A stretch of DNA of 64,000 nucleotides from Batrachochytrium dendrobatidis JAM81 (taxonomy: Eukaryota; Chytridiomycota; Chytridiomycetes; Rhizophydiales). The stretch lies in NCBI RefSeq assembly GCF_000203795.2, contig NW_006281101.1, positions 124,001 to 188,000 on the forward strand, read 5' to 3'. The translations under genes were made by a program, and so were the position numbers. A model generated the notes under the pieces. The model worked only from the letters and a program-made list of their open reading frames with translations, ran no database searches and had not been told where the DNA came from. This document shows, piece after piece, positions 1 to 64,000 of the stretch (positions within the stretch are counted from its first letter, which is position 1; every line of letters starts with the position of its first letter).

Positions 1-1239
1 GGACGAAAACGATTTGGAGTCACTGAAACTACATCTAAAAAAAACATGAGTGGACTAGATACACGAGGCGATTTTTTTGAAGACGAGTTTCCAAACAGTA
101 GATCCAAAACTACAGTTTCTCGTTTCCATAGCAGTTCAATATGAGCCTTGACTTGCAAAGGAGTAAGAAAGATTTCCCTTTGAGAATCGATTGCTTGACT
201 AACGGCATCACCTTGCTGGGCAGTTTTTTCATTATCGTCATCAACAGCATGCATTTTAGGTCCAAACAGGTTTTCTGGAGTTAGATTCTGCGTATTCATA
301 GACATTTTTTGCTTGTTGTTTAATGGTTGTTCAAAAATCTTGGACTCGCCGTCCTTGCGAAATTTAGGAGACTGACCACGGCAGTTTTGGCAGGTCTGAG
401 CGGGAATAGCAGAGAAAAACTGACGCTCAAGACGACGAATATTTGCTGTAAGAAGAGTAACCTTTGAAGGGCGAGTATAGGGATTTTTGGCAAACGCCTG
501 ATCAACAAAACGATCAATAGCAGCTATAATCTGAGCAGAAGTTCTTTTTTCAAAATTCACAGAGCCGGCCGAATCTTGTGGTTCAGAGTCCTCAGTATCC
601 ACATTCATAAAGGATTTAGAAATCATGTCCTCATGATCTTCTTCAGCCTCGTCATTTATGAAAGTTGAAGATTTATTAGTGGATGACGAGTTTTTTGGAC
701 TATCAGAGGTATTAATCAAGGGTTCTGAAAACAAAGCTGAATCTAGTTCGGCGGCTTCAACAATTAAGCCAGCATGAATGAGCTTGAGTTTGGCAACAAA
801 ACTGTGTATCACTGATCTTGAAGTACGCAGGTGGTGGCAGTAGTAGCAAGTGGACTGCAACAGCTTATATAGAAGCTTAAAGTTGACAGAATTGTAAACA
901 GGAACAGAAAGTTCAATATGCCCAAAGTGACCAGGACAATTGGAGAATCCCAATGAGCAGGTTGAACAACTAAATATAGTAGATTAGATTAAAAGCGTTT
1001 GAACTGCATGCAAACTAGGATCCAACTCAATACGACTAAATGAAAAAAACTTACGTGGAATCTATTCCAGATGGACCAAGAGCAGAATCATAGAGACCTT
1101 GGGGTGTTGGATGATCGAGATTATCGAATATAATGGGGTTTGTAATTTGTTTGACAGAGAGTTTGCGGAGGTCTTGTGGGCTATAAAACGAAAAATGCAC
1201 CGACCGAACTTCTGCGGAAACTGGATTAGAAATATTCAT
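1..1239 (-). CDS. RPA1: RNA polymerase I largest subunit, N-terminal part (runs off left edge)
   Basis: Partial gene for the largest subunit of RNA polymerase I, which transcribes rRNA in the nucleolus. Exons read complement(1..969, 1055..1239); the 85-nt intron has GTAAGT/TAG ends. The start gives MNISNPVSAEV, then the family-typical stretch with LRKLSVKQITNP and GLYDSALGP. Across the join the protein continues CSTCSLGFSNCPGHFGH, the clamp zinc-binding CxxC...CxxH motif, then further cysteine pairs (CYYC, CQNC), and it reaches VTPNRFRP at the window edge, as expected for RPA1 rather than RPB1 or RPC1. An acidic, serine-rich insertion of about 80 residues lies between the two cysteine clusters, typical of Pol I subunits. 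About 385 codons are present of roughly 1,600-1,700 in the family. It is divergent from the uS19m gene with about 300 bp between the starts. Confidence 0.95.
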
Positions 1240-1532
1240 ATTTCTTTGTATTTAAAAGGAGGAGAGCGATTGATAATTAAGGTTAGATTAGTTTATATGT
1301 ATATAAATACATGTTTGACACATCAATGCCGGCAATAAAGATATATAAAACATCCTGTTTAAACCATTTAAAATTAAAAACTAACCAGACTATAACGCAG
1401 TCAAAGGATCAAATGTGTCTAGAGTGTTGCGCTGCACCAATATCAGCACTTTCTGGACTGTAAAGCGACCTGCACGCTGACTTGAATCCGACAAAAACTA
1501 GAAAGAAAATGTTTTCTTTAAAATCAAATAAA

Positions 1533-1538
1533 CACGTG
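1533..1538. promoter_or_regulatory. CACGTG palindrome between RPA1 and uS19m
   Basis: CACGTGAC lies 11 bp before the uS19m start codon and about 290 bp from the divergent RPA1 start. The same hexamer recurs near other gene starts in this window (20854, 41587, 45839, 52915, 60732). It is the E-box core bound by bHLH factors such as Cbf1-type proteins; binding here is inferred. Confidence 0.45.
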
Positions 1539-1543
1539 ACTCA

Positions 1544-1876
1544 TTGAATGAATTTCAGATCATTGAATTCATCACTAAAACTGTATCAAAGCAATCGCTA
1601 AAATTTGGAACATCAACTCGCTGTCTATCAAGTATGCCAAGAGCTGTTTGGAAAGGTCCTTTCTTTGTTCCATTCCCAAAAACTGCAGCGGGCGAAGCCA
1701 TCAAGACCCAAGCAAGATCCTCCACTATTCTCCCCTCTCATGTGGGTAAAAAGTTTCTAGTTCATAACGGAAAATCGTATCTTCCCGTCTTTGTTACTGA
1801 ACAAATGGTCAACAAGAAACTGGGCGAGTTTGCTCTTACTAGAAAACCATTTTCTTACAAGAAAAAAGAACGATAA
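1544..1876 (+). CDS. RSM19: Mitochondrial small-subunit ribosomal protein uS19m
   Basis: Single-exon, 110-residue member of the uS19 family, a head protein of the mitochondrial small ribosomal subunit. The first 30 residues are poor in acidic residues and rich in K, R, S and T, consistent with a mitochondrial targeting presequence. They are followed by the uS19 core: RAVWKGPFF near residue 33, [14 protein letters not shown], then a [24 protein letters not shown] segment (shown in parts: [20 protein letters not shown]), ending in a basic tail. I chose the start at 1544 because it retains the presequence; the ATG at residue 31 would give a core-only protein. It is divergent from RPA1. Confidence 0.93.
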
Positions 1877-3916
1877 TCTCCAATCATATCTACACTGGCC
1901 TATAGTCTCATAATGAATGTCAAGTTTGGATTGCCATGGGCTTCGTTCATACAGTTGCTTATCTATTTCTCTGTCACTTAAAATCAGCTATGCAAGTCGT
2001 CATCTGAATCAACCTCTTGTAGATCTTGGATTGTGAATGAAATTAAGTGGTATTAGTTGTAGTGGTTATTTTGAGTTTATTTTATCCAAGCGTGAAGACC
2101 TGCATACAGAAATATGTTTCTATAGCGACAATGTAGCTGTTACTGTACTCGCCGTTGTATTCACGTAAAATGGGACACTAATAGCTAACCAAATATTCAC
2201 CGCACCACAGTTTCAGTAAACCGCTTACTTGTTCAACTTTCCTTTCATTATAGGCAAACATTGATGATTGGCGTGTATAGCTGCATTCCTACAATCCTTG
2301 TTTTCTTAAACTATAGCGTAACATATTCATGATATTTTACGATACAACAAAGTAGATTTTATACAGTTGAACTCAATATCTGGTTTGAAACTTGAAGACC
2401 GTACAATGCATGGTTATGTCAAAAATGGAAAAAGGAATAATTTCAGTTGAAAACTATAGTTTAGTATGTGCTTCATATGATGGTCACTGTGTTTGAGAAT
2501 TGATCAAGAGAGCCGTCAATGCCGTAATATATCAATACTTTTTAAACAATGCCATGCAGCATTTGTAAACACGCATGTTATTCTAGACAACATTCCACTC
2601 CATTCCACTCCACAAAATAACAAGCTCTTAATTAAACACGATTTACCAACCGTCCAACAAATGTCGCGAGGATTGGGCCTACATCACAGCTCCATATTGT
2701 CGATTCTCGAACCCTACATAAAATGACTCGAGTATGACAAATAATGATTTTGTTTGTCGAGTAATTCCAAACACCGAAAAACTGAGAATGTCCGTTTGTA
2801 GTAGGAAACACAAGGAATATTTAATCACTGTTTATTTTCAACTAAAATAGAGCTATTGCAAGATAAATACATAAAGCGATTCATTCTACGTGAATACGAC
2901 TGTAAATATTCTTAATGGCGCGTTTGTATCGTGTCAAGTAACCTTATTTTATATACGGCCTATCCATCAGCCTACCACTATATATGATTCTATTAGAATA
3001 AAAAATATCAACAGAAACTTTTGGTCTAAAGAGTAGCTTGGCAGTTTTTTGTTATCCACAATGTATTTGCTTGGACTCGAAATGATATATAGGACTCATT
3101 TACTATTCATCTTTCATATTGTTTTGCAAGATTTCAAAATAAGTTTGAACCATAGTATTTAACATTGATAAGCAATATTGTACATGACACCTAAAAATAA
3201 AACTTGCCTTTTGTGTGGAAATTATGTGAACCCCGATTTGTAAGTTTCGATAGCTACCTCATGTTGTTTCCAGCTTGAGGAAAATATCCATTTTAAGTTT
3301 TTATGCATATGCAGGTTTCTTTCCAATTATGCTTAGGAGTTTGTTTGAATAAAGTGTTGTAGTTTTCAAACACGCTTACATGCTCCGTAGTGAACATTGT
3401 TCTAGTAGTTTATGAAAAACAAACTCACTGGCCCAGTAGTGCCCACGTTACAATAACTATATATATTTTCTGATTGTTTTGTTTTTCTCGCCATAACTTT
3501 CTTTTAAAAGTACATTAATCCAAGTTTATTTCCTTCCCTCTACCCATCCTTTTGATAGATATTAAATTTGCTCGAAAATCGTTTTTAAGATTTCGTAGTT
3601 ACATATATATATTCAAATCAACTCTATATAGGTATGCTTTCCATGACTTACTACTTATTTAAATATATTATCCTGCCATTCCAAAGCTCTATTTTAGAGT
3701 GACCTTTTGACCAAACACTGTTTTACGCGTTCTCCATATTGAGATATTGAGAACAGCCTCGTCTCGAAGTTTTTAAACTGAAGAGCGTGTTTTGATACTA
3801 TCTTGTAAAAGTAGATGCTCTCCAAACCTCTAATCTACCGACATGTTTATATAACTAATACTTTTGGTTGTATGTTCGGTATGTCTTGCTAGTATATTCA
3901 AAGTTTAGTTTCTAAA
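1877..3916. other. Long intergenic stretch, mostly repeat remnants
   Basis: No supportable gene in about 2 kb. The first part is occupied by the inverted-repeat element at 2150-2907. The remainder is AT-rich with no coding pattern that I can defend; short open frames here lack codon bias and recognisable motifs. Confidence 0.6.
2150..2907. mobile_element. MITE-like inverted-repeat element (about 760 bp)
   Basis: The left end reads GTTGTATTCACGTAAAATGG and the right end is its approximate reverse complement (TACGTGAATACGACTGTAAA). The interior shares segments such as AACTCAATATCTGG with the element at 32050-32490. No transposase is encoded. This is the longest copy in the window and may carry a nested insertion. 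Confidence 0.65.
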
Positions 3917-4591
3917 ATGATTGGCTTCGCATCACGTAATTCTCTTGCCTGTGCCATTGTTCTGACACTCCAAGCACAAGTCGGCCTTGTTCTAGCACAA
4001 TCTTCATCTGGAGGATATGTTTCCCCAACCACCACAACTGTTGCCCCGACCACGACTACTGTAGCTGGATACGTTTCCCCAACCACCACAACTGTCGCGC
4101 CGACCACGACTACTGTAGCTGGATACGTTTCCCCAACCACCACAACTGTCGCGCCGACCACGACTACTGTAGCTGGATATGTTTCCCCAACCACGACGGT
4201 TCCCGCAAACACCACAACTACTGTAGGAGGATACGTGTCGCCAACCACAGCGGTCGTCTCGAGTCCTTCACCAATAGGCTATGGAACTACCACTATGATT
4301 ATCCCATCCAGCGCCACAATGCCTGGTGGTTACGTGTCACCAACACCTCCAACGCCTACTGGTGGATATAACAGTCCTACTGTTAGCGTCACAGTGGTCA
4401 GCACACCGATTATCACTCCAATGCCCACTCCTAGTGTTACACCTCAAGGAACTACACCTGGAGCAACCACCCCAGCCCCAACTAGTACTACCACTGCCCA
4501 TACTTCTAGCGCAGGTTTGTCTGGAAATAGTCAACCTGTATCCTTGATGATTGCACTAGCAATCTTTACCACTCTCTTCACGCTATTATAA
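3917..4591 (+). CDS. Secreted Thr/Ser-rich repeat protein, probably GPI-anchored
   Basis: A 224-residue protein with an N-terminal hydrophobic signal sequence of about 27 residues ending near VLAQ, then a mucin-like region built of GYVSPTTTTVAPTTTTVA repeats (18 residues, three near-identical copies and a fourth diverged one), further GYVSPT units, a Thr/Pro-rich stretch and a C-terminal hydrophobic tail (MIALAIFTTLFTLL) preceded by small residues. That architecture fits a heavily O-glycosylated, GPI-anchored cell-surface or wall protein. I recognise no catalytic domain. Single exon. Function is not assigned; adhesion or a structural role in the wall are possibilities only. Confidence 0.8.
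   Translation: MIGFASRNSLACAIVLTLQAQVGLVLAQSSSGGYVSPTTTTVAPTTTTVAGYVSPTTTTVAPTTTTVAGYVSPTTTTVAPTTTTVAGYVSPTTTVPANTTTTVGGYVSPTTAVVSSPSPIGYGTTTMIIPSSATMPGGYVSPTPPTPTGGYNSPTVSVTVVSTPIITPMPTPSVTPQGTTPGATTPAPTSTTTAHTSSAGLSGNSQPVSLMIALAIFTTLFTLL
4013..4228 (+). repeat. 54-bp tandem repeat coding the GYVSPTTTTVAP units
   Basis: Three nearly identical 54-bp units (4013-4066, 4067-4120, 4121-4174) differ by only a few synonymous changes; a fourth diverged unit of equal length follows (4175-4228). The near-identity at DNA level points to recent unequal exchange or slippage. Confidence 0.9.
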
Positions 4592-5053
4592 GTGCATCGC
4601 TTGGAGTAGTTTGACTTGTAGTGATTTAAACCATTGGCTTTAGTTCCATGCCAGATTTTAACGTAGTTTAGTTTCCCTTCCTGACAGCCTTAACCGACTG
4701 TCACTTTCTCTTCTCATATATTTTTAAGTGTTGATATTGGGTCCTGATGTCCATGTTTCTTTGGAAGCATCTGCCCAAGGTTGGCCTTGGAGAAAGTTTA
4801 AAAATAAAACCCAATTCAAATTCACGAGTGGTGCTACAATGGGTTTTATGAGTTTCAATATGACAAGTGGTGGCTCATGTATTTTCGTGTCTTGATCGAG
4901 ATGGTGTCGACACAAGCGGCACACAAGTCCTGAAAGATAAGGACTTTCAAAGCACACAAGTGTCAGGTTTGTGATTGGCTTGCTGTGTGACCTTTACTCA
5001 CTGGCTTGATCGATATATAACACTTATATTTTGAGAACTTGGACTGGATCACC
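4592..5053. other. Intergenic, no supported gene
   Basis: No feature can be supported. A 77-codon minus-strand frame (4724-4957) has a Cys/His-containing segment next to an acceptor-like sequence, but no neighbouring exon could be joined. Confidence 0.5.
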
Positions 5054-7357
5054 ATGAAAGATACATTTTCTGCAGCATCAAATCGGCTAGGTGAGTTTTG
5101 GTCCATACTGACCAGACGGCCTTGCATTTAAAACCAAGCTCGACTGTTTTTGCTTCGAGTTGTCATTGAATGATGTACTGACATTGCTGTGCATATTTTA
5201 GAACCAGGTGATGCTAGACGATCACTGGTGTTTCGTTTTGGTTCCTATTCATGCTACTCCATGGTTTTTTCACAAAGGTCAATTGGTAAGTGCATGCTAG
5301 AACTTGCACAGAGTATTATCTGTATTCATGTAAAACGAAATACTCTTGCAGCGAGTGTTTTGAAAGACGGCAATTAAATATTTCCTACTAGAAATTGACT
5401 TGGATACTCGATTCTTCAAAACATGATATTCACCATACAAAATCAAGCTATGGTTTTGGACTGAAGCTATCCTCGCTTGACAGTCATGCATTATATGACC
5501 ACCAGATTCATCCACCACTATGCAAATATTGAGTTTGATGGCTTGATATTGTCAAAATACTAAAATATGAGCTTTGAAAATACGTTATTTTATTAGGTAT
5601 AAGGCGTCCTAAAATAGTCGTTATTATCCTGAGCGTGGCACTGACAACAATGCTATACGCATGTATGTTGCATTTGAGATTGAGATTGAGTTTCTCCAGT
5701 AATCAGTTCATACCATAGACTAATGCTTTTGTTACAGTGGCAAAAATATCTATATACAGCTATAGTTACTCTTCATCAATTATAGATTCTAATGTCTTGG
5801 ACGATTACATCAATTTAAACAAGTCCACAGGCTTGTCAAATGGTCAACCATCCTTCTGTAGAAATTCAAATCCGACAGAGTATGTGCAACAAAATTTGCT
5901 CGATTGTATGCCATCATGTAAAAGCAATATCCACTTATGCTTGCTTTTATTAAATATTGTAAAGATGTCGACCAAGACGCAGGATTACAGTCCAGGAAAT
6001 GATATCAGTTATTTCCAAACTGCAATCTGTTAACCAAAACCAACGAAAGATTCACTTTCGAGACTTGACTGGATTGGGAAATGCTGCACGAATCTACAAG
6101 GATGCGTTTGATATTTACTATCAAATCTCTGTGTATCAGCCCAATGTTACAGTGAAACTCAGCATCGAAAAAGAGTTGCTCAAACTGGAAAAAAAGCTTT
6201 ATCCATGGGTCATCAATGGTCCAATGCACTCTTCAGCTATAGAGGCTTTGTTTAATTCCTCTGGCCGTGGAATTGTCATAACCACTGGCTCGAAATATGC
6301 TTTGGTTGCCAAACACACCATCACTATGCTAAGATTGATCAAAAGCACGCTTCCAATAGAAATCATGTATTGTGGCGCTGACGACCTTGGGACTAATGAG
6401 TTTAAAATGCTTTCTATGCTGCCTAATGTCAGGGTAGTAGATATGCGCTCTGTGCTTGGACTGAAAAGATGCGAAAAGGGATGGGAAAACAAACCATTTG
6501 CAGTTTTAGCTTCACGGTTTAACCAAGTTATTTTGATAGACGCAGATGCATTATTTTTCCAACCACCAGAAGTGCTGTTTGAGATACCACGGTATAAAGA
6601 AACAGGTACACTATTATTCCGCGATCGCACACTTCCTTTTGGAACTTATGGGAGAGGGCAAAATCTTGTGAACATGCTCATGGATATTGCCAAGCCATTC
6701 AAAAATCAACTCTTGTATTCGGAAAACCGTCTAATGAGGCATATGACTTCAGACGAGATTGATTCAGGCGTAGTCGTTTGGAACAAATCTAAAGCGATGC
6801 CAGCAATCCTATTAACCTGCTTGCTAAACTCGGCTCCATTCAAGAATCATATTTATTCAAACTCCTGGGGTAAATAATCTATGCATTTTTAGAAGCTCTT
6901 ATCTCTTGAAATGCGATTGCATTTTAACTATTGAATCTCAATACTGTTAGGCGACAAGGAGACGTATTGGCTAGCACATGAAGCATTGAGAATCCCGTTT
7001 TCAGTTGCAAGTGACAACGGAGGTGCAATTGGGCAATTGATTCATAGCGATGGTGCCGACATGGTTTGTGGTGGTCTGTATCATGCAGATGATATGGACA
7101 GACCATTATGGTTTAACGGCGGCATTGGATCCCGTATACCTGCCAAGGAGCTTGGCATTACACAAGTCCAGCATTGGGCCATTGAAAGAACTGGGGCTAA
7201 TGTAAAATGGGAGATTGCTACTGAGCCATTTTGCTTGCATGGAAAGCTTGATTCGCCATTGGGTGTAAATTATTCTCATATTGGAAAGCTAACACCCAAT
7301 GAGCTGAATTTGGCAAGGAACATGACCGAGCTCTGGGTTGAACTGTTTCAGTTATAA
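5054..7357 (+). CDS. Alpha-1,3-mannosyltransferase of the MNN1/GT71 family
   Basis: Golgi-type glycosyltransferase expected to add mannose to protein-linked glycans. Exons 5054..5090, 5597..5698, 5738..5917, 5991..6869 and 6951..7357 join in phase to give 534 residues. Exons 1-2 create a type II signal anchor: a short basic N-terminus ending LGIRRPK followed by the hydrophobic IVVIILSVALTTMLYACML. The catalytic region has TTGSKY, MYCGADDLG, the metal-binding DAD motif in VILIDADALFF (about residues 290-292), DSGVVVWNK and, across the last intron, WGDKETYWLA, a hallmark of the MNN1/MNT family. Intron 1 (506 nt) holds a repeat remnant; intron 2 is only 39 nt, so that join is the least certain. 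The exact substrate cannot be read from the sequence. Confidence 0.88.
5318..5560. mobile_element. MITE-like element remnant inside the mannosyltransferase intron
   Basis: CTGTATTCATGTAAAACGAA matches the family terminus. It is followed by interior sequence resembling that at 10600-10730 and 61160-61260 (ATCAAGCTATGG, GTCATGCATTATATGA). The right terminus is not clear. Confidence 0.5.
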
Positions 7358-8410
7358 CCATAACACTGGCGTTTGATCCATAATTCAATGCCAATAGTGG
7401 CTACACCTATTCATATGCTGTCGTATTTATGCAGAATGAGACTCGAAAAGTTTCAGTGGGTAATAAACAGCCAATCTCATGAAATGATGTATGTCAGTTT
7501 GCTGGACAATATTGTGTTTTCTAAACCGCCTACAGCTGGCGATAAAGGATATAAAAATGGTAGTGAATGAGAAATTGTCAGCAGTCATCATGCTTGATAG
7601 ACATTTTGGAAACGAGAGCTTTCGGTTTATAAAACTGCACGGCTAGGTTAGCGTAGACTATAGGTGGAGCATCAAGCTCTCGCGTCGGAACAGACCAACA
7701 CCAAGCGGCCGCGTTAGACCGAAGGAAAAACGTCCTGCTTAATTGAGACGGGTAGCAGATTGCTCAGCAAACTGGACGTGGCACAAGAATCACGATTGAT
7801 AGTCGCTGTCATTCAAATCAGCAAGGATAATCTACCGATATTTTCAAAAGAACATTTCCAAATAAGAACTAAACCCGACCAACACGAAAGTGCGGCTGAA
7901 TGAATTTTACGCAAGTACAACCCCAAACACATGATACATTGAAGACGATGAGTGCTGAATTTTTTTGGTTTATTTTCTTCATTCTCATGCCTTTTGTCAC
8001 CAGCTGTTGGTGGTTCAGAACTACACATTTTCTAGTAAACTGACACTAACCGCTTGGTGAAACTGTTCATTTACTGAGACTTTTATTTAGTGCTTGATTT
8101 TACATGAATATGGTGGTGATCAAAATAAATTCTTCTTGATGCATTATTCATGCGCCCATTTCAATCAAAAGCAATGCAATGACGTGCCTACATTACATGA
8201 TTGACTTGATTACATGTGATTCATAAATATATGCAGTTACACATGTCACGCTATTCTATTTTATGATTAGCACATGTATATTTGATACACTCTGCATTAT
8301 TACTTATAAAACATTTTGTAAATTAGAGATATAAAGTAGCACAAAATAGTCAAATCAGTCCATCATTGTAACAGTTTAGTTTTGTATTTGCTACATTTAC
8401 ACTATAGATA
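7358..8410. other. Intergenic region occupied by a foldback-like element
   Basis: No gene is supported. Most of the interval is the inverted-repeat element listed at 7417-8117; the last 290 bp before the fungalysin start are AT-rich, as expected of a promoter. Confidence 0.6.
7417..8117. mobile_element. Inverted-repeat element with long (about 130 bp) degenerate terminal arms
   Basis: The left arm, from GCTGTCGTATTTATGCAGAA to about 7560, aligns with the reverse complement of 7970-8117, which begins CCACCATATTCATGTAAAAT. Shared blocks include GTCAGTTT and the pair ACAGCTGGCGATAAAGG / ACAGCTGGTGACAAAAGG. The interior (7750-7950) matches 46740-46940 and 52330-52410. It carries no coding capacity. 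Confidence 0.7.
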
Positions 8411-10323
8411 TTGAAAATATTGCTCAAAATGTTCATTTCTACCGTTTCTCTTGTTCTTGCTCTTGCCACCTCTGCAGTTTTTGCGGTTCCAACCATTCCG
8501 TCCACACAAGATACCTCAAACAGTCTTCCATTCCACTTTCCCAAATCGATTTATCACAACATTCCTTATGAACATTCATCCAGCCTCATGGCTCCGTCCA
8601 ATACCGATCCAGTCGAGACTGGTGTTGCGTATCTCTGTGACAAACTCAATCTCTCACCCAACGAGTTCAAGGTTTACAATAATTTTACAGACGGTGCTGG
8701 CGTGACTCACGTATATGGTGCACATCTAGTTAATGGCGTATCTGTATCCAATCACCAAGCTGCTGTCCATATCCAAGACGGCCAAATTATCTCGTACTCT
8801 GCTTCGTTTGGTACCAAAAGCCATCTTGCTAAACGTGAGCTTTCAATTGCAGAGCCCAAAGCCAAACTGACTTTTGAACAGGTTGCGGATATTGTGTCCA
8901 AAGCCAAGGGTCTGCCAGTTTACTCTGACTTTGAACATGAGCTCGAGTATGTTCAACAGGCTGATGGCACGCTTGTTTATGCTTACAAATTCCAGCTTCG
9001 CGACAAGAATGTTATTTCATGGATCCAAGTTTGGGCCGATGCCAACACAGGTACGGTATTTCGGATTCAGGTATTGATTTTTGTGGAATCAGCACTAATC
9101 TGAATGTAAATGGATTGATACTAGGCAAACTGGTTCAGGCTGTTGATTTTGGTCATCATGCAACATACGAGGCTATTCCAATTCTTAATCTGAGTCCTGG
9201 TATGAATAGATTTGCCAATATCACCAACCCGGAATACAGTGCATCGTCGCCCAATGGATGGACGAATGGAAACTTCACTCAGGGTAACAACGTTAATGCT
9301 GCCGACTTTTCACAATCTCCACCGGCTCCAGGAACTGGTATTAATGGTATGTTTGCTACTAAATTCAATGATAATGTCGAGCCTGATGATCCAGACAACA
9401 TTCAAGCAGCAGCCGTCAATCTGTTTTATCTTGCCAACCTGATGCACGATATCACATATCAGTATGGCTTCACCGAGTCTGCTGGCAATTTCCAAAATGA
9501 TAACTTTGGAAAAGGCGGTCAGGGTAACGATGCGGTTAGCATTAGTGTTTTGGACACTTCAAGTAACAACAATGCCGGATTTCACACTCCTGCTGATGGA
9601 CAACCGGGTCAAATGAAAATGTACCGATATACTACATCCAGACCCAACCACAATCCCGGTTTGGACAATCAAGTCGTTGTACACGAATATGGTCACGGTG
9701 TTTCAAGTCGTTTAACTGGTGGATCTGCAACAGCTGCATGCTTGACTAACAGTGAGGCTCTGGGTATGAGCGAAGGCTGGTCTGACATGTTTGCTATGAT
9801 CACAACTGCCAGAAAAACCCACAAAGCCGATACTTCGATTCCCTTTGCTAGATACGCTTCAAATCAGTTTGATGGCATGCGCACCCATCCTTATACGACT
9901 GACATGAAAATCAATCCTTTGACTTATGCCGATCTCAAGAATCGTAAAGAAGTTCATGCTGCTGGTGAAGTGTGGGCAGCCATGCTTTGGGAAGTCTACT
10001 GGAATTTGGTCACCAAGAGTGGATTCTCTACCAATCTCCACGATGCCCGAGGCACATCTGGCAACATTGTTACTATGCAGAATATGATTGGTGGATTTAT
10101 GCACCAGCCATGCAATCCCAGCTTGGTCGATGCTCGTGATGCCTTTATTGCATCGGATGTTTCCCACTACAAAGGTGCCAACAAGTGTGAGATCTGGAAA
10201 GGATTCGCCAAACGCGGCTTAGGAGTCAAGGCTGCTAATTTCAACAACGATTTCTCAGTTCCAGATGAATGCAAGGTTACTTCATCCTCTAGCAGTGCCC
10301 CTGCTGCTACTAATCGATTTTAA
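8411..10323 (+). CDS. Fungalysin metalloprotease (M36), secreted
   Basis: Zinc-dependent extracellular endopeptidase of family M36. Exons 8411..9050 and 9125..10323 (74-nt intron, GTACGG/TAG) give 612 residues; starting at the second ATG (8429) gives 606 residues and a cleaner signal peptide ending near SAVFA. An N-terminal FTP-type propeptide region (LVNGVSVSNHQAAVHIQDG) precedes the mature protease. The catalytic HEYGH motif is at about residues 400-404, followed by GVSSRLTGG, and the third zinc ligand is the glutamate of GMSEGWSDM at about residue 430. No substitution is seen in the catalytic motifs. M36 proteases are expanded in Batrachochytrium and are considered host-tissue-degrading factors; that role here is inferred from family. 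An AT-rich stretch precedes the gene. Confidence 0.96.
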
Positions 10324-10979
10324 TACTCGAGACCATTCATTACAACTACACTAGAGGAAACTGATTAAAATCAGATGCTTAGGTTAGCCCTAATTGCTTT
10401 TGTAATTTGCAATATAATTGAAAATGAAAACATTTTGTAAGTGTATCAAAAAGTTGCATTAGTGATGATTAAGCTTTGTAGATATGAATTTATGAACAAA
10501 TTACAAAACTTGACGCACTGCAGCACTTGAGTTTATTCCATAGCCGTATTCATGTAAAATGCAATACCTGTTGATCTTGCAATGATTGCTTCAGAATAAA
10601 CAATGTCCGAGTGATTGGCTGCACTTGTTCAATATTCTCAATTTTCAATCAACACAACCAAACTATAGTGTCAAACTGGAATTTCTCTCTGTTGGCAATC
10701 ATACATTGTATGATCATCAAATGTAAAGCCAGATTCATACCCGATGCTCTCAAACTCTGCACAAACAACTTAAAATCTCATACGTTTGCGCTCTAATTCA
10801 AGAGAATAAAGATTGCACGTCTCAGCAATGCAACTATACATGCCGATCACCAAGAGAGACTCAATGAACTAACGAGTTCAAGCAATGTTCAGCCAATTTG
10901 GCACCAATCATTTCATGAGATTCTTGATGTATTTTGGCATTCTTTCTAGTGTTTTATTTTACGTGAATACGACTGTAAA
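10324..10979. other. Intergenic between fungalysin and CHZ1
   Basis: Two-thirds of this gap is the MITE-like element at 10540-10979. The first 215 bp hold no recognisable feature beyond an AT-rich 3' flank of the protease gene. Confidence 0.6.
10540..10979. mobile_element. MITE-like element abutting the CHZ1 start codon
   Basis: The left terminus is ATAGCCGTATTCATGTAAAA and the right terminus TTTACGTGAATACGACTGTA, an inverted repeat of the family type, about 440 bp apart. The right end stops directly before the ATG at 10980, so this copy must supply the 5' untranslated leader or promoter-proximal sequence of CHZ1. Confidence 0.75.
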
Positions 10980-11881
10980 ATGACCGAGGCTGAGGATAGG
11001 AAGCGCAAGCTTCAGCAACTGGCAAAGGGCTCTACTGCTGCCACTGGTACCGCAAAGTCTTCTTCTAGGTACATACTTTTGTTACTGTTTTAACCTATGG
11101 TTTAAGGCAGTCGTTGTTGGAAACTGTGCATGGCCATTGTTCAATATAACTGTTTCTGATCATCACTTTGATTTTCCTACTTTGTATTTTGAACTATATG
11201 ATAGTGTATCCAAGTCTAGCAAAGACCATGCAAAAAAACCATCCAAACCCAGCAAGAAGCATGCCGATTCTGATGATGACGAAGAGGAAGAGGATGATGA
11301 AGACGAAGATGACGATGATGACCAGAATGATGACGAGGAATCTGCTGAAGATGAGGATAGTGAAGGTATGTATCAATCGACAGCATCAACCCATGATGGC
11401 TGTAGTAGGTGTGATCTGCAGTTGTAGTGCGTTCACAGGACAATACATGTATAATGGATCTTTAGTCGTAATGATCTCTTTAATTCTCATAGTCAGCTAT
11501 AACTGATTCATTTGATCTGGTGTTTTTACTAGATGAGCAACCAAAGAAAAAAGGCAGGTCCTCATTGTCCACTACTAGACACTCCACTTCTCATCACTCT
11601 TCAAAAAGGAACAGTACGACAACCAGAAAATCCAAGAGCGGCGATAGCGGCTCTGATGCAGGCAGTGGTGACGACGAGACACTTGGTAAGAAAATTCGCA
11701 ATACACATACAATCTCCAAATGCCCGACTAATCATAGTCTATGTGTATTTGACTGGAATTTACAGGCGATGAGATGGCTCATTTGGATCGTAGCAATATT
11801 ATTCAAGGTGGTCGCCGAACCAGAGGAAAGCGGATCGACTACACAGCGTTTGGTCCTGACCATGAAGATGAAGATGAATAA
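10980..11881 (+). CDS. CHZ1: Histone H2A.Z-H2B chaperone with CHZ domain
   Basis: Nuclear chaperone that delivers H2A.Z-H2B dimers for SWR1-dependent exchange. Exons 10980..11068, 11205..11365, 11533..11685 and 11766..11881 join in phase (about 172 residues). Order: basic N-terminus (RKRKLQQLAKG), a lysine-rich segment, a long Asp/Glu tract, a basic Ser/Thr linker, then the diagnostic C-terminal CHZ motif NIIQGGRRTRGKRIDY and an acidic tail. The acidic tract plus GRRTRGK/IDY pattern matches yeast Chz1 and the related HIRIP3 tail. The assignment rests on that last exon. The start codon touches the terminal repeat of an upstream element. An alternative downstream start is possible but would lose the conserved-looking basic N-terminus. 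Confidence 0.88.
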
Positions 11882-12539
11882 ACTACCCCGCCTTCCAATC
11901 GGGGGTACTCTAGCATTTTTGTATCATTATTGTACATTATTCAGTGCAGCATGTATGGAAACTAACTCGTTGATATTAGAAACAGGGACAGGTATTCAAT
12001 AGATTACTTTTAAAGGGTACTTGTAAGGTGGATCAATGTTTAATCAGCCCTGCACCATTTCCAAAAGCTGCATATACCAACGCAACTGCTGTAGTCATAT
12101 GGGTCATGGCCATTTTAATGTGAATGGGTGCTACATGTTTTTAATCTATGCGCTAGAGCTCATCACAATCTATTGGATTCAATTCACAGCGATTCTTGTG
12201 ACATTAAAAAGTTTGAATCGTGAGTGATGAAACATTGCAAGGTCTCCATACACATACATGCTGTATGTGTTGGAAAATGGTTCATGAATTGATGTTTTAT
12301 TTGCTTGACTATGGATACTTTTTTCCAACTAGGTATCCATTCAAGTCTACATTACGAGCAAACACGATACATTGTAGAAAAAAACAGCATATCGGTTTCA
12401 GTGGTCTAACATTAATATGCTTGCCTCGAATGGCATTTTCTACCAATAACGATCCAAAAAAGCTGGACCAAAATACAAATTATACGCTTTATGTCCAATC
12501 CTATGGTATATAAATGCATTAAAACAATAATAATAGATT
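11882..12539. other. Intergenic between convergent CHZ1 and VPS29, nothing recognised
   Basis: The interval lies between the 3' ends of two convergent genes. Short open frames exist but none shows coding character. No clear terminal-repeat match of the MITE family was seen. Confidence 0.55.
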
Positions 12540-13391
12540 TTAAATTGGGTTGGTGATGTCTAGACTTTTTTCATAATCAAGCTTCTCGACCTTGACTTCC
12601 CCATCAATCAGTTTGTAAACATAAAGGACGATTGATGTGCCTTGAATATCCATCAGAACAAAACTTGGGGTGGTTTCAACAAGGCTGGAAGGTGGGATAT
12701 GAGGTGGTGGGGATGAGGGTTGTATATTAGTGGTTGGAGATTGGGGTAGATCTGATTGCTCAACAGCATCATCTTGATTGTCATTGCTATCAGAGTCTTT
12801 GGAAGTAGGAGATCCATCAGCGACTGTAGCAGCAGGAGGAGTGGGAGGAGTAGGAGGAACGTAGTCTTGTGGAGCAACTGCAGTGCCAGGAAATACAAGA
12901 GAGAATGCACCAGTAGCTGATCCAGGGTTAACAAAAAAGCGACCCTCATACTCGTAGGCAGCGAATTCATGAGTGTGGCCAGAAACAAGCACATCAACGT
13001 CCAGTTGCCTAGCAGCAATCCCTAAAGCTTGAACATCTCCCCAAGGCAGCAACTGATGGCCATGCAAAAGTCCAATGCGGATAAGACCATGCTGGATGAC
13101 TTTAGCATGTGGAGGCTGCTGTACCGATGTAGTGGTTGAATGGGTGGTGCTATGAGTGACAGTAGCTGCAGATCCAGATCCAGATCCAGGAAGAAACTCA
13201 TCCATGTCTCCTCTGACAGTAACAACATTAGGTGCTATAGTTCGTAAATAGTCATACATGTCAGTCGAAGTCAAGTTGCCAGTGGAAAGGATCTGCTGAA
13301 TCTTGCCAGGAACTAAAAGCTTTTTGAACCTAGCAGGCAGGTCAATTTTCCTATGTGGAACATGAAAGTCTCCAATAAGTAGAACGAGCAT
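12540..13391 (-). CDS. VPS29: Retromer subunit VPS29 with extra loops
   Basis: Metallophosphoesterase-fold subunit of the retromer cargo-recognition complex (endosome-to-Golgi recycling). Single exon, 283 residues, whereas VPS29 is normally about 180-190. Visible signatures are GDFHVPHR at residues 7-14, LSTGNLTS, VRGDMDE, GLLHGHQL and VLVSGHTHEF with FFVNPGSATG, matching the metal-site positions of the fold. Two low-complexity insertions explain the size: a Gly/Ser/His/Thr-rich loop after VRGDMDEFL and a Pro/Ser/Asp-rich loop of about 60 residues before the C-terminal FVLMDIQG strand. Both replace surface loops, so the core should be intact. It is convergent with CHZ1. Confidence 0.95.
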   Translation of the reverse strand: MLVLLIGDFHVPHRKIDLPARFKKLLVPGKIQQILSTGNLTSTDMYDYLRTIAPNVVTVRGDMDEFLPGSGSGSAATVTHSTTHSTTTSVQQPPHAKVIQHGLIRIGLLHGHQLLPWGDVQALGIAARQLDVDVLVSGHTHEFAAYEYEGRFFVNPGSATGAFSLVFPGTAVAPQDYVPPTPPTPPAATVADGSPTSKDSDSNDNQDDAVEQSDLPQSPTTNIQPSSPPPHIPPSSLVETTPSFVLMDIQGTSIVLYVYKLIDGEVKVEKLDYEKSLDITNPI

Positions 13392-14387
13392 TGAGTGGTC
13401 AGTAGCGGTTGGTGATGGTTGGTAACAGTTGTTGAAATTGGAAGCACAATGTCAAGGTACTGAAGCGTGAAAGATCATTTCGTGTGCTTGCTCCATCCAC
13501 AAGTGCGTCGAATGATGATTCAAGTGAGATGGTTTTCACCTGTTACTCTGCACTTGTCAAGCGTATCTGCTGTCAAAATGTTGCCAGTTTACTACAATCG
13601 GATTGTCGAGTCCGAAAGTATGTTTAAATATTAACAAATTGTTTAATATTTGAATGGCATGAGCATTGTCGTGTCTCGTTTTATAGTAACAATCCGACTT
13701 GTTGACATGACCAGTTTATTGAGCGACCTGTCAATTCTCTTGATTCAATATAAAACATTACTCGTTTGGTCTAGCGGCAGTTGCTTATTCAACTTGGTCT
13801 TGTTCTGACACGAGAGTTTTGGCATTCCACTTGGTCTGTGCATTGACTTGAGCCGATCGTACAACTTTACTAACCAAAACCCTTGTTTTTAAAATGCAGT
13901 CTACTTGATGTTCAGAATGTCTATTAAATATGCTCAAGTTGAATTGTTGAAATATAAACAGTTTTTTCTGCGTTTTCATCACTTTTGTTTTTAGCTGCAA
14001 ATCATTGTCACGACTATTTCGAGTTGTAATCTGTAAGCAATATCACAATTGCTGCTCCAGTAGTGATGTCCATGATATCGAATTTACTACTATTGTATTC
14101 ATTTATACGAGTTTTACTTTATGCTGTCTAAACCACTTTTGGTATAACTGACTACATATGTGGCTTGTCGTTTATTAGTCCATATTCTCTTGTATGATTT
14201 GGTTATAACGACTGCAATGACGAATTGCTTTACCATATTATCCTATTCCTTACAAAAAACCTTGCCATGGCTTTGCTTTGTCTTGAAAGCAGCTGTATTT
14301 CTTATTCATCAAACTAAACTTGTGATACCCGGTCTTGCATCCCAACTGTTTAGCCTTTTGTAGGCTTTCCCTTGCTAATACAATCCC
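13392..14387. other. Intergenic, about 1 kb, nothing recognised
   Basis: This is upstream sequence of VPS29 (minus) and of the Arg/Ser-rich gene (plus). I see no RNA gene, no MITE terminus and no defensible coding region. Confidence 0.55.
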
Positions 14388-15014
14388 ATGAGCTCAAGAC
14401 TTGGTTACGACGACAGACATAAAGGTCGCTCATCTTTTCGAGACAATAATGATCCTTCGTGTCGCAGAGATGGCCGCCAAGATGTTGACTACCGTAGTGG
14501 CGGAGATTCCCTGTATCACAAAAGTGACCGACCTTATGATCGAGCGTCTACTTATTCCTCTGACAGAAGCAGAGATGGCGACCGTCGTAGAAGTAGATCT
14601 CCTATTGGCCAGTACCGTAGCCGTCGCAATAGTGATAGAGAGTCTCATGATAGTGGCAGCAGTCGTGGTAGATTCAGTCAACATACTGCTACGGATCGCG
14701 AGTCTACTGAAATAAGCGGCAGCTCATTTGAAACCTTGGCATTTGAAATTGATCTAACATTTGTGAGACATGCTCCATTTAATGTTCGTACTCCCCATCG
14801 ACCTAATCCCAATCGCTGGCCAACTCCTCCAGGTATACACTCTTTGCAGGACCATCAGAGTGTTTATCCAATTGACTCGGTTTCTGAAATCAGATCTGAA
14901 TCCCGTGACCATGCCGCAAAACCCAGATTCAGGTCTCAAGATGACTCGGCTCCATACCCACGACACCATGCTGACGAAGACCAACGCAGCTATAAATATG
15001 CCAGGCGTGAATAG
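14388..15014 (+). CDS. Arg/Ser/Asp-rich protein, function unknown
   Basis: A 208-residue single-exon protein. The first half is a dense arrangement of R, S, D, Y and G with RS/SR dipeptides (RRRSRSPIG) like RS domains of splicing-associated proteins. The second half is less biased and contains FEIDLTFVRHAPFNVRTPHR and a Pro-rich RPNPNRWPTPPG segment, followed by further charged sequence. I do not recognise the family. The RS-like half suggests RNA-processing context, but that is inference from composition. The frame is long for its AT content and uninterrupted, which supports it being real. Confidence 0.6.
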   Translation: MSSRLGYDDRHKGRSSFRDNNDPSCRRDGRQDVDYRSGGDSLYHKSDRPYDRASTYSSDRSRDGDRRRSRSPIGQYRSRRNSDRESHDSGSSRGRFSQHTATDRESTEISGSSFETLAFEIDLTFVRHAPFNVRTPHRPNPNRWPTPPGIHSLQDHQSVYPIDSVSEIRSESRDHAAKPRFRSQDDSAPYPRHHADEDQRSYKYARRE

Positions 15015-15551
15015 ATTAAAAGTCGGATATACATCAAGTCATCAATCTTACTACTTAATCCTTTCCATATAGTTCATTGAGCTAGCTCATTATCTTGTTA
15101 TTGCGTATTGCCTTTATTCTACTTTGATTATATCTCTGCCATTCTCAGATACAACTTTTATTACATTCTCTATTTGAAACTGTATTTTACAAGTCTACCC
15201 ATTTCATCATTTCAATACTAGTTCACATCTATTCTTTGATGAATAAAAATCAGTATCATTGAAAGATTGGTTTTGATAACTAAACTGGATAATCAGTTTA
15301 AAAACAATTCCATTTTGTGTCTATTCCGGTATTCTTTATAAAGGTTAAATCTGTTTACAAGTACTTTGAATAGTCAGACATGTGTTGTACTGTGTGTGGT
15401 ATCACCGCTTGATATGAGTAGTTGAACCACTTGTCGAAACTTTAAACCGTTTTATTTTGGAATTGATGTTTGACGGGATTTAACCGTTTGAGTTTGAACA
15501 TGAGCAGCATTCAACACAATGCATAGCATCCTAGTCATTAATCGTGATGAT
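15015..15551. other. Intergenic between convergent genes, nothing recognised
   Basis: An AT-rich interval between the 3' ends of the Arg/Ser-rich gene (plus) and the aspartic protease (minus). No feature is supported. Confidence 0.55.
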
Positions 15552-16965
15552 CTAACGTGACGGATGCCATAATTCCCCGTGTTCGTTTGCAATGACAGGA
15601 TATCCATCCGTTGTAGCTTCACACCCACACCCAGGACCAAATCCAACAAGTCCATTCTTTCGATCCAGTACAATTCTAAGTCGGGTCATGAAGGATATAC
15701 CAAGAATCGCGTTTTGATCTGATCCAATACCGACAGCAAATACATCTATCATTCAACATGTTTATGAGCTTCATATTCAATTCCAAAACACATATACTAC
15801 ATACATTTCCAAATATTTACATTCTTTAGGGCCAGCTTTTTGCAGGTAGTCTTTGGGTCCTAGCGTAATGTTCACAATGGAAGAAGGGTTTTTTTGTAAT
15901 GCTGCAGTCCCTGTAGACATTAAAAACGAAATCGTTGGCAACTTTTTCCAGTCGATAGTAAATTCCTTTAATTTCATTGTATAATCTTGAAAATAAAATA
16001 ATTTAAGCTCTTGAAGATTGGGACGGGGTTGAAATGCACGGCTTTTGATCATCTCGTTGACTAATTCCATCACAAGTATACGAGGAAGAAGTATTTTTGC
16101 AGCACATGTATCTATAAACGAAAACAAGGTGATTCCACCGCTAGGATTATATTGAAATGTGCTGGGTAGTTGTACTTTCTGATGATTAATCCATATACTC
16201 TTGATGTTGACAGTCAAAAAGTTCAATATGGGTGTCTCGACCCATACAACAGGAGATCCATCAGTTCCACATTTTGAAACTGTGCCTGTATTGCCTATAT
16301 CAATGTAACTCTGTTTGGACAGTTCATAGGAACATAGCTCAAAGGCAACTTCGTTTTTTTTGATAGACCCACTGGTGTAGAACGAGTCTATTATAGTAGC
16401 TCCTGATGTTATCTTGGAATGTGTCAGGGAAGGATAAGCAATACCAAGAATTCCATGATTCCATTGATCGTTGAGAACAAGTGATCTTGTCGACTGTTGA
16501 TAGATTCCTATTACTGGAGCATCAGTAGTAGATATGCTAGTTTTTGGTATGCTTACGGTAGCTGTAAAACTCACTCCTTTCCAAAAGGAACCATCAAAGT
16601 AACTATCAGAAAGCACATCTTCAGTTGTTGGAACATATTTCAAAACGGGTCCATTGTAATGGTTCAAGCCAAGAAGTGGTACAATTGAATTGGAAGATCC
16701 TGAATCAACTATAAAGTTTAGCTAGTTTAAACAATTCAAGAATGGTTAGATTCAAATAATGCATTGCTATAATCTATAGGATACATACATCAACTCCATT
16801 GACATTGAGTTTCATTATGAAACATTTTGTAACAGCACCATCCAATTCAACGGGTGATCGTTTTGATAGCCTATTGTTTGATTGAATGTGAGATGTTGAA
16901 GGATATAATAATGGAATTTGAATTGCAGCAACCTCTTGAAGTAAAAACAGAATCAATCGAAGCAT
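15552..16965 (-). CDS. Pepsin-like aspartic protease homologue (A1), divergent active site
   Basis: Secreted A1-family protein. Exons complement(15552..15745, 15821..16721, 16789..16965) give 423 residues. Exon 1 begins with a signal peptide (MLRLILFLLQEVAA); a second in-frame ATG lies 54 nt upstream. Splicing at GTATGT/CTAG yields VNGVDLNFIVDSGSS, placing the first catalytic Asp at about residue 65 in a DSGS context. The second motif reads FIDTCAAKILLP: the Asp (about residue 263) is kept but the usual DTG/DSG glycine is cysteine. The C-terminal NAILGISFM/RIVLDRKNGLVGF block is typical of the family, with GISF for the commoner GDSF. The last intron donor (GTAAAT) was chosen by phase; other choices break the C-terminal frame. 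It could be an active but divergent protease or a catalytically impaired paralogue. Confidence 0.85.
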
Positions 16966-17861
16966 GATGAGTGTATCTAATGGATTTGGAATGACAATCC
17001 CAGTGAGTTTTTTAACCAAAGATTAGGATATTACACAGATGATTTATAGCACACACATTTGATTCTTGTTTTGACAATTTAATTTCAGTATATTTCATAC
17101 TAGCCACCCTGTAATCATCAATGTTACAGGGAGTATAAATATTGCACAAAAGAATTATCCACCGCAAACACCATGCAACACCGTAGTGAAAAAATAGCAA
17201 GTGGTATACCATTGCATTCTTATAGTGTGTCAGTGGTTTTATATCCAAATTTAGATTAGCTTGAATGGAATACACGGTGATAAATGCACTCCGAGCTATT
17301 CCGCCATGGTCACGTAAATGATCACTTGCATTCATCTTGCCTCTTCAAAACATACCGCCATCGTATGATGCTTATACAAATCAAATTATGGTTTTGATCT
17401 GATTTTTTAAATCCGCCCTTTCCTCCCTTTTTGCACAATCGCATATTGTAGAACCGTCCGATTTGAAACTGAATCCATCCCTGATGTTGTCAACAAGACT
17501 TTTTATCATTTTAAATGTCAAATACAGTCGCGTTTTATAGCCGTATTCACGTAAAACACTTTTGTAATGATTGTCTTGGAATAAACAATCGTTACATATT
17601 TGTTGTTGTTGGAAATGAATGGTTTATTATTGAAACTCTATTCTAATATCAGATACGTTTACGTTCTAGTTTAACAGAATATTTCAAGAATGCAATGGAT
17701 GGGTTCACGTCAACCGTTAAAAGAATTCCAAGAGTTTAAAAAGTAAAATGTAGTTTGGATGATCATTCATGAGATTGGCAGTTTATTATGTATGTTGACA
17801 TTTTCACTCAATGCTTCATTTGACGTGAATGGTTTAATTCGAGGTTGGATCATCAGGACTT
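16966..17861. other. Intergenic, contains one small MITE-like element
   Basis: No gene is supported. A solitary terminus-like sequence (GCCATGGTCACGTAAATGAT) lies near 17303, and a complete short element occupies 17537-17835. Confidence 0.55.
17537..17835. mobile_element. Short MITE-like element (about 300 bp)
   Basis: The left end TAGCCGTATTCACGTAAAAC and right end TTTGACGTGAATGGTTT form the family inverted termini. The right end lies about 25 bp from the stop codon of the rhomboid gene on the minus strand. Confidence 0.6.
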
Positions 17862-19260
17862 TTAAAACCTGACTCGTCCTGATCTAGCTCTTGCTAAAAA
17901 CCACAGAATGCCAACAAGTGCTCCACCTAAATGCCCAGCACCATCAACCTGTCCGCCTGTATCGGTAGCTGTTCTATATATATCATAGGCTACAGCAGCC
18001 CCACCTATAGCCCATGCTGGCATTGGCAGAACAAAAAACAACAGAATTTGTGATGTTGGATATCTAAGAACAAAGTATGAAAGAAGTCCGGAAATACACC
18101 CACTAGCTCCCATTGAGTTGTAATTGGGTGTTGGAGCAGCCCATTGGGAATAAGGATGATCGCGACGCTTTTGATCTCGGACAGATTGTCGATAAGCAAT
18201 ATGAAGTGCCGATGCAAGAGAGGATCCAATACCCGATACAAGATACAATCCAATAAATGTTGAAACTCCAAGTGATAAAACCACCTACATTCAAGTATTA
18301 GATTAAACGATGCAGCATTCAAGATCCATCCAATATCGACTTACAGGCTGAATAAAAGAATACAGTACAAACATGTTCATGCCAAAATCTATCATGGTAG
18401 ATTGGATGATAAAATTAGTATAGAATGATTCAATCATACCGTGATGGAAACTGTCATCACTTACGTAATAGATCAGAATGACTAAAGCAGCAAGTCATAG
18501 CAGTCCACAATCGGTGTTCTTGAAAAAGTCCTTTAGCGCTTACAGTAAAATGGTCCACCATCCATCTCAAACTTGATACATCATTCATGCTCACAGCCAT
18601 GAATCTCGCACTATTCCACATAAGCAATACTAGAAACATATGAAAATAAAGGATTGAATGAGATGAGCAGTTGCTTATATAAACATGTTCGGATTACGCA
18701 CCAGCAATGTTGATGATAAGGATAATAGCAAACACTTTTTTCCAATCTTCCATCCATTGAAAGACATCACGATTCTGATTAGACAGTTCCCTCTGAGTAT
18801 TGTTGCGAAAGTTGGATCGGAATAAAGATACCGGCCAATCTCTTTTTTGAATAGCTGCTTTGATAGGAAGGAAATATGCATGAATTGATGCAATGGATGA
18901 CATGGATCGGCAAGATTTTAATCCCAAAATCGATGTGAAAGAACAGAGTTGGATGCCATTGGGATGATAACTAGTGCGTTTTATATTGACCAGCATGGTG
19001 AATACAGATGACTGGATAGTAGTTTTTATTGGTAGTTGATTCTGCTTTGATCCAAATACACTATTCGACATGGTTGATAGTGATGCGGTCTTGTTGGTTG
19101 CAGCAATCGATCTAGATCTAGTAAATGATGCTGCCAATGGCAACCCCGACATACAATGGAGAGTAGATTTAGTCCACAGAAATGATGATTGAAATGGGGA
19201 TACAAGACCCATATGAACCAAGTAGCGATGTCCAATCCTGAATGCTGAGTGAGCAGCCAT
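17862..19260 (-). CDS. PCP1: Mitochondrial rhomboid serine protease (Pcp1/PARL type)
   Basis: Inner-membrane intramembrane protease that in yeast and animals cleaves proteins of mitochondrial dynamics and quality control. Exons complement(17862..18284, 18345..18388, 18465..18629, 18702..19260) join in phase to 396 residues. The N-terminal 180 residues are basic and hydroxylated (mitochondrial import), then a first membrane segment spans the intron (FAIILIINIAG-VLLMW). The rhomboid core has CCFSHSDLLHFGMNMFVLYSF, the catalytic serine in NSMGASGCISG (about residue 317) and the catalytic histidine in DGAGHLGGALVG (about residue 374). The presequence and the PARL-like order with a preceding membrane helix favour the mitochondrial class over secretory rhomboids. 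The start at 19260 was chosen; an upstream in-frame ATG at 19299 is possible. Confidence 0.93.
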
Positions 19261-19863
19261 TTTGTAGTGGATTGAAATGGTCAGTTTGAAGAATATCAAA
19301 TCGTGCGTTTTACTGTCGTGGTCACGAAAATAAAACTAGACAAGAATGTCAAATACAATTGCATGTTTGCTAGACATTGCATTTCCAGTTATTTATGACT
19401 GGTGAGAATGGAAATGGAAACAAGATAAAAAGTTGTCATTGTCATCAGTGTATAAAGTACGCCAATTTTATTCAACTCAATGCACGTATTATTCTAGACA
19501 AGATTCCATTCTGTAAAACGACTGTCTGGTTAGACACGGTTTACCAACTGCTCAACAGTGCAGATTGCAGCTACATTCACATGCAGGAAATGACTCAAGA
19601 ATTGGGATAGTTTAATTCCAGATATCAAATCGAGGAATTCTAGAGACTGCAATGAATTGCTAGCACAAACACGATTTAATCATGGATTATTAGAGTAGTT
19701 GATTCAAGATACAAGTTTTCATTTTATGTGAATACAGCTGTGAAATAAACATTCAATTCAGTACTTTATTATTAATGTTGACAAAAAAGTAGTATTTTTA
19801 TTATTACAAACAGCAATCCATCTTCTTGACAGATTAGCCCAACCACTTTGAGTGTGTTGATGA
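19261..19863. other. Intergenic, largely one MITE-like element
   Basis: The element at 19309-19744 fills most of this gap between the rhomboid start and the stop of the Sel1-repeat gene; no gene is supported. Confidence 0.6.
19309..19744. mobile_element. MITE-like element with diverged left terminus
   Basis: The right end (TTTTATGTGAATACAGCTGT) is a good family terminus; the left end (ACTGTCGTGGTCACGAAAAT) is a diverged inverted match. It lies between PCP1 and the Sel1-repeat gene. Confidence 0.6.
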
Positions 19864-20856
19864 TTAGTCTGAATCTTCTTCCTTTTCCTCATCAGCGACA
19901 TTGTATTTATCCTTCCAAATCCATTGCATTTGCACCAATCGGGCACCTTGTTGTTCAGCCTTGCGAAGCCAAAAGGCAGCCTTTTGCTTGTTGGGCTTGA
20001 TACCATCCCCTCGGAGGTAGCATTCAGCCAACTCCATTTGAGCATCAGGATCTCCCAATTCAGCAGCCATATTGAGATAGTATACTGCAGTAATTTTGCT
20101 TTTGGGAACGCCCCAACCCTGTTTGAAAGAAATAGCGAGTTCATAAACAGCCAAAACAAGCTCGTTGAGAGATGGAGGAGATGGAGAGTTTTGTTTACTG
20201 GCTCGAGAGAGAGTATCCCGTTTAGGATGGAGTTTTTGAGGACCAGAAGTTCCATGATTACCACTTGTGGCTAATGGAGAAGCTGTTGTACCTTCACAGA
20301 TGGATGACGATCGACCCGGAATATGTGGAGATCCACTAGCTCTACTCGAGTCTGTGCCATTGTTTTCAGTGTTGCTGGAACTATGAATCGATCCCTCACC
20401 TGCAAAGCTGTATCGTTTTCGTAGACGACGAAGACTAGCTGCTTGCTTCGCCACTTCACCTGTTGCTTGATTAGCGGCAACTTGAAGTAGACGAACTGCC
20501 TCTTCTTCATTACGTTGCATACCCCATCCATGTCGCATGGATATAGCAAACAGAAACAATCCCAACGGGTTTCCCTGGGCTGCAGACAGTGAGAAATAGT
20601 ATGAGGCTACAGGCAGTTGATTGAGTTCATGATAAAAAATGGCAACAGACAGTGGGTCTTGAATGTCACACACTCCCTCTGGGACTGGAGGAACTGTGCG
20701 GTCGATCAGAGCCTGTGGTGGTGTAAGCGGATGTGGCAAGTCATAAATGGAGAATGTCTTGGGTTTGGGTTTTCTAAACAAGTTCATGGCTGGTTTCTTC
20801 TGATGGATGAGCTTGCTAGTCGAGTGCATTTTGAATATCTGCAAAACGCCTTTCAC
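19864..20856 (-). CDS. Sel1-like repeat protein (330 residues)
   Basis: Single-exon protein with Sel1/TPR-like helical repeats: one around ASYYFSLSAAQGNPLGLFLFA with HGWGMQRNEEEAVRLLQVAA, a Ser/Thr-rich insertion of about 70 residues, then two clear repeats (FKQGWGVPKSKITAVYYLNMAA; DAQMELAECYLRGDGI with KAAFWLRKAEQQGA), and an acidic tail. A conserved-looking N-terminal block (DLPHPLTPPQALIDR) precedes the repeats. Similar fungal proteins include the S. pombe Nif1/yeast Dsf2 group, but that link is from memory and tentative. Sel1 arrays act as scaffolds; the partner is unknown. A CACGTG lies at the 5' end, close to the chosen start. Confidence 0.8.
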   Translation of the reverse strand: MKGVLQIFKMHSTSKLIHQKKPAMNLFRKPKPKTFSIYDLPHPLTPPQALIDRTVPPVPEGVCDIQDPLSVAIFYHELNQLPVASYYFSLSAAQGNPLGLFLFAISMRHGWGMQRNEEEAVRLLQVAANQATGEVAKQAASLRRLRKRYSFAGEGSIHSSSNTENNGTDSSRASGSPHIPGRSSSICEGTTASPLATSGNHGTSGPQKLHPKRDTLSRASKQNSPSPPSLNELVLAVYELAISFKQGWGVPKSKITAVYYLNMAAELGDPDAQMELAECYLRGDGIKPNKQKAAFWLRKAEQQGARLVQMQWIWKDKYNVADEEKEEDSD

Positions 20857-20859
20857 GTG
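20854..20859. promoter_or_regulatory. CACGTG at the start of the Sel1-repeat gene
   Basis: TTTCACGTGACTC overlaps the first ATG of the 19864-20856 gene as annotated. If this is a promoter element, the real start is the next ATG (20829), which would leave the E-box in the leader or upstream region. Confidence 0.4.
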
Positions 20860-20921
20860 ACTCGGTTTTGAAATTCAATTTCTAGCTTATTTCTCTTCAC
20901 ATTACACAATAAAATCTCGAC

Positions 20922-23900
20922 TTAATCTTCATTGCCTGCAAGTGTAGGATATGAATATCCACGTCGATCTAATGAATATGGAGATAGTGTGGTCTCGTTT
21001 AGAATCTCGGAAAAGTCTAGGCTGTACAGTTCAGCACCATGACGATGCTCAGCATCACTGTTATAAACCTGCGTCTCGTCTTCCAGCTCTGTCATGTCGT
21101 CGTACGTATCAGAATGAACATCTCTGTACTGATCTTCACTATCTTCGCTATCTTCACTTTGATCAACTTGACTAGCTGGTGAAATACTCGCATCATCTTC
21201 AAGTGAATCAATCGCTCCATCTATCCCTGACTCGTCCAAACTGCCATTCGCTGCCCATATGATCGAACTGACATCCTGATGGCCCATATCATTATGCTCT
21301 CGTCTCGGATTTATCCAAGATGAATCTTGTAAATATGAATCGTCTAAAACAATCCATAGTTTGATTAATTTGTAAACATATTTAAAGACCAGTCTAACAA
21401 GATACTCGATAAAAAACTCACCACCAGTTGTATTCAGACTACATAGTCCAGGAAATCGACTCAAAATAGCATCAGACTCGTTCAACAATGCTGATGATCT
21501 TGTCATGATTAAATCGCGCAACGCAGCGTATTGAACCAGGTTTAGTCCGTCTCGTGAATCAATCTTGCGCATCTCATTCAATGGTGATGTATTGCTAGTA
21601 GAATCATTCGCATTTAACCGCAATAATGTGCTGTCCAATGAAGGAATATCATAGGTAATGGACTGAGTCGATGGACAGTTGGGTCGAGTTGCTGAATGAG
21701 ATGATGTGCTGGATCTTGGAACTGTGCGTGATTTTGTACTGGATTCAACATATGAATTATATTTGGCTTGATTTGTATTTGAAAACAAGTATGGCGAGCC
21801 AGCATCGCTATGAGAGCCAGATGTTATAAAAGACCTGGATGCAGCAGGTGGGGGTAAAGTCACTTGCTGGCCAACCTCGGATTCTATAGACTCATCCGTC
21901 CAATCCAACTTTAATTCTTTTGGTGTTGATTTTACAATAGTGTCAAACAACTCAATTTCGTTTGTCACTGTACCGAGAAAATCCTAATATTCGAATAATC
22001 AAACACTCATGTCAGCAAAACGCACTAAACAAAACAATCCATTTTAAACAAAAAAACATATTTCACCTCAAACTCGGTCATTTCAGATCTGAGTTGTTGC
22101 AAACTAGAATGATAATTCAGCGGTCGTGTAGTGGGAAAGTTACAGTTGGCAGTGTTTTCATGTAAAGTTGGATGGTGAGAAAGTGATGTTTCTACTCCAG
22201 TTAAAGGCATTTGAGTATTGGCATCAGTAGGAGGCTCAGCGGAAGGAGCATATGCTACACTAGTATATACAGGCATTTGCACAGTAACAGCACGCTCCAG
22301 TCCATGTGAATGCTCACCCATTTCAGTGATATCACACTCGGGTAACATGGCATCACTTGTTGTTTGGTCAGGGTTCAATTCGGTCGTATTCGAGACGTTT
22401 GCCTTTACTGTGGTTGATTCGTTGATGCGGGGCGTATTGTCATGATGCAGCTTGAGATTGGATATGTAAAATTCTAAATCACGACACTTTTGAGCATAAG
22501 TGGGAGCGCGCACGTAAAAAACCAATTTGATAGAATCACTGTCAGAGTCATAAAATCCCTCCTGTTCAATAAGATCCAAATTGTAGAAACGATTATATCC
22601 CCAGCACTCGCCTACAGAAAACTCGGACTTGAATTCGCGCGAGATATTTCGTTTCTTTATCACTCCCCGAGATTGATTGATCTTGTCAAGTAAAAAATTC
22701 AATCCCATGATATAAATCCAAGTTTAGTAAAAAACAAAATGTATGTATCAATCGTAATAATAGTCGACAAAATACCAGGTACAATACTTACCAGATCCAC
22801 ACGGTATTGATACTTGGATGGCTGAGCCACACCCTTTACTAGCTCAACAAACACTGATAAAGACTCATTTCTACATACTCCATTTCCAGAACAATAAACT
22901 TTTAGTCGCCACTCAAGTCCAGATACTGAAATGGTGTCCGAGTAGATGGGCGATGAAAATTGCATTTTTGACTTGAAATTGGTAATAAGAAATACACCGT
23001 GATCATAAGCAGGAATGGTAGAGCTATCAAACTCCATTGATTCGGGTGGGATATTAAATTCGCTTATGGGGCTTGGATTAAGCTATAAAGTGAAATTGGG
23101 ATTAGCATGAGTTGGTTTAAGAAATCATGTTTTAATTTTAAATTCCAATTCACTACTTGCTTGATCAACCAAGTGAATAATGTCGGCTGAATTAGAAATA
23201 ATGTCGGTTTGCCATGCACCAGCCATTTGGCTCTCTAACGTTTCTAGTGTAACCCGCAGTTGATCAGCCTGCATTACTACTTTTTGCTTGCATTCTGAAA
23301 GAAGAGACATGTGGAATGTTTCTTGCTTGACAATACTTTCCACATCTTCTTCCCATAAAGTTTGATGTACTGCCAATGCCTTTAAAAAAGATTCCGAGTT
23401 AATATACGTTTACCCAGATCAGTTTAAAGTACAATTGCTTAACCTACAGTTTGTCGTGCATGAGAAATGGCAAGTGCATGGTCGTCTAAATATGCCAGCA
23501 ACTCGCCATATTGATTAAACCGAGAATACAAGAGTTTTGCACGTTCGTCAATTTTTGCTCGATGGCGTCTATATACTGCATGGAGATGTTCAAATGAATG
23601 ATTCTTGTGCTAGACTCGGCCCAGCAGCAACGTGATGAGTGATGTTGTCATGAAAACACATCAAGTACATTAAAAAGGTAAAATCACCTTTGTTTCAATC
23701 ACCGCACAGTCAGCACACAGACCTTCTTGGCAATCGTGACAGTAGTAGTACATGGGTGCAGAGTGATCGGGACATACGTCTTGGGTGGAATTTGGAGATG
23801 CAAACGCAAGCAGATTCAATTGCTAATCCATCCATTATCAAGCAAATAAACAAACGTGAATGAATCATTCAACGTTACAATGAATCCAACTTGCATGTTT

Positions 23901-24497
23901 ACCTGTGCCAGATCGTCCATGAATCGACAGTGAACAAGCTGAGATGGATTTAACGGAGCTCGACAGTGCGGACATTGACTTTTTTCCTCCTGGAGCCATT
24001 TCTATAGTTTAAAAAAGTATATAATGTATTGATTATTTGGCTCTATTTGATACTTGAACGAGTCGAGGTTTTGAAAAATGAATGAATACCTTGACGCAGG
24101 ATTCACATCCGACTTTAGAGCATCCTGGACACATGACAGGTTTTTGAAGACTCTCAAAGCATATAAAACATTTAAAACTTTGTATGTATGTTAGATCTTG
24201 ATAGCCTGTATAGACCATTCATGCCAATTCAAACGTCCGATTGTTGGCAGTTTATGCAACAATCCAGACTTGAATAAACATTCACATTGAGAAGAATTTA
24301 AACAAGACAACATACAAGTCTTCAAACTGAGGAGGAAGTTTGGTAGGTTGTGTTGGTTGCTTTCTAGATGGGTTTAAGAATGCCATTTCTGAGCCTAGAG
24401 TGTGAGTAGATAAACTGGGCCTCGTACAAGTTGAATGTGTTATGGATTGTGTATCCGAAGCAGGAGTGAGTACAGCGGCTTCAATGGCTGCAGACAT
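20922..24497 (-). CDS. TRIM37: TRIM37-like E3 ubiquitin ligase (RING, B-box, coiled coil, MATH)
   Basis: Ten exons: complement(20922..21343, 21422..21983, 22067..22681, 22792..23082, 23161..23379, 23448..23609, 23688..23822, 23903..24001, 24090..24177, 24316..24497), all in phase, 924 residues, near the 964 of human TRIM37. The RING is CFICFESLQKPVMCPGCSKVGC...CPHCRAPL (given in parts: CFICFESL, CPGCSKVGCESC, CPHCRAPL); the B-box is CPDHSAPMYYYCHDCQ with CADC; then a coiled coil (exons 5-6) and a MATH domain (SGLEWRLKVY; SVGECWGYNRFYNLDL; FYVRAPTYAQKCRD) followed by a long acidic, serine-rich tail. The domain order and the RING-adjacent VHCRFMDDLAQ match TRIM37 rather than TRAFs. In animals TRIM37 restrains centriole assembly and ubiquitinates H2A; the role in a flagellate fungus is open. 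One intron (23083-23160) appears to use a GC donor. Confidence 0.93.
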
Positions 24498-24784
24498 GGT
24501 CACTATACTCTCAATGAACTCAACAATTATATAATAAATTCGATACAATTCTGGACAAAATTCAACCCAATGGAATGCCGTCACGAGGCTTCATGGCAAT
24601 CAGTCGAACAAGAGAAAGTTTGAATTGGTTTATTTCAAGACAGAATGTAAGAGGATTTTATATGAAAAGAAGAGCCAAGGAGTAACTCGATAGAATTATG
24701 GATAAAGTAATGATCGGGAATTTACTGAGGTTGACTCGCACCTCATTCCAGTACAGACCAAAAACGGCTCTAATCAACGAGATC

Positions 24785-25981
24785 CTATTCTTCTCGAGCC
24801 ATATAAGATGTACGGTTAAGTAGAGTAGACATGCGGGATATCGGGCTCTTGACACTAACGTTTCCATCCATTAGACGCTCAGTTCTCCATTTTTCATACA
24901 ACGATTCGCGAGTACTGAGTTTCAAGTCTTCCAAATGGCTTCCAAATAGTGCATTTTTGAGCTCAATAAAATCGCAATGTTCAGTGTTTTCCACCTCCAC
25001 AACACCCCATGTATACTCTCTGCCAAGAATCTTTTTGTTGTCTACAACCAAGCCAGTAAATATCGCTTCATCATCCACTTGAGTGACTTCAGAGTTGACA
25101 AGACGGAATGGAACAAACGTGCTGAGTGGTAATGGTGCATCTGGATCGGCCTGCAGTGGTTCGTCGTCATCATCATCTTCAGGAAAACTGTATACGGGAA
25201 TTTTGTACTCTACCAAATCATTAGCAACCAACGATCGCACAGACTTGAGTTGCCTGACAGTCAGTAAATCAGATTTGGCTAAACAAGGAATCACATTGAC
25301 TCTGGAACACAGAGAAGTAAGCACATGACGATCGACTAGACTAAGACCATTGGATGCAATGATGATGTCTGGACTTAGCATGTATACACAGGCATGAGTT
25401 TGAAAGTCGGGAGATTTAGGATTGCGGCGCACTTTGGACTCTTCCATGAGAGTTGCCTCGAATTGCGCCTCGATGTATCTGATGATAGATTCAAGGTAAG
25501 TCGCAGCAATCCGCTCAGCAGTAGCATCGGCAGAAGAGGACGAGGCAGAAAACAACGTAGGCGGGACTTCAAGACCAGGCGAATCGATCAAGTTGAGTAA
25601 CAGACGCTCGCTGGGATCGTATGGCATATCACATTCGATGCTAGCAGGAGAAGGCATCGGATGAAGGGAAGTTTTTGGAGGTAATGGCGAATCACTTGGC
25701 ACAAGTGACATGGCTTGCAACTGCAGTTCCAACAGCGAGTGAGTGCCAGACGCCAACCCACTCGAGTCTTTACCTATAGTCAAGATGCTTTTACCATCAC
25801 TGGTAGCATTGTTGGATGCATCGGTTGGTTGTGTAGGGTAATGCAGTTTATGCACTCTGAGAGTCTCATACAATGTCGATACAAACGAAGACTTTCCACT
25901 ACGAGCATGTCCAACCACAAGCAAATTGAATGTGTGCACATTGTGTTTGCGGCTTCGAACGACGTTACGAGCTTGTAGCAT
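24785..25981 (-). CDS. Divergent septin GTPase
   Basis: A 398-residue single-exon septin-family GTPase. The P-loop is GHARSGKS (residues 24-31), G3 is DSPG (133-136, DTPG in most septins), and G4 is AKSD (235-238, AKAD in most). The septin-unique region is recognisable as WGVVEVENTEHCDFIELKNAL. The N-terminal half carries a low-complexity insertion between the P-loop and G3 (about residues 50-120), longer than in canonical septins, and an acidic stretch (EDDDDDE) near 270. No C-terminal coiled coil is evident. Septins form filaments at division and branching sites; this divergent member could be an accessory subunit. It lies upstream of the TRIM37-like gene on the same strand. Confidence 0.88.
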   Translation of the reverse strand: MLQARNVVRSRKHNVHTFNLLVVGHARSGKSSFVSTLYETLRVHKLHYPTQPTDASNNATSDGKSILTIGKDSSGLASGTHSLLELQLQAMSLVPSDSPLPPKTSLHPMPSPASIECDMPYDPSERLLLNLIDSPGLEVPPTLFSASSSSADATAERIAATYLESIIRYIEAQFEATLMEESKVRRNPKSPDFQTHACVYMLSPDIIIASNGLSLVDRHVLTSLCSRVNVIPCLAKSDLLTVRQLKSVRSLVANDLVEYKIPVYSFPEDDDDDEPLQADPDAPLPLSTFVPFRLVNSEVTQVDDEAIFTGLVVDNKKILGREYTWGVVEVENTEHCDFIELKNALFGSHLEDLKLSTRESLYEKWRTERLMDGNVSVKSPISRMSTLLNRTSYMAREE

Positions 25982-26167
25982 TGTTATGCAATTGACGATT
26001 GTTTAGTAAAAATCAATACTGAAATAAAATAGTTGACCGGATGAAACAAGTTCAAGTGGAATGTATATGTATGTAAGAAATAAGTTGTAACCAGTTCAAG
26101 AGTCTGCGACAAGTCAATGAATTCCAATGGTAAAAAAGAGTCTAACAGAACTCGAATTCAACTCGAT

Positions 26168-26572
26168 AGCAGCCGTATTCACGTAAAAATGAAACACTAA
26201 ATAAGGGTGCCTCTACACAAACAATCTCATGTTTGATGAGTGCCAATCTTGCTGGTCTTTAACTAGTCTTTGTCTAGTTTTTGTACAGAAATACAGCAAA
26301 TGCTCACATTTCTATTCCAATACATTCCATATTCTTGTCATCTTTTCAACCTACAACTCAAACACCAAATGACCATTATGGAATCAACATTCATTCCTGA
26401 AATTCTTTTTTGAACTAGATCGCAAAGGTATCTGATATTAAGGATACAATACAGCTTCAATAAAACCATCAATTCTCAACAACCATTTAGCCATTGTTTA
26501 TTCCGGAGCAACATACAGCAATACAAGATAAATACATAAAAGGTTTTATTTTACATGGATATGGCTGTAAAT
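26168..26572. mobile_element. MITE-like element, copy 1 of a near-identical pair
   Basis: Left terminus AGCCGTATTCACGTAAAAAT, right terminus TTTACATGGATATGGCTGTA. About 355 bp of interior and right end are roughly 98 percent identical to 37761-38116, indicating recent movement, whereas the left 45 bp differ completely between the two. Confidence 0.8.
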
Positions 26573-26919
26573 ACACAAGTGGGAATAAAGCCACAAATGG
26601 GCGGATTGAAGAAAGGGTACCAACGCGTCGTATGGGTTTCAATCTGTTTCAAGCTATCCACCTGACATCCTTGACTTGCAGATTCTTGAACTGGTATAAC
26701 CGTGCACAAAAGTGTACAAGATTGTAACAATCATCTGTTGCATCCAATCATTTCAACTTATGCAAATCGTAGATTTAAAAGTGGTCAAGCAGTTTAAAAA
26801 ACTGTTTGGTGCTTACACATTTGTGGTGGCACTCATTTTTTGATATCATTGTTGAATTTTGTACTTTTTTACATATTTGGCTTGGCAAGTTTCTGAAATT
26901 GTCTATCAGAATAAATATC

Positions 26920-27205
26920 ACCGCCGTACCCACGTAAATGGTTCATTTTATGTGGGTACGACTGTTTTTTGGGATAAATATGGTTGAGTACTTGCGCTTT
27001 TTATTGGACATTGGCCTAGTAAGCATTCTCGATTCTTCATCAACACAACGTCCATTATACAATACAGATTGTAGTGTTGTATTTTAAAACGTGTATGTTT
27101 ATGATCTAGTTTAAACAATACATTGCACATCCCAAGAATATAACGCTGTTTCCATACAATATCATACAGCATCATACAATGTCTTGAAGATTAAAAAGAT
27201 GAATG
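26920..27205. mobile_element. MITE-like element with palindromic end, inverted partner of 28388-28816
   Basis: It begins with a nearly perfect palindrome (26921-26966) made of two family termini head to head (CCGTACCCACGTAAATG, then its inverse), followed by about 240 bp that match 28540-28780 in the opposite orientation, including a shared stretch around 27060-27130. Confidence 0.75.
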
Positions 27206-27598
27206 TTTATTCAAGTCAATGTTTAATAGAAAAGCGCATTAAAGCTGTCCAAATTAGTCATATTCTGGGATGATTGATTTGAATTTGGATTTGGATTTGA
27301 TAATACTGGCGTTTTATGTATGGAAATAAACGAAAAACTTTGCAACACATTTATTGATTTCTGTAATTCAATCAACCAGCCGTGATGAACAGTCTATTCA
27401 GTCCAAAAGTACTTTATATGCTACCTGTTCATATTACTTTCAATTGCTGCCTCATCAGGTGAAGCTCTACATGTAGTTTCATTCATTACTTGTAACTGAC
27501 TTATTGCTTTGTGTTTCATGATTGGTTGAATCCACTGCTCAATTCGGTACATTTAAAACTATTGTCTCGACTGGATGATATGTTTGGGTTATAATTAG

Positions 27599-28254
27599 GA
27601 TTGGAAATGTCCAGCATGTTGTAATATCAATTGGCAGAAACGAGAAGCATGTAACCAGGTGTGTACTGGTTTCTAGTTTTTAGCCCGTTGTTCTTATGCT
27701 TTCTACTCACTGCTTTGTTATAGTGCAATGCACCCAAACCAGGCATGATTGGCGACCGTGAAGGCCGAGCTGGTGGGTTTAAAGAACGTGATGATGTGGT
27801 CGAGTATAGATCGAGTAGGTTTGATACCACTGAAGACCAATACGACGACTTTGGACGTGTGAGGAAAAAGTCGACTAAAATACCCTCCAAGCCTATTGCG
27901 ACAACTCCTGCAATCGAAGTGGATGATTTTGGAAGAATCAAAAAGACGGTAGATGTAGTTAAGCAAGACGATGATGATGATGATGAAGATGATGGACGGT
28001 GGGCTGCACTTGAAGGAATCATTGAAGGGAAAAGCTTGGATGGGCTAAAAGATTCTGCTGCTTCATCTCGCAGTCCAAGCGATGATCGTAGATCCTCTCA
28101 TACAGGTGACGACCGTAGATCTCGCGATCGGTATGATGACAGAAAAAGTCATCGTAAAGACTATAGACGAGACGATAAGAGAGATGATCGTCGCAACGAC
28201 AGATACCGAAGAAGTGATGACAGACGACGCAGCCAAAGCCCACGTCGTAGATAA
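27599..28254 (+). CDS. ZRANB2: ZRANB2-like RNA-binding splicing factor (5' exon not found)
   Basis: Zinc-finger Ran-binding domain protein expected to bind single-stranded RNA and influence splicing. Exons 27599..27658 and 27724..28254 join in phase. The first carries a RanBP2-type zinc finger: DWKCPACCNINWQKREACN plus CNAPKP across the intron. It is followed by the diagnostic GGFKERDDVVEYRSS and DDFGRVRKK block found in ZRANB2, a second DDFGRIKK, an Asp tract, and a C-terminal Arg/Asp/Ser-rich tail ending SQSPRRR. An acceptor (TTATAATTAG) precedes the zinc finger, so at least one upstream exon with the start codon, and perhaps a second zinc finger as in animals, is missing from this model. 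The gene is bracketed by inverted copies of a MITE-like element. Confidence 0.85.
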
Positions 28255-28999
28255 CCCCAATACCATTTTTACTTTGAATGGGTTGCGTGGTATACCATTA
28301 TGCGCTGATGTATGAAGATGTTATTACAACTGATACGGATTAAACCATCACATCTAATTTTGAACTTGCTATGTTTTGAAATGTTGATTTACAGTCATAT
28401 TCACCTAAAATGGAACGCTAAAATCAAAACACATGAATAGCTCATCTCATGTTGGATGAGTTCCAGTTTACTGGTTTTGATCTGCTCATTTTTGTACAAG
28501 AATACAAAGTGGATGTTTGATGCAGCATTCACACCTTTTTAATCTTCAAAGTATTGTATGATATTGTATGGTCAGCGTGGAAACAACATTATATTCTTGG
28601 GATGTGCAATATATTGTTTAAACTAGATCATAAACATACACGTTTTAAAATACAACACTACAATCTGTATTGTATGGTGGACGTTGTATTGATGAAGAAT
28701 CGAGAATGCTTACTAGGCCAATGTCCAATAAAAAGCGCAAGTATCCAACCATATTTATCCCAAAAAACAGTCGTACCCACATAAAATGAACCATTTACGT
28801 GGGTACGACTGTAAAAGATAACACTCATGGTCTAGCTTTTAGTTTTCGATTTAAAATTTATAATTCAAACAAAAAAAGAATTTAATTCATAAAAATGAAA
28901 ATGTAGTATTTACAAGGTTAATGTATGGATGTAGGAGAATGTAACGTGAAACCTAATTGACTAATCAGCCATGAAGTCAATCATATTTAAAACAAGTAT
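28255..28999. other. Intergenic, mostly one MITE-like element
   Basis: The element at 28388-28816 fills the gap between two convergent genes; the remaining 180 bp before the stop of the C2H2 gene show nothing recognisable. Confidence 0.6.
28388..28816. mobile_element. MITE-like element with palindromic end
   Basis: Left terminus TTTACAGTCATATTCACCTA; the right end is a palindrome of two head-to-head termini (28768-28812). About 240 bp near the right end are an inverted near-copy of 26960-27205. Confidence 0.75.
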
Positions 29000-31685
29000 C
29001 TATGCATATGTATCGTGGTTCAAAGTCGCCGAGAGTAGTTGCTGGATAGATGGAAGTCGCAGAGCAGGTATAGTATCGGACTGAGGTTTTACCAGGGTTG
29101 GTTCAGGACGCGGTTGGAATTGTGAACCATTTATATGTTGGAGTTGATTGTAGTCAGAAGCTTTGCTGTATGGCATGCTTCCGGATAAATGGGGTAGGAT
29201 ACGATAGTCAGAGTCGCTTGACTGAAAATCCAATGCATCGCCCAAATCGCTGATGGCTGGAGTAAGTGGCATTGGATAGTGTACCAACTCTGCTTTGTCA
29301 ACCCAATGCAATAGCGATCCTGGTGTTTGAGGATCACTATATATAGGAGAAGAGGCATGATGAGAGACAAGGGAAGATGGCGACAACACATCTTCACATG
29401 CCATGGCTGCCCTTTGATTCCTGGAATAAGCAGATTCCTGATATTCGTCAGCACGACACGCATAATCAGTTTTTGAGTAAGAATGTGTTTGAGACGGAGA
29501 AGCATAACCACCAAGTGATCTAGACATGTATAAAAGACCCGACGCAGCCTCAATTGGAGATCCGCACATGGACGAAGGGTAATCGGGATCTTGATCGCTG
29601 ATTGGCGAGAAAGCAGATTTGACTTTGTGAGCAGCCTCATTTTGAGGTGAAAGAAAAAGACTGATTGTAGGCAGCATAGATGAAGGATTCTTGGTAGGAG
29701 TCGAGGCATTTGATAGTGAATGAGAATCAGCATGTTGCTGACTATCCATTCTGCCTTCGCTTTCTGAAGTAAACAAGTCATCGCTGCTCATATCGTCATC
29801 ATCATCTCGCTCACTATGCTTAGAAGAGGAATCTACCATTGTAGCACAACTGCTTTTGGATTTTTGGACAATGGCAGTAGAAGCGCGATTGCCATTGCCC
29901 GTCTTTGACAAATGAATACGTCTGTGGCGAGCAAGAGATGAAGAATCGTTGAATGTTTTGTTGCATCCAGCAAAAAGACATGCATTGGGTTTTTCACCTG
30001 TATGGGTTCTGTTTGTATTCAGGTTACAACAGGCAGTTAGCAATCTATTCAATAATGCAAGTTTAAGTCATAAAGTGGATGAATTACAATTCAAGTGTTA
30101 TTTCCCAACATTTTCCAATGTGTGGTCATCCATACCCAATTCATGGGGAACAGACTCGAAAATCTGATAGTACTGGTGGATCATAAGCTGTTATGATGTG
30201 ACCATGAGTCTCTTCAATACAACAGCCATGAACAGTAACAAACAAGCATTCAAGCCATGCTAAACACCAACAGGCTAAAACACACTCAAGGGGTTCAACT
30301 TGAATCCAAGCAGGACAAATCCTTTGAATTAACCTTAATAATGCACTATTACCACATTGACCCTAGAAACAAGCACCAAGGAGTATCAACGGAAGCCAAA
30401 TTTATCAGAACAAACCAACAGTAGAACATGAACACGGGTATTTTCGATGCTGAGCAGTCGATATGATGCATGGTTCTACAGGAACATGCAGTCCAGACAA
30501 TGCTCTTGTGCATTGGAAATAGAGCCACTAAGCAGTGGCCAATAGATTGGCAACGAGCAGATGATTCAAGTGAGCAAAGAGAATAATAGTCGAGTTTTGA
30601 AGCACATTGTTGGGAATCCTCAGCAGGCTTGGAATGGGATTTCGGAATCGGGTCGGAACATGCATCAAGATAAGGTGCGCTAATAGCTTGTGACATGAGT
30701 CAAAGCTCAAATTCAACTCATTCATGACGCCATAGTCTTATTGATCAATAGTGTAGAGTAGAGAAAATAAACATGTATTGCTGCAATGAGCTATAACGTA
30801 ATGGTTTGGAACACAACACCCAGTCCAAAACTTGGTGCTGTTTTAATGTTCACAATGTTCACAATGCCCATCAATACCCAGATCTGCATAATGTGCAGTG
30901 GTGAAATGGCCCACCTTTGGCCCAATGGCCTACTGCGTTCAAGAAGTAGTATATAAAGAAAACAAGATGAATACCAACCTTCTATGTATACGAAGAGCAG
31001 AACGCTGGCGAAAGCTTTTACTACAGTCAGTCCAATCGCATGCAAATGGACGTAAATCGTAATGAATCTTCATGTGTCGAGTAACATCTGTACGGCGATA
31101 AAAACTTTTTCCACACGACTCCCATTCACAGATATACTTTCGTTCTTTGGTAATACCAGCAGTAGATGAGCGCTGTTTTTGGACAGAGGAGAGTTGTTTA
31201 GGCATATTGTAATGATCAAGAGAGTTGGGATGGGTTTTGCGCAGAGTCCTATGCTGGCCGGAATGATAAAGATCAGTAGTGTCAGGCTGGAAAGCAGGAG
31301 TGGGGTATACACGAGAATAAACTCCCTGACGAGAATGAGAATTGGGTGTATATATAGGAATCGGTCTTGTAAACTGAGAATTGGTATTGGCTTGAGGAAA
31401 GGAATACCAATGCTCCAAGGACGGATGCGGATAGCGGTGCGATGAAGTATAATGTTGTGAATGATCCAATTCTCGCTGACAGGTTTGTTGAAAATAGACG
31501 CGTCTCCGATCTGCAGCCACCTTTCCGAAAGCGCACCCGTTCCGATACATGTTCGAAGCTTGTACATTGTGAGCTTTGGGAACCAGTGTTGAAATCGAAA
31601 GGGCTGGTGCATAAGCATGCATTTTTTCGGAAGTTTTGCACGAGTCTTTTGCAACCAACACTGACGGCGAAAAAGTCTGATACAT
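29000..31685 (-). CDS. C2H2 zinc-finger transcription factor
   Basis: Exons complement(29000..30008, 30979..31685), joined across a 970-nt intron, give 571 residues. The N-terminal 170 residues are rich in S, H, Y and P. Three consecutive C2H2 fingers follow: [38 protein letters not shown] and, after the intron, the linker THTGEKP with [19 protein letters not shown]. The intron interrupts the linker exactly in phase, which supports the join. The C-terminal 300 residues are acidic then Ser/Pro-rich and unlike any domain I recognise. It is presumably a sequence-specific nuclear regulator; the target is unknown. The start at 31685 avoids an upstream hydrophobic stretch in the same open frame that looks non-coding; the true start may lie in another exon. 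Confidence 0.82.
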
Positions 31686-32509
31686 GGTGTATATTATCAA
31701 GTTTGGTGATAATTGCTTGGAATCTTCAGGATTGGAGCTCCAAATGAATTTGAGCAAACGGCGAGGCAAGGATAGAATTAACAAAGTGCTAAACAAGTAT
31801 ATATATGGGCAGTATGCTATCAACAGATAGTAGATGGTTTGCTGGACTCGACGATATACACCTGATTGGTAATGGATCAATGCATCCAATAAGCCTGGAT
31901 CCTATCTGCTTTATATCATTCCAAACAAAAGTAGGGGTCTGAATACAATCTTGCAAAGTGCATGTGCTAGTTCGACCCATTTGCGCATTGAAATCGGAAG
32001 GTGACTCAAGCTAGAAAGATACCCGAATTTGAAACTTTGACTATTTGTATCAGTACGGCCATATCACGTAAACGAAACTGAAGTGTCAGTGCATCATACA
32101 TGACCGGCTTCATGGTGATGGGTGCCAAATTTACTGATCAGCATTGTGTACTCTAAACCCTTGACAAACTTGACTGGCCGCCTAGTAATTGGCATGCATC
32201 GTTGCAATCTTTTCTTGAACTAGAGCACAGACGCATCCGAGATATTTAGAATACAAGAGAATAGAGTTTGACAACAAACTCAATATCTGGATTGTAGTGG
32301 ATGCATCTGGTAATTGTACAATGTACAGCTATGCCAAATGAGAATCACTCTGGTTCAAAACTATGTATTATATGATGGTCATTGTTTATTAAAGTAGCAA
32401 TCTCTGATAGGAAAGCACAGGTACTCAACCATTATTTACTCCAGAGACGGCCACCACAAGTAGTTCATTTACATGAATACGGTTGTAAATAAAAAAACAG
32501 TACAACAGA
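31686..32509. other. Intergenic, half of it a MITE-like element
   Basis: The element at 32050-32490 occupies the part nearest the PFF1 stop codon. No gene is supported in 31686-32049. Confidence 0.55.
32050..32490. mobile_element. MITE-like element next to the PFF1 stop codon
   Basis: Left end TACGGCCATATCACGTAAAC, right end TTTACATGAATACGGTTGTA. The interior is related to 44471-44964 (GGTGATGGGTGCC / GGTGATCGGCATGG region). The right end is about 20 bp from the minus-strand stop codon of PFF1. Confidence 0.7.
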
Positions 32510-35500
32510 CTAGACGACAAAAAATGTTTTTGTGACCCCAACAGCTCCAGCACGGCCAAACGGAAAGGGCAACAATCGTCGCTTCAGACTTCCATCCTTG
32601 AACATCATCCAATCAGGCAAACTTTCTTCAAAAACCTTAAAGGTAGGGCTTACTTGGATTCCCAAAAAACAAGTGACACTGATTCGAACCTTGTTTATGT
32701 TTTGGCCACGATCAAACTGAAGAATAAACGGAACTCGAATCCTTTTATCCTTCACACCCTGTCCTTCAAACTCGCGACGATAAATTGTTAGAGGAACAGA
32801 ATAGTCGACTCCTGGTGTGGGACGACCAACTACTTCGATTGTACTATTAGATCCTGTGATCCACTTTCCAGTTTGGAAGGGATCGATCCATGCGCCTTTG
32901 ACCAAGAACTCGCCTGCTTCGTCACTTGTAGTAGAGAGTTGACAAATACGCGAGTTGGGCAAACCAACAAATGTACCTTCCACTGTCATGGCAGTTTTAG
33001 TTTCTCTCACCATCATGTCAATTGTAATTAATTGGTCTGTAGGGAGATTTGGATCAATAATTGGCAAAGCGGCGTTCAGCACAGAGCATGTATTGTCACT
33101 ATTATCGCAAATTAGTTCCATTTTGGGTAAAACTGTCGATAGCTGACTCATGATGGCTGGGTTAGTTGTTATACGATGTTTCCATTCCGAAGCTTGCATG
33201 GTAGACATAATGTTCATAGTAACCAAAGGTGATGTAGAGTTGGTGGTGTTGCTGATATCCCACGCTTCCATATATGTCATACCTTGAGGACGATCGGGAG
33301 AAAATCCGTTTGTCATGACAGCAGTCAGCCATAGCACGCAAAAAATGAAAATCATGACAGATGCTGTTAATCGACGATGGCAAAGAGATAGGAGAGGAAG
33401 TGTATTGAGGAGCAACAGCCCAACAAGACCGGAAACAATAGTATCGTATATTGGGCCAGATAAGCCTTCAGCAATCATGTTGGGCACATCCAAAAGACAC
33501 TCGTGCAGCAAATCAAATGTTTGAATAAAAGGAACTACAGTTGCAATGACAAAATTCACAAGCCAAAAATACTGGTTGTAGTATTTTAAAATAGAATACT
33601 TTAAATGATCTTCAGGCTGATCTGCTTCGTGTTCAAACCCAGCAACACCAAGACGATACCAGCGACGCAAAGAAGATTCGAGTGCAAGCGTCAGAATACA
33701 GGCAACGCCAGAGTAAAAGGCCCAAATGTATACATAAAACATGACCGAAATGTTGAAAAGATTCAACACAAGGTTGACAGTACAAAGTGAGAGCCAGAAT
33801 CCAAGAAGACCAAATGGAAGCCATGCGGCCAGTGATGGGCCTGAAGGAGTCACAACCCTCATAGATTGCAGAATATGGCCACCTGTTTGAATTGGGGATG
33901 ATGAATTTGCATCCTCAGACTGTCCATGCTCAACATCTGTTTGGAGAGACGCAGGCACTTGCTCTTGATTGGCAACATCTTCGTAGTAATCAATGTGTGG
34001 AGGTTCAGATGGTAACTCATGATACGTGATCAGTGGAGCAGAGTCACGTAGACCGAGTTTTACAGCTATCACAGGCCAGATGATTTGAATAAGACAAAAT
34101 AATCCCAAAATAAGTGAGATTGTGTCTGCAAACGACAATAGAGGTCGACCATAAGAAGATGCAGGGTTAAAGTGGTGTTTGATCCAAGAACTCATATAGA
34201 CAGCCAAGAAAACAGACAAGAATGAAAACCACACTAGTGCCATGGCTTCAAAAAATGGTCTTATTCCTTGATTGACTAAGCGATGAAATCCGATACGATA
34301 ATAGAGGGTAGCGAGTTTGAGAAATGACACTCCTACACATATCAATAGCAGTGCACTTGACGAAAATATGAGCGCGCCGTGTGATCTGACAATACCAATG
34401 GCACCGGCAATATCAAAGTAAGCAAAATTTGGTACAGGAAGCACGGTCGTATCTTGGTGAGACAAATCTGGTGACATTCCAAGAGTAGGCAAAATGGAGT
34501 CTTTTTCGCAAAGACCCAATGCGACACTCAATATATTCTCTGACATGTGCTGGGCAGCAATAGGCTTGGCGTGAGCAATATCGTCCTTTGGAGTATGATA
34601 AAGATATCGGTTTGCACTAAATGCAATATCGATACCAGGTAGTCGAGCATCAACAGTATACGGACGATAGTCAGTTTCACTTGGAACTGAACCCATGAGA
34701 TAATTGATAATAACAGAAGCATGTGGAAACGGAGCTTTGGACATGTATTCCTCAACAATAGGCAGCGAGTTTGTTCGAAAGAGAACACTGCGAGTACCCT
34801 GAGCAGCACCAGTTCCCTCTGTCGTTGCAAAAGGTTGGATTAATAAAATGACGATTCCAGATCAACACCGTCATGCAATCATCCAAAATACTACCTAAAT
34901 TCATAAACGCCTTGACATTCTTGATCCAAGGATGCTTGACAAATGCATTGGCACCAAACAAGCCCATTTCTTCGCCATTATTAAAATTGAAAATGATGTC
35001 GTATTTAAACGGGGATCGACAGTGACGAATCAGTAGACTCTGCAATGTAGCCAGCATAGATCCAATTGAGATTCCGTCATCAGTAACACCGGGAGCCAGC
35101 ATGACCGAGTCAAAGTGAGCAGAGATCAACAGAGCCTCATGGGTAGCAGATCGACCCTGGATCTTGGCAAGAACGTTATTTGATTCGTAATAGTCGATAA
35201 CAGGAGGATTGTGAGCAAAATTCGAATTTTCAACCATGATATTAGTGTTGTCAAAAGTGTCGAGAACAAAAAGAGGATCAGATGTAGGAGCACAGTACAT
35301 GGACTGCAGAGAGTTCTTCATGTCTACCAGTTGGTCGATAATGTACTGACGGACACGGAGATTTTCGTGGCTGTTGAACATGTGTGGATGAGTAGTGATG
35401 TTGGTGATGTGCTGCCAGGCCAGTTCACCAGATGGATGTGATCCATCCAAGACTAGCGGATCTGTAGTAGATCGCACTTTGCCAGGCAGTCCCAGTCCAT

Positions 35501-35831
35501 TAAGCATTGTAAAATGAATTCCAACACAACTGCCCAAAACCAAAACAAGAATGGACAGTAGCACCGCCATTGATGTTTGATTCAGTATCCATCTCCACCA
35601 AAACCCAAATGTACTGGTCTCTGCAGGCATAGTGGATGGATGGCCAAGTAAAGTGGAGCTTTCTGTGTCTTGTTCATCTTCATGATCAACATCAACCGTT
35701 TGTTCGTGTGCACGGTTGTCAGAGTGGTATTGGTTATCATGGTGAGTATCAACAGGAGTGACATTTGCAGTTGAATTAGAAGCAGTTTCTATAGTAGTGC
35801 CTGCAGCACCAAACACCCGATTACGAGTCAT
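32510..35831 (-). CDS. PFF1: Vacuolar membrane M28 metalloprotease
   Basis: Multi-pass vacuolar membrane peptidase of family M28. Exons complement(32510..34818, 34895..35831), 76-nt intron, 1,081 residues. After a cytosolic N-terminus and one membrane segment (MAVLLSILVLVLGSCVGIHF), the luminal M28 domain shows the zinc-site motifs ISAHFDSV, GVTDDG, and FNNGEEMGLFGANAF; the intron join yields NLEGTGAAQGTR, which restores the conserved post-GEE block. Eight or so further hydrophobic helices follow (for example IFSSSALLLICVGVSFL), then a C-terminal luminal region. Order and size match yeast Pff1 (YBR074W), slightly longer through an acidic N-terminal extension and a Ser/Gln-rich loop. Substrates are unknown in the family. 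Confidence 0.94.
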
Positions 35832-35979
35832 GTACTTGAAACTGTTGGAATGGCAAACTTGAACAGGATGTGTTCAGCTTGATTGCTTGATATTTAGATT
35901 AAAATCAATTATTCCGAGCAAAGTTGCACAATAGTAATCATTGTTTTCCGTTTCATTTTATTATTTCAAGTGTCAATCT

Positions 35980-37575
35980 CTATACTCGAATAGTGTCAGG
36001 ATCTACTCCAATACTCTGGCATGTCTTGACAAATGTTGACAGATTCTAAACATGTCATGTGTGCAGTTAGTCGTCTGTATACACACCTCAGATTCAAGTT
36101 ATCCATTACCTTGCGACGCAAATACTTGAGAATGCTCTCTCGTTTGGAAACCCATTTCTGAAGCTGTCGCTTCGTAGACTTGTCCTTGCGATTTATTTTC
36201 AAGTGATTCTGGATAGCTGCAATGCGCACACTAAATATTGCAGCTATATGGTTCATGGGTTCAAATTACAGGTCAAAACTACAACCAGCACAATCAACTC
36301 TGCACTCGATCGAAATAACTTTACCTTGCACTTCAGGACTGCCAGTATCACCAGGCATACGTTGAAAGATTTCAATAGATCGAGCAATGTTGAATTTACG
36401 AATAGTGCTTTCACGTCCATTCTCAAGACTGATAATGCGACGCACCATTTCAGCCTGCTCCTCTGCGCGCTCTGCATCAATAATTTGCCCCTCATTTACA
36501 AGAACCTCTGGTGTGATGGAAAGAATTGTCTCTACATCCGAGGGCGTTAGTCCATATCGATAAAATGGTCCAACAGCAGTTGTAGGCTCAAATATGGGCA
36601 GATCAGGTGTAGAATTGGACTCAGTTTTCACATCTTCAACCTTGGAGCCAAGAGTAGATTGCTTTGTAATGAGTCGAGAATGCACCTTGTTTTTGATCTC
36701 GCTAGTGATCGATTCGGGCACTTTTGAAACAGCTGCATTAGGGAGTTTTAATGTCGTGGTGTGATCGTTCACAACATTTTTGACTTCAGCTTTAAATGCT
36801 CTTTGTCTAATACCCATATTAGCAGATTGAGAGGTGGATTGAGAAGCCGAGGCACTTTCTGCAGTGGTCTTGATCTCATCCAGCCATGCCTTTGATTTGA
36901 CTAGCACGTTATCAATATTACCCGGGACAATGTCTAGAGGACGGTAGTTGGATTTGGAGACAAGAAAAGGAGTAAGACGAACTGGTTTTGGAATAGGCCG
37001 AGGTGGTTGTGATGCCTGTGATGGTGATCTGCGATCTGTGTGGGGAGAGAATCGCTTTTCTCTACCAAGTGGTCGATACTTTTCGCCTAGTTTGGCCTTC
37101 AATTGAGCAATCTTGAGTAGATTTCTTTCATGCGACTTGCGAGAGATTCGTTTAATTTGAGCAGGAAATCTACTCTGTATAACCAAACCAGTATGAAATC
37201 CAGCTTGGTTCATTAACACCATCATTTGTATATATTTGGCAGAATCAATACGGATTCAAGACATCCAGATGGTCCAAAATATAATTTAAAAATAGTCAGA
37301 CAGGTTAGTAATGAACATGAGTTGACATGAATGGTTTGGGTTTTCTATTCATTTGATCTCATGAGCATTTGAAGATATCGTCGACTAATGAATTCGATTC
37401 ACATTTGAAAGAAAACTGAATGGATTCATTGAATTCACTCACCACAACTAGCAGCAGTTTGAACAGGAGGAATGGAGGAACAAAATGAAGGAATCGCATG
37501 TGAAATCAGACCAACAAGGCCAGTGAAGCGGCGGGTAGCAGCAGACATCCTTTGTCTACTACTAACACTGAGCAT
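35980..37575 (-). CDS. MRPS28: Mitochondrial small-subunit ribosomal protein uS15m
   Basis: Component of the mitochondrial small subunit binding helix 22 region of the rRNA. Exons complement(35980..36045, 36110..36243, 36325..37203, 37443..37575) give 403 residues. Exon 1 encodes a basic, Ser-rich presequence (SVSSRQRMSAATRRF). The uS15 domain is C-terminal: FNIARSIEIFQRMPGDTGSPEVQ, then AAIFSVRIAAIQNHLKINRKD and STKRQLQKWVSKRESILKYLRRK, and finally NLSTFVKTCQSIGV. The last intron contains a perfect ACTAAC branch site. Between presequence and domain is a roughly 240-residue Lys/Arg/Ser-rich extension, making the protein larger than the 280-290 residues I recall for yeast. Confidence 0.93.
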
Positions 37576-38123
37576 TATGGGTTAGATTGCTGCTACAGTT
37601 GGATTGCGAGTCGCCAGAATTTAAAATACAGTCCACTCTCCAAAATACAGTCCAGTATCTAAAACACGTCACAGGCCTTAAATATTGTCAACTAATGAAC
37701 AAATTATACTTTTTACAGCCATGCATTCATGTAGAATAAGCCACCAAAGTTAAAATATATGATAAACAATCTCATGTTTGATGAGTGCCAATCTTGCTGG
37801 TCTTTAACTAGTCTTTGTCTAGTTTTTGTATAGAAATACAGCAAATGCTCACATTTCTATTCCAATACATTCCATATTCTTGTCATCTTTTCAACCTCCA
37901 ACTCAAACACCAAATGACCATTATGGAATCAACATTCATTCCTGAAATTCTTTTTTGAACTAGATCGCAAGGTATCTGATATTAAGGATACAATACAGCT
38001 TCAATAAAATCATCAATTCTCAACAACCATTTAGCCATTGTTTATTCCGGAGCAACATACAGCAATACAAGATAAATACATAAAAGGTTTTATTTTACGT
38101 GGATACGGCAGTAAAAAGTAAGT
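37576..38123. other. Intergenic, largely one MITE-like element
   Basis: The element at 37711-38116 occupies most of this gap between the uS15m start and the stop codon of the gamma-glutamylcyclotransferase-like gene. Confidence 0.65.
37711..38116. mobile_element. MITE-like element, copy 2 of a near-identical pair
   Basis: Left terminus TTTTACAGCCATGCATTCAT, right terminus TTTACGTGGATACGGCAGTA. It is about 98 percent identical to 26219-26572 over the interior and right end; only some seven differences including one indel were counted. The right end lies 7 bp from the next gene's stop codon. Confidence 0.8.
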
Positions 38124-39026
38124 TTATTTATCAGTGATAGCGGGACGCAGTCTAGAAGCATATTGATACGGTAGCAAACTTTCAAGCAACCAATCGACAA
38201 TAATACGAGTTTCGTCTACCAATACCTCACCAATTTCTCGTCTTTGAACATACTTTTTTAATGCGTCTGAAGCAAACCGATCGTCTAGCCAAGTACCTTC
38301 CCATCCATCAGTAGAAGCAACAAACTGTTGAGCAAAATGAATTCCAAATTCAAGACATCCAGAAATCATACAGTCAATGTAGGATTGCGGAATGGGGCAA
38401 TGAATGCAAGGTGTATGCGTTTTCGCAGTGCTGATGTGACCAGTTGGGTCTTCATAAAGCCAGATAACAACACGTTGCCCATAAAGGGTTGGAGAGATGA
38501 GTTGCTGTTTATGCGATTCAGAGTAGAACTCGATATCGTCAAGTGAAATGATGGAGCGAACATAGTCTTTTTCACGATCGTCTAAAAGTGCGAGGTCATT
38601 GACAGGATGATTGATGGGGATTAAAACACCATTGGTTTTAACGGATGGATCAGAGCAGCGTTTGACGGCTACAGCGGTATAATGACGGCGAGAGCAGCGG
38701 TAGCTCCAACTTCGTCGCAAACCCTTGACTGATACAGGAAATGCAACGGTGGGCTCAGAGAATGTGCGAAGGCGAGATTTATGATTAATTAATGAGCCAT
38801 ATCCAAAAACGTAGTGTCGAGAAGTATCATTTGGATCGATTTTTGGCTTGAGTTTGTTTATCAATCCAGAATCAGGCTCAAATGGCTCAGGACTAAGAGT
38901 ATTTCGGCAAGAATAGCTTGATTGCTGAGTTGCTTTTAAATGCGGCTGGAGTCTTGTTCGGGATATGGTCGATGCGTTGGAGAGAGCTGATAGATTGCGA
39001 TGTATACCTGCCATGTTTAAAGCCAT
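38124..39026 (-). CDS. Gamma-glutamylcyclotransferase-fold protein (ChaC/GGCT-like)
   Basis: A 300-residue single-exon protein. The glycine-rich FGYGSLI motif at residues 74-80 binds substrate in the GGCT/ChaC fold, and LDDREKDYVR (148-157) carries the acid residue (Glu152) expected to be catalytic in this superfamily. The core between them (RRSWSYRCSRRHYTAVAV) is typical of ChaC-like proteins. An N-terminal 30-40 residues rich in S, R and L with no acidic residue could be a mitochondrial targeting sequence. ChaC enzymes degrade glutathione to 5-oxoproline and Cys-Gly, but the closest subgroup here is uncertain, so the substrate is left open. The stop codon is 7 bp from a MITE-like element. 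Confidence 0.82.
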   Translation of the reverse strand: MALNMAGIHRNLSALSNASTISRTRLQPHLKATQQSSYSCRNTLSPEPFEPDSGLINKLKPKIDPNDTSRHYVFGYGSLINHKSRLRTFSEPTVAFPVSVKGLRRSWSYRCSRRHYTAVAVKRCSDPSVKTNGVLIPINHPVNDLALLDDREKDYVRSIISLDDIEFYSESHKQQLISPTLYGQRVVIWLYEDPTGHISTAKTHTPCIHCPIPQSYIDCMISGCLEFGIHFAQQFVASTDGWEGTWLDDRFASDALKKYVQRREIGEVLVDETRIIVDWLLESLLPYQYASRLRPAITDK

Positions 39027-39868
39027 GGAAACTGTAGGTGAAAAGGAAGATTAGAGAGTAAAGGTAATGTCCAAAAGTCCTATTGGGAAAGTAACGAGTT
39101 ATGGGGAAACATCCACGAGATAAATGAACGAGTCGGTGACCAAGCCACTAGGGCAGTTGTAAGGGAGATAAGCGGCTGTAATAAGCCAGGGAGCGACCCG
39201 AAATATCAGCAGACATTAACCAACAAGCTAGTCAAAAAGGGTTTGTCACAATGGTGTGCTCGATGATGCAATATTCGTGCTTTTTTGCACTTGGTGATGG
39301 GGTTTTGTTTGTTTGATGGCTCAATCAATGTCCTTGCGACCATTGTAGTTGAATAGCCTTGCATAAGACTTGCAAGTTTACTGTCAAATGCCATCCTACA
39401 GCACTTGACAATATGATGCAGGATTGCTTGTAATGACAATAGGTTGTTTGAAGCATTCTGTATTGTTCACAAGTATGCCGCAACCGTGACAGTTCTGCGG
39501 CCATAACTGTTAGGGTCGCTATGCAAGCATTTGTCATAACTTCACCCATTTAGATCGCCCCTTTGAGATAGCTTCGAGTACCCCAACAGGATCTACACGA
39601 CTATAAGCTCATCTGGTAAAAGCATAGCCAGTCTTGTCTGATTTATGCATCCTTTTCTACACAGCCGTCTACAGTTATATAGCCGATTGCAGCCGTATTC
39701 ACATATAGTGAAGCTTTATCTTGCAGACAGTATTTACCAAGCAAGATACCACGCTTTGTTTTGGATGGCTAAACCAACTTGGATTGACTCACAGTATACT
39801 TTGAAATACAACTAAAATAAATGGTTATAAACATGATTTTATATCAACAGTATGCATCTAGAATCTTT
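39027..39868. other. Intergenic, one solitary MITE terminus
   Basis: No gene is supported. GCAGCCGTATTCACATATAG at 39689-39708 resembles a single family terminus without a partner nearby. Confidence 0.5.
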
Positions 39869-41531
39869 TTATTCGCCTGCTCGTCTTTTTTTTGTTGGCT
39901 TTTCAAATACACTCTTCATTCCACCAAGTCTATTCGTCATCTTCTTATTAACATCCGACTTTTTACTCCAAGCCGAATCAACATTTGTCGTGTCTTGATC
40001 CAGTAGATGCGTGTATTTGGTTTGGCCTGCCCGACCAAAGTTTTTGACTTGCATTACGGCAGGCAGAGCTGATTTATCAAACCGATCCTCCAGCGTAGGT
40101 GCATCTCCATCTGTTTTTTTCAGAGCATCGCCAATCCGCCCATCATCGACATAAAACGCTCCTTTGTGGTAATACTTTTGCATGAATGCGTGCTTCACCT
40201 TTTCCTTTTCACCTAGACCAAGTGATCTGTTTTCAGCTGCAATCTCTGCATCCGTCATATTTCTCCTTCGCTCAATATCACGCATTTCGGCATCGCGCTG
40301 ATCTCGTTCTTCCCGATACTGCTTTATACGATGCAGCTCACGAAGCTTCCATGCTTCATATTCTGCTACTTCGTCCAGTCCATCCGTATCATCTATATCC
40401 AAAATCTGTGTCTCTGCTTGTGCTGTAGTCGATCATATTCAAAACATGCAAGGTGAGTTGACACCTTATAACGAGCTTGCAAATAGAGTAAAACTAGCCG
40501 TTACCTTCAACCAATTCCTTTTGCAAGAGCTCATCTACTAGATTTTGAGATTCTTTTTTCCGCTCCTTTAGTTTCTCTATCCGTTCCTTTTCTGCGTCTT
40601 CTTGCTCTTGAATCAGCCGATCTCGCTCCAAGACAGTCTCACGATGCTTTCTATAAACATAATATATCCAACGTACTCAGTATGTTGTATAGATGTAGGT
40701 TGGGTGGAAAACGCTTACTTTGGAACGAATATGGGCTTGAGCATAGGCCGCAACGAGTAGCCTGCCTCATCCTCCTCCTCATCACTTTCATCTTCATCCT
40801 CCTCCTCACTATCTTGATCTGTTTCGTTTTGATCTCCGCTTAGATCGTCGTCATCTTGAACTCTTTTTTTTTCTAATGTCTATCCACCGCAACAGTGAGT
40901 GGAATGAATAGACGTGTTGGAATGAATCTTAATCGTGTCAACAAGATTACCTTGCGGTTTTCAGCAAATGCAGCACTGGCTTCTTCTCGTGTACGATGTA
41001 ATAGCGCTTGCTCACGAATCCGTTCTCTCCGTTTCAATGCATTCTCGTCTTCAACATCGCTTGCATCGGCTTCTCCTACAGACAATATGGGTTAAATTTT
41101 ATATACGATGTGGGGTTCAGGTGAGATAGTATGTGATTTTGATTACCATCATTCCCTTGGGTTTCTAGTGTGGTTGTAGAAACTCGGATTTGAACACTAT
41201 CGGAATCTGTTCGTGATAGACTGGGTGCTTCATCACGCTGACTACGCTGAGAAAGTCGGTTTAGTCGTCGATCTTTTGATATTAAAGTGTGGGATATACT
41301 TGTTGCAGGAGTAGAGGAAACCATTCGTTGGTTAACGGCTTCTGTAATGTCTTCATCTTCGTTGTCATCAGATGGATCCAGTGGTGTAGGGTGTTCAGTG
41401 TCGGATGGGTTGGAATCACTTGATTCAAGTGGGTCGTCTGCTATAGGTGCTTTTCCTGGCCAATATCGCACTGTTTTGGGTTTGACAGGTTTGGTGGGTG
41501 CTCCTGTCGGCTGTCTTGTTCTGGCATTCAT
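39869..41531 (-). CDS. MFAP1: Spliceosomal B-complex protein MFAP1
   Basis: Nuclear pre-mRNA splicing factor of the U4/U6.U5 tri-snRNP-associated B complex. Exons complement(39869..40422, 40505..40650, 40719..40879, 40951..41075, 41147..41531) join in phase to 456 residues (human MFAP1 439). The N-terminus contains RYWPGKAP; the middle is acidic with coiled-coil segments (KRRERIREQALLHRTREEA; ERIEKLKERKKE). The conserved C-terminal region is diagnostic: YEAWKLRELHRIKQYRE, MQKYYHKGAFYVDD, APTLEDRFDKSALP and VMQVKNFGRAGQTKYTHLLD with QDTT. All four introns are short. A CACGTG lies 56 bp upstream of the start codon. Confidence 0.96.
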
Positions 41532-41586
41532 ATTTCAATCCATTTGGTAAACTAATAAAATGATTCTTCATCCACCACACCCATCT

Positions 41587-41592
41587 CACGTG
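41587..41592. promoter_or_regulatory. CACGTG upstream of MFAP1
   Basis: CTCACGTGATGC lies 56 bp upstream of the MFAP1 ATG, between MFAP1 and the stop codon of the upstream Sel1-repeat gene. Confidence 0.45.
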
Positions 41593-41785
41593 ATGCAAAC
41601 GCTCACATTACAACTCAATCTAGACAGCTAATGCAAAACAACCGACTATTATTCATTTTGTAAAATGGGAATGTGCTGAGAAATTAAGGTGTAGTAAAAA
41701 TAACCACCTCAAGCGAGGCAGAGTGAAGTCAGCGTGGGTAAACCATAGCCATGTGTGTTGAAAAAGAAGGAATGAATAGTTGTCC

Positions 41786-44700
41786 TTATGCAGCACGAGC
41801 AGCACAACCATATGTAAAGATATTGGAGTGCAAAACAGAGTTGGCAACAAGCTGAACGAGCCGTTCAGATGCATCTTGATCACCCCAACTAGCTGCCTTT
41901 TCATACCACTCGATCGATTTAGCAATATCAGAAATGCAACCTAAACCCTCTTCATAGTATCTTGCAACAATGCCCATGGCACTAACTGATCCCTGATCGG
42001 CAGCTTTTTCGTACCAAGCAAGTGCTTGAACCAAATTAGCAGTGCAGCCACGTCCAACTGCCAGCATATCTGCCAGCCGTGTCTGTGCGCGTACATGGTT
42101 TTGGTCAGCAGCAAGTCGAAGCAGTCGAACAGCTTCGGTGTCATTTTGAGGTACACCATTACCATCCGAGTACAAAATAGCCAAGTTGGTTAGTGCCCAA
42201 ACATTATTTTGCTCAGCACTCTGAGTATACCAAAACACAGCTCTTTCGATATTTGCCGCAGTACCAATTCCATCCTCGTACAAATGTCCCAGTGTGTTTT
42301 GCGCTAGCGCATTGTTGCCTTCAGCACTGAGCTGAATCCACTTGAATGCTTCCTTTTCATCTACCTTGGCACCAATGCCACTTCTATAACAACATCCAAG
42401 TGAGAGCTGAGCTGGACCGTGCCCAAGTTTTGCCGCTTCGTGATACAGTGTGAGTGCCATACTTTCATCGATATCAACACCAATACCATATTGGTAGCAG
42501 TATCCAAGAGAATGCATGGCATACGAGTTTCCAGAACTGGCTGATCGCTGATACCACTGAACAGCAAGCGCTTCATTCTGCTCAACACCAATGCCGTATT
42601 GGTAAGCGTGTCCTAGATTGTGTTGTGCGCGGGAATGTCCCTGAACAGCCGCCTTGTGATACCAATAGGATCCAAGTATTTCGTTGCGATCAGTGCCAAT
42701 CCCATTTTGTAAACAAAAACCAAGATTGCACTGAGCCCATGGGTATCCTTGTTCTGCAGATAGCTTGTACCATTTGACAGCGTCAGCATCGCTGCGTTCA
42801 ACACCGTGTCCTTCCTCGTGCATGTATCCAAGACTGTTTTGAGCATAACAGTTGCCACACTCGGCAGACTTGCGATACCAGTGGATAGCAAGTGTAAGAT
42901 CCTTGGCAACCCCAACACCTTCTTCATAGCAATGGGCTACGTTGTACATGGATACAGACTCACCGAGAGTGGCTGCACGAAGATAGTATTGGAATGCAAC
43001 CTCGAGATTTTTTGGCACCCCGTATCCTTCACCATAACAAAATCCAAGAATACCAAGTCCTCGGGGATGATTAAAGACGGCTGATCGTTTATAGTAGTAC
43101 ACTGCCTTTTCGGCACACTTGGGGACACCAATACCATCATGGTAGCATACTCCAAGCGCATAGTTTCCGGATGGATGATTATCAATATCGGCAGCCTTTA
43201 CGAGCCAATCAATTGCATGGCTGCCTTGCTCCTGAACTCGTGTAACCCATGCCTCAGATTCGACTCGGTCCATACGGATTCCAGGACGACCATAACGACG
43301 AAGAAATGAAAGTCGTGCAGCAGCTAAACATGACAAACAATCAGCATACAAAGACAAATGCCAACAAGTCTATAAACCATAAATGTTACCTAAACCACTG
43401 CCTTTTTCAGCAGCTAGCAAGTAAAAGGCATCGCATTCTTTAAAATCCTGAGGAACCCCAAGACCGAATTCGTAGCAAAATCCAAGAGCAGCCTGTGAAC
43501 GGGATGAATGTTCCAAGTGGTGTTGTGTGGGAATAGGCATGAAATATAGTCAATGCCAGATACGAATAGAATACGAGCGTGAGTGATCCGTGGATTAGAG
43601 TAGAGGTAATAGTAGGATGGTAATTGAAAATAAACGAATTCCCATAAAATCAAAAAGTAGGTTAGTATCTCTTACATATATATGCAGGTTGGGTTAGGGT
43701 GATCTGTGTATTGCAGCAAGTGTACAACGTGCGTCTGTGTGCTGTGTTTGTTAAAGTGTGTGGTGTAGTTTTTGTAGGTACATTTGTGCGTGATAGTAAA
43801 TGAAAGGGATGGCAATTAAAAATAAAAATAAACACTGGGTTGATGGCACAACTCAATCACAAGTAAAATCACTGAAAACTAGAGATGGCCAGAATACAGC
43901 GCGAAGAGACTGTATTGCAAGAGGCACGAAGTTTGCACATGACTATAGTAGGTAGCTAAAAAAATCCCATTCCATCAATGAAAACATCCCAAAACAAGCG
44001 GCCCGGCTAGGGGTTAGGGTGGTGGAGCAGTGATTGAGGGCACTTGTTTGGTGCTCCACCCATACTTGTAAATTTTTACAATTATTGTGGCTCACATGAA
44101 AATGGTATATCGTCCCTACACGCACATTCCAGCCTTGAAATTTAATGAGTTCCACACACTGGGTTAAATGCAGTGCCGTCAATACATGTACATATGTAGA
44201 CTGCTTAACAGGATCGACTACTGCTAAACCACACATGTCATAAACAGTTGCTTATTATCAGTTCTAGAATAAAGCAACTGTTACGACTTTATGATATTGC
44301 CATGTTAGAGTGAAATAAAGGCTGGCATGGTTTGAAACCTTGTTTTGAGAAATCAGGTAGATGGCCCGTACCATAAGTGTGGGGTTTCACACGAAAATTA
44401 AGGATGTGCACATCAGTGCCAGTAACGTGGCTTCCTGTAACTATAGGTGATTAGGGGAGCAGTAAATCCCTACTGCTGTATTCACGTAAAATGGAGCACT
44501 GAATAAGGGTGTTTGTAGAGTCAACAAAGAGTCACGTGAAATAATGAGTGCCCGTTTTCACTAAATTTACTAGGCAGCATTGTGCACTCATCAAAGTTGA
44601 GTGGTCTCTTGGTGATCGGCATGGAAACAACCGTTGCAATTCTGGTATATCCAATCTTTGCTCTCCTTAGTACCAAGTATAAACGCATTTGCGAGATTTT

Positions 44701-45448
44701 AGGATAAAACAAAATAGAATTGGTAGAGTCGAGGACAATCACTGGATAATCTGGCATTGCACAATGTATGGCTATGCCAAGTATGAAACAAGAGCAGGCT
44801 CAAAGCCACGATATGATGGACATTGGATTGCAAGAATTGAGAATATCTATTGGACAAGTCAATGTGCAGTAGAAAATCACAAGGATTCAACCATTGCTTA
44901 TCCAAACTAAAGGCAATCGCTGCAAGATGAGTGCAAGTGTTACATTTTACATGGATAGATTTAAATTATGTTGTGCCTCTAATGTCAATTCACTGATGAC
45001 AAAAAGGCGACAGGAATGAAATTGAAAGAAATCAATGTCCTGGACTTTGAACAGCTTGTATCTTCATACACTTGACACACAGGTCACTTTACACATGAAT
45101 AAAAATACACACATAATACACTAGACTTACCATGGCATCTGAGCTTCCTTCCGGATTGCAAGCAGCCAATTTATAGTATTGAACAGCCTTTGCTTCGTTG
45201 ATGGAAACCCCGTCACGACCAAATAGAAAACTATTACCCAGCGTAAACCAGTCCGGTTCAACAGTTCGCGCAGGATGGCTTTGCTGGAGCGATTGAATAA
45301 AAGGTGGATCATCAATTCCAGAAACACCTAAAGTGATTCCAACTGCTGGGTTCATCCCTATACCAGCTCCAGACTGAGGTTGACTAGCTTCGCATAAGAC
45401 ATCACCATGAGTGCTGCTTCTGCGCTCTCGTCGTCCGCCCACCATCAT
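41786..45448 (-). CDS. Large Sel1-repeat scaffold protein
   Basis: Exons complement(41786..43323, 43390..43492, 45131..45448) give 652 residues, with a 1,638-nt intron and a 66-nt intron. About a dozen 36-residue Sel1 repeats run through most of the protein, for example GVCYHDGIGVPKCAEKAVYY, LGYMHEEGHGVERSDADAV and LGHAYQYGIGVEQNEALAV. The repeat pattern continues without a break across the long intron (AKAVQYYKLAA...AALGFCYEFGLGVPQDF), which supports that unusual join. The N-terminal 60 residues are basic then Gly/Ser/Pro-rich. Sel1 proteins of fungi act as adaptors (chitin synthase activators, HRD ERAD); no signal peptide or membrane helix is visible, so a cytosolic adaptor is inferred. Confidence 0.88.
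44471..44964. mobile_element. MITE-like element inside the long intron of the Sel1-repeat gene
   Basis: Left terminus GCTGTATTCACGTAAAATGG; the right end (TTTTACATGGATAGATTTAA) is degenerate. The interior is related to 32050-32490. It accounts for about 490 of the intron's 1,638 bases. Confidence 0.65.
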
Positions 45449-45838
45449 TTAAATACAAAACAAATTTGAATATAAAGAATCGAGTTGCTTAATAGGCCAA
45501 GTTGATTGTCGCTAATGAGTGTAGGATATTACGCAAAATAGAATCCAGAACCTCAAATAAAGTTTAATAAGCACAACTGTTGTTCGAGTTGCGATTGAAA
45601 CAGACGTATATGCAGTGTAGGTGGATTGAAGCCAGTAGTACAAATCAAGTGGTTGGCTTGTTCAAGTAATACGATGGTGATTGCAGTTGAATGTGCAATT
45701 GGCAAATAGATTGCCCTAGCAAATAGTACTAAAAGTATAGAATTGAATAACTATAAACGGAGAATGTTTCGATATTTACGGGCGAGCATACGGGTCAGTA
45801 AACCTTTAGCCTAATGCAACGAAATGCAAACGCCCATC

Positions 45839-45844
45839 CACGTG
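45839..45844. promoter_or_regulatory. CACGTG upstream of the large Sel1-repeat gene
   Basis: TCCACGTGATTAGG lies about 390 bp upstream of the start codon at 45448, further than the other cases. Confidence 0.3.
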
Positions 45845-46200
45845 ATTAGGGGCTGCTCAGGTATATTTCTCACTGTTGTATCACAGCGAGACAAAAGGTT
45901 TGCCAATTACTCCAATCACAGCCTAAATTGCATTGATCTAGAGTGTATTAATGAGCATGTTTCAGAATTAACAGCACATAAACTGCTCATAAATCTGCTT
46001 GGTTTAAAATCCATCAACTACAATCCCAAAAACTGGTCAAAAAACAACCTCGACATAGCAATGTCAAGGACCAATAAGGCTGCAGTTGCCATGTCAACGA
46101 ATTAAGGATGGTTTCGATTAGGGAAAAAGTTGAGCCTGGAATAGTTAATAATGCTGGTAATTAAGGGTGACATCAAGGTTTTTCTTGGAGGAATTCTGCA

Positions 46201-46655
46201 TTACAGCCATATTCATGCAAAGTGGACCACTTGTATACTCATTTTGCCCCGGATGCCTTTGCTTTGGAACAATGGTTAAATATTTGTTGGCCTTTCTATT
46301 GGAGATTGACTTGGATAAACATTCTCAATTCCTCAACAAACAATGTCTATATAATGCATGCACAATCAAATTATAGTCGATTCGAAATTATCCACATTTG
46401 GTATAATCATGCATTGTACGATCATCAGACTCGTCCAGATAGTGTCAATGAAACTGTACAAACTCTATTTTGTTGTATCTCAATCTCAATACGGTTGCAT
46501 TCCAGTTCAAAAAAGCATCTGTAATTGTCTTTATACCAATCTTCAGGGAAAGGCCAGTCAGTTTTGCTAGAGGATATAATTATCCATAAGACTGACTGTT
46601 TATGTATCTTGGTACTCTTATTTAATGCTTGACTTTGCATAAACACGATTGTAAT
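46201..46655. mobile_element. MITE-like element (about 455 bp)
   Basis: Left terminus TTACAGCCATATTCATGCAA and right terminus TTGCATAAACACGATTGTAA form an inverted pair. The subterminal TTATTTAATGCTTGACTTTG matches the subterminal sequence of the 7417-8117 element. Confidence 0.7.
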
Positions 46656-46656
46656 A

Positions 46657-46990
46657 TTGATTTGTCCTGTGGTTTTCTAATCCTGGCATTGGCTATATAC
46701 AAAACCCCATTTTCATCATGTTTCAAAACTATTGATAGCATCAAATAAGTAATAGATTGTTCATCAAACTGGCCGTGGCATACGTGACACGATAGATGCT
46801 CATCATTCAAATCAGTAGATGAGCAACTACTAATACTTGTAAAACAACAACATCATCAAACCCGATCATACAAAAATGTGGTTGAATGAATCCTATGCAA
46901 GTATCTCCAAATACACGATACATGTCGAGGATGATGGTTGTTGACAATTTTCTATTCATTTCTTCATTATTATCCCTTGTCGATCATTGT
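46657..46990. mobile_element. Fragment related to the interior of the 7417-8117 element
   Basis: TTCATCAAACTGGCCGTGGC, ATCATTCAAATCAG and the GTTGAATGAATCCTATGCAAG region correspond in order to 7760-7950. It lies directly beside the 46201-46655 element, suggesting nested or tandem insertion. Confidence 0.6.
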
Positions 46991-47217
46991 AAACTATCAC
47001 CTGGCTATTCTACCATCAAGTCGGCAATAAAAATCTCGCGACTTATTTCTGCACCCATTCTTACAACTACATTTAATCGGTCTCAATTTGATATTTATAA
47101 ATCCTAGAATTGGTCATTGTTTGCAGCACCAAATAATTTGCAATCCAGTAATATGCCAAAGCCGTTTGATTTGAATCGGCGCAGACTTTTTTTGACACCA
47201 AAGTCTGAGATTATGTT

Positions 47218-50200
47218 TTAATACATTCGTGGGGTTTGAATACACTCAACAAGCCTAAACTCGCTATCCATTAGCAACGCAAATAACCTTGCATAAATGC
47301 CTTTTCCTTTGAGCAATGCACTTGACTGGCTATATGGTGTATGCTTGGGAAGTTTAACCGACTGAAGAATGAATTCTCTTGCATAAGGAAACGGAAACGA
47401 TCCATTTTCATCTTGAAATGATTGAATATTAGAATAAAAATTGTATCCATTGTTCAATAACAAGTTGTCTTACCATTGCCAAATAGTTTGAAAACACTAT
47501 CGCGTTCATGACCAACAACAGCAGCTTGTTGGCTTTGAACTAATCTGTTTACAAGCTCATATTGTCCGGGCAGCTAAATATACGTCATTGAAAATATGCA
47601 AGAACAAGTTAGTATCGACGTGTTTTGCAAACCATTAGACATTAAGCAGTACCTTGCAGAGCAATGAAACGCATTGATATATGTACACTTCAGTTTGACG
47701 GATTTCGGAAATAATCTCATTCAACGAGTCGCATGCATCGGGTCTAAGTAATGTCAAACAAGCACGTAAGTTTGAATCACAAATAGCTTGTTTCAAGCAT
47801 CCTTGACCAAAAATAGTTACCCAATATCACACCATCTTATTGTAGCAATCTGTTGGCCAATTTTATCCACAGATTGACAAATAAATGGGATAGCCGAAGC
47901 TATAGGATGCTTAGACAAAGAATCGTACACAATCAAAAAAAATGTAGGCATCAATCTAGTCACAACACAGATAATTTTGTTTAGACATCACTGTTATAAA
48001 GATAATACTAGGCACTTTATCACTAGATCTAAACTGTTTTGCCATGAAAACTCACTCGGACAAAATCTGATATAGAGACATGCTTTCGAGGTAATGTAAA
48101 GCCTTGGCAGATTCCTTTTCAAAATCAAACAGTGCCTTTTGTTGAGATGCCGGAACTCGCCTGGCTCTCTAATCAATACCACAAATGCAATAATTGTATG
48201 ACGATTTAGTATCAGAATCAGAATGTGTCAAAATATGTACACGTACTTCCCAACATTCTCGCCACAGATTGCCAGAATCCGTCATACGTCCACTAAGCCT
48301 GCCAATCTCCCCAACTTCCTCAATCCAGTCACGCGGAGAATGCCATCTTACAAAATCTTCCAGCATGGCCCCAGGATTGGCTGCCTTGAATGCCTCCATA
48401 TCAGAAACAAGCTGAGCACACTGCATACGCGCTCGAAGTTTAGCTGCATCTGCGCTCGTTCCAAGACTTTCAAGAATCTGCTCTTGCTCACGCACCATAT
48501 CTTCTGTCATGTATCCGGATTCCTGACCATTGGTGGCATAAAATAGTTGTTTCAGTATACAGTGTTGCTAACCCATCAATTCGGCGCACATATAAAAATA
48601 ATACACACAGTACCTGTGTTTGAGGTTCCCACATGGGTTGTCCATTTGCAATCAGCAACATTCCTTCAAGCAATGCAAGCTCTCCTTTGCGTTCGTCATC
48701 GTCAATGGTTTCAATATCACTGGCATGTTTTATGGAGACATTAGCATCGCGTGTAGTATCCAAAATAGCATCAGCATAAGACGGCAGGGAAGTAGAAAGA
48801 GTATTGGGCAATACACCATTGCCTTGATTTCGCTGTTGGAAAACTCGCATGTCCTTGACTTCAACAAAAGATCCAGCAAGCTCATTGGATACCGCTGAAA
48901 CTTGACCTATGTTCAAATCAGCCATGAATGAATTCGTATCGTCTGCACCCGATTCTGTCAGTACGCGTGTGGGTCGCTGCAACGTCACTGCAGTTTTCCC
49001 ATCCACCCATCCTTCCATTGGCTCAAACATTAAATCAGGTTCGGTGGATGCACCGTTGAACATATTGCGAGGCTCAACAGGAGAAGGTATATTTGATTGG
49101 AGTAGGGTATCTTGTGGATGCGTTGAAATGGATGCCTGTTCATGAACAGAAAATCGATCCCAGCTTCTATCACTTGTCCATGATGTACCTTCAAAATTAG
49201 TCAAAACTGTTTGCATACTCGTATTAAGCGTATCCATATATGACGAATGACCCGGTTTAATCATCATATGGGTTTCACGACTGCCTATACGAGATGAACC
49301 GTAACTACTAGGTGGACGATGCCCAACCGATCTACGCGCGAGTGAGTCCATCTCACTGCAGTAACTGCTATTACTACTACCCTGTGCATCTGTCCTGCGC
49401 GTATTCAAAGACATTTTTGAAGAAAAATCATTGTGCACATCATTCTGTGGTCCAATCAGTTTAGCTTCAGTCGGTAAGGCAGTGGAAGGTAAAGAATTAC
49501 CCCACTTGTTGATGTATTGCTCTCTGCCTTCATTGTTTGTGTGAGCCATGACTGTTGACAGTGTGTTGGATGTCTGTGGAGCAGTAGACTCGATAGATTC
49601 AAAAACTACATTTTCGTTCACAACTGGCGTCTTGGACGCTACAGATGGTTGGGTATCTTGCTTATTGCCATGTGCCACGTAATTGGATTCAAAACCAACA
49701 TTTCCTTTTCCAGCCATCATGTCTGCAGCAGGCATTGCCTGACTAGAATGAATGTGACTATGTGATGACTTGGAAATAACTTTGGAAATAGTATCAACAG
49801 AATCACCCACTGTTGCCATTGCCATATCTGTCAATGTTCCAAAAAGTCGTGTGGGTATAAATTGCTGAGCAATTGTTGATTTTAAACTACCTGTGTTGAC
49901 TTTTATAGAACCAGCGTCCAGTTTATCTTCCGCCTTGTTTTTGTGCGTTTCTTTTTGCAAAGCAATGGTTTCAGCAGATGGGTACATACCCGTCTTTCGA
50001 AACATACAACAGTTTAGCATGGCGAGTTTTTGATGCATCAGTGTATAACGCATATCCACATCTACTTTCTTTCCGCTAGTTTGTCCATTATCATCAGCCA
50101 CACAAATATCGACTCCAGGAATGAATGCATTTAAATCCCATAGCTGCGACAGCTCATTGATAAATTCTTCCCACACCCCTTTTAAAAGCGCAAGTATCCC

Positions 50201-52165
50201 TGCATCGTATCGCAAATGCTTTGGGCGTAAAAGACACGCATCTAAAAGCCGAACACCCATAAGCCATAAAGGCGAATTCATGGGTACAGTTGCCGACTGA
50301 TACTGTAATTGTGAAATCAATTGATTTGTAGATCTCATTAGCATTCTATCGGATATAGGCGTATTAGAAGGACTGAATGTGAATGTGGAAGGAATATCTG
50401 TTGTGGCTGATGTCTGTAGTAAAGAACTAGGAGTCATGTATGGTGTAGTAGCATGTGTATTCCGCTGAAAACGTGGCACAACTTCAGCTGTTTGAATCAT
50501 GAATCGAACCGTGTCCATTACATCATGATGATCAACCAACCGTTGTCGTGGATTGTCTAAACTGCGAATGTTGGATAATCCCGATCCGTTGTAGAAACCA
50601 CCTGGAAGGAGCATATGATCAGTTGATATAGCATGAATCGATGGATTGTCTGGCATAGCATCTAACCAGCCTGCAATGACGGATTTTAACATATTGCTCA
50701 AATAGGAACATTTTGGATCTGAAACATTGGCAATCGACAAATTCCAATTCGGTGAAAGTGTTGGATCGATAGATACACCAATGTATGAATTGATAGGAGC
50801 AACTGGATAGTACGTTTCCAGTGTGAGCCGCAGGATCGGACTAGGTATGTCCATTACGAGTGGGGTAAACACGCCAGCAACTTGGAATTCTTGTGGGAGT
50901 TGTTTGAAATCAGCAGCTTCGATAGAATTGAATTCATAAACATACCGAGTAGCAATTGATGCAAAAATATATTTGTTGATATCTGCAGATGGAATATCAG
51001 AGTGGTTCAGATCGAATCTATCTTTGAAAATATTACATATGGACAATAGTGTAGCATAAGCTGGCGGTGAGTAAGGTAAAACTGACATGCGATACCGTTG
51101 AACTGCTTCACGCATTCCCATGGATTCAAATCCAGGAATACTCGATCCAGAATGGCACGTAGATACGACAAGGCCCTGGTAGACACGCTTCCAAGTCTGA
51201 CCTGTCTGGATAAAAACAGGAAGTGTGCACATGATGTTGGACAATGCCAGGGAAAAAGCAGAAGAAAATAGCTTGCTGGTATTGATGTCCACCATGCCAG
51301 ATCTAGCCGAGGTAAACTCGGTATCGTCTTCGTCAATGCCATTGTATATGGCATCTGGAGACCACCGATTTTGAAAAGTTTGTACGCCAGAAAACACCAG
51401 AAAGTGAGTCAGACTAGTCCATCGATGAAGCAAAGAGTGGTGCTCAAGAATAGATGTGGTTGAAGTAGATCCAGCATTGGTGGCTCCGCCAGCTAGATTC
51501 CTAGCAGCAGCAGTAATACGCGAAGCATCAAAACCTCGAGAGCTTGAAGATGTGTATCCAGGATAAGTTAAAAACTCTGCCATGGAATGAATCACTGGAA
51601 AATATTCTGAAATAGATTCTGGCAGACTGCATTGTGGCTGTTGATCTTGAAAATGTTTGATATCTGAAGATGTTTCTAAAAAACTCGAAGCGATTGGTGT
51701 AGGAAGTGAATGATACGAGATGGTGTATGTCTGCTCCTCGAATACAATTGTCTTGTATCTAATATGTGATTTTAACGAGTCTTGGTTTGGAATAGAAGAG
51801 TCCAATGAAGGCATTCCAATGCCATGCGTAGTGGTTTTTGAAGTTGAGCGTCCTGTTGAATTGCAAGTAATTGCTGCAGTTCCAACTGAATCCAGAACAC
51901 CGAGTCTGCCCTGGTCTACTCCCCATTTGGTAAGAATTGATTCAATGGACACCACTAGTCGTTCAAACGTAGATGCAGACTGAACATGTGGTTGTTGGAT
52001 ATAAAAAAGATGTAGCTATTAGGAGTGCGTTATATGCCTAAAATAGCAAGTGATGGCAGTTCCGACAATCCATAGTATAGTCTAATAAAATCCAGTACTT
52101 GCCGTATAGTCAATAATTTCAAAGACTTCTTCCACTTGACTGGTAGGGTTGTCTGGTAATGACAT
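47218..52165 (-). CDS. RAB3GAP1: Rab3GAP catalytic subunit
   Basis: Catalytic subunit of the Rab3GAP complex (GAP for Rab3 and, with Rab3GAP2, GEF for Rab18 in animals), acting on ER/lipid-droplet and autophagy membranes. Exons complement(47218..47411, 47474..47573, 47653..47743, 47821..47955, 48056..48168, 48247..48522, 48614..51979, 52103..52165) join in phase to 1,445 residues. The N-terminus EVFEIIDYTSASTFERL matches the family; the middle has YTLMHQKLAMLNCCMFRK; the conserved C-terminal block reads LRARMQCAQLVSDMEAFKAANPG (in parts), LEDFVRWHSPRDWIEE and LHYLESM, and the end has FPYAREFILQSV. Animal proteins are about 980 residues; the excess is a Ser/Thr/Asn-rich linker of some 400 residues. 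The first intron seems to use a GC donor. It is divergent from the EST1-like gene. Confidence 0.94.
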
Positions 52166-52329
52166 TGGCGAGTTTGAGAAAAGGTTGAATTTCTAGTAAA
52201 CCGCCATTTTGTCTTGAAATGTTTGACGGAATCAAGGCAATATTTCCATTTCGCCATATTTTAAAACCATTCAGACAGAATCAGACAGCTGTTGTTAGAC
52301 TAAATAAGCGACGTTGTTTTGGATTTGAT

Positions 52330-52640
52330 TAGAACGAGCAGCAAGTTGTTCATCAAACTGGTCGCGATACAAGACACGATCAACAGATGGTCTCGTTCAA
52401 ATCAACGCTTGTTTTTCAAAACCAGGCATTACAATCAAGTATTGCTTTCTTGAATTGAAACACGATCGTATTTGAAGTCAAGATACAACAAAGACCAGTT
52501 GGATTGACAGTATTCAAATTTAGTATCTGATTTTAAACTTGTTAATAGTGCAGTGTATGATCAAAGTTGTGTCTATGAAAGAATGGGTTAATTTGTAGTA
52601 AAAAGTGTAGCAAGTATTGAATCGTTGTTTATTTCAAAGC
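52330..52640. repeat. Decayed MITE-like fragments
   Basis: TTCATCAAACTGGTCGCGAT and the GACACGATCAACAG segment match 46760-46800 and 7765-7800; 52490-52560 (AAGATACAACAAAG, TTTAGTATCTG) matches the interior of the 2150-2907 element. No clear terminus remains. Confidence 0.5.
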
Positions 52641-52914
52641 AAACAAAAGTCATTTCAAATGGAATACAAGTAGTCCATATTTTGAATAAAGGATTTGAAG
52701 GCCAGATTTAGAGTTCGCGAAAACTTTCATAAAAATCTGACACAGTTCAAACACTTGCGATTCCACGCGATTTTCGATTCTGCTTGTAAAAAGGTTGATC
52801 ATGATCAACATTCAACAGTCAAAGCTAGAGTTTTGTTTAATAGTGTTTTTGGGTCAAGGAGGTTTGTGGTATAATATCACACATCAAAGTGGCTCAACCA
52901 TAATTCAACATAAT

Positions 52915-52920
52915 CACGTG
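52915..52920. promoter_or_regulatory. CACGTG between RAB3GAP1 and the EST1-like gene
   Basis: AATCACGTGGTAACGCGTGA is centred about 130 bp upstream of the EST1-like start; a second near-match (CGCGTGA) follows 6 bp later. Confidence 0.45.
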
Positions 52921-53045
52921 GTAACGCGTGACTATATTCACCAGTTGAACCATTTTAATGTTTAAACAGACTTTGATTATCTGAGCATTCGAGGTCAAGT
53001 TGTTTAAGCATTCACTTCAGCAACTTGAATATACTTTGGTATAAC

Positions 53046-56000
53046 ATGTCAGGACAGAGAGAGAATGGTTTACACAAAAACAATTTTGGTTACCGACATC
53101 ACAAGGACGACGATTCGTCAAGGCAAGTGGATTCTTTATCCAGATTCCAACCTGAAAAAACTCGCTGGTTTCTTCAGATTCATCCATTCATGAGCAACCG
53201 TAAACCTTTTGTGCACTAACCATGAAAATACATGCTGGATTTCTGATAGTTTTCTAAATGAACCCAAACGGCAGTTTAAAATTACTCTTGCAAATCATGG
53301 TCCTCTAGATTCAGGATGCAACGCAAAGCGAATTCTGTAAGTGATTTCAACATTCAGACGAGCTGATTTATTCCAGTATCATCCTATATTCATGTCGCTT
53401 ATGCCATTCCTTTAGATATAGAAGCTTGATCGAAACCCTGGTGTTTAATACCACTGATGTAGTGAATGCAGAACTGCTGCTCTGGAAAGAACCTCATTTG
53501 CGAATGATCGAGTCATATAGAGAAAAGTTCAAGGCAAGACTCACGCTGTAAAGTCGATTGTATTTGTTTTTAAACAGTTTGATTTACCATGATGTGAATT
53601 CAACAGTCTCCGAAACAGCAAGCAGGCGCTACTGCTTTAGTATACGCTAGCTTTAGATCTTTTTTAAGCGATTCTATTGGGTTTTATCTTGAGCTTATTC
53701 GAAAACTTCAAGAAAGAGCACAGTTAAAGATCGTGCACCAAACAGTGATACCAAAACTAGAACTGTGTATGGAATTCTTTCTTGAAGTAGGCAAGTGATT
53801 TCTTGATAGACTTGCCAAGTATCTTTTTTGTTCATACGCTACTTTATCACTAACCGAGTTGTATCGTGTTTTGGATTTTGGATTTTCAAAAGATCCGTGT
53901 CATCGTCATCCATCAGAAAAATGGCCGATTGAAGACAGTCAGACTATTCTTGTGATTCATCGATGTCTTGTTCGACTCGGGGATTTAGGTAATGTATAAG
54001 CATTGATACTTCAAATGACTTGAAATGCTTATGTATATTCACGCATTGCAAATACTCAGCTAGGTATAGAGATCTTCATTCTGGACGCAGTCACAAGGAA
54101 GCCAAATGCGAACTGGCCAAGCGATTCTACCAGATTGCCCTAGATTTATTGCCAGAAAATGGTCATCCATACAACCAGCTATCTGTAGTAGCCAGCAATT
54201 GCGAGACTGACTATTTGGGATCACTTGAGCTTTCATTTCGGAGGTATGTTTTGGTTTGATAATTGAATACTATAGTGTATATTAATGACAGTTTGGTTGC
54301 AGTATTGTCATCAAAACACCATATGCTATTGCGCTTAGCAACATCCGTGCTACATGTGAGGGCGGACTAGCCAAAGTCCAGCAGGGATGCTCTAAACCCA
54401 ACTCATTGCCACCAACATTTGCATCTGAATTCAAGGCACATATTGGACATTTGCTAAACAAGACTCCAAGGTATAAAAACAAGTTGTATTTTTATTCCTT
54501 GAATTGGTGTAGAGTTTGATTTTGTTTAACCTCAGTGTTTTAGTTTACAAAATTTTACATCTGGATCAGATTTGATAGTGTCCAAACTACGAACATTTTT
54601 ATCGAATAGTGCACTGCGGAGAAGACTGAACATATCATCAGATGACATCAAAAGTATTTTGATTATATCTCTTGGCACACTGTATATCTGTGAAACCCCG
54701 CATCTTTTTGGCTCCGAAACACACCCACCCTCTACACGGTCATCCAAAGCAAACATGGATCAAAGTGCCCAAATGGTGTCTGGCATGCTGAGTTTTATAT
54801 GGAAACTGTTTACTGTAGTGTTTGAACATGCATCGGAAAAGTTTGCGCATCAACTTCAAAACCATGTTTTATGGGATTCAAAACAACATGGCACAGGACC
54901 TGATGCGCTCGACTTTTTGGAACCATTTCTTTTACATATTAAACTGGCACTTACGTTTCTTGTGAAACGGATTTCAGCCAATGAAGCGACTCATCCATCT
55001 ACTCCTACTGATTGGAAATCCGTGGCAGATATATGTACGACTGTATCTAAAGCTTTTGGCATGCTCGAAAACTGTTCAGTGGATGATATTGCAATACTGG
55101 CCAAGTTTAATCTAAAAGAAGACATAGATTGGCAAAATTTTCTTGTTTTGCAAACCATGGAAGCACCTCCAATTTCTGTTTTCAATGATGAACTATCGGA
55201 GCATAAGATGATTCAAATCCGTATGGCAAAAATCCTTGCTCTAGCAACTCAACTCTGTACTCTTCAAGTAAGTGTGTTGCCACTGATACTTTTTGTTGAT
55301 TAAGAATCAGGTTTAATGTAACATTTGTATTTTTGAATCTAGCCATTGCATCTGGTTTCATTGATACAGCCAGTCAAAGGACATTCAATTTTAGTATTCA
55401 GCGTCGCCTCTACACGATCAAATGCCATTCAACTTCAAGATATGAGCTTACATGAACCTTGGGATTTTACTTTGGATCAGCAATCTAATTTAACCACACC
55501 TCTTGGGTCAAATCATTCGGTGAATCTTCACTATCATACCTCGCATCAATCCGATATACCCAATATTTGGAAACGACCCACTCACAGTGTATTACCACAT
55601 GATGAGGTGTTTATGAAACGGCCATTAGGAGTTTCACCGATCGGATCTACAGATTATGTAGTGTCAGATCATTCAGCATTGCCTATTCGATCCGATCCAA
55701 TGACAAAGCATTCTGAACAGTGTGCAATGTCTACAATATGGCCAACAGAGGCGATATCGCCTACACGATTGGACACGATTGGGCAACCAACGACACTACC
55801 AAGAAACCGATTGTCCTGCGATGCTATAGACCAGCATCAATCTGGGGATGATCTTTTTGATGACATTGATCGAGAGGTCAATGCTCTTGGATACCTCGAT
55901 CTTGAACATTCCAATATAGGTCAAGGATATGGAACACGTCAACGTTTTGCAAGTGATTTTGGGTTAAAAGAGGGAACGATTTCAACGGAAGCAGACATGA

Positions 56001-56393
56001 ATCGACCCATCTATGAAGGATTGAGTCATTTAACGACTTCTGAACGTTGCCGAACTCTGTCCATGTAAGCATTAAAGATTGAATATGCAAAAATCCAATG
56101 ATTGACTTGATTATTTTGAATTTAGCAATACAACGGACACGCTGGATATTGGACCAAGTTTATCTGATGAATTCCGATCACAAGCATTTGCTCCAGCACA
56201 ACGACACACAGTAGGTGAATGCGCTCCAACTCAATCACTCTGGACATCACAAGAGAATCAAACGTATGGATTTCCAGTTGATGGAAAACGAGAGTTTACA
56301 TTGAACAATGGATTAAGAACAGCACAAGATTATGACAAATTCCGAGCAGGACAAATCAGTTGGATGTCAGTAGTTGATAACCAGCCAAAGTAG
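53046..56393 (+). CDS. EST1/SMG7-like protein (14-3-3-like TPR plus EST1 domain)
   Basis: Member of the EST1/SMG5-7/Ebs1 family acting in nonsense-mediated decay or telomerase recruitment. Ten exons were fitted: 53046..53199, 53309..53336, 53416..53533, 53607..53790, 53893..53988, 54060..54243, 54303..54470, 54544..55267, 55343..56064, 56126..56393; 881 residues. The TPR core is clear: VIHRCLVRLGDLARYRDLH, AKRFYQIALDLLPENGHPYNQL (in parts: FYQIALDLLPENG, PYNQLSVVAS), and SIVIKTPYAIALSNI. The C-terminal half is Ser/His/Asp-rich; no PIN nuclease domain is present, which argues against SMG6 and SMG5 and for the SMG7/Ebs1 branch. Two introns appear to have GC donors. The 53790/53893 join is the weakest; an alternative would add about 15 residues. 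Confidence 0.82.
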
Positions 56394-56460
56394 TCGAGTG
56401 TTGGCATGGAAGAATAATAGTATAATAAAGTGATGGAATTCTTTACATTCTTGAGCAAGA

Positions 56461-57998
56461 ATGAGAACAGATCGAAGCGTCCAGTTTTCAACATTAGTTC
56501 AGACTCTACGCAAGCAGACATTAGAAAATAAAGACTCTTCTGGTATGAAAGTATTGACTCTTGTAGTGTGACAGACTCTTCTAGTGTGACTTGACTGACT
56601 CTGACTTTCTGTTTAGATGGAAGTCATGTTCTCCGGCCATTCAAACCAAAGCATGTCAGCGACCCTTTCCTGCAACAGGCCAACAAGATAGTAATGTTCA
56701 TGTCATGATAGTCATTGCACTTCAAGTCCACTAACTCGACCTTTAAGTTGTCGCATATATCAAGGCTGAACCACTACATTCTCACTATAAGAAAACCTTA
56801 TCTGCAATTGGGCAACATGGCATCTGTAGCTTCTTTCGAGCATGCATTGCATGCTCAAGAGCATCCATCATCCACCATGTTACCTACTGCTACACCCATG
56901 GAAGTATCACTCATGACTGATGAGAAAAAGGATGTGCTTGACATGCAGATTCAGGCTATCATCAAGGGTTGTTTGACTATGATTCAAGCTCTCTCAAAAC
57001 TAATAGGTAACTACTTGATTGTATCCACTCTCAATTTATAATTCTAACTCTTGAATATGGTCTTGAACATGAAAAGATGCGAATGCAATGAATGACAAAA
57101 CAGATGAAAAAACTGGGTTTTTGAGCATGTTTGAAACTCGAACAAAACTTGCTGGAACAATCCATTTAAAATCCATGCGAGAATCTGTAGTATGGATTTT
57201 GGAGCATCGACTCATGTCAACATCGAATATCCAACAAGCCATGCAAGAGTATCGACTTGAAAGAAGTATTCGTCATCAGGAAAGGTTGGATCTTGTCATG
57301 TTGTTGATTCAATTCCTTATTGTACTGACTTGTTTTAATCCACTAGTTATCTACGTCAAGATTTAAGTCATCTTAAAGTGTTATTACCCAAATCTCCTGA
57401 TCGTACAACCGAGGCACGCTCGTCGTCTTTGAGTCGTTTTGTTCCCAATGCAGTCAAGGCTCGCGTAGGTCGATTTAAAAATAATCGATTGGATTCATCT
57501 GGATCGGGTCGAGAATCTTTAATTCAATCCGATCCCATTTTAACTGATTCATCTCCTCAAAACACCTCACCACAACATTCATCTACTACCAATACAACTC
57601 CATTCAAATTCGATTTTCCAGTCGATCCCTATGCATCCAACAGTATGGACGAGGATGAGTCTCAAATGACGTTCACTGTAGGAGAACGTGCTGCTCTCGA
57701 ACAAGACAACTCCACCATGATGGACCAACTCGAATCCACATTAACTCAAGTACGAACTGCTACTCAATCCCTCAACGAAATCGCTCAACTGCAATCAACT
57801 CTAGCTCATCATCTCCAAGCACAATCCGAAACGATTGATTCCATTTACGATGATGCTGAAAAAGCAAACCAAACCATTGCCAAAGGCAATGACAATTTGA
57901 AAAGCGCGCAAAAGTATTTCGGTGGTCCACGATGGTGGGTGTTGTATGTTTTACTGACTATAAGTGGATTGTTACTACTTTTAGATTCGTTTTTTTAA
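56461..57998 (+). CDS. UFE1: ER Q-SNARE of the syntaxin-18/UFE1 family
   Basis: Tail-anchored SNARE for Golgi-to-ER retrograde fusion. Exons 56461..56542, 56617..56690, 56748..57006, 57077..57284 and 57347..57998 join in phase to 424 residues. The N-terminal domain reads DRSVQFSTLVQTLRKQ, FKPKHVSDPFLQQANKILSHI (in parts: FKPKHVSDPF, ANKILSHISRLNHYI), as in syntaxin 18. A Ser/Thr/Pro-rich linker precedes the SNARE helix LEQDNSTMMDQLESTLTQV...IAQLQSTLAHHLQAQSETID (cited in parts), followed by KGNDNLKSAQ and a single C-terminal membrane anchor WWVLYVLLTISGLLLLL with a two-residue lumenal end. The linker is longer than in animals. It lies tail-to-head 67 bp after the EST1-like stop codon. Confidence 0.92.
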
Positions 57999-58352
57999 TA
58001 AAATCCGTTCTTCAAACTGCTTTCAAATCGTGTTTGGGTTTTATCCATATCTTGTCGTTTGGTTTTATCATTGTTACAACTCTTAAAATAGCTTACTGCA
58101 AGCGTTTATCGGTTCATTGGAAATGCATTTCGATAAAACAATGGTTTACTCTCGATTGATTCGTACTATGTTTTACAAACATCAAGCTTGAAACCAACCA
58201 CCAATAAAATGAACCACTACAGTTGAAGCATTACTAGTATTGCTAAACAGTGCAGTTTACCTATACTTGAAATAAACGATTAAAGTCGGGTCAAATCAAC
58301 ACGCTTAAAGGGTTGATCAACACCTTACCCTTTGTAGTGGCTGTCATACGTG
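57999..58352. other. Intergenic between convergent UFE1 and glycogenin, nothing recognised
   Basis: A 354-bp AT-rich interval between two 3' ends; no repeat terminus or RNA gene was seen. Confidence 0.55.
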
Positions 58353-60279
58353 TTACTTGCGATTCTCCCCAGTTTTTTTAGTAGATGAGGTTGCCAAAGA
58401 CTGCGGATCAGATACAGTATTGTCAAGAGTGGTGGGTTTGATACTCAATGCATCCAGTTTGTGGTGGATATGATGTGGAAGAGGCAAGGGGTTTACAATT
58501 TTTAAAGTCTCGGTTTCAAATTGAGAGTCTAAATCAGCAGTGGAAGAGTAGCCAGTAGACGAACTCGCCTCATCGCTGGTAAATATCAAGTAAGAACTGT
58601 CGTTTTCAGAGTCGGATGACTTGGAGTTCATTTGATCACTTTTGGGCGATCGTTGAGCAGCCTGACCACGAAGTTCGTGACGACTCCAAGAAACTCGGTA
58701 GTTTGCAAAATCATCTGTTGGTGTGGTATAACTCATTGAGGATTTGGTCGCACTAGCTATAGTAATTGCATCCAAATGTCCAGCACCATGTTGGTGAGAA
58801 CCTGACGCTGCTTCGGATTTGACGGGAGAGCCATTTTTTCCTGAGCCGCCCAGTCTTGAATCTAAAGGAGATGTTCTTTTTCCGTGAGATGAATTTAGCT
58901 TTGTTGGTGATTTGGACAAACTCTCGCCTCGTCTAGGAGACTTTGAATGACGAGAGCGTCGTTTTGCAGGGGAACGAGATCTTGATACAGCCATGGCACT
59001 ACGAGACTCTCTATCATTCCAATCCACGCGATAGCGACCAAATTCTGAAGCAGAGTTTGGTAAAGCACCCAAAGCAGATGTTTGAAAGCCAGAACTAGCA
59101 AACGACCCGATGGCTTCAAACATTCCTGGGGTTTGGTTTGGAACTTGGTACTATAAACATAGTGTAACAATGAGTCAAACACTAGTTTTTTATATGGATC
59201 AAGAATGATATGTACCTGAGACCAGTCACGATCGAGTTTAAACGTGCGTAAAACAAGATGAAGCTCGTTCTTGTCGAAAACGGCCCACCAAGAAGCCATG
59301 AGGTCCTTGACTCCATCCGACATTTCACCACTAATCAAGAGTGTATAAAAAGAATTTAGCAACGTGATATTCAACATCCATCCAAGTATACGTACAAAGG
59401 CATAATGGAGCCATCAAAGAAGCGAGACATTTTCCATGGTTTGGTAGATCCAATAAAATGTACAATGGAAATGTTGGCACTATAGTGATGAAAAGCAGGC
59501 AGATAAGAGTAAAACGCAGATGGAGTCACATTGAAAGTGAAGGGTAAACGACCAGTGCGAGGATTAACAGGAGATTCACACGACCATGATGAGAAGAACG
59601 AATTAAGTAGACCTTGGTCACCTCCTGAGGGATATGAAGAAATGGTTAGATATGACAATCAGAGCGAGTTGAGGAAAAGTAAACGATAGAATTTATAATA
59701 AAAGCGAGTTGAAAATGGACTCGAAACTTGATGAGCAGCAATGAACACACCATCAAAACTAGTGTTGTTGGCAGCGTATTCGAGCAATTGATGAAAAAGG
59801 ACAGCGCAAGGTTTTGTGACAAAGACACCAGAATTGAAGCAGTCTGGCCAACCAGCATCAGGAGCAGCAGCAAAGACAACAGACTCTTGCTCAACGTATT
59901 GAAAAAGACAATCGATGTTACGCTGTACCAGGGTATCAGCATCCAAAAACACAATCCGACTATAAGGAAGAATATCAGGATTCCATAAATGCAGTTTAGT
60001 GAAGGTAGCAAACAAGTCAGGTCTTCCGAGTAGATTTAAGTTGTCATTGCTGTTGGTTAGTAATTGCTGAACGGGAATGACTTTATCATAAACAGTGAGC
60101 AGTGTTTGAATGGCAGCATGTCCGATGTGATCTTGAGAAACAATTATAACTAAAGGATAAAGAGTTGAAGTTTGACGAATGGAAGCAGCAAGAACAAGAG
60201 CACCAGGCAAGTAAGACTCGGTAGTCAGTAGACTGACATAGGCATACGAGAATGGTTGCATTGCAGTCGAGTCCAACAA
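58353..60279 (-). CDS. GYG1: Glycogenin, self-glucosylating primer of glycogen synthesis
   Basis: GT8 glycosyltransferase that builds the glucan primer used by glycogen synthase. Exons complement(58353..59150, 59216..59330, 59396..59624, 59751..60279) join in phase to 556 residues. Motifs: AYVSLLTTESYLPGALVLA at the start, DAD (113-115) in VFLDADTLV for manganese/UDP, GWPDCFNSGVFV (143-154), SFDGGDQGLLN across intron 1, and FYSYLPAF (214-221), whose tyrosines align with the self-glucosylated Tyr of animal glycogenin. IVHFIGSTKPW closes the catalytic domain. The Ser-rich, basic tail contains two copies of a short motif, YRVDW and YRVSW, and ends without further domain. Its start and RPC2's start share a 519-bp divergent region. 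Confidence 0.95.
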
Positions 60280-60798
60280 TAACTCGAGCGTCGCGTTTGT
60301 TGAAAACTGAAAGTTTTGGCTTGAAATTCCATTTTTGGTGTCATATTCACAAAGTATTCACAAAGTGATTTCTGTTGGGTTTCATTCAATATTCATTCAA
60401 TAATTGTCTTGTTTTTGGAATCAATTCATTTATAATATTCTAAACTGCTTAAATTATACTGTTCATCTATCTAATTCAATCCCATTTCATGGTTTTACTA
60501 TTACACTGCTTTTATATCAAACTCTAATCTCACTTGAAAAAACTATCATCACGCTTTTTGTATACAAATACAACCAAAACAATTCACTTTATAACACTAC
60601 TGCAGACATATTGAAATCATTCATCAATAAATCACTCTTTTTGAATCAAAACTTTAGTCTCGACTGTGCATCAAATGAGTTTTACATTTCATGGTAAATC
60701 CATTCGTTCTACAACTTCATAGAAACTTATCCACGTGATTCGATTCACTGTTTTTCCCAAAATTCAATTTTTCTTGTTTTCAAAAAACTGTTGTGGTC
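60280..60798. promoter_or_regulatory. Divergent promoter region, glycogenin / RPC2
   Basis: The 519-bp gap between oppositely oriented start codons contains AT-rich sequence and the CACGTG at 60732. A 97-codon frame inside it (60404-60697) is Leu/Asn/Ile-rich and looks non-coding. Confidence 0.5.
60732..60737. promoter_or_regulatory. CACGTG upstream of RPC2
   Basis: TCCACGTGATTCG lies 62 bp upstream of the RPC2 ATG; same extended CACGTGA core as near uS19m and MFAP1. Confidence 0.45.
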
Positions 60799-63700
60799 AT
60801 GAACCCAGCTCAGATGCGATCTACTGGTCCTGTTGCCATGATGTTGCCTGCACAAACTCATAAACCCATTTCAAAGGGAAAAGGAAGCTCTCTTTTTTCT
60901 ACCGACATGCATGGAAGAGACGATATGCGCTACGAGGGAAAAAAACTGACGGATCCAATTAATACCGCAGAGGTAATGGGTTTTCCTGTTTTTTTGAATA
61001 TGGAATATAATCAAATATTACTACAAGGCCATTGTAATGAATTCTTGAATACATACTGGAATCTTTTATTGTAAAATGGAACACTATTCTTGCAGTGATT
61101 GTTTTGCTTTGAATTAGATGGTATTCGTTGCGTTGATTAGAATGGATTGCTTCAAATACAATGTTCATACAATACACACAAATCAAACTATAGTCTCAAA
61201 CTGAGGCTATTCTCATTTGAATAACAATACATTATGCAATCACTAGACTCGTTGCAATCCAAATACTGGATTTGACTGCTGCCAAACTCTTGTATTCTAA
61301 AAACTCGAATCTATTCGCGATCTAGTTTAACAATGATTGCACGTATCAGTAATACAACCGTTGTTTTCATACCAATCATGTCACTGGCTGTTTATCATAC
61401 ACTTTTATTTCACATGATTATTGCTTTAATTCAACTTATTCACACATTGGCTACAAATCTCTTCAACTTTATAGGACAAGTGGCGGCTCTTGCCTGCATT
61501 CTTGCAAACAAAGGGACTGGTAAAGCAGCACTTGGACTCATTCAACTATTTTTTGGAAACAGATATCAAATTGATTGTCCAAGCTAATGCAAAAGTAGAT
61601 TCTGATATCGATCCGCATTTTTTTCTTCGGTAACGTCAAATTGTACATCTCTCTAATATTGAACCAATGCATACTAAATTGATCCAATCTTTTGTTTTTG
61701 CCAACTACTTTCCACCTACTCATTAACTAGGTTTTTGGATATTCGCATTAAACCACCTCAAGCTGAAGATATTCAAAAAGGTGTAGTGTATGAACTCACC
61801 CCACAAGAATGCAGATTGCGAGATATTACCTACGCTGGTACAATTTGCGTAGACATTGAATATGTACGCGGGAAGCAAGTTATTGTAAAGCGAAATATAG
61901 AAATTGGCCGCATGCCGATTATGCTTAAAAGTTCCTACTGCGTTTTGACCAACAAATCTCCCGATGAAATTGCTGACCTTGGAGAATGTCCCTTGGATCC
62001 TGGTGTGTTTCATATTTTTAAATTGCACACATATCAACACATTTCTTACTTTATAACATCATCGTATTGTTAGGCGGCTATTTTATTATTCGTGGAACAG
62101 AAAAGGTCATTTTGATCCAAGAGCAGTTGTCTAGAAACAGAATTATTGTTGAAACAGATCGATTCGGCTGCATTTGTTCCAACGTCACCAGTTCTACTCT
62201 TGAAAAAAAAAGTAAAACAATTGTTGCTTGTGGTAAAACAGGCAAAATGGTCCTCAAACACAATTCACTGACAGCAGAAGTTCCCGTCACTGTCATTATG
62301 AAGGTGTGGTTTCTATCAGATTGATGATGTTTTGATTCTAAATTTGATTCAATAGTATCTAATTAGTTGATATGTTTCTAGGCAATGGGAGTTGAATCAG
62401 ATCGTGAAATCGCTGAACTTATTTGCGGTGATGACCTCAAATACTTGGCTCTTTTTTCACCTTCTTTAGAAGAAGGTGCTTCTTTGAAAATTAGTACACA
62501 ACGTCAAGCTCTAGAATACATTGGCGCCAAAGTCAAAGTCACCTTCAAAACTAACCGTGTCGGTATTCGACGAGACTGGGTGGAAGAAGCTCGTGATTTG
62601 CTTGCTACTACTGTTCTTGCACATGTTCCTGTAGAAGCAGATGATGCTGGTGTTTTAAACTTTCGGCCTAAAGCTATTTATATTGCACTCATGATTCGAA
62701 GAGTACTCCAGGCTGTCAAGGAAGGTGGTATTGTCGACGATCGTGATTTTATTGGCAACAAGCGTCTTGAACTGTAAGTTCAATCGCAAATTTGTGACGA
62801 TTTAATCCATAATCTTATTTTATCCCATCAAAGTGATCTAGAATACAAGCATGTAATTAATTACACCTAACTTTTAGTGCTGGACAACTCATGTCACTTT
62901 TGTTCGAGGATTTGTTTAAATCATGGATATCTGCCATCAAGCGAGCTGTCGATATTCAGCTGAAACGAACTAACCGAACCTCACAATACGATGCTGCTGC
63001 TGCTGTGTCTCAAACATCACGGTTTATTACTGATGGCATGTTTCGAGCCATTTCATCTGGAAACTGGAGCGTAAAGCGTTTCAAGATGGAGCGAGCTGGT
63101 GTGACTCAAGTTCTTTCTCGTCTTTCATATGTGTCTGCCTTGGGTATGCTTACCCGTATAAGTAGTCAATTTGAAAAAACTCGAAAAGTGGCTGGCCCTC
63201 GTAGTTTGCAGACATCACAATGGGGCATGATCTGTCTCAGCGGAGATACCGAGGTAGTTTTAGGAAATGGCATGGATATTGTGCTACTAACGGATCTTGT
63301 CGACGGAGCGTGTGTTTCGACAATCGAACCTCGGACTGGTGTGGTGTCGCCTTCGCTTATTGATCATTACTTTGCCAAGGATGCTACACGGGTTCTTAAA
63401 ATCACACTTGATGATGGACGAGTCATCAAGGCTGATCCAGAGCATCCATTGTTTGCTGCCAAAATTGACGAGACTACTCGAGGGTTGACTGGGCAATGGC
63501 TTAGAGTTGAAGAATTGACTGTTGGGCATCATGCGCTACTAGTAAGCCCGCAGCAAGCGTACTGCACTTCTGAACAATGGACACTTACTCTATCAGAGAA
63601 AGAAGTATGTACAGCATCCACTGCTCAGCTTGCCAAGCAACTTTCTGAAATTGGCCTGGTAGATGTGCCTATTCCACTGTCCAAAGTCAAATCTGTAGCT

Positions 63701-64000
63701 CGGTTATTTGGTCTCGTGTTATCTGCTGGTGATTTTAGTGGCAAGCTGTACGTGGAAAAGGATGAAGATGTAACTGCAGTGAATTCAGATTTGACGGCTC
63801 TTGGCTTTAGTCCTGCTCACTGGGTGCGATACCAAGACGATCAGCAAAAATGGTTCAAATGTGACGATAGCAACGGTAAAGCTATTTGTATCACATTAGT
63901 TCCCACAGCAAATGCACTTTTGCAGACACTTGGTGCACATGATGCAGAAAAGCAGCATCAATACTGTTTGCTTCCAAAATGGCTACTGGACGCACCAACT
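60799..64000 (+). CDS. RPC2: RNA polymerase III second-largest subunit (runs off right edge, interrupted by intein)
   Basis: Second-largest subunit of RNA polymerase III, which makes tRNA and 5S RNA. Exons 60799..60972, 61475..61629, 61731..62002, 62074..62303, 62382..62773 and 62878..>64000 all join in phase. Diagnostic RPC2 segments: [86 protein letters not shown]-type block ([10 protein letters not shown]), [20 protein letters not shown] and [18 protein letters not shown]. These match POLR3B rather than RPB2 or RPA2. At codon TGT 63233 the expected CP(S/A)DTPEGE block is replaced by an intein that is still open at the window end. Intron 1 (502 nt) is unusually long and carries a MITE remnant. 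The start ATG fits; the N-terminal 50 residues are species-specific. Confidence 0.96.
61065..61320. mobile_element. Decayed MITE-like element in RPC2 intron 1
   Basis: TTTTATTGTAAAATGGAACA resembles an inner terminus. The following sequence (ACACAAATCAAACTATAGTC, ATACATTATGCAATCA) matches the interior of the elements at 10540-10979 and 46201-46655. No intact right terminus is seen. Confidence 0.55.
63233..64000 (+). mobile_element. Intein in RPC2 (N-terminal 256 residues, open at window end)
   Basis: An in-frame protein-splicing insertion begins at Cys codon 63233-63235 with block [14 protein letters not shown]. Block B is [10 protein letters not shown] (about residues 66-75), keeping the His but with Asp where the canonical TxxH threonine would be. 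Around residues 155-168, [14 protein letters not shown] resembles the LAGLIDADG-type endonuclease block C, so a homing endonuclease domain is likely. The insertion sits in the RNA polymerase motif GMxC(P)xDTPEGE, with the expected C-extein residue a Cys, compatible with splicing. The C-terminal splice block lies beyond the window. I recall a B. dendrobatidis RPC2 intein in intein catalogues; this may be it or its orthologue. Confidence 0.93.

Follow-up and report, generated by a model that had tools for sequence, protein, structure and literature searches.

The gene for RPC2, the second-largest subunit of RNA polymerase III, lies at the right-hand end of the window (the whole stretch of 64,000 nucleotides of Batrachochytrium dendrobatidis JAM81 analyzed here) and carries an in-frame insert, which raises the question of whether this insert is a functional intein and by what route such an element came to be there. 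An earlier note on the window had placed an intein in this gene at the point where TSQWGMI passes straight into an intein start before the Cys of the CPxDTPEGE motif. The in-frame reading at 63233 agrees with this placement: position 1 of the intein is a Cys at 63233, inside the motif, and the sequences flanking the insert are adjacent positions in human RPC2 (7a6h_B) and yeast RPC2 (5fj8_B), with the motif Cys as their meeting point. The gene and its intein are laid out as follows, the borders of exons 1 to 5 being inferred by comparison with the protein record P0001.

60799..60972, plus strand: RPC2 exon 1, holding the start codon (protein match to P0001)
61475..61629, plus strand: RPC2 exon 2
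61731..62002, plus strand: RPC2 exon 3
62074..62303, plus strand: RPC2 exon 4
62382..62773, plus strand: RPC2 exon 5
62878..63232, plus strand: RPC2 exon 6, N-extein part, ending in TSQWGMI and followed by the intein (aligned to human and yeast RPC2)
63233..64000, plus strand: RPC2 intein, residues 1-256 of 488, continuing outside the window as far as G000:C15:188696 and followed there by CPSDTPEGEACG
63233..63271, plus strand: N-terminal block of the intein (from aligned same-site inteins)
63416..63457, plus strand: intein block B, residues 62-75, with Asp for Thr
63695..63742, plus strand: first LAGLIDADG-like motif of the intein, residues 155-170, with Ala for Asp

Since only residues 1-256 of the 488 in the intein fall inside the window and the remainder lies past its edge, the sequence to the right was taken from locus L003 (G000:C15:184001-194000), as the earlier note had proposed. 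The frame of exon 6 is free of stops from 62878 through the window edge to L003:6775, positions 2861-6775 of L003 forming a single unbroken frame of 1304 codons. The intein occupies L003 3233-4696, a length of 488 residues, and its C-terminal end reads ...NHSFFANSIVSHN at L003:4696, with IVSHN as the last residues and an SHN/C junction (the slash marks the splice point). Directly after it the frame continues into RPC2 with CPSDTPEGEACG (CPSDTPEGEACGLIKN), and the complete C-terminal part of the protein follows. The HN/C junction foreseen in the earlier note is thus present, and the outcome named there as contrary to an intein, a missing C-terminal splice block and an RPC2 that never resumes, is the opposite of what L003 contains. 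Two further frames in the window are recorded here in passing. The frame at 59659-60357 on the minus strand, divergent to RPC2, contains DADTLVQRNID and by this motif presumably resembles a glycogenin-type glycosyltransferase, and the frame at 57339-57998 on the plus strand has a C-terminal hydrophobic anchor and is one that we take to be SNARE-like.

The insert scores above the cut-offs of three intein models, Pfam Intein_splicing PF14890 (38.2 bits, cut-off 35.8), TIGR01445 (26.3, cut-off 24.5) and TIGR01443 (17.4, cut-off 15.6). Scored over the entire 1304-residue frame, PF14890 reaches 34.6, below its cut-off of 35.8, and a six-frame search of the genome with this model gave no match at E 0.001, whereas scanning at the protein level and the TIGR models did yield matches. 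The RPC2 of P0001 carries this insert too, in line with the suggestion in the earlier note that other strains be compared; this record is apparently from another strain, with 5 intein residues differing and the compared exteins identical. Because the profile matches exceed their cut-offs and the arrangement recurs in P0001, chance is excluded as the source of the insert, which is a real intein with very little room for doubt. The residues of a class 1 intein are present, namely Cys1, the block B His, the C-terminal His-Asn, and Cys+1, and judged from these residues the RPC2 intein almost certainly splices itself.

The RPC2 intein itself is a less unusual fact than the near-identical intein in RPB2 of the same genome. 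A genome-wide search with the RPC2 intein (23.49 Mb, 33 contigs) found two loci, RPC2 and G000:C32:954768-956231 on the minus strand, which are 99% identical. The host of the second intein is RPB2, of RNA polymerase II, with the junction THWGMV/CPAETPEGQACG; this intein is also 488 residues long, and its insertion residue is homologous to the RPC2 site (THWGMV/CPAETPEG). The two inteins are identical at 1450 of 1464 bases and at 474 of 488 codons, the 14 differing bases comprising 9 synonymous and 5 nonsynonymous changes. Replacement changes are below expectation both overall (5/14, binomial P 0.003) and in intein codons 110-450 (3/10, P 0.004), these being small counts. RPB2 and RPC2 themselves share about 41% protein identity, and dS between them (NG86) is 0.027 in the intein, compared with 1.87 over 365 aligned codons of the exteins. 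At intein residues 243 and 403 the RPC2 copies differ from the RPB2 copies consistently, in both records per gene, so that the two inteins are two real loci; the RPB2 counterpart is P0002, a Batrachochytrium dendrobatidis record to which the compared RPB2 exteins (325 + 377 residues) are identical. The genome search with PF00562 returned three matches, one each in RPC2, RPB2, and RPA2, and so revealed no intein-free spare of RPC2 or RPB2. The corresponding motif of RPA2 is uninterrupted and different (SWGFLCPVHTPDGSPCG).

At the intein borders identity drops sharply, with 45 of the 60 bases directly downstream and 19 of the 30 directly upstream identical between RPB2 and RPC2. Both genes share TGGGGCATG at the junction, then one differing base, then TC/TGTCCT. 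When codons for the same residue are counted, with Met and Trp excluded, 10/16 are identical within 15 codons of the site and 75/158 farther away (Fisher p 0.30), and no co-conversion tract was seen by codon identity in the exteins flanking the inteins. An intron lies 16 codons upstream of the insertion site in RPB2, and RPC2 has no intron there. Among the four protein rows from B. dendrobatidis (Bd), two per gene, within-locus differences number 5 and 4 and differences between loci 5 to 8, with no polymorphism common to both loci.

Inteins at the same residue are found in other genomes. Three protein searches, in each of which about 7990 candidates were scored and hits were counted as 90% cluster representatives, gave 27, 81, and 116 hits, which amount to 175 distinct proteins. 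Screened with a pattern that covers the two junctions at the Bd residue, 37 of these have a same-site intein; among those that the pattern misses are partial records (P0013, P0015, P0020, P0021), proteins that fit it at the C-terminal junction only, proteins with an uninterrupted site, and non-polymerases. Host genes were assigned by comparison of the C-extein with Bd RPB2, RPC2, and RPA2, except that P0015, with too little C-extein, was assigned by its N-side and source label. The nearest non-Bd relative found, in RPB2 of Phlyctochytrium (P0003), is about 56% identical to the Bd intein. P0154 is a divergent RPC2 with an intein at the same residue (residues 147-642), and nine virus-like RPB2 proteins (P0029, P0030, P0031, P0033, P0037, P0040, P0048, P0091, P0094) have same-residue inteins, eight of which keep both LAGLIDADG Asp residues, P0048 being the exception. 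A Woesearchaeota-type rpoB (L021, in a record titled as a bacterium MAG) gives a match over the full query length, apparently a same-residue intein of an archaeal polymerase; such a match was seen in one of 13 related loci, the other 12 having about the length of an intein-free gene.

An intein tree was built from 22 rows (8 RPC2, 14 RPB2), 20 of them from Bd or named fungi and the other two being P0016 and P0018, together with four virus-like rows (P0030, P0031, P0091, P0094); P0020, P0021, P0067, P0154, the archaeal rows, and the remaining virus-like rows were excluded. With host genes as labels, the RPC2 labels require at least 6 changes on starred branches, close to the number for shuffled labels (mean 7.0, 121/500 as low). 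A single clade of all 8 RPC2 inteins is rejected (p-AU 1.2e-13), as is a single group of the 6 Coemansia RPC2 inteins (p-AU 1.9e-6), whereas a C-extein tree made by a quick method (21 rows, without P0015) sets RPB2 and RPC2 apart with an SH-aLRT of 100. Separate trees for the splicing blocks and for the central part (20 rows each, without P0016 and P0018) mix RPB2 and RPC2, each needing 7 changes; in the central part 6 of these are imposed by starred branches, in the short splicing-block tree only 2. Because the RPC2 inteins are not one clade while the host genes separate cleanly, the intein has very likely been copied between RPB2 and RPC2 within genomes. Individual pairs illustrate the pattern. 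The RPB2 and RPC2 inteins of Coemansia sp. RSA 1933, a closeness seen before the tree was built, are 97.6% alike with exteins 42% alike, and the inteins of the cross-gene pair P0012 (RPC2) and P0011 (RPB2) are 92.7% alike; by comparison, the RPC2 pair P0012/P0005 has exteins 97.3% and inteins 74.8% alike, and the RPB2 pair P0011/P0008 exteins 99.0% and inteins 77.1% alike. Both genes of one genome are represented only in RSA 1933 and Bd, the other Coemansia rows coming from differently named strains.

The earlier note had also remarked on an Asp in place of the usual block B Thr, a substitution evident in the intein alignment at residues 62-75 and one that could speak for a former intein which has lost splicing and is tolerated as an insertion domain. 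The same Asp occurs in 6/22 same-site tree rows, the four Bd rows, Phlyctochytrium P0003, and P0016, and Thr in the other 16, as well as in the virus-like and archaeal rows of the alignment. According to a review, block B "usually contains His and Thr" (PMC7765530), wording that makes the Thr usual and not defining. Since it is also found in the Bd RPB2 rows, P0003, and P0016, the Asp is on this distribution characteristic of a lineage, not a lesion confined to the RPC2 gene, and therefore probably compatible with splicing; in Bd the genes that carry it are essential, and the genome search turned up no intein-free copy of them. A loss of splicing is further opposed by the retention of Cys1, the block B His, the terminal His-Asn, and Cys+1 in both genes, by the shortage of replacement changes between the copies (5 nonsynonymous against 9 synonymous), and by the position of the site in the fork domain near the active site (Goodwin et al., 2006, PMC1635734), so that this reading is very improbable. 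An assembly chimera or a pseudogene, which the fall of the window edge within the intein might have suggested, is more improbable still, given a frame open to the stop, a complete RPC2 on a contig of 1.7 Mb, separate records in which each copy recurs (P0001 for RPC2, P0002 for RPB2), and the published report of the 488-residue RPB2 copy (Goodwin et al., 2006, PMC1635734).

The intein contains two LAGLIDADG-like blocks, where the earlier note had seen one, the second lying beyond the window; they read LFGLVLSAG and FLGALFGGNG, both without the canonical Asp. The motifs end in Ala and Asn in 4/4 Bd rows, representing both copies, and PF14528 found no match in Bd in either the protein scan or the six-frame genome search (among relatives P0003 and P0031 score over the cut-off, P0016 under it, and P0007 and P0054 give none). 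Asp ends both motifs in 3/22 tree rows (P0003, P0005, P0016) and in the four virus-like tree rows. Altered motif states are common to the members of a pair in Bd (A/N) and in Coemansia sp. RSA 1933 (S/N), and P0011 and P0012 share Asn in the first motif and the same altered second motif (GGGND). Members of the P0004/P0013 pair have in common only the Asn of the first motif, the second having Cys in one and Ser in the other. The P0005/P0008 pair, in which a working nuclease is possible, reads D/D in its RPC2 copy and D/G in its RPB2 copy. Because altered residues are common to pair members, the last copying in Bd probably took place after nuclease loss, and the same would hold for RSA 1933 and P0011/P0012; copying at that stage is better accounted for by gene conversion between the copies than by the nuclease of the intein itself.

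The explanation preferred here, with moderate confidence in the whole, is that a homing nuclease seeded one of the two genes, that within the Bd line one intein copy was then made from the other, and that ectopic gene conversion across the common 1.46 kb would have kept the RPB2 and RPC2 inteins alike. The conversion step would no longer need the nuclease, which in both copies has lost its two catalytic Asp residues, and Coemansia appears to show the same process. That conversion continued after the death of the nuclease is somewhat likely. Counting against the preferred explanation is the lack of locus-shared polymorphism in the four Bd rows, ongoing conversion being unseen at that depth, so that a single recent jump also fits. 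By that account nuclease-driven homing carried the intein once, recently, into the empty site of the paralogue, and the nuclease died later with no gene conversion involved; the bases flanking the junction are common to RPB2 and RPC2, and some relatives (P0003, P0005, P0016) do retain both Asp residues. It must nevertheless accommodate the Ala and Asn replacements found in both Bd copies, by a nuclease death that was either identical twice or earlier than the copying, and is a possible but rather unlikely alternative. It is decidedly unlikely that the intein was acquired twice, independently, from a single external source (another fungus or a virus). Virus-like and archaeal polymerases do have same-site inteins, but no non-Bd relative was found above about 56% identity, the four virus-like rows are distant on the tree, and scans of viral contigs, one with the Bd intein and one with P0031, yielded no relative; the virus-like rows themselves are only putatively viral.

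Once the nuclease of an intein is dead, the intein itself is generally expected to decay. In Bd a single intein lineage is found in two essential genes that are paralogues; apparently it was copied without co-conversion of the exteins, and its two copies were kept alike after nuclease death. If concerted evolution of this kind is true, dead inteins could persist and be refreshed, and intein trees would follow genomes and not host-gene orthology. The RPB2/RPC2 pair would also offer a way to study ectopic gene conversion in fungi by experiment. A more speculative idea arises from the Cryptococcus Prp8 intein, the splicing of which is reported to be stalled by metal or by Cys1 oxidation (PMC6805012). 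Since one lineage is kept near identical in both second-largest subunits, conditions that stall splicing might hold back assembly of Pol II and Pol III together, concerted evolution having made a joint switch; this is a long shot.

Among known systems the closest is the Bde RPB2 intein, allele RPB2-c, of 488 residues (Goodwin, Butler and Poulter, 2006, PMC1635734), to whose lineage the RPC2 intein belongs. The two agree in length, in species, and in the homologous residue of the sister gene, and the published upstream intron (17 columns in the paper) corresponds to that found 16 codons upstream in JAM81 RPB2; the report concerns RPB2 only, and the available portion of it gives no Bd RPC2 intein. 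Coincidence as the source of the equal length of 488 residues was considered and rejected, both loci being present in the genome. InBase, we presume, may list a Bde RPC2 intein. Among the openly accessible papers listed by full-text searches, none dealt, by title and abstract start, with a Bd RPC2 intein or with an RPB2/RPC2 exchange. The RPC2-a intein of Dictyostelium (Ddi) is likewise in RPC2 and in the fork domain, but at column 853 as against 843 for Bde RPB2-c, which by the columns of the paper implies a different residue, and is about 20% identical to Bde RPB2 (PMC1635734). The Phlyctochytrium RPB2 intein (P0003) shares insertion residue and family, but is 56% identical and keeps both LAGLIDADG Asp residues; the Coemansia RPB2 and RPC2 inteins also share residue and family, but are 34-42% identical to that of Bd, and P0005 among them keeps both Asp residues. 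In Bodo saltans virus the genes for both large subunits of RNA polymerase are described as containing inteins, seemingly without an active nuclease (PMC5871332). Ectopic intein movement has been regarded as very rare, ectopic sites being without flanking homology (Goodwin et al., 2006, PMC1635734). Twenty-one nuclear RNA polymerase inteins have been counted, with chytrids among the hosts and Bd given as intein-containing, its genes unspecified in the portion of the paper available (Green, Novikova and Belfort, 2018, PMC5784728). For the fungal GLT and CHS inteins, nuclear inteins that show 48.3-56.9% similarity and reside in different host proteins, the same authors proposed intragenomic transfer; the Bd inteins, by contrast, are 99% identical in their bases and occupy homologous sites in paralogues.
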